Below, one piece after another: positions 1 through 32,230 of a stretch of 32,230 bases of DNA. The notes beneath the pieces were generated by a model, which had not been told where the DNA came from, made no database searches, and saw only the letters and a program-made list of their open reading frames with translations. The DNA is taken from NCBI GenBank assembly GCA_018883985.1, contig JAHLFA010000051.1, forward strand, positions 1 to 32,230, read 5' to 3'. How positions within the stretch are numbered: the first letter of the stretch is position 1; every line of letters begins with the position of its first letter. Made by a program: the position numbers and the translations under genes. The stretch is from Candidatus Ruminococcus intestinipullorum. GTDB lineage: Bacteria > Bacillota > Clostridia > Lachnospirales > Lachnospiraceae.

Positions 1-1476
1 CATTTCTGGATTCAATATAAGATTTGCGTCATAAAGATTCAATTCATGATATTGTAGCTGTGCAATATTGAAAATAGAATCTCTCAATCCAAATCCTACT
101 AGCAACAATGCCATACAACCTCCAATGCCAAATACAGTCATGAAGAATCTTTTTTTATAGCGTATCAAGTTTCGAATTGTTGCTTTCCAGATGAAATTAA
201 GATGTTTCCAGATAAACGGAATTCTTTCTAGTAAAACTCTTTTTCCTTGCTTAGGTGCTGGAGGCCGCATCAGCTCTGCTGCCTGCTCTTGTAATTCCTT
301 CACACAAGAAAAAATGGTAGCAGCTAATGTACAAACTAACGCTGCAACTGTTGCATATATCCCATAATATGCATGGTATGGTATACATACTGAGTCCATA
401 TACGGATAAAGAATTCCGTATGCTGTTACTATAATATATGGGAGTATTTTCTCCCCGATCAGCACTCCAAAAATACTGCCTCCAATGGTTGCACAAAATG
501 CATATCCTATGTATTTACTAGCAATTGAATAACGAGAATAACCCAGAGCCTTCAATGTACCTATCTGTGTTCTTTGTTCCTCTACCATTCGAGTCATTGT
601 TGTTAAACTAATCAAAGCTGCCACTAGGAAAAATAAGACTGGAAAAACTTGACCGATCGCACGCATACGGTCTGCATTTTCACCATAGGAATTATATTCT
701 GGTAAGCTTCCCCTATCATTGATATACCACATTTGAGAATCATTCAATTCCTCAATCTCATCCTTTACATCATCGATTTTCTCATCATAATCATCTGTAA
801 AGGCTGTAAACTCTTCTGCACCTTTTACCTGAATAGCCGCCTCTGTATATACATTCATTTTGAAACTATCTTGCAAAACTGCTAAAAAACCTGATATAGT
901 TCCTGTTCCTATCATACTACTTCCTCTCTGAAAGGAAATATATTGTGGACTACTTACAGTTCCTACAATTGTATAGGTATCTGTTTGCAACTGCATTGTA
1001 ATTTCCAATTCTGACCCTGAATTTAGTGAAATTTCATCGCCAATCTGATAATCACTTTTTTCCAAAAAAGCATCATCTATTACACATTCGTTCGCTTCTT
1101 TTGGCATCCGTCCTTTCTCTAAATGAAGCTGATTCAAAGTGTCTTGTATAGAAAATACATGAACAACCTTTTCACTATCTCCATCCTTACATAGGGCATC
1201 TAGGGAATACCCCGCTTCTACCTTTTTCACCCCATCTATTTCTTCCAACGCTTGTACATCTGATTTTGTCAATCCTATTGGACTTATAACTTGTAAATCC
1301 ATCAACTGATACTCATCAAAATATGCATCCCCTGAAATTCTCATATCAGGCTCTGCTGAACGAATTCCTGAAAAAAATGCAGTTCCTATTGCTACAATAA
1401 AGAAAATAGACAAAAAACGTCCCCAGCTTTTTCTTATCTCCATATAAAAATCTTTTCTCAGTGCTTTCTTCTTCAT
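1..1476 (-). CDS. FtsX/MacB-type ABC transporter permease, 3' part outside window
   Basis: This reading frame is open from an ATG at 1476 to base 1, giving the first 492 residues; the C-terminus lies beyond the window. It is an inner-membrane ABC permease. After a short basic N-terminus there is one hydrophobic segment (about residues 21-40). A long extracytoplasmic domain follows to about residue 270. Next comes an FtsX-type membrane block carrying the typical EEQRTQIGTLKALGYS cytoplasmic motif, and another hydrophobic segment begins a second half. That layout fits the large two-FtsX-domain permeases (about 1,100 residues) of Clostridia. The start is set by TAGGAG six bases upstream, overlapping the stop of the ATPase gene, so the two are translationally coupled. 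The substrate is unknown; peptide or lipid export, or antimicrobial-peptide resistance, is typical of the family. Confidence 0.88.
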   Translation of the reverse strand, partial: MKKKALRKDFYMEIRKSWGRFLSIFFIVAIGTAFFSGIRSAEPDMRISGDAYFDEYQLMDLQVISPIGLTKSDVQALEEIDGVKKVEAGYSLDALCKDGDSEKVVHVFSIQDTLNQLHLEKGRMPKEANECVIDDAFLEKSDYQIGDEISLNSGSELEITMQLQTDTYTIVGTVSSPQYISFQRGSSMIGTGTISGFLAVLQDSFKMNVYTEAAIQVKGAEEFTAFTDDYDEKIDDVKDEIEELNDSQMWYINDRGSLPEYNSYGENADRMRAIGQVFPVLFFLVAALISLTTMTRMVEEQRTQIGTLKALGYSRYSIASKYIGYAFCATIGGSIFGVLIGEKILPYIIVTAYGILYPYMDSVCIPYHAYYGIYATVAALVCTLAATIFSCVKELQEQAAELMRPPAPKQGKRVLLERIPFIWKHLNFIWKATIRNLIRYKKRFFMTVFGIGGCMALLLVGFGLRDSIFNIAQLQYHELNLYDANLILNPEM

Positions 1477-1485
1477 GTAAATCTC

Positions 1486-2190
1486 CTACCATTCAATTTC
1501 GTCGATTGATATCGGATGCTCATTCACTTGCATTTCAGATACTTTTCCATTTTTAATTTTAATTAATCTATCTGCCATTGGTGTAATTGCAGAGTTATGA
1601 GTGATAACAATTACTGTCATCCCACGCTCTCGACACATATCCTGAAGTAATTTTAAAATCGCTCTCCCTGTATTATAATCTAGTGCACCTGTAGGTTCAT
1701 CGCATAATAAAAGCTTTGGATTTTTAGCAAGTGCCCTAGCAATAGAAACTCTTTGTTGCTCTCCACCTGAAAGCTGAGCTGGGAAATTGTTCATTCGATT
1801 TCCTAAGCCTACTTCTTCCAAAACTTTTTTTGCATCCAAAGGATTTTTACAAATTTGCAATGCCATCTCCACGTTCTCTAATGCTGTTAGATTTGGAATT
1901 AAATTATAAAACTGAAATACAAAACCAATCTCATCTCTGCGATATCCCGTTAACTGTTTTTCACGATACTTGGTAATATCTTTTCCATCTACTGAAATGG
2001 TTCCACTTGTTGCTGTATCCATTCCTCCTAAAATATTAAGAACTGTTGTTTTTCCTGCTCCACTAGGCCCTACAATTACAACAAATTCACCTTTTTCAAT
2101 TGAAAAGCTAATACCATCTACTGCTCGTATTTCTACTTCTCCCATATGATAAATTTTAGTAATATCCTGTAATTTTACAAAGTCTTTCAT
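1486..2190 (-). CDS. ABC transporter ATP-binding protein, MacB/LolD family
   Basis: This 234-residue cytoplasmic ATPase powers the adjacent FtsX-type permease. It shows a Walker A motif (GPSGAGKTT, residues 41-49), the signature LSGGEQQR, Walker B with catalytic Glu ([12 protein letters not shown]) and the switch His in VITHN. The [16 protein letters not shown] stretch is typical of the LolD/MacB subfamily, which drives conformational change in extracytoplasmic domains rather than classical transport. Its stop codon overlaps the ribosome-binding site of the permease gene 9 bp downstream. The phospholipase C-like gene lies 40 bp upstream with no visible terminator, so the three genes may be co-transcribed. 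Substrate not determinable. Confidence 0.93.
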
Positions 2191-2230
2191 ATTCTCTATC
2201 TTCTGTTCCTTTCCTTACACAAAGTTCATC

Positions 2231-3052
2231 CTATAACTGTAGATTTTCCCAGTTTTCTCCAGCTCCAAAGGTTTCTTTAAATCGTTTAGGTAGACTTTCT
2301 CCTTGTGACAAAAGTTTCTGATACTGCAAAATACAATCTACAGCTAATGGTACTGCCTCTTCATATACTTTCTTTAGTAAAATACAATAGTTCTCACATG
2401 CTGTATTTGCTTCTCTTCCCATGACTAAGCCCTGGAACTCATCGTACTTTCCTGCCAATTGTAATGCTTTGTAAATCAACTCTTCTTTACCCTTATTATC
2501 TGCTGCTAGTACTTTATGACACCAAATCATAGACTTAAGTGCCTTTCTTATCTTTTCTGTAGAAACACCTTCATAAAATGGTGCAATGATATTTGCATTT
2601 TTCTTCGTTGGCTTTACATGCTCTACTCTCGTATTCTTAGTAGGGATAAGCTGGTCCTCAAGCATCAAATAACGATCCAATTCCATCTCTATCTCCGAAT
2701 GGCTAATTCCGCTTACTTGAATCATTTTTTCTATGTATGGATGACACTCACTATCTAAAGCAAAATGACAAATAACTCCATACATATATGCCCTTGCTGC
2801 TGCCTTATCTTGTATCTTTTCTATAACTTCTTTACTACGAAGAAAAAAAGATTCTGCTGGCTCTTCGTGGAGTATCACACCTTTTTTACTCACAGAATTT
2901 GAAGAAAAAATATTGTAGTAAAACAGAATATCTGGGCCGTGCAAGCCAATATCAAAAAGCTCTCTATTTTTCTCAATTGATTGCTGAATTCTATTTGGAA
3001 GAACGCTCAAAACATCTTTCCCAAATCGATAGTGTGTATATGTTGTAGGCAT
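2231..3052 (-). CDS. Zinc-dependent phospholipase C family protein
   Basis: This 273-residue protein resembles the Zn_dep_PLPC family (PF00882), a helical fold related to clostridial alpha-toxin phospholipase C. Recognisable pieces are the N-terminal THYRFG, the GLHGPDILFYY segment, the YGVICHFALDSECHPYIE segment with several His/Asp candidates for metal binding, and HSEIEMELDRYL. No signal peptide is visible, so a cytoplasmic or membrane-associated role is more likely than toxin secretion. Members in commensal Clostridia have no proven substrate. The ATG is preceded by AAAGGGG at good distance. It is the first gene of a probable unit with the ABC ATPase and permease downstream. Family assignment is fairly sure; enzymatic activity is not. 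Confidence 0.8.
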   Translation of the reverse strand: MPTTYTHYRFGKDVLSVLPNRIQQSIEKNRELFDIGLHGPDILFYYNIFSSNSVSKKGVILHEEPAESFFLRSKEVIEKIQDKAAARAYMYGVICHFALDSECHPYIEKMIQVSGISHSEIEMELDRYLMLEDQLIPTKNTRVEHVKPTKKNANIIAPFYEGVSTEKIRKALKSMIWCHKVLAADNKGKEELIYKALQLAGKYDEFQGLVMGREANTACENYCILLKKVYEEAVPLAVDCILQYQKLLSQGESLPKRFKETFGAGENWENLQL

Positions 3053-3189
3053 AATTAAGACCCCTTTCTATGTTTCGTTCCCCTTTGTATATTCTCATTG
3101 CTGATATACTATAAATCTACCTATATCTTATCATAAATCTCAAAAAAATAAACTAAAAACATCATCCCCTTTTCCATTTCATTTCCCCC

Positions 3190-3219
3190 TTGACTTTTCT
3201 TAAATTTGTTCTATATTAT
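3190..3219 (+). promoter_or_regulatory. Probable sigma-A promoter of ssrA
   Basis: TTGACT at 3190-3195 and TATTAT at 3214-3219 are separated by 18 bp; a TATATT at 3212 would give 16 bp. The position, about 40 bp before the mature tmRNA 5' end, fits a precursor trimmed by RNase P. Confidence 0.6.
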
Positions 3220-3255
3220 ATATAGTACGGTTTATACTCGTATCTTATTTTATAT

Positions 3256-3594
3256 GGGCTTGTACTGGTTTCGACAGGGATCTTGAAGATGGAGAAGCTA
3301 TCCGCAGGCAGATGCGTCAAATCGCAAACTTAAAATTAAACGCAAACGAAAATTACGCGTTAGCAGCCTAGTTGCTGCTTGTCAGCCTTAGGGCACTCAC
3401 ACTCTAAGAATCTGGCATCGACTTTGTGAGAAACGATGGCAGCAAAGCTTTGAGCTGTCAGGCGTATTATGAAGCTACCAAACCTGCAGGGATGTCAATT
3501 TTCATGCTGGGGAGGGAATCTTAAAGAATTGACTATGATAGTAGAAGTACATGGGATAGGTTTTTGGACGCGGGTTCGATTCCCGCCAGGTCCA
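3256..3594 (+). ncRNA. ssrA: Transfer-messenger RNA (tmRNA)
   Basis: tmRNA rescues ribosomes stalled on broken mRNAs by acting first as tRNA-Ala and then as a short mRNA that adds a degradation tag; it works with SmpB. The 5' end (GGGCTTG, then TACTGGTTTCGACAGGGAT) and the 3' end (GGGTTCGATTCCCGCCAGGTCC plus discriminator A3594) form the tRNA-like domain. The acceptor pairs GGCTTG-type bases with CAGGTCC, allowing two G-U wobbles. The 3' CCA is not encoded. The tag reading frame at 3324-3371 encodes ANLKLNANENYALAA followed by TAG, ending in the canonical YALAA degron. The gene is about 9 kb from smpB and on the other strand. Downstream is a clear terminator. Confidence 0.96.
3324..3371 (+). 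other. tmRNA proteolysis-tag reading frame
   Basis: Resume codon GCA at 3324, fifteen codons reading ANLKLNANENYALAA, stop TAG at 3369-3371. The C-terminal NYALAA matches the usual protease-recognition end. The N-terminal part is longer than the ten-residue tag of E. coli tmRNA. Confidence 0.88.
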
Positions 3595-3601
3595 CTTTTT
3601 T

Positions 3602-3634
3602 GGGAACAGCAAAAATTCGCTAGTTCCCTATTTT
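3602..3634 (+). terminator. Rho-independent terminator of ssrA
   Basis: GGGAACAGC (3602-3610) pairs with GCTAGTTCCC (3619-3628) with one bulged A, followed by TATTTT. It lies eight bases after the mature tmRNA end. Confidence 0.75.
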
Positions 3635-3662
3635 ATTGGGTTTTTCAGACTGTTGGGGTACG

Positions 3663-3898
3663 TTACCTCCCTTCCATATTGTTTACATAAATTGTTCTAC
3701 GTGCTGCACCTTCTTTTCTCAGATAATTGCCTTCAACCATCTCCTGTAAAACAGCTCTTGCTCTACGCTGTTTTACTTCTAAAAGTTCTGCAACCATAGA
3801 AGTTGTAATGAAGCCATTTTCCAATACATATTGATAAATCTTCCGTTCCTGCTCATTATTCGGCACTTTGTCAGCATTATTCAGATTATAATAACCTT
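3663..3898 (-). pseudogene. Winged-helix (HTH) fragment, probable remnant of a larger gene
   Basis: The frame ends at TAA 3663-3665 and is open back to a stop at about 3898. Within it the only start is a GTG at 3866 (67 residues), without a convincing ribosome-binding site. The translation (ERKIYQYVLENGFITTSMVA, then ELLEVKQRRARAVLQEM and a basic tail) reads as one winged-helix domain, like the C-terminal DNA-binding domain of larger bacterial regulators or of AlbA/HATPase-type ATP-binding proteins. The coding-like sequence continues upstream of the GTG (NLNNADKV), which suggests 5' truncation rather than a real small gene. It lies immediately downstream of ssrA, a common integration site. 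A functional 67-residue regulator starting at GTG cannot be excluded. Confidence 0.45.
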
Positions 3899-4005
3899 AT
3901 TTTTTTGCTGTTTAAGGACTTATCCTCCTCTGAATCACTAAAAGCAGCCATACACCAAAATGTACGACTGCTATGTAACAGAGATATCTGCCTCATTTAT
4001 AAAAC

Positions 4006-4038
4006 ATCTCCGTCATTTCATCAATCAATGACGGAGAT
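4006..4038 (-). terminator. Perfect 12-bp inverted repeat, probable terminator of the GH25 gene
   Basis: ATCTCCGTCATT (4006-4017) and AATGACGGAGAT (4027-4038) form a 12-bp stem with a nine-base loop. On the minus strand the stem is followed by GTTTTATAAAT. It lies about 120 bp past the endolysin stop. The rest of 3899-4159 shows no convincing gene. Confidence 0.5.
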
Positions 4039-4159
4039 AAATATTTCTATGACTTAGATTCTGACATAACCAGTAGCCAGTCCGGAAGCCACTTTGGTGA
4101 TGTAACCACTCTAAGTAGTTTATCCATTTCTCTGAATCTCGTTTAATCCCCTTACCATC

Positions 4160-5125
4160 TCATTGTACACGAATTTTTTCACCAGCATAAATAAGATTTG
4201 GATTCTCAATCTGATTCCACTGCTGCAACTGTGAGATTGATGTATGAAATTGTTCTGCAATGCCTGATAGGGTATCCCCCTCCTGAATTGTATAATATTG
4301 CTCTGTTTTTTCTTGATAAAATCCCCGTATATCCCCATCATTTACCCAACAAAGTCCATTATCCAACAAATAAGGATTTCTAGCACCCTCTTGAATTCTC
4401 GTAATCACTCCATGGTTTCGTATCATATCACTTGCCTGAATCGCCTGACTAATTGGAGCTGTACTAGATTCATAGCAAGTAGAAAATACAATATTTTGTC
4501 CAATTTTGTATCTATATCCAGTTGGTTTTTTATCTTCCCCACGTATAAGATTTGGAAAATCCTTATAACATAAGTTTAAATCAACATTTCCAGAAATACC
4601 GACCATTCGTCCTTGACTTGTATACTGCCAAATATCTTCCCCTAAATTTGGTTTCACTCCTGGATTTCCATTGTTAATTCCATAGGATGCAACCCACTTC
4701 GTAAATCGTACAAGACTTGAAAGTGTACTTTCCCACCAACTTTCATCTGCATAAATACCACACCAGTATCCTTCTTTTTCAATTAGATTTCCAAATTGCT
4801 CTGCTAATATGGGCGCATTGGCTCTAGCTCCTTCAAACTCTAAATCAAGATAGATAGGAAAAGATAATTCATAGCCCTTTATCAACCGTAATACATGCTG
4901 AGCCTCTGACTGAATTTGCTCTTGATTTGTAGCGTAAGAATATAAATATGTGCCAAATGGTATACCCAATCGAGTACATTCATCTGCATTTCTCTTCCAC
5001 TGCTTATCATCCTGTGATGCAATATCATTTCCATATCCACATCTAATAATTGCTCCATCAATATGACCCTTTATCTCATTCCAATTAATCAAACCTTGAT
5101 ATTCACTGACATCTATTAACTGCAT
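4160..5125 (-). CDS. GH25 lysozyme (endolysin-like) with C-terminal LysM
   Basis: This 321-residue peptidoglycan hydrolase is predicted to cleave the MurNAc-GlcNAc bond. The GH25 domain fills about residues 1-190, with the N-terminal IDVSEYQG (Asp5) and the catalytic DxE pair in YLDLEFEG (Asp94, Glu96); the segment GEDIWQYTSQG closes the barrel. A linker domain follows, then a LysM cell-wall-binding module (about 277-321; YYTIQEGDTLSGIAEQFHTS). There is no signal peptide, so export would need a holin or lysis, as for phage endolysins; it may be a prophage relic or a domesticated copy. The ATG has AAGGAAG upstream. It stands alone, between an ssrA-adjacent gene fragment and the alpha-galactosidase gene. 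Confidence 0.9.
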   Translation of the reverse strand: MQLIDVSEYQGLINWNEIKGHIDGAIIRCGYGNDIASQDDKQWKRNADECTRLGIPFGTYLYSYATNQEQIQSEAQHVLRLIKGYELSFPIYLDLEFEGARANAPILAEQFGNLIEKEGYWCGIYADESWWESTLSSLVRFTKWVASYGINNGNPGVKPNLGEDIWQYTSQGRMVGISGNVDLNLCYKDFPNLIRGEDKKPTGYRYKIGQNIVFSTCYESSTAPISQAIQASDMIRNHGVITRIQEGARNPYLLDNGLCWVNDGDIRGFYQEKTEQYYTIQEGDTLSGIAEQFHTSISQLQQWNQIENPNLIYAGEKIRVQ

Positions 5126-5242
5126 CGAATCTACTTCCTTTCATCTAATAACTTAAAGGAAACCTTATGTTCTCTATTTAACATATGTATCTTTGCTTTT
5201 AATGTTGTCAGAAATACTAAAAACTCTCTCTATAAATTTTCT

Positions 5243-7423
5243 CTATTTTTGAAATAATTCTAATATTTTACTCTTAAAATCACCAAATTCAGGAGAAATT
5301 CTCGCTCCTACTTTCATCAAAATATCACCCGTATATTCTTGACCATTTAATATATATATCTTTTCTGGACTTAATCCTTTTAAACGAATAAATCGACTTT
5401 TCAAATTTGCTTTTGCTTGTACTTGAACATAGAAGAGCAGTGCTTTATCTCGGTCATTGCTTACAACCATCCAACTATCATAATGCCCATTCTCACTAAC
5501 AGACGCAAGCCTATAATAGTCTCCCTCTCGAATCAAATCGTTATATTTATGATAATTTTGTGTCTGTTCTTTTACCAATTCTTTCTCCGCATCTGATAAC
5601 TTTGTAACATCTAACTCGTAACCAAATGTACCAAAAAGTGCAACATCCCCTCTCGTTTCAAATGGTGTATCTCTTCCAACCGTATGATTTGGACATACAC
5701 TGACATGGGAACCTATTGTTGAAACAGGGTATAGAAGTGCTGTTCCTTCTTGAATTGCCAAACGTTCTATGGCATCCGTATTATCTGAACACCAAATTTG
5801 AGGACTATAATAAAGCATCCCTGCATCAAATCTAGCACCTCCTCCAGAACAATTTTCTAATAGGATATCTGGAAATTCTGTTACAAGCCTTTCTTGCATT
5901 TTGTAGACGCCTAACATATACCGATGATATAATTCTCCTTGCTGGTCTGCTTTAAGATTTGCACTTCCTAATGTTGTCAACTGCCGATTCATATCCCATT
6001 TCACATAAGAAATATCTGCACTTCTTAGAATATTGGATATCATCTGATAAACTGCCTCTACAACATCCTCTCGAGAAAAATCTAATACATATTGTGCACG
6101 ACTTTGTGTTATAGAACGTTGTGGTATTTGAATTGCCCAATCTGGATGTGCCTGATACAATAACGAGTTTGGCGAAATCATTTCTGGCTCCACCCAAATA
6201 CCAAACTTCATCCCTGTTTTTTTCACATCCTCGACAAGCTTATGCAACCCACCTTTTAATTTCTCCTCATTTACAAACCAATCCCCTAAAGAACTATCAT
6301 CATTGTTTCTATTTCCAAACCATCCATCATCCATAACAAGCATTTCAATGCCTAATTTCGATGCTTCTTTTGCAATTTCTAACAATTTCTTTTCATCAAA
6401 ATCAAAATATGTAGCCTCCCAATTATTGATTAAAATTGGACGTTTTGTATGTAAATATTTACTTCTAATTAAATGACTTCGATAGAGGTTATGGAAAGTA
6501 CGTGTCATTTCCCCAAGCCCCTTAGAAGAGTAAACCATCACAACCTCTGGTGCTATAAATTTCTCTTTTGGATTTAATTTCCATGTAAATCCTTCTGGAT
6601 GTATTCCCATTGTCATTCTAAGAGAATCAAACTGATTTTTTTCTACCTGAGCTATAAAATTGCCTGAATACACAAAATTCATCGCATAAACTTCACCAAA
6701 ATCCTGTGTTGTTTCTGGTGTTACTAATGCCATAAATGGATTCTCCTGATGGCTAGATTTCCCCCTAAATGATGCAATATTTTGTCTGCCATAACCTACT
6801 GGTATTCTTTGAATATGTCGTTCTCTTCCCCAAGCACCAAAAAGCCCCATTACTTCAAATCCTCTGTCCTCCATATCTAGACATGCACTAAGCACCTTTT
6901 CTAAATATACGACCTCTTTACCTTCATTTTCCACTATTACAGAACGCATAATAGCATCAATTCCCTCAAAGATAGAATACTGTAGTGTCGCTTTGATACC
7001 AAGCAGTTGATCTTTAAGATAAACTTTAAGAGTCATAGAATCTTTTTCACTTCCCCATGTTGCTGGCAAGCCCTCTAATACTGGTTTTCCCTCTTCAATT
7101 GTATAACCACTGTAACATAATTCACTTCCTCTATGGCCATTTACACTTCTGATACATATTGCTGATTCCCTATAATCTCCCATTCCTGATTCTGGATACT
7201 CCATAGGTGCACAATCAAGAAATGCCTCCTTCTCCCTGAGATTCTTTGATGGAACAAAAGGAGGTTCATCTTCTCTTAGAATATACCTTATATTAGGACT
7301 TTGTATTTTGCTTCCATAATATAAATGCTCCAAATAACAGTCATCTACAATAGCCATACTATATGTCGTGTTTTCTGTATGTAGCATAAACACCTTTTGT
7401 TGTTCATAAAATTGTATCTCCAT
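5243..7423 (-). CDS. Alpha-galactosidase, glycoside hydrolase family 36
   Basis: This 726-residue cytoplasmic enzyme hydrolyses terminal alpha-1,6-galactosyl bonds in raffinose-family sugars and melibiose. It has the full GH36 layout: N-terminal beta-sandwich (about 1-320), (beta/alpha)8 barrel (about 325-640) and C-terminal sheet domain. Visible motifs are NNWEATYFDFDE, MLVMDDGWFG (Asp365, Asp366), the nucleophile KWDMNR (Asp477), ENCSGGGARFD and the acid/base CSDNTD (Asp547). Both catalytic positions are within one residue of the values I recall for the Geobacillus enzyme AgaB. There is no signal peptide, so substrates must be imported, yet no transporter gene is in the window. A strong GGAGGAG sits just before the ATG. 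It lies downstream of the xylulokinase terminator with little room for its own promoter, so read-through is likely. Confidence 0.95.
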   Translation of the reverse strand: MEIQFYEQQKVFMLHTENTTYSMAIVDDCYLEHLYYGSKIQSPNIRYILREDEPPFVPSKNLREKEAFLDCAPMEYPESGMGDYRESAICIRSVNGHRGSELCYSGYTIEEGKPVLEGLPATWGSEKDSMTLKVYLKDQLLGIKATLQYSIFEGIDAIMRSVIVENEGKEVVYLEKVLSACLDMEDRGFEVMGLFGAWGRERHIQRIPVGYGRQNIASFRGKSSHQENPFMALVTPETTQDFGEVYAMNFVYSGNFIAQVEKNQFDSLRMTMGIHPEGFTWKLNPKEKFIAPEVVMVYSSKGLGEMTRTFHNLYRSHLIRSKYLHTKRPILINNWEATYFDFDEKKLLEIAKEASKLGIEMLVMDDGWFGNRNNDDSSLGDWFVNEEKLKGGLHKLVEDVKKTGMKFGIWVEPEMISPNSLLYQAHPDWAIQIPQRSITQSRAQYVLDFSREDVVEAVYQMISNILRSADISYVKWDMNRQLTTLGSANLKADQQGELYHRYMLGVYKMQERLVTEFPDILLENCSGGGARFDAGMLYYSPQIWCSDNTDAIERLAIQEGTALLYPVSTIGSHVSVCPNHTVGRDTPFETRGDVALFGTFGYELDVTKLSDAEKELVKEQTQNYHKYNDLIREGDYYRLASVSENGHYDSWMVVSNDRDKALLFYVQVQAKANLKSRFIRLKGLSPEKIYILNGQEYTGDILMKVGARISPEFGDFKSKILELFQK

Positions 7424-7461
7424 TCTTCTCCTCCTACTTCAACTATTTTTGAAATCAAGAA

Positions 7462-7496
7462 AAGATTAGGTACCAAACCATTTGATACCTAATCTT
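7462..7496 (-). terminator. Terminator after the isomerase/xylulokinase operon
   Basis: A 16-bp stem with one mismatch and a three-base loop: AAGATTAGGTACCAAA (7462-7477) pairs with TTTGATACCTAATCTT (7481-7496). On the minus strand it is followed by TTCTTGATTTC. The poor T-tract suggests incomplete termination into the alpha-galactosidase gene. Confidence 0.7.
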
Positions 7497-7507
7497 AATT
7501 ACATTAC

Positions 7508-8965
7508 TTAAAATAGTCCCTTCAATGCTGGATAATATTGCTTGAACTTTTGATATCTTTCTTCATACTTATCCACAAGCTCTGCTTCTGGTTCTACAGT
7601 TTCCACCACTTTGATTAATTTATCCACAGCAGTTTCCACATCCGTATACTCTCCACATCCGACAGCTGCTAAAATTGCAGCACCATATCCTGGACCCTCT
7701 TCGCTCTCAATAACATCAACCTTAACATTCATAATATTAGCGAGCATTTTCTTCCATAATGGACTCTTTGCTCCACCACCACAAATCTTCGTGCGTTCAA
7801 TCTGTATACCAAGACTTCTCGCAACCTCTAGTGAATCACGAAGTCCAAATATAACCCCTTCTAATACAGCCTGTGTCATCTCTTCCCTTGTTGTGTCCAT
7901 TGACATCCCAATAAACGCAGCTCTAGCACTTGGATCATTGTGTGGAGAACGCTCTCCCATCAAATATGGTAGATAAAATACGGTATTCTCACCCAACTTT
8001 GTGATATTTTCCTGCTCTTTGCTATACTCTTTTGTTTTTAAGATTTCATCCATCCACCATTTATTACAAGACGCTGCACTAAGCATACATCCCATCAAAT
8101 GATAATTTCCATCAGCATGGTCAAAAGAATGTAATGCATTGTTTTGGTCTACCCCAAATGTTTTACTAGAGATGAAAATTGTTCCAGATGTTCCAAGTGA
8201 AATATTACATCTTCCATCCCCAACTGTGGCTGTTCCAATAGCAGCTGCAGCATTATCTCCTGCTCCAGCTATAATCTTCACCTCAGTAGAGAGTCCTAAC
8301 TCTTTAGCCAACTCCTCTTTTAGTGTCCCAACCACTTCATAACTTTCATACAATCTAGGAAGCTGTTCCTCTGTAATACCACAAATTTGAAGCATTTCCT
8401 TGGACCAACACTTATGTTCTACATCTAACAGCAGCATTCCCGAAGCGTCTGAATAATCTGTACAGAAAGTTCCTGAAAGTTGATATGCCAGATAATCTTT
8501 TGGAAGCATAATTTTACAAATTCTAGAAAATAATTCTGGTTCATTTTCTTTCATCCATAATATTTTAGGTGCTGTAAATCCAGCAAATGCTATATTGGCT
8601 GTGTACTTTGAAAGTTTATCCTTTCCAATTATCTGATTTAGATACTCAGTTTCTTTTGTGGTTCTTCCATCATTCCATAAAATTGCAGGTCTTAGAACAT
8701 TATCCTCTTGATCCAGTGCTACTAATCCATGCATCTGTCCACCAAAGCTAATTCCTCTAACTTGTGTTTTATCACAATCTGCAAGTAACTCTTTCATCCC
8801 AGCTAAGCTTTGTTCTAACCAATCTGATGGATTCTGCTCAGACCATCCTGGATTTGGGAAATACAATGGATACTCCTTAGAAACTATGCGATGTATTTTC
8901 CCTAATTCATCCATCAATAACAGCTTAACTGCAGAAGTTCCTAAATCAACTCCTATATATAACAT
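7508..8965 (-). CDS. xylB: Xylulokinase (FGGY family)
   Basis: This 485-residue cytoplasmic FGGY kinase phosphorylates D-xylulose, or a related ketopentose, to the 5-phosphate that enters the pentose phosphate pathway. The N-terminal phosphate-binding loop is DLGTSAVK (Asp7). The substrate motif GQMHGLV includes Met78-His79-Gly80, and the catalytic base lies in GAGDNAAAAIG (Asp237); these match E. coli XylB Asp6, Met77-His78 and Asp233. The C-terminal GGGAKSPLW and GYGAAILA stretches belong to the ATP domain. Its start (GGAGG six to seven bases upstream) lies 15 bp after the isomerase stop, so the two are one operon. Because the partner is a fucose-isomerase-type protein rather than xylose isomerase, the true substrate could be another ketose, for example D-ribulose or L-fuculose. 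Confidence 0.92.
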   Translation of the reverse strand: MLYIGVDLGTSAVKLLLMDELGKIHRIVSKEYPLYFPNPGWSEQNPSDWLEQSLAGMKELLADCDKTQVRGISFGGQMHGLVALDQEDNVLRPAILWNDGRTTKETEYLNQIIGKDKLSKYTANIAFAGFTAPKILWMKENEPELFSRICKIMLPKDYLAYQLSGTFCTDYSDASGMLLLDVEHKCWSKEMLQICGITEEQLPRLYESYEVVGTLKEELAKELGLSTEVKIIAGAGDNAAAAIGTATVGDGRCNISLGTSGTIFISSKTFGVDQNNALHSFDHADGNYHLMGCMLSAASCNKWWMDEILKTKEYSKEQENITKLGENTVFYLPYLMGERSPHNDPSARAAFIGMSMDTTREEMTQAVLEGVIFGLRDSLEVARSLGIQIERTKICGGGAKSPLWKKMLANIMNVKVDVIESEEGPGYGAAILAAVGCGEYTDVETAVDKLIKVVETVEPEAELVDKYEERYQKFKQYYPALKGLF

Positions 8966-8980
8966 CTTTAGCCTCCAATT

Positions 8981-10465
8981 TTAATTCCATGGATTTTCTG
9001 TTGGATATCTCACACCTTTTGGCTGATTATATCCAATCTCATTTACATCTACACCAACATATTTGAATACTTCATACAATGCCTTGCCCCATTTACCAAA
9101 TGCAACTGCACCGTGATGTGGATAGTTTCCTTCAATCAATACGTGACGATAAAATCTTCCCATTTCTGGAATTGCAAAAATTCCAATAGAACCAAATGAA
9201 CGTGTTGCAACTGGAAGTACCTCTCCTTGTGCAATGTATGCACGTAATTTACAATCTGCTGTACTTTGCAATCTAAAGAATGTAATATCTCCAGGTACAA
9301 TATCTCCTTCTAATGTTCCTTGTGTAACCTCTTCTGGAAGTGCTCTTGCCATAATCATTTGATATTTCATCTCACAGAAAGATAACTTAGAAGATGCTGT
9401 ATTTCCACAGTGGAATCCCATAAAAGTATCTTTTTGTGTATATGGGAATTTTCCTTCGATATCTTCTTTGTACATATCATTTGGTACTGTATTGTTAATA
9501 TCTAATAGAGTAACAGTGTCTTCACTTACAACAGTTCCAATAAATTCACTTAATGCACCATAAATATCTACCTCACAAGATACAGGAATTCCTTGTGCAG
9601 TTAAACGGCTATTTACATAACATGGAACAAATCCGAACTGTGTTTGGAAAGCAGGCCAGCATTTTCCTGCAATTGCTACATACTTTCTATATCCTCTATG
9701 CTCTTCTACCCAATCCTTTAAAGTAAGTTCGTATTGTGCAAGCTTAGCAAGAATTTCAGGTTTCTTATTTCCTGCCCCTAATTCTTCTTCCATTTCTTTT
9801 ACAATTGCTGGAATTCTCTCATCTCCATCATGCTTATGGAATGCCTCAAACAAATCCAATTCTGAGTTTTCTTCAATTTCTACTCCTAAATTGTACAACT
9901 GTTTAATTGGTGCATTACATGCCAAGAAGTTTAATGGACGTGGTCCAAAGCTAATAATCTTTAAGCTATTCAATCCTATAATAGCTCTTGCAATTGGACG
10001 GAATTCTGCAATCATGTCTGCACACTCTTGTGCGTTTCCTACTGGATACTCTGGAATATATGCTTTTACATTTCTCAATTTTAAATTGTAGCTTGCGTTA
10101 AGCATTCCACAGTAAGCATCTCCACGTCCTTGTATTAGGTTATCTCCTGATTCCTCTGCTGCTGCGATAAACATCTTTGGTCCATCAAAATGTTTTGCTA
10201 GCAATGTTTCTGCTATTTCTGGTCCAAAGTTTCCTAAGTATACAACCAATGCATTACATCCAGCTTGTTTAATATCCTCTAAAGCCTGCACCATATGGAT
10301 TTCACTTTCTACGATACAGATTGGACATTCATAAATTTCTGCATCTCCATATTTTTCTTTGTATGCTTTGATTAAGTTTTCTCTTCTTGTTACAGACAAG
10401 CTCTCTGGAAAACAATCTCTACTTACTGCAACAACTCCAATTTTTAATTCTGGCATATTACTCAT
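8981..10465 (-). CDS. L-fucose/L-arabinose isomerase family protein
   Basis: This 494-residue protein belongs to the FucI/AraA-like aldose-ketose isomerases (COG2407 type), Mn-dependent cytoplasmic enzymes that convert an aldose to a ketose. An N-terminal Rossmann-like part (LKIGVVAVSRDCFPES) is followed by a central domain with RPLNFLACN and a C-terminal barrel (about 385-494). Candidate metal ligands are Glu298 (SCEVDIYGALSE), Asp322 (LLDINNT) and one His of NYPHHGAVAFG (His450/451), in the order seen in E. coli FucI (Glu337, Asp361, His528). It is about 100 residues shorter than FucI, so the substrate is not settled. The ATG has AGAAAGGAAAG upstream. It lies between the DUF4867 gene and xylB, implying a joined isomerase-kinase pathway. 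Confidence 0.88.
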   Translation of the reverse strand: MSNMPELKIGVVAVSRDCFPESLSVTRRENLIKAYKEKYGDAEIYECPICIVESEIHMVQALEDIKQAGCNALVVYLGNFGPEIAETLLAKHFDGPKMFIAAAEESGDNLIQGRGDAYCGMLNASYNLKLRNVKAYIPEYPVGNAQECADMIAEFRPIARAIIGLNSLKIISFGPRPLNFLACNAPIKQLYNLGVEIEENSELDLFEAFHKHDGDERIPAIVKEMEEELGAGNKKPEILAKLAQYELTLKDWVEEHRGYRKYVAIAGKCWPAFQTQFGFVPCYVNSRLTAQGIPVSCEVDIYGALSEFIGTVVSEDTVTLLDINNTVPNDMYKEDIEGKFPYTQKDTFMGFHCGNTASSKLSFCEMKYQMIMARALPEEVTQGTLEGDIVPGDITFFRLQSTADCKLRAYIAQGEVLPVATRSFGSIGIFAIPEMGRFYRHVLIEGNYPHHGAVAFGKWGKALYEVFKYVGVDVNEIGYNQPKGVRYPTENPWN

Positions 10466-10494
10466 AATTTTTCTTTCCTTTCTTTTTTCAATAT

Positions 10495-11115
10495 TTATGA
10501 TAAAACTTCAATATTTTCCCCTTGTAAACCTACAACTGCACCTTCAATTCCTGCTTCTTCATGAGCAAGCAACCATTTATTTACTGCAGTTAATAACCGA
10601 TCTTCCCCCTCCATTTTCGGTTGAAATGGCAAAGCTTCATTTGTTCCCTTAGGTAAAACGACAATACAGCGAAATCCTTCTGGATTGGCGTTACATGGTG
10701 CATAATGCAGTGTTGTTGCATAAAGTTCCACTGCTGTACCTGCTGGCACAAAAAAGGCTTCTATCTTTCCTGTATCATATGTATCATCCTCTTGAATATC
10801 TTGCTGTGCTCCCAAAAGTAAAATCAAATCTGTCACTGCAATATCAATTTCTGAAGAACGATGGTATTCTACTGCATTTAATTTGGTATTCTTTCCATTG
10901 CAGTATCCAATCTGAATTGGAATCCCTCCAAACCCCTGATTCTTCACCTCTTCTGCATCAGCTAAAATCTCCATAGATTCTACGGATGGCACGTAAATAA
11001 CATCATCTGGTAGTGGAGTATGTTCCATTTCCTTAAGTAACTTTGAAACAGGAAGATTGTTCATGACTTTTCCATATCTTGAAAAGGCACTATCTGTTAC
11101 TTTCTTAATTTCCAT
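10495..11115 (-). CDS. DUF4867 family protein, cupin-like
   Basis: This 206-residue cytoplasmic protein of unknown function is read as a DUF4867 (PF16161) member. The ATG at 11115 is chosen because AGGAGGT lies eight bases before it; an upstream in-frame ATG at 11166 falls within an inverted repeat and has no ribosome-binding site. The sequence has beta-rich segments resembling a cupin: NAVEYHRSSEIDIAVTD, then FFVPAGTAVELYATTLHYAPC. His85, Glu89 and His137 are possible metal ligands, which is inference. It is the first gene of the DUF4867-isomerase-xylulokinase unit, 29 bp before the isomerase gene, so a role in handling the same sugar (epimerase, mutarotase or sensor) is plausible but unproven. 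Its translation start is embedded in a long imperfect hairpin. Confidence 0.8.
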   Translation of the reverse strand: MEIKKVTDSAFSRYGKVMNNLPVSKLLKEMEHTPLPDDVIYVPSVESMEILADAEEVKNQGFGGIPIQIGYCNGKNTKLNAVEYHRSSEIDIAVTDLILLLGAQQDIQEDDTYDTGKIEAFFVPAGTAVELYATTLHYAPCNANPEGFRCIVVLPKGTNEALPFQPKMEGEDRLLTAVNKWLLAHEEAGIEGAVVGLQGENIEVLS

Positions 11116-11116
11116 A

Positions 11117-11169
11117 AAAAATGACCTCCTATAGAAACTATATTTTCTGTTTCCTATAGTGGTCATTTT
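11117..11169 (-). promoter_or_regulatory. Long imperfect inverted repeat overlapping the DUF4867 ribosome-binding site
   Basis: Left arm 11117-11138 and right arm 11149-11169 can pair over about 19 bases: AAAATGACC with GGTCATTTT, TATAG with CTATA and GTTTC with GAAAC, with small bulges. The loop is about ten bases. On the minus strand the ribosome-binding site AGGAGGT (11130-11124) lies in the 3' arm, and TTTTTT follows immediately. It could be a translational hairpin, a transcription attenuator or an AraC operator. A second short inverted pair (GACCTA/TAGGTC) lies nearby at about 11192-11217. Confidence 0.6.
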
Positions 11170-11210
11170 ATCAACTTTCCATATAAAATTCGACCTATTA
11201 TTTGTCTATT

Positions 11211-12053
11211 TTAGGTCAATTTTTTGTCTTTTTGATATTCTTCACGATACTTACTAGGCAATATGCCATACTGATTAGTAAATGCCCTTGCAAATGCCTT
11301 TCCATTTGGAAATCCATGATTTAACGCAATTTCACTTAATGTATCTTGACTTCTTTGCAAATCTTTTAGTGCATATCTTAGTCTAATATCTTGAAGATAG
11401 GATTTGAAATTAATTCCAGCATACTTTTGAAACATCCGAGATAAATATGTAGGAGAATATCCAAATATGCGAGCTATTGTAACAAGATTTAAGTCCGTAT
11501 TATAATTTTCTTTCACATAGGATGTAATTGCCGATAACTTATTTAAATTCTTGTTTTTGCGTAACTGCTCCTCTGTAATATCCGTTTCCTGATAAACTGC
11601 AATTAAACGATGCATAATCAGATAAAAAAATCCCTTTACTTGCATATCATATCCACGTTGTTTCTGTAAATATATCTCATACATTGTCTGAATATATCGC
11701 ATCATTTCCACATCACATTCCTTGGAATAATGTGTAAAACGAATCATTTGTTCTGCTGTAAAATAATTTTCGAATAATCGCAATGGGATTTGCAATACAA
11801 TTGTTTTATTCGGTTCTGGTGAGTGTACTGCATGAACTTCATTTGAATTTACAATAAGAAATTCTCCTTTAGAAAGCACATACTTTTCATCCTCTATGTA
11901 AAACTTAAGTCCCCCTTCGCATACGGCAAATATCTCCACAGATCTGTGCCAATGTCTGCCTCTTTCGTAATTCCCATTCTTCCCCTCAAAAAGAAAGAGT
12001 TTAAATGGTAAATCCTCATTTGGCATAATTAATTCATGATCAAACTGTATCAT
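11211..12053 (-). CDS. AraC-family transcriptional regulator with cupin sensor
   Basis: This 280-residue regulator has an N-terminal cupin-type ligand-binding domain (about 10-100; HWHRSVEIFAVCEGGLKFYI then GEFLIVNSNEVHAV). A C-terminal AraC double helix-turn-helix (about 170-275) shows LVTIARIFGYSPTYLSRMFQ and the signature NHGFPNGKAFARAFTNQYG. It probably activates the downstream DUF4867-isomerase-xylulokinase genes in response to the sugar, through the inverted repeats in the 95-bp gap. No ribosome-binding site is evident; the ATG is only 4 bp past the DUF1445 stop, suggesting translational coupling to that gene. The HTH family is certain; the target is inferred from position. Confidence 0.93.
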   Translation of the reverse strand: MIQFDHELIMPNEDLPFKLFLFEGKNGNYERGRHWHRSVEIFAVCEGGLKFYIEDEKYVLSKGEFLIVNSNEVHAVHSPEPNKTIVLQIPLRLFENYFTAEQMIRFTHYSKECDVEMMRYIQTMYEIYLQKQRGYDMQVKGFFYLIMHRLIAVYQETDITEEQLRKNKNLNKLSAITSYVKENYNTDLNLVTIARIFGYSPTYLSRMFQKYAGINFKSYLQDIRLRYALKDLQRSQDTLSEIALNHGFPNGKAFARAFTNQYGILPSKYREEYQKDKKLT

Positions 12054-12057
12054 AACA

Positions 12058-12843
12058 CTAATATTTTAACTCTATATTTTTTACATCTGTAATAAACATA
12101 TGACCTGGTGCATGTGTAATTACAAAATCTGGCTTTGTATTCATAATCACATTTTGAGGGGTTACTCCACATGGCCAAAATACAGGAACTTCACCCTCTC
12201 GAATCGTTACACTATCCCCATAATCTGGAGTTTGGATATTTTGAATACCAATCAATTCTGGGCTTCCAATATGGATAGGTGCTCCATGTACTCTTGGCAT
12301 TGCTGCTGTTACTTGAACAGATTTCACTACCTGTTCGTAAGGTACAGGCCGCATACTTACTACCATATTTCCATGGAAGATTCCTGCTTCTGTGCAAGCA
12401 ATATTAGTATTATACATTGGAACATTGCATTCTTCTTCAATATGACGTACAGGAACCCCTGCCTCTAGCAGTTCTGCCTCAAATGAGAAACTACATCCTA
12501 TCAGAAAACTAACTAAATCATCTCTCCAAAACTGCTCTACGTCTGTATATTCCCCTTTTAGAATGCCTTTTTCATAAATACGATATTTTGGAAAATCTTT
12601 CGCTATATCTGCATCCTTCGCCATCATTTGAAGTGCTCGACTTCCCACATCGCTCACCTCTAAAATTGGACAAGGACGAGGATTTCTCTGTGCAAACAAA
12701 AGAAAATCATAGGCTAAATCTTTTGGCAAAATCACAAGATTTGCTTGTGCATACCCTGCACACATTCCTGCTGTTGGTCCTGTAATTTTCCCCTCTCGTA
12801 TCAATGAACGTACTTCACTTGGTTTCATATCTGCATAATTCAT
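12058..12843 (-). CDS. DUF1445 family protein (putative hydro-lyase / D-glutamate cyclase-like)
   Basis: This 261-residue protein has the DUF1445 (PF07286, B. subtilis YcsI-like) pattern: MKPSEVRSLIREGKITGPTA, GYAQANLVILPKDLAYDFL, RNPRPCPILEV, FLIGCSFSFE, and a C-terminal VFWPCGVTPQNV followed by ITHAPGHMFITD. The family is annotated as putative hydro-lyase and is related to the D-glutamate cyclase protein DGLUCY; the reaction here is not known. The ATG at 12843 is chosen over one 21 bp upstream because AAAGGAGG lies seven bases before it. It starts 29 bp after smpB without a visible terminator and ends 4 bp before araC, so it may be read from the smpB unit and links the housekeeping operon to the sugar island. 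Its role with the isomerase/kinase is unclear. Confidence 0.85.
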   Translation of the reverse strand: MNYADMKPSEVRSLIREGKITGPTAGMCAGYAQANLVILPKDLAYDFLLFAQRNPRPCPILEVSDVGSRALQMMAKDADIAKDFPKYRIYEKGILKGEYTDVEQFWRDDLVSFLIGCSFSFEAELLEAGVPVRHIEEECNVPMYNTNIACTEAGIFHGNMVVSMRPVPYEQVVKSVQVTAAMPRVHGAPIHIGSPELIGIQNIQTPDYGDSVTIREGEVPVFWPCGVTPQNVIMNTKPDFVITHAPGHMFITDVKNIELKY

Positions 12844-12872
12844 GATGCATCCTCCTTTTATCATTTTTTTAT

Positions 12873-13337
12873 TTATAAGTTACGGATTTTAAACTCTCTT
12901 TGTGCCTCCCTCCTTTGATCCTTTTTAGCAATGTCATCTCTTTTATCATACAATTTTTTACCTTTTGCCAACCCTATTTCCACTTTTACAAGACTCCCAC
13001 TAAAATACACCTTCAGTGGTACAACTGTATTCCCTTTTTCCTTCATTTTTCCAAATATTTTCTCAATCTCTTTTTTATGAAGCAAAAGTTTTCTAATTCT
13101 CAATGGGTCTTTATTAAATATATTACCTTTTTCATAAGGAGAAATGTGCATACCATATAAAAACATTTCTCCTTTTTCAATACGAATAAAAGCTTCTTTA
13201 ATACTGCATTGTCCCATACGTAACGATTTTACTTCTGTACCATGTAATACAATACCTGCTTCGTATTTTTCCAATATAAAATAATCATGATACGCCTTTT
13301 TATTATTTGCAATTAGTTTTTCTTCTACTTTTCCCAT
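12873..13337 (-). CDS. smpB: SsrA-binding protein SmpB
   Basis: This 154-residue RNA-binding protein escorts alanyl-tmRNA into the stalled ribosome and mimics the codon-anticodon arm in the decoding site. The OB-fold core shows the family landmarks: [47 protein letters not shown] and [10 protein letters not shown]. The basic C-terminal tail ([20 protein letters not shown]) is complete. Length is normal. The ATG follows AAGGTGAT and lies 14 bp after the rnr stop, so rnr and smpB are one operon. Its RNA partner ssrA is in the window but about 9 kb away and on the opposite strand. Confidence 0.98.
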
Positions 13338-13351
13338 GCAATCACCTTCTT

Positions 13352-15496
13352 CTAGAATTCGTCATCATATTCTTGCTCATCATTACAAAATTCAAAGTCA
13401 ATCGTACGTTGTAAATGGTCTGTTCCAATTACACGAATTCTTACACTTTGCCCTAATTTGTATACATTTCTTGTATGAGCTCCTATCAATTCATACTGCT
13501 CTTCCCAGTATTCATAATGGTCATCTCTCATATTGGTTACATGAACTAATCCTTCAATTGTATTTTCTAGTTCTACATAAGCTCCCCATTTTGTAATACC
13601 AGAAATTACACCATCGAACTCTTCACCAATTCTTTGCTGCATATATTCTACTTTTTTCAGCTTCAGCGTTTCTCTTTCTGCCTCCTCTGCTCGACGTTCC
13701 ATTTCACTCGACTGCATTGCTACTTCTGGCAATATTTTACCATAATGTGCAATTCGCTCCTCTGTCATACGTCCTCTTATATTCTCCTTAATAATTCTAT
13801 GAATTTGCAAATCTGGATATCTTCGTATTGGAGAAGTAAAGTGTGTATAATATTTAGCTGCTAATCCAAAATGTCCTGTATTTTCAGGTGTGTATTTCGC
13901 CTGTTTCATAGAACGCAGTGCCAAACGGCTAATCAATGCCTCTTCTGGGGTATCTTCTATTTTTTCTAATAACTTTTGTACTTCTTTCGGGCGTATTTCA
14001 TTTCCCATGTGAATGTGATACCCAAAATTATTAATAAATGTACTTAATTTTTTTATTTTTTCTTCATCTGGTGCTTCATGCGTACGATATAAAAATGGCA
14101 GCTCTCTCCAAAAATATTCTTCTGCTACAGTTTCATTTGCTGCTAGCATAAAATCTTCTATCATCTTTGTAGCTACATTTCTATCATAAGGCTTTAATTC
14201 CACAGGCTTCCCTTGTTCATCTAACAAAATTTTTGTTTCAGGAAAATCAAAATCGATGGAACCTCTTGCTTTTCTACGTTTTCTCAAGATACTAGATACA
14301 AAGGCCATCTTTTCAAACATAGGAACAAGCTCTTTATACTTCTTACACTCCTCCTCATCCTGCTCTTCTAAAATCTTGGCAACACTTGTATAAGACATTC
14401 TTTCATCTACCTTTATGACTGTTTCTGCAATCACATGCTCTATGATTTCCCCTTTTTGGTTGATTGTCATAATACAGCTTAATGCCAATCTATTTTCACC
14501 TTCATTTAAAGAACAAATTCCATTGGATAATTTGTGTGGAAGCATAGGGATTACACGGTCTGCCAGATAAACGCTTGTCCCCCTCTTTAGTGCTTCCCGA
14601 TCTAATGCACTTCTTTCCTGAACATAATTGCTTACATCAGCTATATGAACTCCTAGCCGATATCCTTCCTCTATCTCTTCTAGAGAAACAGCATCATCCA
14701 AATCTTTTGCATCCTCTCCGTCAATTGTTACCATTTGTAAATCTCGTAAATCAAGACGACCTGCCATATCCGCTTCACTTACCTCTTTGCCTACACGTTC
14801 TGCTTGATTTAGAACTCTCTCTGGAAACTCAACTGGTAAATCAAAAGACTTTACGATAGATAGAATATCCGTACCAGGGTCGTTTACATGTCCTATAATT
14901 TCAATGACTTTTCCCTCTGGCTTCATATTCTCTCCACCATAGGAAGTAAGCTCCACGATTACCTTATGCCCTGTCATAGCACCCTTTTCTTTTCCTGCTG
15001 GAATGTAAATATCTTTAAAAAATCTTTGATTATCTGGTCTTACAAATCCAAAATTTTTATTCTTTTCAAATAGACCAACTACTTTTGTCATTCCATGAGA
15101 AATTACACGAACAATTTTTCCCTCTTTTCGCTTCCCTTCCACGACTTTCGTAATGACAAATTCAACCTCATCTCCTTGAAAGGCCCCTCCTGTATTTTCT
15201 TCAGATATAAAAATATCCTCCTCTTCGCCTTCTTGTAATACAAATCCAAAGCCTCTTGCATTTGCCTGAAAAATCCCCTTCAGACGTTGTGCCTGTCCTT
15301 TCACATATTTTCCTTTTTTAGAAAGATAAATCTTTCCTTCAGCTTCCAATGCATCTAAAACACTCTTTAAATCGTCTCTTTGCTCCTTAGGAATTTGCAA
15401 TAGAACAGCAATCTCCTTCAACTTCATTGGAACATATAAATCATCGCATATAAAATCGTAAATTACCTTTTTCCTTTTTTCAAACATAGGATCCAT
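13352..15496 (-). CDS. rnr: Ribonuclease R
   Basis: This 714-residue processive 3'-5' exoribonuclease degrades structured RNA, including the defective mRNAs released by trans-translation. Order of domains: N-terminal winged helix, cold-shock domains ([17 protein letters not shown]), the RNB catalytic domain with the Asp cluster ([16 protein letters not shown]) and [12 protein letters not shown], the [18 protein letters not shown] motif, and a C-terminal S1 domain ([20 protein letters not shown]). The ATG at 15496 is preferred over a GTG at 15514 because AAGGTGA lies five to six bases upstream. It sits between secG and smpB, the common Firmicute order. A hairpin between secG and this gene may partly separate its transcription from secG. 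Confidence 0.97.
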
Positions 15497-15543
15497 GCTT
15501 TCACCTTCTTTCACCTTTCATCTCTTATTTTTCATAAAGAAAA

Positions 15544-15569
15544 AACACCCTATTCCCGAATAGAGTGTT
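15544..15569 (-). terminator. Terminator/attenuator between secG and rnr
   Basis: An 11-bp stem (15544-15554 with 15559-15569, one G-U pair) has a four-base loop and on the minus strand is followed by TTTTTTCTTT. It lies between the secG stop and the rnr start. Confidence 0.75.
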
Positions 15570-15582
15570 CCAAAGCCTTATC

Positions 15583-15825
15583 TTAGTTAAATACGCCTAG
15601 ATTCAATACTAAAGCCAGTACAATAAATAAAATTGCCAAAAACTTCGTAGACTTCACAAGAGCTCCTTCCATAGAACGTCCCTTATTCTGTCCCCAATAC
15701 GAATCAGCAATACCACTGATTGTACCAAGCCCTGCAGATTTCCCCTCCTGCAGAAGAATAATTGCTGATAAAGCAATACAATCTATTACAAAAATAATCG
15801 TTAGAACAATTTTCAAGATCTCCAT
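15583..15825 (-). CDS. secG: Preprotein translocase subunit SecG
   Basis: This 80-residue membrane protein is the small accessory subunit of the SecYEG protein-export channel. Two hydrophobic segments (about 3-23 and 59-77) flank the conserved cytoplasmic loop with LLQEGKSAGLGTISG; the loop also carries the GRSMEGALVKSTKFLA turn common in Clostridia. Length is normal for the family. The ATG is preceded by GGGAGG. It stands upstream of rnr and smpB, and directly downstream of an enolase-like gene, echoing the eno-secG-rnr-smpB order of many Clostridia. Confidence 0.95.
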   Translation of the reverse strand: MEILKIVLTIIFVIDCIALSAIILLQEGKSAGLGTISGIADSYWGQNKGRSMEGALVKSTKFLAILFIVLALVLNLGVFN

Positions 15826-15857
15826 AAGTTTACGCCTCCCGTGGATAGATTATCCAC

Positions 15858-15886
15858 AGTGTACCATAAAGCGTACAAATCTGCAA
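15858..15886 (-). promoter_or_regulatory. Possible promoter of secG
   Basis: On the minus strand TTGCAG (15886-15881) and TACACT (15863-15858) are 17 bp apart, just before a small hairpin (GTGGATA/TATCCAC) and the secG ribosome-binding site. The -35 match is weak. Confidence 0.35.
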
Positions 15887-15892
15887 TGTTTT

Positions 15893-15941
15893 TTTAATTG
15901 GGGACGTAGTAAAATTCAATTTTACTACGTCCCCAATTAAA
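15893..15941 (-). terminator. Perfect 24-bp palindrome ending the enolase-like gene
   Basis: The arms 15893-15916 and 15918-15941 are perfectly complementary around base 15917. The core is GGGGACGTAGTAAAATT and its complement, bordered by A/T runs that give TTTAA on one side and a T-run on the other. The enolase-like stop codon (15937-15939) is inside one arm. It can act as a terminator in the minus direction, though the stem is unusually long and exact. Confidence 0.65.
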
Positions 15942-16803
15942 CATCTTCTATTCGCAAGAGCTGATTACAGCCTATTACACATCCACGCCTAAAGGGTACA
16001 TCAATTCGAATCATTGGTACCTGAAACGCAACTGCAAAATCTGCTAAAAGTGTTCCTTCTATTTCTTGATTCATATCAAAAATTATAGGTTCATATTCTC
16101 TTTTGTTTATATTTTGTGCTGCATCTGTTACCGTCCCCATGCTATATAAATGAAATGGTATCACAGTTCCCATCTTGACAAGTACCTGCTCTTCCAAGCG
16201 ATAGCCTGATAGCTCTATTGTCTGTTCTAATAATTTTATCATCTCTTGGACGTTAAAATTTTTTTGTGTATATTGTTCTTCCCAAATATGTCTAATTTTA
16301 GTACACATTCTTATACTTTCTCTAAAACTTTTTGGTTGTACAGGAATAATTTGAAATTCTTGTATATTTAAATGCTCCTTATATTCTCCTTTTTCTCCTG
16401 ATAATGTCATGATTGGAATTGGCATTTTTTTATTTCCTATCCCACCTAAATAACGATATACTGGGATTTTTTTTGCTGCTGCAGCTGTACGTACAACTGC
16501 CGATGAAATACAAAAAATCACATCAGTTGCTAGCCCCACACCTTTTTCTTTTGCAATCATTTTTCTTAAAATTTCATCAATCCCTTTTTGGTCGAAAATA
16601 TTCTTTCCAATAAGAATTTCTGCAATTTGCCCATTGATGCATTGTAGTACTAATTCTAAGTTTTTCATAGATTCGCTGGAAGGAACGGACGCCCTGCCCA
16701 CAACATGCTCCCCTGCAAGTACTTCCACCTCTATTGTGGAGTTACCTTCATAATCTAGTATTTCTCTTGCGTAAATATCCCGAATAGGTAAATACTGATA
16801 CAT
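15937..16803 (-). CDS. Reduced enolase-like protein, probably non-catalytic
   Basis: This 288-residue protein is clearly derived from enolase (normally about 430). The N-terminus DIYAREILDYEGNSTIEVEV matches the enolase AREILDSRGNPTVEVEV start, IQEF (147-150) matches the QEF motif, and the C-terminus NQLLRIED matches the enolase end. About 100-140 residues of the central barrel are missing. The active-site loop GASTG is replaced by SSESM (42-46), the GDEGG glutamate and the catalytic lysine region are absent, and SHRSGETED has become DMNQEIEGT (243-251). The frame is intact with a strong ribosome-binding site (GGAGGAAGG), so it is expressed in principle. It precedes secG, where true eno often stands. 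Catalysis looks impossible; a regulatory, scaffold or other role is unknown. Confidence 0.85.
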   Translation of the reverse strand: MYQYLPIRDIYAREILDYEGNSTIEVEVLAGEHVVGRASVPSSESMKNLELVLQCINGQIAEILIGKNIFDQKGIDEILRKMIAKEKGVGLATDVIFCISSAVVRTAAAAKKIPVYRYLGGIGNKKMPIPIMTLSGEKGEYKEHLNIQEFQIIPVQPKSFRESIRMCTKIRHIWEEQYTQKNFNVQEMIKLLEQTIELSGYRLEEQVLVKMGTVIPFHLYSMGTVTDAAQNINKREYEPIIFDMNQEIEGTLLADFAVAFQVPMIRIDVPFRRGCVIGCNQLLRIEDV

Positions 16804-16819
16804 AAATTCCTTCCTCCTT

Positions 16820-16838
16820 ATAGAATGCTACATTCTAT
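16820..16838. repeat. Small inverted repeat before the enolase-like gene
   Basis: ATAGAATG-CTA-CATTCTAT is an eight-bp palindrome with a three-base centre, directly upstream of the ribosome-binding site of the enolase-like gene. It may be an operator or a leader hairpin; chance is possible. Confidence 0.35.
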
Positions 16839-16883
16839 TTGTAACTTTGAGTGTAGTATTTCCAATTATCCTATCTTCATGCG

Positions 16884-16912
16884 TTGACGAATGAGATTAT
16901 GTAGGTTACAAT
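16884..16912 (+). promoter_or_regulatory. Probable sigma-A promoter of the YitT-family gene
   Basis: TTGACG (16884-16889) and TACAAT (16907-16912) are 17 bp apart, 27 bp before the ATG at 16939. Confidence 0.7.
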
Positions 16913-16938
16913 TCGTGTATACGAAAGGGGAACTCAAA

Positions 16939-17781
16939 ATGAAAAGCAAATTTCAATATTTTTTACTTTTAACATTCAGCATTTTTATTACGGCAATTGG
17001 TACATATTTCTTTAAATTTCCAAATAATTTTACCTTTGGTGGTGTTACTGGTCTTGCCGTTTTAGTTGCAAATACTGGTTTTATGTCTGCTGGTGACTTT
17101 AACTTTATTATGAATATGATACTCTTAGCCATTGGGCTCATCATTTTGGGTAAAAAATTTGCTGCAAAAACAGCTTACTGTAGCATTTTGCTTTCCGTTA
17201 CATTATCGTTACTGGAACGCATCTACCCCTTAACTGAACCTTTGACGAATCAACCGATGTTAGAACTTTGCTTCGCCATTGCACTTCCATCACTTGGTTC
17301 TGCTATTTTATTTAACATTGGCTCTTCTAGTGGAGGTACTGATGTTATTGCCATGATTTTAAAAAAATATTCTAGTGTAAATATCGGGAGAGCTCTTCTG
17401 CTTACAGACTTATCAATTACAATTGTAGGTTGCTTTATGTTTGATATTGCAACTGGATTATATTCGTTTTTAGGATTAGCAATTCGCTCTTTTATGATTG
17501 ACAACTTCATAGAAAGTTTTAATCTGTCCAAATATTTTAATGTTGTTTGCGATAATCCTAAGCCAATCTGTGATTATATTGTAAATGATTTAAAAAGAAG
17601 TGCAACTGTATGCCATGCTCAAGGTGCTTTTTCTGGAAAGGACAAATATATTGTTTTTACTGCACTCAATCGTCCACAAGCTGTACGTTTACGTAATTTT
17701 ATTAAAGATGCAGAACCTGATGCATTTATTTTAATTTCAAATACAAGTGAAATTATTGGAAAAGGTTTTCATAATGTTTAA
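16939..17781 (+). CDS. YitT family membrane protein (DUF161/DUF2179)
   Basis: This 280-residue protein has an N-terminal membrane part with about five hydrophobic segments. Typical motifs are FKFPNNFTFGGVTGLAVL and SSSGGTDVIAMIL. A C-terminal soluble DUF2179 domain (about 190-280) ends in LRNFIKDAEPDAFILISNTSEIIGKGF. The family is widespread in Firmicutes; its transport function is not established. The ATG at 16939 is chosen for AAAGGGG eight bases upstream, and a good promoter ends 27 bp before it; an upstream in-frame start at 16891 would overlap that promoter. topB follows after 21 bp, probably in the same transcript. Confidence 0.9.
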   Translation: MKSKFQYFLLLTFSIFITAIGTYFFKFPNNFTFGGVTGLAVLVANTGFMSAGDFNFIMNMILLAIGLIILGKKFAAKTAYCSILLSVTLSLLERIYPLTEPLTNQPMLELCFAIALPSLGSAILFNIGSSSGGTDVIAMILKKYSSVNIGRALLLTDLSITIVGCFMFDIATGLYSFLGLAIRSFMIDNFIESFNLSKYFNVVCDNPKPICDYIVNDLKRSATVCHAQGAFSGKDKYIVFTALNRPQAVRLRNFIKDAEPDAFILISNTSEIIGKGFHNV

Positions 17782-17802
17782 AATAATTAAAGGAGAAAGT
17801 TA

Positions 17803-19998
17803 ATGAAACATCTTGTAATTGCCGAAAAGCCTTCTGTAGGCAGAGATATAGCTCGTGTTTTAAAATGTACACAAAAACACAATACTTACATAGAGGGAAA
17901 TGATTATATTGTAACTTGGGCATTAGGTCATCTCGTAACACTTGCAGATCCTGAGCAGTACGGTGAACAATATAAAAATTGGGATTTAAACACTTTGCCA
18001 ATGCTTCCAAAACAATGGAAGCTTGTTGTAATCAAACAAACAGGACGCCAATTTCAAACAATAAAAGACTTGATATCTCGAAAAGATGTATCTGACATTA
18101 TTATTGCTACAGATGCTGGTCGTGAGGGAGAATTGGTTGCTCGTTGGATTTTAGAAAAATCAGGAAATAAAAAACCAGTTCAGCGACTTTGGGTGTCCTC
18201 TGTCACAGACAAGGCTCTTAAAGATGGTTTCTCAAATTTAAAACCAGGAAAAAACTATCTACCTCTTTATCACGCTGCTGTTGTACGTGCCAAATCCGAT
18301 TGGCTTGTAGGAATCAATGCTTCTCGGGCATTGACATGCAAATATAATGCACAGCTTTCCTGTGGGCGTGTACAGACTCCAACTCTTGCTATGATTGCAG
18401 CACGAGAAAATGAAATCAAGCAATTTGTTCCTAAATCTTTCTATGGACTACAACTTGTAGCTGGAAATATTACTTTTACTTGGAAAGATACCTCTTCTGG
18501 TTCCTCACAAACGTTCCATAAAGAAAAGATTGAGCATATAAAGTCATCTATCTCAGGCATTGATTCATTTCAGATTACAACTGTAGAAAAAAAGGCGAAA
18601 AAATCTTTCTCATCTGGACTATATGATTTAACTACATTACAAAGAGAGGCAAATCAACGCTTTGGTTTTTCTGCAAAAGAAACTTTGACTATTATGCAAA
18701 AACTTTACGAAACCTATAAAGTGCTGACATATCCACGAACAGACTCTCGCTATCTTACACAAGATATCGTCCCTACTTTAAAAGAAAGACTAAAAGCCTG
18801 TGCTGTTGGACCTTACAGTAAAATTGCTGGACGCCTTTCCATGCAGACAATCAAGGCTCATCCTTCGTTTGTTAATAATCAAAAGGTATCTGACCATCAT
18901 GCAATTATTCCTACAGAACAGTATGTTCCATTGAGTGAAATGAGCAATGAAGAACGAAAAATTTATGATATGGTCATTCGTAGATTTTTAGCCGTTTTAT
19001 CCCCAGCTTGTGAATACGAAGAAACTTTGATTCATGGTTCTATAAATCAAGAAACTTTTTGTGCAAAAGGAAGTATCATTCGTTCCTTAGGATGGAGGGA
19101 AGTTTATGATGGAACATTTCACGATGACGATACTGAGAATGAAAATACCATACAACAGCAAACACTTCCCGATATAAAAGAGGGGGCTAACCTTTCTATC
19201 AAAACTATTAAAATAACAGAAGGGAAAACAAAACCTCCTGCTTATTTTACAGAAGGTACTTTAATTGCTGCTATGGAGAACCCTACAAAATATTTACAAC
19301 ACAAGGATAAGTCTATAATCAAAACCTTGGGTGAAACTGGTGGTATTGGAACAGTTGCTACAAGAGCTGACATCATAGAAAAACTGCTCCATAGCTTTCT
19401 CATGGAAAAGAAAGGGAATGAAATCCATATTACTTCTAAGGGAAAACAGTTACTTTCTCTTGTTCCACATGATTTAAAAAGCCCTGAACTTACAGCAATG
19501 TGGGAAGTGCGTTTACAAGCAATTGCACAAGGAAAAGAATCCGATAAAGGATTTATGAAAGAAATTGAAAACTATACTAAAAATCTGATTGAAGAAATTA
19601 AAACTGCTGATGGTACATTTCGCCATGATAATATGACACGAACTAAATGTCCTCAATGTGGAAAATTTCTTCTAGAAGTAAATGGAAAGCACGGAAAACT
19701 TCTTGTTTGTCAGGATAGAGAATGTGGATATAGGGAAACTATTTCCCGACATACAAATGCTCGTTGTCCAGTTTGCCATAAAAAGATGGACTTAGTTGGT
19801 AAAGGAGATGGTCAACGTTTCGTTTGTACTTGTGGTCATAAAGAAAAGTTAAGTGCTTTTGAAGAACGAAAAAAAAGAGAAGGCAAAGGTGCAAGTAAAA
19901 AGGATGTAAATAATTACCTAAAGAAACAAGCTAAACAGGCAAATGAACCTATTAATAATGCTTTTGCAGAAGCCTTCTCTAAATTAAATTTAAATTAG
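17803..19998 (+). CDS. topB: DNA topoisomerase III (type IA)
   Basis: This 731-residue enzyme cuts one DNA strand to relax or decatenate DNA. The N-terminal TOPRIM domain shows LVIAEKPSVGRDIARVL and ATDAGREGELVAR (Asp104). The catalytic tyrosine is in LTYPRTDSRYL (Tyr310) with Arg312 beside it, and the conserved GGIGTVATRADIIEKL stretch follows near residue 520. The C-terminus carries zinc-ribbon-like cysteines (CPQCG, CQDRECGY, CPVCHKK, CTCGHKE) after the catalytic core. The ATG follows AAAGGAG. It lies 21 bp behind the YitT gene. Its stop overlaps by 3 bp the stop of the convergent cell-wall hydrolase gene, leaving no room for a separate terminator. Confidence 0.95.
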   Translation: MKHLVIAEKPSVGRDIARVLKCTQKHNTYIEGNDYIVTWALGHLVTLADPEQYGEQYKNWDLNTLPMLPKQWKLVVIKQTGRQFQTIKDLISRKDVSDIIIATDAGREGELVARWILEKSGNKKPVQRLWVSSVTDKALKDGFSNLKPGKNYLPLYHAAVVRAKSDWLVGINASRALTCKYNAQLSCGRVQTPTLAMIAARENEIKQFVPKSFYGLQLVAGNITFTWKDTSSGSSQTFHKEKIEHIKSSISGIDSFQITTVEKKAKKSFSSGLYDLTTLQREANQRFGFSAKETLTIMQKLYETYKVLTYPRTDSRYLTQDIVPTLKERLKACAVGPYSKIAGRLSMQTIKAHPSFVNNQKVSDHHAIIPTEQYVPLSEMSNEERKIYDMVIRRFLAVLSPACEYEETLIHGSINQETFCAKGSIIRSLGWREVYDGTFHDDDTENENTIQQQTLPDIKEGANLSIKTIKITEGKTKPPAYFTEGTLIAAMENPTKYLQHKDKSIIKTLGETGGIGTVATRADIIEKLLHSFLMEKKGNEIHITSKGKQLLSLVPHDLKSPELTAMWEVRLQAIAQGKESDKGFMKEIENYTKNLIEEIKTADGTFRHDNMTRTKCPQCGKFLLEVNGKHGKLLVCQDRECGYRETISRHTNARCPVCHKKMDLVGKGDGQRFVCTCGHKEKLSAFEERKKREGKGASKKDVNNYLKKQAKQANEPINNAFAEAFSKLNLN

Positions 19999-20636
19999 TA
20001 GAAATAATGATCTCCTATCTGCATTCCAGAAGTTCCATTTCCAAAATATAAGCAATCTCCAACAGGATTTGCTCCTGCCATTGCATCCTGTGCTGCTTGC
20101 AGCGTTGATGGTGTATAACTTTCTGATGCCAAAACTTCATCCAACCAACCCGTAATAGCAGGGCCAAATTGACCTGGTTGATAAATTACTTCTGAAATGG
20201 TATTTGGATACAGTCCGCTTCGTACTCTATTCATAACGACTGCTCCTACGGCAACCTGCCCCTCATAAGGCTGGTTGCCAGCTTCACAAAAAATAATAGA
20301 AGCAAGAAGTTTTTGTTCTCGTGCTTGAACCTGCGCCTGAGCCTCTTCCTCGTTTGCACGTCTTGCCTCTTCTATTCTTCTTGCTTCCTCTTCTGCTGCT
20401 TTCTTTTCTTTTTCTTCTTTTGCTTTTTGAGCTACATAAATTGTGTTCTCGATAGATTGCATGGATATATCTTCAATATTCTCTACAAAATTATAAAATC
20501 CTTCCTGATTTCTTAAATCTATCGCTTCTTCTCCCTGTGGATTTGGTTCTGTAGCATGTACTGTAAATCCCGCAACTACCAGAATAATCATTACATATAC
20601 TACTGTCACTGACAGGAATTGTTTTTTTAATTTCAC
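19995..20636 (-). CDS. Cell-wall hydrolase, SleB-like (Hydrolase_2)
   Basis: This 213-residue exported protein starts with a signal peptide (about 1-28, ending near VHA). A charged alpha-helical stretch follows (about 68-108, rich in KEEKEKKAAEEEARR), likely a coiled coil. The C-terminal Hydrolase_2 domain (about 110-213) shows IIFCEAGNQPYEGQVAVGAV, with candidate catalytic Glu118, and VMNRVRSGLYPNTISEVIY. The domain is that of the spore cortex-lytic enzyme SleB and related lytic transglycosylases. The N-terminal peptidoglycan-binding domain of SleB is absent, so a vegetative wall-remodelling role is as likely as spore germination. The start is GTG, chosen for AGGAGGT seven bases upstream. 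It converges on topB. Confidence 0.9.
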   Translation of the reverse strand: MKLKKQFLSVTVVYVMIILVVAGFTVHATEPNPQGEEAIDLRNQEGFYNFVENIEDISMQSIENTIYVAQKAKEEKEKKAAEEEARRIEEARRANEEEAQAQVQAREQKLLASIIFCEAGNQPYEGQVAVGAVVMNRVRSGLYPNTISEVIYQPGQFGPAITGWLDEVLASESYTPSTLQAAQDAMAGANPVGDCLYFGNGTSGMQIGDHYFY

Positions 20637-20685
20637 AAATAAACCTCCTATTTATTGCAATATTTTTACGTATTCTTACTGAAAT

Positions 20686-20714
20686 ATATTAATTATCTTT
20701 CGTAATTATTACAA
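20686..20714 (-). promoter_or_regulatory. Possible promoter of the cell-wall hydrolase gene
   Basis: On the minus strand TTGTAA (20714-20709) and TAATAT (20691-20686) are 17 bp apart, about 50 bp before the GTG start. The region is very A/T-rich, so chance matches are likely. Confidence 0.4.
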
Positions 20715-20810
20715 ATATTACAACTTTGTTACATTCGGTATCATAATATAAAAAAACAATCCTGTCAACTTTATAGGAAATTTCCCTACTTTTCCCAGTT
20801 TATCCTTGAT

Positions 20811-21449
20811 TTACAATCTGTATATTTCGTCTGCCATGTTTGCTACAGCTGGAGCATGTGTTACAACAATAACACATCTATCTTCCTTCCTTGCAATATC
20901 AAGAAATATTTTCATAATATCATTTTGTGTATCTGGATCTAAATTTCCTGTTGGTTCATCTGCAATAATAATTTGTGGGTTATAAGATAATGCTCTGGCT
21001 ATTGCAACTCTTTGCTGCTGCCCTCCTGAAAGCTTTAAAATTCTTCTACTCATCTCCTCTTCTGTTAAAGATACTTTTTTTAATACCTCTTTTGCTTTAG
21101 AAATCTTATCTCTATCCTTTACACCTGCAATTTCCATAGATAACAATACGTTTTCTAATGCTGTAAGTTTTGGTAATAAATTAAAGCTTTGAAAAATAAC
21201 CCCAATTTGATGACTTCTGTAATGATAACGATCTAATGTGGAAATCTCTTTTCCTTCCACATAAATTTTTCCTTGTGTAGGAACTGCTAACCCAGAAATC
21301 AAGGAAAGAAGCGTTGTTTTTCCAGCTCCTGATTTTCCTGTAATTGCATATAATTTTCCCGTTTGAAATTCTAAATTTAAACTTGATAAAATTTGCTTCT
21401 TATTTCCTTTATAACTATAAGAAACGTCTTGTAATTGTAATACACTCAT
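20811..21449 (-). CDS. ABC transporter ATP-binding protein, MacB/LolD family
   Basis: This 212-residue ATPase carries Walker A TGKSGAGKTT (about 37-46), signature LSGGQQQR, Walker B with Glu (IIIADEPTGNLD) and the switch His in VVTHAP. FQSFNLLPKLTALENV marks the LolD/MacB subfamily. It is the energy module for the FtsX permease encoded 10 bp upstream on the same strand, and the pair forms one operon read from the permease toward the ATPase. The permease reading frame is broken by an 11-bp duplication, so this ATPase may presently lack its membrane partner. Substrate unknown. Confidence 0.93.
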   Translation of the reverse strand: MSVLQLQDVSYSYKGNKKQILSSLNLEFQTGKLYAITGKSGAGKTTLLSLISGLAVPTQGKIYVEGKEISTLDRYHYRSHQIGVIFQSFNLLPKLTALENVLLSMEIAGVKDRDKISKAKEVLKKVSLTEEEMSRRILKLSGGQQQRVAIARALSYNPQIIIADEPTGNLDPDTQNDIMKIFLDIARKEDRCVIVVTHAPAVANMADEIYRL

Positions 21450-21459
21450 AGAGGACCTC

Positions 21460-22985
21460 CTAATCTCGATTGCTTAATATCCACAAAGGATCGTATCTAA
21501 GAATAAATATTAACGCTGTACATCCAGAAAGAATCGTTAATAGAAGTCCAATTCCTATCATTTCCAACATTACAACTAAATTTACCCCAGAAGAAATCGT
21601 ACTTACATATTCGACCCCTCTTGTCTCATTTCTCTCTTGTGGAGGCATTTCCATACTACGTCCAAATCGTTCTTCCTGTCCTAAAGTTTCTGAATTCATA
21701 CTTTCTATCTGCTGCTCTAAGAGCTGATTTGTAATTGGAACAGACGATACAGTTCCTACTCCCATACCTATGAACAAGGCACAAAATGTCACACATAATA
21801 CCTCTGTTAAAAATTGAATTACAATTTTCCACTTCTTCATTCCAATCGCAGCAAGTACACCAATCTCATACTTTCTTTCTCGTATGGAAAAAATATGCAA
21901 AACAATCAAAATTGCTGCTCCTATTGATAAAATCACAATTAAAAAATATCCTGCGTATTGACTTAAATTTTCAAGTGGTCTAAGGCTTGCTTCATAAGTT
22001 GTAACATCCCCAGAGGAAATCGTATACGTATCTGCTAAGCCAAGCTCTCTTGCTTCATCTTCAAACGTTTCAAACATTGCAACGGAATCAAAAGAATATG
22101 TTCCTTGAATCATAGAACGTATGGCTGTTGTAGAATCGCTCGCTTCTTCAGATTGTGCTAATATTTCTTGTAATGTCTGATTACTTACATAAATCTGATT
22201 TGCACTATCTGCACCTGTAGAAAATCCACTCATCATATTCATCATAGAGTCAGCTGCTGCTTCCTTCTCATAAATTCCACAAATCGTTAATTCATATACT
22301 TCGTCCTCTGCATTTGGATTGGAAAGTTGAATTGTATCTCCAACAGAAAGATCATTATAAGAAGCCAATTCAGAGTTAATCACCACTGTCATATCAGCTG
22401 TCGCTTGTGTAAACATCTGCCCATCTACAATCGAACTTGTTCCATTGATAAAATCTGTCATAGCAGCATCTGAACTATACCCTATAACTGTAAATTCTCC
22501 CTGTACACCCATTCTGCCCTTTGACATATCTGGTGTTTCTTCCATTCCACCAGGTTCTCCAGGCTGTGGTTGTTGTTCTTGTTGAACTTGTTCTTCCTGT
22601 GTACTTCCTGTGTACTTCCTGTCATATCAACTGGCTCTATAGAATCTCCATTAAATGATGCCGAACGTGTATAATAAAAGTCAGATACACTTTCACATTG
22701 TGCATATGTTTCCAAGTCTTCTAAAGAAAGTTCTTGAATTTCCTCAAGTCCTGCTTTCCTTTCTTCTCGTTCGCCCTTTTCCTTCATCATAGATTCCCTA
22801 TTAAAGCTAATTTGTGCGGTAATCTTTAAATCCTCCATTGCCTCCTCTTTCGCTGTATCAGAAGCTTCTCGAATGGATAAGGAAATACATGCTGATAAAG
22901 CAATCAGAAATACAATCAGCCCCATTAAAAAGTTTCGTCCTTTCGACCTAAAAACACTTCGAATAGCATTTTTTAAAATATACAT
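21460..22985 (-). pseudogene. FtsX-type ABC permease, frameshifted by an 11-bp tandem duplication
   Basis: Two overlapping minus-strand frames make up one permease. The first runs from the ATG at 22985 and carries the N-terminal membrane segment (FRSKGRNFLMGLIVFLIALS) and start of the extracytoplasmic domain. The second, ending at 21460, carries the rest with three C-terminal hydrophobic segments and the RERKYEIGVLAAIGMKK motif. The break is at an exact 11-bp tandem duplication (22594-22615). Removing one copy joins the frames through VDMTGSTQEEQVQQEQQ and gives exactly 504 residues plus stop (1,515 bp). The break lies in a low-complexity extracellular loop. The start has AAGGAGG upstream. 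Without the repair, translation ends early. It could be a recent mutation, a phase-variable switch, or a sequencing artefact. Confidence 0.88.
22594..22622. repeat. 11-bp tandem repeat, 2.6 copies
   Basis: TTCCTGTGTAC occurs at 22594-22604 and 22605-22615, followed by a partial third copy TTCCTGT at 22616-22622. Gain or loss of one 11-bp unit shifts the reading frame of the permease; with one unit less the gene is intact. Confidence 0.95.
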
Positions 22986-23045
22986 AATGTCCTCCTTGTT
23001 CCTATTTTCTTTGACCTAGTATATTGTTTTTTTTGTGTTCAATGA

Positions 23046-23074
23046 TTGATGTAAATGTGAAAATTTGGTATTCT
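23046..23074 (+). promoter_or_regulatory. Probable promoter of the MATE gene
   Basis: TTGATG (23046-23051) and TATTCT (23069-23074) are 17 bp apart, 43 bp before the ATG at 23117. Confidence 0.55.
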
Positions 23075-23116
23075 ATTACAAGTTTGTATATTTACATAAG
23101 AGGAGGGTGTTTCAAA

Positions 23117-24490
23117 ATGAATTCAGAAACAAATACTACTACACAAGTAGATACGTTTGAAAGAAATGAGATTACGGAAGGAATTATATGGAAACAACTA
23201 TTAATATTCTTTTTTCCAATTCTTATCGGTACATTTTTTCAGCAGTTATATAATACAATTGATACGATTATTGTTGGACAATTCGTAGGAAAAGAAGCTT
23301 TGGCCAGTGTGGGAAGCTCTTCTGCACAAATTGTTGCCTTAGTAGTTGGATTTTTTACAGGTCTATCTTCAGGTGCTTCCGTTGTAATTGCTCAATTTTT
23401 TGGTGCAAAAAATTCTCAAGCTGCAAATAAAGGGCTTCATAATGCCTACGGTATCTCTTTAGTTGGAGGAGTCATTTTTAGCATACTTGGATTTTTATTA
23501 ACTCCTGCTATGCTAAAACTTATGCAAACACCAAATGAGATTCTATCTGGCTCCATATTATATTTACGTATCTACTTTATCGGATTAACATTCGTATTTA
23601 TTTACAATATGGGTGCTAGTATTTTACGAGCAACGGGAGATTCCAAGACCCCTCTTCGCTATTTAATCTTTTGTTGTATTACGAATATCATTCTCGATAT
23701 ACTTTTTGTTGTTGGATTTCATTGGGATGTCTTTGGTGTTGCACTTGCCACATTAATTTCCCAATGCTTTAGTGCCTTTTTAGTAACCAATAAATTGATA
23801 CGCTCAAATGGAATATTAAAACTTTCACTTGGGGAAATACGATTTGATAAAAACATTTTGAAGCACCAACTAAAACTTGGAATTCCTACTGGATTTGAAT
23901 CTATCTTATTTGCAATCACGAATATAGCGATTCAATCTGCTGTAAACACATTTGGTACAGATACAACTGCTGCATGGTCCATCTATGGTAAACTAGATGC
24001 CATGTTTTGGATGGTAAGTACTGCATTTGGAATCTCTATCACTACCTTTGTTGGTCAAAACTATGGTGCCGGTAAATTCGACCGTATTAGAAAAAGTACT
24101 AGGGTATGCTTATTGATGGACTTCTTTGTATCACTAGGCCTGGTCTTATTCCTTGTATTTACACGAGAATATCTATTCAAACTGTTTACAAGTGACCAAC
24201 ATGTTATGGAAATTGGCTCTCAGATGATGATTCTCATATTACCTTGGTATATTGTTTACATCTTTATTGAGGTATTGGCTGGAACGCTTCGAGGCATTGG
24301 TGATGTGATTGTACCTGTTATTATAACTTTATGTGGAATTTGCTTTTTACGTATCTTTTGGCTAATTGGTGTATTAAATTTTGCCCCTAGCTTATCTGCA
24401 ATTATCTTTAGCTATCCAATTACATGGGTATCTACGGCAATTATATTTATTTTTTATTATCTATACAAAATGAAAAAAAGAGCGTTATAA
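23117..24490 (+). CDS. MATE-family efflux transporter
   Basis: This 457-residue inner-membrane exporter belongs to the multidrug and toxic compound extrusion family (NorM/DinF-like), which uses a Na+ or H+ gradient to expel cationic compounds. Twelve hydrophobic segments can be followed. The first-half motif LFFFPILIGTFFQQLYNTID with IIVGQFVGKEALASVG and the second-half GIPTGFESILFAITNIAIQ with SITTFVGQNYGAGKFDRI reproduce the internal two-fold repeat. The ATG at 23117 is chosen for GAGGAGGG about nine bases upstream; an in-frame ATG at 23024 would place the promoter inside the gene. It is transcribed away from the frameshifted permease and ends at a bidirectional terminator shared with ribU. 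Substrate not known. Confidence 0.94.
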   Translation: MNSETNTTTQVDTFERNEITEGIIWKQLLIFFFPILIGTFFQQLYNTIDTIIVGQFVGKEALASVGSSSAQIVALVVGFFTGLSSGASVVIAQFFGAKNSQAANKGLHNAYGISLVGGVIFSILGFLLTPAMLKLMQTPNEILSGSILYLRIYFIGLTFVFIYNMGASILRATGDSKTPLRYLIFCCITNIILDILFVVGFHWDVFGVALATLISQCFSAFLVTNKLIRSNGILKLSLGEIRFDKNILKHQLKLGIPTGFESILFAITNIAIQSAVNTFGTDTTAAWSIYGKLDAMFWMVSTAFGISITTFVGQNYGAGKFDRIRKSTRVCLLMDFFVSLGLVLFLVFTREYLFKLFTSDQHVMEIGSQMMILILPWYIVYIFIEVLAGTLRGIGDVIVPVIITLCGICFLRIFWLIGVLNFAPSLSAIIFSYPITWVSTAIIFIFYYLYKMKKRAL

Positions 24491-24497
24491 AAAAATT

Positions 24498-24520
24498 AGG
24501 ACAGCCAAAACGGCTGTCCT
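24498..24520. terminator. Bidirectional terminator between MATE gene and ribU
   Basis: AGGACAGCC (24498-24506) and GGCTGTCCT (24512-24520) form a nine-bp stem with a five-base loop. CTATTTTATTT follows on the plus strand and AATTTTTTTAT on the minus strand, so it serves both convergent genes. Confidence 0.9.
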
Positions 24521-24525
24521 CTATT

Positions 24526-25152
24526 TTATTTCATTCGAAAAATAGGACTTATTTTCTTATAAATAAGCATTACAATGAGAGATACAATGCCTCCCTTTAA
24601 TAGATTAAATGGTACTACAGCTAAAAATATAAAACCTGCTAAAGAAGTAATGTTTGGATTTACTGCTGTTCCCATTTCCACAAGGCCTTGAATCGGCATT
24701 CCAAATGCCTTTGCATATACAGGAAGTAAAACATATGCATTTAGTAATCCTCCTGCCAATGTCATACAAAGACTTCCAACGACCATACCAAGAAGAGCAC
24801 CATTTCTTGTTGTTTTCTTTTTATAAATAACGCCTGCTGGAATTACCAATGCACATCCAATGATAAAATTGGCTATCTCTCCTATTCCAGCTGTTGTTGT
24901 TCCATTCACAAGGAAATTCAACAATATTTTGACCAATTCAATGCTTATTCCTGCAATAGGTCCCATAGCAAAACAGCCCACTAATACAGGAACTTCACTT
25001 AAATCAATCTTGTAGAATGTTGGTGCAAATGGCAATGGAATGGAAAATGTCATTAAAATTACAGAAATAGCTGAAAGCATTCCTATTTTTACTAAGCTTC
25101 TAGCTCCTAACTGTGACTTGCTGCTTACTGCTGTGTTTGTTTGTGTACTCAT
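24526..25152 (-). CDS. ribU: Riboflavin ECF transporter, substrate-binding subunit RibU
   Basis: This 208-residue membrane protein is the S-component that binds riboflavin for an energy-coupling-factor (ECF) transporter; the shared EcfA/EcfT module is not in the window. Hydrophobic segments follow a short cytoplasmic tail. Typical features are IPLPFAPTFYKIDLSEVPVL, GCFAMGPIAGISIELVKILL and the C-terminal VPFNLLKGGIVSLIVML. The ATG at 25152 has AGGAGAG eight bases upstream; an in-frame alternative at 25212 would lie in the riboswitch terminator. An FMN riboswitch with its own terminator lies directly upstream, supporting riboflavin or FMN import regulated by FMN. Confidence 0.94.
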   Translation of the reverse strand: MSTQTNTAVSSKSQLGARSLVKIGMLSAISVILMTFSIPLPFAPTFYKIDLSEVPVLVGCFAMGPIAGISIELVKILLNFLVNGTTTAGIGEIANFIIGCALVIPAGVIYKKKTTRNGALLGMVVGSLCMTLAGGLLNAYVLLPVYAKAFGMPIQGLVEMGTAVNPNITSLAGFIFLAVVPFNLLKGGIVSLIVMLIYKKISPIFRMK

Positions 25153-25217
25153 GTTTCTTCTCTCCTTTTTCAAAAAAATTGATGATAAAGAAAGAAACCT
25201 TACGGATGGCAAATAAA

Positions 25218-25244
25218 ATGCCCTGAATAAAAAATTCAGGGCAT
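25218..25244 (-). terminator. FMN-riboswitch expression-platform terminator
   Basis: ATGCCCTGAAT (25218-25228) and ATTCAGGGCAT (25234-25244) form an 11-bp stem with a five-base loop, followed on the minus strand by TTTTATTT. It lies between the riboswitch and ribU, so FMN binding would stop transcription here. Confidence 0.88.
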
Positions 25245-25262
25245 AAAATCTCTTAACTACTC

Positions 25263-25402
25263 ATCTACCTTCTCTCATCCAGACTTTACTGTCGGTACTG
25301 GAATTGCTTATACTCACCAGTTCAGCCATCATATTATACATAAATAAAATGATAGGTCGCGGACTTTACCGCCGGTAGGGAATTTCACCCAACCCCGAAG
25401 AT
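25263..25402 (-). promoter_or_regulatory. FMN riboswitch (RFN element)
   Basis: Read on the minus strand it has the RFN consensus blocks in order: ATCTTCGGGG, GGTGAAATTCCC, ACCGGCGGTAAAGTCC, GCGA, then a variable stem, ACCGACAGTAAAGTCTGGAT and GAGAGAAGGT closing the first helix. This RNA binds flavin mononucleotide; with the adjacent terminator it should shut off ribU when FMN is plentiful. It is transcribed downstream of the tex unit, in the same direction. Confidence 0.95.
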
Positions 25403-25433
25403 TTTTTCTTTTCATGTAAATAAATATAACTCT

Positions 25434-25607
25434 TTATTTGGAAAATTGCAAGAACTTTTCTAACTCCTCCAATCTCATAACTGCTGATTTCCTGCCTTTT
25501 CCTTTAAAAAATCCAATATTTCGTCTAGTACCATCTTTATTTTCCACATGGTTATAGCTAGATACCATAAATTGAATTCTAAATTGAAAATCCTTATATT
25601 CCATCAT
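25434..25607 (-). CDS. Small basic hypothetical protein, 57 residues
   Basis: An uninterrupted frame of 57 codons starts with two ATGs (25607 and 25604) 15 bp after the tex stop and ends at TAA 25434-25436. The product is basic (MMEYKDFQFRIQFMVSSYNH, then GTRRNIGFFKGKGRKSAVMR, then LEELEKFLQFSK). It has no hydrophobic segment, and I do not recognise a family. There is no strong ribosome-binding site, so translation would depend on coupling to tex. The region has coding-like composition and no stops. It could be a genuine small protein, for example one acting with the RNA-binding Tex, or simply a chance frame. Confidence 0.5.
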   Translation of the reverse strand: MMEYKDFQFRIQFMVSSYNHVENKDGTRRNIGFFKGKGRKSAVMRLEELEKFLQFSK

Positions 25608-25622
25608 TGTACAGCACTATCC

Positions 25623-27776
25623 CTAGGATATTCCTCGCATACTCAACTGAATTCTTTTCTTTTTTAAATCAACACTGAGAACTTTTACATCTACAATATC
25701 TCCAATACTTACTACTTCCAGAGGATGTTTAATGTAGCGGTCTGTAATCTGTGAAATATGAACCAATCCATCTTGGTGTACACCAATATCTACAAAAACA
25801 CCAAAATCGATTACATTCCGTACGGTTCCCTTTAGTATCATCCCCTCTTTTAAGTCCTCCATTTCCAAGACATCTGTTCGCAAAATAGGTTTTGGCATTT
25901 CTTCTCGTGGGTCTCGATTTGGCTTTTCTAATTCCTTTACAATATCACGTAAAGTAATTTCTCCTATCCCTAACTCTTCTGCTAATTTCTGATAATCCTG
26001 AATCGTCTTAGATAATTCTCGTAATTGACCATTTGATATGTCTCCCAAAGAAAATCCCTGCTTTTCTAATAACTTCTCTGCTGCCCCATAAGACTCTGGA
26101 TGCACTCCTGTTGCATCCAATGGATTTTTCCCATCTTGTATTCTCATAAAACCAGCACATTGTTCAAATGCTTTTGGTCCAAGCTTTGCTACTTTTAAAA
26201 GCTCCTTTCGATTCCAAAATCTTCCATTCTCTTCTCTATATTTCACAATATTTCTTGCTATTGTTGCTGAAATCCCTGAAATATAAGATAACAGTGATGC
26301 TGAAGCTGTATTTAAATCAACACCTACTTTATTTACACAATCTTCCACCACACCGTTTAGAGACTCTCCTAATTTTTTCTGGTTCATATCATGCTGATAT
26401 TGTCCTACACCAATAGATTTTGGATCAATTTTTACAAGCTCTGCCAATGGATCTTGTATTCTTCTTGCAATAGATGCCGCACTTCTTAACCCTACATCGA
26501 AATTTGGAAACTCTTCTGATGCTAACTGACTGGCAGAATATACCGATGCTCCTGCTTCATTTACAATCACATACTGTACCTGCTCTTTCATCTCTTTGAG
26601 AAGCTCTACTATAAACTGCTCTGATTCTCTGGATGCAGTCCCATTTCCAAGAGAAATTAATGTAATATGATACGTTGAAATAAGACGTTTTAATGTTTCC
26701 TTTGCTTTTTGAATCTTTTCCTGATTTGTTGGAGCTGTTGGATAAATTACTTGTGTATCCAACACCTTTCCTGTTGCATCCACTACTGCTAATTTACATC
26801 CCGTACGAAATGCTGGATCCCAACCAAGCACTGTTTGCCCTACAATTGGGGGCTGCATTAGAAGTTGATGTAAATTCTTACCAAATACCTCAATTGCTCC
26901 ATCTTCAGCCTTTTCTGTTAGCTCATTACGAATTTCACGCTCTATTGCTGGAGCAATTAATCGTTTATAGCTATCTTGAATTGCCATTTTAAGCACTGAT
27001 TCTGTAAAAGGATTTCCTTTCTTGATTGTTTGTTTTTCTAAATATCTTAATATATCCTCTTCCAAAATCTCTATTTTAATAGTAAGAATCTTTTCCTTTT
27101 CTCCTCTGTTTAATGCCAAAATTCGGTGTCCCACTAATTTTGATAATGCCTCTTCAAATTCATAATACATTTCATACACAGATTCTAAGTCCATTTGTTT
27201 TGCTGTGGACTTTAATTTTCCATTTTTCATTGTATATTTTCGAATCCAACTGCGATATTGTGCTACATCAGATATAGATTCTGCAATAATATCCATTGCA
27301 CCTTCTATTGCATCTTCCACAGATAATACACCTTTCTCTTCAGAGATATATTTTTCTGCTTCCTTTTCTATTGCTTGTTCTATCTGTTCATTAAAAATAC
27401 TATCTGCAAATGGATCTAAGCCTTTTTCTTTTGCAATTGTTGCTTTCGTTCTCCTTTTTGGACGATAAGGGCGATATAAATCTTCTACAACTACTAATGT
27501 TTCTGCTGATAAAATCTGTTCTCTTAATTCGTCTGTAAGTTTATCCTGTGCCTCAATACTTGCAAGAACCTGTTCCTTTTTATCCTCTAAATTTCTAAGA
27601 TATAATAATCTCTCATATAGTTTCCTAAGCTGTTCGTCATTAAGAGAACCTGTTACTTCTTTTCTATATCGTGAAATAAAAGGAATCGTGTTCCCTTCAT
27701 CAATTAATTTTACTGCAGCCTCTACCTGCCAAAACTGAACTCCTAATTCCTCTGTCAGCTTTTTATTTATATCCAT
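25623..27776 (-). CDS. tex: Tex-family RNA-binding protein (S1 domain)
   Basis: This 717-residue cytoplasmic nucleic-acid-binding protein is related to Pseudomonas Tex and eukaryotic Spt6, linked to transcription and RNA metabolism. Domains in order: N-terminal helical region (GNTIPFISRYRKEVTGSLND is the family hallmark), YqgF/RNase H-like domain (VLGWDPAFRTGCKLAVVDAT), helix-hairpin-helix motifs (LLSYISGISATIARNIVKYR), and a C-terminal S1 RNA-binding domain (about 640-715; GTVRNVIDFGVFVDIGVHQD). Length is normal. The ATG follows GAGGT at about ten bases. It is divergent from the RluA-family gene; the two promoters nearly touch. A 57-codon small ORF follows at 15 bp. Confidence 0.96.
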   Translation of the reverse strand: MDINKKLTEELGVQFWQVEAAVKLIDEGNTIPFISRYRKEVTGSLNDEQLRKLYERLLYLRNLEDKKEQVLASIEAQDKLTDELREQILSAETLVVVEDLYRPYRPKRRTKATIAKEKGLDPFADSIFNEQIEQAIEKEAEKYISEEKGVLSVEDAIEGAMDIIAESISDVAQYRSWIRKYTMKNGKLKSTAKQMDLESVYEMYYEFEEALSKLVGHRILALNRGEKEKILTIKIEILEEDILRYLEKQTIKKGNPFTESVLKMAIQDSYKRLIAPAIEREIRNELTEKAEDGAIEVFGKNLHQLLMQPPIVGQTVLGWDPAFRTGCKLAVVDATGKVLDTQVIYPTAPTNQEKIQKAKETLKRLISTYHITLISLGNGTASRESEQFIVELLKEMKEQVQYVIVNEAGASVYSASQLASEEFPNFDVGLRSAASIARRIQDPLAELVKIDPKSIGVGQYQHDMNQKKLGESLNGVVEDCVNKVGVDLNTASASLLSYISGISATIARNIVKYREENGRFWNRKELLKVAKLGPKAFEQCAGFMRIQDGKNPLDATGVHPESYGAAEKLLEKQGFSLGDISNGQLRELSKTIQDYQKLAEELGIGEITLRDIVKELEKPNRDPREEMPKPILRTDVLEMEDLKEGMILKGTVRNVIDFGVFVDIGVHQDGLVHISQITDRYIKHPLEVVSIGDIVDVKVLSVDLKKKRIQLSMRGIS

Positions 27777-27814
27777 GATTTCATTACCTCATTTCCTCTA
27801 CTTTCATTATGGTT

Positions 27815-27843
27815 ATTATGACATACTTATCTTATTTTCACAA
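27815..27843 (-). promoter_or_regulatory. Probable promoter of tex
   Basis: On the minus strand TTGTGA (27843-27838) and CATAAT (27820-27815) are 17 bp apart, about 40 bp before the tex ATG, and back-to-back with the RluA-family promoter. Confidence 0.5.
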
Positions 27844-27844
27844 G

Positions 27845-27873
27845 TTGCCTTTTCCCATATCTCCTGCTATGAT
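27845..27873 (+). promoter_or_regulatory. Probable promoter of the pseudouridine synthase gene
   Basis: TTGCCT (27845-27850) and TATGAT (27868-27873) are 17 bp apart with a TGC just before the -10 box (extended -10), about 35 bp before the ATG at 27908. Confidence 0.6.
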
Positions 27874-27907
27874 AAGAGCAGTTTTTATTGAAAATAGGAG
27901 ATTTATT

Positions 27908-28798
27908 ATGAAGCGAACATTTGTGTATTCTATATCCAACTCTGACTCTGGATTTACTGTAGAACAATATCTGAAACATCGTGGTTATTCTTCAAAAAAC
28001 ATAATACACTTAAAAAAAACTCCATACAGTGTACTTGTAAATGATGTTTGGGTTCATATGACCTATATCCTTTCCCCAAGCGATATTCTGACTATTAAAG
28101 TAATTGAAAAAGAAGCTTCAGAAAAGATTCCTCCGATTGAACATCCCTTAAACATTGTTTACGAAGACGAAGATATTATGGTAATAGATAAACCTGCTGG
28201 TATGCCAATTCACCCATCTCTCAATAACTACTATAATTCTTTAGGAAATGCTGTTGCATGGTATTTCCAGCAAAAAAATATTCCCTTTGTTTTTCGCTGT
28301 ATCAACCGTCTAGACAAAGATACTTCTGGACTTACGATTATTGCAAAACATATGGTAAGTGCCAGCATCCTATCTTCCATGAATTCTCGCCGTGAAATTC
28401 ACCGAGAATATCGTGCAATTGTTCGTGGTCATCTAACCCCTGAATCTGGAACAATTACAGCTCCTTTAGGTAGAAAAGATGGGTCTATTATTGAACGAAC
28501 TGTGGATTTTAACCATGGTGAAAATGCCATTACTCATTATCAATTATTGGATACTTGCAATGAACATAGTCTAGTTTCTCTCCGTCTTGAAACTGGACGA
28601 ACTCACCAAATACGTGTCCATATGAAATACGTTGGATATCCCCTTATTGGAGATTATCTATATAACCCTGATATGGAATTTATTTCCAGACAAGCACTCC
28701 ATTCTTACTGCTTAGCCTTCTCGCATCCAATTACTGGAGAAGATATGCATTTTATTGCCGAAATTCCAAAAGATATGAAAAAGGTGCTAGGTAAATAA
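27908..28798 (+). CDS. RluA-family pseudouridine synthase
   Basis: This 296-residue enzyme converts specific uridines in rRNA or tRNA to pseudouridine. An N-terminal S4-like region (VEQYLKHRGYSSKNIIHLKK) is followed by the catalytic domain with NIVYEDEDIMVIDKPAGMPI (motif I), CINRLDKDTSGLTIIAK (motif II with the catalytic Asp) and LETGRTHQIRVHMKYVGYPL (motif III). The ATG at 27908 is chosen for AGGAGAT upstream; the longer in-frame start at 27809 lies inside the divergent promoter region. The target base cannot be read from sequence, as RluA, RluC, RluD and YjbO/YhcT types share these motifs. A hairpin containing its stop codon ends the gene. Confidence 0.94.
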   Translation: MKRTFVYSISNSDSGFTVEQYLKHRGYSSKNIIHLKKTPYSVLVNDVWVHMTYILSPSDILTIKVIEKEASEKIPPIEHPLNIVYEDEDIMVIDKPAGMPIHPSLNNYYNSLGNAVAWYFQQKNIPFVFRCINRLDKDTSGLTIIAKHMVSASILSSMNSRREIHREYRAIVRGHLTPESGTITAPLGRKDGSIIERTVDFNHGENAITHYQLLDTCNEHSLVSLRLETGRTHQIRVHMKYVGYPLIGDYLYNPDMEFISRQALHSYCLAFSHPITGEDMHFIAEIPKDMKKVLGK

Positions 28799-28811
28799 CT
28801 ACCTGCACCTT
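28781..28811. terminator. Bidirectional terminator between the pseudouridine synthase and lipoprotein genes
   Basis: AAGGTGC-AGGTA (28781-28793, one bulged T) pairs with TACCT-GCACCTT (28800-28811) around a six-base loop. The minus strand continues TTTTTC and the plus strand runs into T-rich sequence. The stop codon of the pseudouridine synthase lies in the loop. Confidence 0.75.
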
Positions 28812-28825
28812 CTTCATATCTCTTT

Positions 28826-29941
28826 TTAAGGATTGCATCTTCCACAAGCATCATATCCTTCTTTTATTAATGCATCTCTTGTCTTATGGGAGACTTCTTT
28901 ATTTTCTTCATGAATTGTTTCTACACTTGGACAGTCTGTTCTATGAAATTTCTTTGTTTTTAGATTCAATACATATTCCTGTGTTGTATTTAATACTTCT
29001 TTATCCGATTGAGTTGGTTCTCCATTGTGCCAAGTTTCACTAGAAGACATATTCCAAGAAATTGTAGAACCATCTGATGTAGCGACAATCGTCCCTTGCT
29101 CATCTGTACGGAATATTTCTACATGATTTTGTCTCATCCAATTTAAAACCTCTGCATGAGGATGTCCATAAGAATTGTCCTCTCCACAGCTGATTACCGT
29201 ATATTTTGGGTTCACAGCCTGTAAAAATGGCTCGTATGCCGCTGTAGCACTTCCGTGATGTGCAGCCTTATATACATCTGCCGAAATATCTACTCCACTC
29301 TCTAAAATATCCTTTTGAGCTTCTATCTCCGTATCACCTGTAAATAAAAAACGATGGTTTCCATGTTGTAAAATTAACCCTACAGAATAATTATTTGTAT
29401 TTGACCCATAATCATAATGAACTGGAGCTATAATCGTAAAACTTGCTTCACCCAAACGATACTGCTGACCTGGTATAGGAGATGTATTTTGTATATTCTT
29501 ATACTTCATTGCTTGTATTACATCATCGTACGTTCTTGTATCATTCTCTATATCTGGCATAATCACTGTATCTACATCAAATTTTGTCAATACAACATCC
29601 ATTCCCCCAATATGATCTGAATCAGGATGGGTTCCTATCATATATTTTAAATGTGTAATATTTTGACTCTCTAAATACGATTGCACCAATGTACCTTTAT
29701 CGTTATCTCCAGCATCAATCAGCATATATTCCCCTTGACTTTCAATTAATGTACAATCTCCTTGCCCTACATCAAGATAATGTACCTTTAATGTATCTGA
29801 TACCTCAGCCGTCTCTTCTGTATTTTGCCCATTTGTCGAGGACATCGTTTGTAGCTCTGTTGCTCCACAACCTGTAATGAGCAATAACAAAAGTAAATAA
29901 ATTGATCCTAAATATGCTTTCCATTTCCTTGCATGTTTCAT
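28826..29941 (-). CDS. Metallo-beta-lactamase-fold lipoprotein, ComEC/Rec2-like
   Basis: This 371-residue protein begins with a lipoprotein signal (LLLLLLITGC, lipid-modified Cys25), so it should be anchored on the outer face of the membrane. The metallo-hydrolase domain (about 50-290) has VHYLDVGQGDCTLI, the metal-binding THPDSDHIGG (His105, Asp107, Asp109, His110), FTGDTE and KAAHHGS, as in the C-terminal nuclease-like part of the DNA-uptake protein ComEC. A C-terminal Cys-containing tail (KKFHRTDCPSVETI and YDACGRCNP) resembles an Ada-like metal-binding module. Start: ATG 29941, or the GTG immediately before it (29944), which is better spaced from AAGGGAG. It may act on extracellular nucleic acid or phosphate esters; activity is unproven. 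Confidence 0.9.
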   Translation of the reverse strand: MKHARKWKAYLGSIYLLLLLLITGCGATELQTMSSTNGQNTEETAEVSDTLKVHYLDVGQGDCTLIESQGEYMLIDAGDNDKGTLVQSYLESQNITHLKYMIGTHPDSDHIGGMDVVLTKFDVDTVIMPDIENDTRTYDDVIQAMKYKNIQNTSPIPGQQYRLGEASFTIIAPVHYDYGSNTNNYSVGLILQHGNHRFLFTGDTEIEAQKDILESGVDISADVYKAAHHGSATAAYEPFLQAVNPKYTVISCGEDNSYGHPHAEVLNWMRQNHVEIFRTDEQGTIVATSDGSTISWNMSSSETWHNGEPTQSDKEVLNTTQEYVLNLKTKKFHRTDCPSVETIHEENKEVSHKTRDALIKEGYDACGRCNP

Positions 29942-30005
29942 CACATTTTCAACTCCCTTTACTTTTCTAATCTGCCTTGTATACAATACCAAAATTTAGA
30001 TTATT

Positions 30006-30035
30006 TTGCAAAACTTTCTTTATATATGCTATAAT
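30006..30035 (+). promoter_or_regulatory. Promoter of the glutamate-synthase-related gene
   Basis: TTGCAA (30006-30011) and a perfect TATAAT (30030-30035) are 18 bp apart; TGC before the -10 box makes it an extended -10. The ATG is 28 bp further on. Confidence 0.75.
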
Positions 30036-30062
30036 GAAAAAAAATACAAAGGAGGAGTACTG

Positions 30063-31454
30063 ATGTTGAGATACCGATGTACTGTTTGTGGATTTATTTA
30101 TGATGAAGAAAAGGAACATTCTCCCTTTACAACCCTTACGGAATGTCCTATATGTCATCAATCTACTGAAAAATTTGTATTATTAGAAGAAACCGCTACC
30201 TCTAATAATATGGAAGAGTCGAAGGAGTTAAAACTAGACTATCCAAAGGAATTCATCCGTAATGATGAAACCTGTCGCTATATGAAAGAGATTCATCAAA
30301 TGGCTGTTTCAGGCGACAGCATCTATGCTGCAATGGGAACTCAAAAGCCTATGCCAAACTGGGATGATATTTTAATACTAGGTGCACAGTTGGATCCCAT
30401 GCCATTAGATGAAAATGCAAAAGTTAAAACAACAACTGTCATAGGTCCAAATGCAAAACAACCTTTAATTCTTGAAAATCCTGTGTATATTTCCCATATG
30501 TCATTTGGGGCATTGTCGAAAGAAGCTAAAATATCTCTTGCTCGTGGAAGTGCAATGGCACAAAGTGCTATGTGCTCTGGTGAAGGAGGAATTCTGCCAG
30601 AAGAAATGGCTGCTGCAGACAAATATATTTTTGAGTATGTTGGAAATTTATATAGTGTAACTCCAGAGAATCTAAGAAATGCAGATGCTATTGAAATCAA
30701 AATTGGTCAAGGAACAAAACCAGGAATGGGGGGACATCTTCCTGCACAAAAGGTTACGAGGGAAATTAGTGAAATTAGAAATAAACCTATGGGGAAAGAC
30801 ATTATAGCTCCATCTAGATTTCCAGGAATTGAGTCTAAGGAAGATTTAAAAACATTGATTCAACAATTACGAATTGCATCAAATGGTAGACCTATCGGTG
30901 TAAAAATTGCTGCTGGACATATCGAACGTGATTTAAAATTTTGTGTGTTTGCAGAACCTGATTTTATTACTATTGATGGCCGTGGTGGTGCAACAGGCTC
31001 TTCTCCATTGCTTGTAAGGGATAGCACAAGTATTCCTACCATTTATGCACTACATCGTGCTAGAAAGTATTTAGATAGTATTAACTCTAATATTAGCCTA
31101 ATTATTACTGGAGGGCTTCGTGTATCTTCTGACTTTGCAAAAGCATTGGCCATGGGAGCAGATGCCATTGCTGTTGCTTCTGCTCCCCTTATTGCAATGG
31201 CTTGTCAACAATATAAAATTTGTGGTACTGGAATGTGTCCTATGGGTATTGCTACACAAGATCCAGAACTGCGTGAACGATTACATATTGATGTTGCTGC
31301 GCAAAGAGTTGCTAACTTTTTAAATGTATCTTTGGAAGAGCTTAAAACGTTTGCGAGAATTACTGGACATGAAAATTTGCATGATCTTTCTATTGAGGAT
31401 TTATGTACAATAAATCAGGAGATTAGTAATTATACGGATATTAAGCATGTGTAG
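30063..31454 (+). CDS. Glutamate synthase-related protein with N-terminal rubredoxin-like domain
   Basis: This 463-residue fusion has a rubredoxin-like iron site (about 1-45; CTVCG, Cys6/Cys9, and CPICH, Cys28/Cys31) followed by the FMN-binding synthase barrel of glutamate synthase (about 70-440). Visible in the barrel are VYISHMSFGALSKEAKISLA, CSGEGGILPEE, KIGQGTKPGMGGHLPAQKV and DGRGGATGSSP. Cys381, Cys387 and Cys392 (CQQYKICGTGMC, then PMGIATQ) match the spacing of the [3Fe-4S] ligands in GltB. It lacks the glutaminase domain, as do archaeal-type enzymes, so it may make glutamate from ammonia with another partner, or act as an FMN oxidoreductase fed electrons through the rubredoxin domain. 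Start ATG 30063 follows AAAGGAGGAG. Function in vivo is inferred. Confidence 0.92.
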   Translation: MLRYRCTVCGFIYDEEKEHSPFTTLTECPICHQSTEKFVLLEETATSNNMEESKELKLDYPKEFIRNDETCRYMKEIHQMAVSGDSIYAAMGTQKPMPNWDDILILGAQLDPMPLDENAKVKTTTVIGPNAKQPLILENPVYISHMSFGALSKEAKISLARGSAMAQSAMCSGEGGILPEEMAAADKYIFEYVGNLYSVTPENLRNADAIEIKIGQGTKPGMGGHLPAQKVTREISEIRNKPMGKDIIAPSRFPGIESKEDLKTLIQQLRIASNGRPIGVKIAAGHIERDLKFCVFAEPDFITIDGRGGATGSSPLLVRDSTSIPTIYALHRARKYLDSINSNISLIITGGLRVSSDFAKALAMGADAIAVASAPLIAMACQQYKICGTGMCPMGIATQDPELRERLHIDVAAQRVANFLNVSLEELKTFARITGHENLHDLSIEDLCTINQEISNYTDIKHV

Positions 31455-31532
31455 TAATATACAGTCTACAAATTGCTTTTATCCATAGAAATATTAAATT
31501 GTATTTCTAATTCTTTTACTTATAGTAAAAAT

Positions 31533-31559
31533 GGAGAGGTATTCAAAGGATTCCTCTCC
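31533..31559 (-). terminator. Second hairpin downstream of the tRNA cluster
   Basis: GGAGAGG (31533-31539) pairs with CCTCTCC (31553-31559); on the minus strand ATTTTTAC follows. Read-through from the tRNA operon could stop here. The gap 31455-31632 otherwise holds no gene. Confidence 0.45.
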
Positions 31560-31579
31560 TAAAATCTAATCCAAAACTA

Positions 31580-31609
31580 AAAAAGCACTAACATACATTA
31601 GTGCTTTTT
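31580..31609. terminator. Bidirectional terminator closing the tRNA cluster
   Basis: AAAAAGCACTAA (31580-31591) and TTAGTGCTTTTT (31598-31609) form a 12-bp stem with a six-base loop and T-runs on both strands. It lies between the glutamate synthase gene and the 3' end of the 5S-tRNA unit. Confidence 0.88.
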
Positions 31610-31632
31610 CCATCTGCTCATTAAGTCAGTAA

Positions 31633-31719
31633 TGCCGGCGACCGGAATCGAACCGGTACGGGAGTATAAGTCCCGCAGGATTTTAAGTCCTGTGCGTCTG
31701 CCAGTTCCGCCACGCCGGC
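31633..31719 (-). tRNA. tRNA-Leu (UAA), copy 1
   Basis: 87-base cloverleaf with a long variable arm. Acceptor GCCGGCG pairs with CGCCGGC, discriminator A. Anticodon loop in GGACTTAAAATCC reads UAA, leucine. CCA is not encoded (TTA follows). It is the last gene of the 5S-tRNA cluster. It is nearly identical to the copy at 31937-32023, differing by compensated changes in acceptor and variable arm. Confidence 0.95.
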
Positions 31720-31738
31720 ATTACTGACTCAATGATAA

Positions 31739-31811
31739 TGGGACCTACAGGGCTCGAACCTGTGACCCTCTGCTTGTAAGGCAGATGCTCTCCCAGCTGA
31801 GCTAAGATCCC
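31739..31811 (-). tRNA. tRNA-Val (UAC)
   Basis: 73-base cloverleaf. Acceptor GGGATCT pairs with AGGTCCC, one G-U wobble, discriminator A. The anticodon loop CTTACAA gives UAC. CCA is not encoded. Confidence 0.95.
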
Positions 31812-31851
31812 CTCTATTTAATTTTCACAAGAAATATTTATTATTTTAAAG

Positions 31852-31925
31852 CGACCCAGAAGAGACTCGAACTCTCGACCTCCGCCGTGACAGGGCGGCG
31901 CTCTAACCAACTGAGCTAATGGTCC
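31852..31925 (-). tRNA. tRNA-Asp (GUC) with imperfect acceptor stem
   Basis: 74-base cloverleaf; anticodon loop CTGTCAC within CCGCC/GGCGG gives GUC, and discriminator G73 is the aspartate identity base. The acceptor GGACCAT opposes CTGGGTC with two mismatches (A3 opposite G70, U7 opposite C66) plus a G-U. All other stems pair. CCA is not encoded. Confidence 0.9.
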
Positions 31926-31933
31926 ACTTTATT

Positions 31934-32023
31934 TGGTGCCGAAGACCGGAATCGAACCGGTACGAAAGTATAAGTTTCGCAGGATTTTAAGTCCTGTGCG
32001 TCTGCCAGTTCCGCCACTTCGGC
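31934..32023 (-). tRNA. tRNA-Leu (UAA), copy 2, CCA encoded
   Basis: Same anticodon and core as copy 1. Acceptor GCCGAAG pairs with CTTCGGC, discriminator A at 31937, and CCA is encoded at 31936-31934. The variable arm differs from copy 1 (GCGAAACT...TTTCG versus GCGGGACT...TCCCG) with paired changes. Confidence 0.95.
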
Positions 32024-32030
32024 ACTTTCT

Positions 32031-32105
32031 TGGCTCCAAGGGAGGGACTCGAACCCTCAGCCTATCGGTTAACAGCCGAGTGCTCCACCATTGAGCTACC
32101 TTGGA
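32031..32105 (-). tRNA. tRNA-Asn (GUU), CCA encoded
   Basis: Acceptor TCCAAGG pairs with CCTTGGA, discriminator G at 32034, CCA at 32033-32031. The anticodon loop CTGTTAA gives GUU. It is the first tRNA after 5S rRNA. Confidence 0.96.
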
Positions 32106-32110
32106 ACATT

Positions 32111-32228
<118 letters not shown>

Positions 32229-32230
32229 AA

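What the first reader, a model, noticed from the sequence alone, without database searches (positions are those of the whole stretch)
15937..16803. Intact but catalytically stripped enolase paralogue at the eno-secG locus
The 288-residue product keeps the enolase N-terminus, the QEF motif and the C-terminal NQLLRIED, but lacks about 100-140 residues of the barrel. It has also lost the GASTG loop, GDEGG, the catalytic Lys region and SHRSGETED. There is no frameshift or internal stop, and it has a strong ribosome-binding site and a well-formed terminator. It sits directly upstream of secG-rnr-smpB, where functional eno often stands in Clostridia. An open frame after such heavy loss suggests selection for a non-glycolytic role, for example RNA-degradosome contact, enolase regulation or assembly.
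Basis: partly seen in the sequence, partly recalled or inferred. Interest (0 to 1): 0.75.

Follow-up and report, generated by a model that had tools for sequence, protein, structure and literature searches.

The report
Ancestral enolase turned non-catalytic protein
In a genus of gut-type bacteria, the original copy of a near-universal sugar-burning enzyme has repeatedly lost its active site while staying an open, selected gene beside a normal second copy, which points to a non-enzymatic job.

Summary
ORF 15937-16803 (minus strand) encodes 288 residues of enolase with 132 residues cut out (loop 1, GDEGG loop, barrel strands 4-5) and 1-2 of 11 active-site residues left. A complete enolase (Eno1) lies elsewhere in the genome. 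The window gene is the syntenic ancestral eno: other genera keep an intact eno at this locus, in seven genomes as the only enolase found. Of 37 same-genus genomes 36 carry this "eno2": 14 intact, 22 stripped (0-9 of 11 residues). No eno2 frame in the genus was seen broken. Trees need at least 6 (gene) or 8 (locus) intact/stripped changes. Three stripped groups evolve at omega 0.15-0.22 (intact eno2 0.065, Eno1 0.04-0.07), 18 of 22 stripped loci keep the promoter boxes, and active-site residues are lost (26% kept) while strands 1-3, the last helix and part of the octamer contact are kept. So it is most likely a selected pseudoenzyme under relaxed constraint. Its job is inferred: probably a structural or regulatory partner of Eno1. 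The closest report is truncated or lost enolase in Butyrivibrio, read there as gene loss.

The parts
15937..16803 (-). stripped enolase eno2, 288 aa (P0001)
16672..16791 (-). residues 5-44: retained N-terminal strands 1-3 (dimer elements in S. aureus enolase, PMC4667285)
16669..16680 (-). junction where catalytic loop 1 (17 residues, 46-62 of the intact orthologue) is missing
16435..16458 (-). residues 116-123 YRYLGGIG, retained; matches the centre of the octamer contact in S. aureus enolase
16249..16260 (-). junction where the GDEGG loop (15 residues, 202-216) is missing
16168..16185 (-). junction where 97 residues (243-339; end of strand 3 to just before strand 6, including the three Mg-ligand positions) are missing
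15940..15969 (-). residues 279-288 CNQLLRIEDV, retained C-terminal helix
16813..16819 (-). Shine-Dalgarno AAGGAGG
16854..16863 (-). conserved promoter-like box GGAAATACTA
16875..16888 (-). conserved box GTCAACGCATGAAG, 11 bp before the previous box; overlaps the -35 of the divergent yitT promoter-like site
16906..16914 (-). conserved GAATTGTAA (holds the complement of the yitT -10 TACAAT)
15896..15938 (.).
16891..17781 (+). divergent neighbour, yitT-like membrane protein (name from recall; conserved neighbour of eno2)
17803..19998 (+). topB-like topoisomerase III (name from recall), conserved neighbour
15583..15825 (-). secG (name from recall), downstream
13352..15514 (-). rnr (RNase R; name from recall), downstream
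12873..13337 (-). smpB (name from recall), downstream

Best explanation
The gene is the ancestral eno of the eno-secG-rnr-smpB locus. A second, complete enolase (Eno1) took over glycolysis, which freed this copy. It then lost its active site and shrank by excision of catalytic loops and of barrel strands 4-5, while selection kept its reading frame, its promoter region, its N-terminal domain, its outer barrel elements and its C-terminal helix. It is therefore a pseudoenzyme (shown at the level of sequence evolution for the family, made likely for the window gene). Most likely (inferred, not shown) it works by contact: it folds into a reduced enolase shape that docks through the old subunit surfaces, first of all onto Eno1, and tunes Eno1's assembly, stability or activity, or ties Eno1 to another partner.
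For: Second complete enolase in the same genome, 11/11 residues. Intact eno (11/11 in 15 of 15 aligned rows) at the same locus in other genera, the sole enolase found in 7 of 16 other-genus genomes searched. 22 of the 36 same-genus genomes with eno2 are stripped; Eno1 was found in 21 of these 22, and 38 of 38 Eno1 rows are 11/11. No eno2 frame in the genus was seen broken (the end of G011's lies off its contig). Omega 0.15-0.22 in three stripped groups; among the four shortest forms all six pairs reject neutrality, p 0.014 to 2.4e-6. For the window gene, neutral simulation to the observed divergence gave 0 stop-free runs of 400, or 1 of 400 if 60% of the change is its own. The promoter box pair was found in 31 of 37 eno2 loci, 18 of 22 stripped and 13 of 15 intact. 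Retention of conserved columns in 19 stripped rows: active site 0.26, rest 0.51, strands 1-3 0.73, C-terminal helix 0.78, seven conserved octamer-contact residues 0.96. The same barrel part is missing in the window gene, G013, G005/G026, G008 and the G019 group, ending at residues 333-346 just before strand 6.
Against: No binding, expression or structural data; the single-sequence AlphaFold model is useless (pLDDT 33.9). Of the octamer's hydrogen-bonding residues, N389 is kept in only 16% of stripped rows though conserved in 89% of intact ones, and N140, K142, D355, E358 and K362 are kept in 0-47% (these five are also variable in intact rows, 25-54%). Helix 5, a dimer element, is no better kept than the rest (0.51). 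With gaps ignored and one row per lineage the C-terminal helix is not significant (p 0.18). The retained glycines and leucines may simply be fold core. I saw the conserved segments before I tested them. Measured against synonymous divergence of other genes, dN of stripped copies is a larger fraction (0.25-0.63 against yitT/topB, up to about 0.95 against Eno1), so constraint is weak. The window gene's own omega cannot be measured.
Confidence: 0.4

Rival explanations
1. Slow decay: eno2 is a redundant gene on its way out, with weak residual selection (for example against toxic misfolding or poisoning of Eno1), as enolase loss was read in Butyrivibrio.
For: Strong rate increase (window gene 44% identical to G011 and G018, while Eno1 is 76-79% and yitT 85-86%); repeated shrinkage; stripping only seen where Eno1 exists, G019 (85% complete) being undecided. 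dN of stripped pairs divided by dS of yitT/topB is 0.25-0.63 (G030/G014b, G002/G004) and by dS of Eno1 up to about 0.95 (G002/G004, G036/G027; Eno1's dS may be lowered by codon bias, inference). Gene-loss view in PMC6118326 and PMC6912079 (passages read).
Against: No broken eno2 frame among the 36 genomes; a 14-member stripped clade (96/91 support) has kept open frames through long divergence; omega by its own dS is well under 1, and promoter boxes are kept.
Confidence: 0.29
2. Degradosome or RNA-decay scaffold: eno2 keeps only the moonlighting role of enolase (for example RNase Y contact) while Eno1 does the chemistry.
For: Enolase is part of the degradosome-like network of B. subtilis and its RNase Y binding is tuned by the small protein SR7P (PMC8152036, passages). 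The ancestral locus lies beside rnr.
Against: No RNase-contact surface was tested. Among the 36 other same-genus loci, with flanks of differing length, only G001's showed secG and rnr, while yitT stands beside 33 of 37 copies.
Confidence: 0.15
3. New small-molecule binding or another new function of the reduced fold, unrelated to enolase partners.
For: The stripped lineages differ widely in the former barrel mouth.
Against: I noticed no shared new motif across lineages in the alignment (read by eye, no test).
Confidence: 0.08
4. Assembly or binning artefact.
For: The window's genome is an 83.5% complete draft of 137 contigs.
Against: Stripped eno2 also in a single-contig genome (G028) and in genomes of 98-100% completeness (G001, G002, G020); 22 genomes in all.
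Confidence: 0.02

Closest known systems
Truncated and lost enolase in rumen Butyrivibrio (PMC6118326, PMC6912079)
   Same: Enolase genes found truncated in some strains; PMC6118326 also names uncharacterized Lachnospiraceae among enolase-negative strains.
   Different: There the truncated or missing gene is described as gene loss with a proposed methylglyoxal bypass; here an intact Eno1 is present, frames are open, and omega and promoter boxes point to selection. Those truncated genes were not compared here.
Catalytic enolase (phosphopyruvate hydratase, TIGR01060; solved examples 3uj2, 4a3r)
   Same: Homologous over about residues 3-184 and 199-287.
   Different: 1-2 of 11 active-site residues, 132 residues missing, NCBIfam equivalog cut-off not reached.
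Pseudoenzyme paralogues that regulate an active sister (general class, from recall)
   Same: Dead copy kept beside a live one.
   Different: No paper on a bacterial pseudoenolase was seen in the listings (listings are capped; one search had 11,830 papers, 15 listed).
SR7P, a small protein that binds B. subtilis enolase (PMC8152036)
   Same: A non-catalytic protein that tunes enolase's side role.
   Different: SR7P is 39 aa; eno2 is a reduced enolase.

Membership tests
Catalytic enolase | Active-site set (loop-1 Ser, His, two Glu, Asp/Glu/Asp Mg ligands, Lys, His-Arg, Lys; set from recall and PMC4667285) | tested here: not met
   2 of 11 or 1 of 11
Catalytic enolase | Complete barrel | tested here: not met
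   residues 243-339 absent
Catalytic enolase | Equivalog score | tested here: not met
   131.8 of 300 bits
Enolase by descent | Sequence homology and shared locus | tested here: met
Pseudoenzyme | Loss of catalytic residues with an active paralogue present | tested here: met
   (activity of Eno1 inferred from its residues)
Pseudoenzyme | Protein-level selection after the loss | tested here: met
   omega 0.15-0.22 in three stripped groups; for the window gene only the frame simulation and codon-position counts
Pseudoenzyme | Defined non-catalytic function | not testable with these tools
   no binding or phenotype data
Decaying pseudogene | Broken frames or omega near 1 | tested here: not met
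   but see the higher ratios against other genes' dS
Enolase hetero-oligomer subunit | Contact residues kept | tested here: inconclusive
   strands 1-3, C-terminal helix, YLGG and LT kept; N389 and other H-bond residues lost

The most novel reading that the evidence does not exclude
In these bacteria the working enolase is a mixed assembly: catalytic Eno1 subunits plus a stripped Eno2 subunit that occupies the old dimer or octamer contact and controls the enzyme's size, stability or partners. The same conversion happened several times because any lineage with two enolases can turn one into a regulator.
Probability: 0.28. Interest if true: 0.78.

Novelty: new variant of a known kind. Interest (0 to 1): 0.61.

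Why it matters
Enolase is nearly universal and has side roles that are hard to separate from glycolysis by deletion. Here nature has separated the copies: the dead one could be removed without touching the catalytic one. A graded series in one genus, from 11/11 to 0/11 active-site residues and from about 440 to about 220 residues, in parallel lineages, lets one ask which part of enolase is needed for a non-glycolytic job and how pseudoenzymes arise.

Tried and rejected
AlphaFold of the window protein alone gave pLDDT 33.9, no use, so no fold search was run. The search for related loci in genome contigs returned one distant enolase only. IQ-TREE under GY2K printed no omega and GY1K failed; GY worked. 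Omega for groups with tree length over 10 (0.039 for the set with the window gene, 0.029 for the same without it, 0.043 for G005/G026/G008/G028) is saturated and not used. YN00 failed for many pairs. A FastTree eno tree joined nearly all stripped copies except G029; the mixture-model tree split them into more groups, so I took the first as partly long-branch attraction. G021's second copy is not at this locus and is another enolase-like type: dropped from all eno2 counts. G025, G031 and G032 were dropped as near-copies of G019. From the 20 other-genus loci, G292 and G334 (split frames) were left out of alignments, G453 and G150 (intact) out of the intact reference set, and G076, G069 and G239 gave no row. 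The idea that eno2 belongs to a secG operon in the genus was rejected: the conserved neighbour is yitT. No shuffled control was run for the promoter boxes. On rechecking I lowered the best explanation from 0.42 to 0.40 and the novel case from 0.30 to 0.28, and raised slow decay from 0.27 to 0.29, because dN against Eno1's dS reaches about 0.95.

Full report
OBSERVATION. The ORF at 15937-16803 on the minus strand encodes 288 residues without an internal stop. It is enolase by Pfam (Enolase_N 4.2e-21, Enolase_C 5.7e-11), by TIGR01060 below cut-off and by comparison with solved enolases (about residues 3-184 and 199-287). Of 11 active-site residues 2 remain in one alignment and 1 in another. Against the intact orthologue of genome G098 it lacks residues 46-62, 202-216, 243-339 and 367-369: loop 1, the GDEGG loop, and the barrel from the end of strand 3 to just before strand 6. 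The strand assignment follows established enolase structure (recall).

GENOME CONTEXT. The window's genome (83.5% complete, 137 contigs) also holds a complete enolase on contig 71 with all 11 residues, called Eno1 here. The window copy (eno2) lies between yitT-topB (divergent) and secG-rnr-smpB (gene names from recall).

ORIGIN. I picked 20 matches by hand from a draw of 397 genomes of the family (310 had a match) and fetched the loci. Eight (G098, G413, G164, G366, G382, G201, G322, G117) have yitT on one side and secG-rnr on the other side of eno, some with a few kilobases between; others show one side only, or end at contig ends. Of the 20, 15 gave full-length rows and all 15 have 11/11 residues; G334 and G292 have split frames, G076, G069 and G239 gave no row. 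In 7 of 16 other-genus genomes searched with PF00113 (G117, G382, G223, G322, G366, G164, G381) this eno is the only enolase found. So eno2 is the ancestral glycolytic gene of this locus. In the genus, G035 likewise has one enolase, eno2, with 11/11 residues.

DISTRIBUTION. Of 37 same-genus genomes (the window's plus 36), 36 carry eno2; G021 does not. There are 37 eno2 copies (G014 has two); 33 stand beside yitT (at G036 the contig ends). Fourteen genomes have intact eno2 (15 copies, 11/11); 22 are stripped, with 0-9 residues left and 218-439 aa from the conserved start. No frame was seen broken; G011's end lies off its contig. Eno1 was found in 21 of the 22 stripped genomes; the exception, G019, is 85% complete. 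All 38 Eno1 rows taken (35 in the genus, 3 outside) have 11/11. Stripped eno2 occurs in a single-contig genome (G028), so it is not a draft artefact.

PARALLEL STRIPPING. A careful tree of yitT+topB (37 rows) needs 8 changes between intact and stripped; 0% of 200 bootstrap trees need one, and a single stripped clade is rejected (AU p 9.7e-45; I had seen a quick tree first, and seven rows have under half of the columns). Because genes can recombine away from their neighbours I also built the eno2 tree with a mixture model (43 rows): 6 changes (5-7 in bootstraps), though starred branches alone force only 2. It holds one old stripped clade of 14 (96/91), G030 as sister of an intact copy (97/92), and unresolved long branches, among them the window gene (2.82, the longest). 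On the locus tree the window gene groups with G011 and G018, whose eno2 is intact (100/98). The same barrel part is missing in the window gene, G013, G005/G026, G008 and the G019 group, with 3' ends at 333-346; three of these belong to the clade of 14 but have different 5' ends. Loop 1 is shortened in 9 of the 20 stripped rows listed.

SELECTION. Omega is 0.197 (the four 218-221-aa forms), 0.151 (G002, G004, G009, G020, G024) and 0.223 (G013, G027, G036, G023), against 0.065 for eight intact eno2 and 0.036-0.067 for three Eno1 sets. In the four short forms each of the six pairs rejects neutrality (p 0.014 to 2.4e-6). The window gene has no close relative of its own kind and its dS is saturated, so its omega is unknown. 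Neutral simulation from the G018 copy gave a mean of 9.4 stops and 0 of 400 stop-free runs (5.8 stops and 1 of 400 if 60% of the change is its own). Where G011 and G018 agree, it differs at 82 of 210 first and 72 of 243 second codon positions against 8 of 14 fourfold sites. Against this: dN of stripped pairs is 0.25-0.63 of the synonymous divergence of yitT/topB and up to about 0.95 of that of Eno1 (G002/G004, G036/G027), so constraint is clearly relaxed.

PROMOTER. Upstream of eno2 lie GAATTGTAA, GTCAACGCATTAAG and, 11-12 bp on, GGRRATAMTA. The last two were found in 31 of 37 loci (up to 3 mismatches in the first, 1 in the second): 18 of 22 stripped and 13 of 15 intact. Of the six without, five had 260 bp searched and G036 only 68. 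They are present in the window gene (one mismatch) and in G098, G413 and G274, not clearly in G164, outside the genus. No shuffled control was run. The first two boxes overlap the divergent yitT promoter-like site, which alone could keep them; the third lies on the eno2 side only.

WHAT IS KEPT. Among columns conserved at 90% or more in 28 intact rows, 19 stripped rows (of 22) keep the active site (12 residues) at 0.26, unassigned columns at 0.51 (n=154), strands 1-3 at 0.73 (n=24), the C-terminal helix at 0.78 (n=10) and seven octamer-contact residues at 0.96; one row for each of 11 lineages gives 0.28, 0.51, 0.77, 0.76 and 0.94. With gaps ignored: 0.38, 0.63, 0.77, 0.76 (p 0.18) and 0.94. 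Contact assignments come from S. aureus enolase (PMC4667285, passages read): strands 1-3, helices 5 and 12 in the dimer; Leu136-Phe139, Leu350, Thr351 and others in the octamer. That my C-terminal segment is its helix 12 and my 'a5' its helix 5 is my inference. Against: helix 5 is at 0.51, and the octamer's hydrogen-bonding residues are mostly lost (N389 0.16 against 0.89 in intact rows).

MECHANISM. Shown: ancestral locus, complete second enolase, loss of catalytic residues, more than one event, open frames, omega under 1 in three groups, conserved promoter boxes. Inferred: that the protein is made, folds and works by contact, most likely with Eno1.

LITERATURE. The listings of searches (open papers only, listings capped) showed no bacterial pseudoenolase. 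The nearest are PMC6118326 and PMC6912079 (passages read): many Butyrivibrio lack enolase and some have truncated genes, read as gene loss. PMC8152036 (passages) reviews enolase's RNase Y role and its tuning by a small protein. PMC6863902 and PMC4450660 were searched for contact residues without use (passages).

VERDICT. Observation confirmed; the selection reading is supported for the family and likely for the window gene; the precise function is open.

Noticed in passing
window 15896-15938 and about 30 other places in G000: A 43-bp near-perfect palindrome (GGGGACGTAGTAAAATT arm) is dispersed through the genome, about 31 sites by my count; here it supplies part of the eno2 stop codon.
   Followed up: partly
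G021:C3:34209, G017:C47:12675, G023:C11:90007, G001:C5:1024718; G274:C93:42101, G095:C1:1223034 and 1224338: What looks like a third, divergent enolase-like type of about 425-450 aa; only G021's copy was aligned (8 of 11 active-site residues). Two stand close together in G095.
   Followed up: no
G292:C1:2648368 and 2562963: In a single-contig genome the N-terminal part of eno lies at the yitT locus and the C-terminal part about 85 kb away; PF00113 found no other copy. Perhaps an inserted element or inversion.
   Followed up: no
L111 4489-5756 (G334): The eno of the secG-rnr-smpB locus lies in two overlapping frames and no other enolase was found (88% complete draft): a sequencing error or a broken sole enolase.
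   Followed up: no
L038 4146-4253 and 6306-7574 (G001): A 36-residue fragment of the eno2 start stands on the yitT side, 2 kb before the full stripped copy.
   Followed up: no
window 21460-22985: An FtsX-like permease (name from recall) seems split into two overlapping frames (21460-22545 and 22482-22985), perhaps a frameshift.
   Followed up: no
window 16821-16837: A 17-bp palindrome TAGAATGTAGCATTCTA just before the Shine-Dalgarno of eno2, not seen in the upstream stretches of G011 and G018.
   Followed up: partly
87 of 397 genomes of the family draw had no match to the window protein at 1e-5; some may lack enolase, as reported for Butyrivibrio.
   Followed up: no
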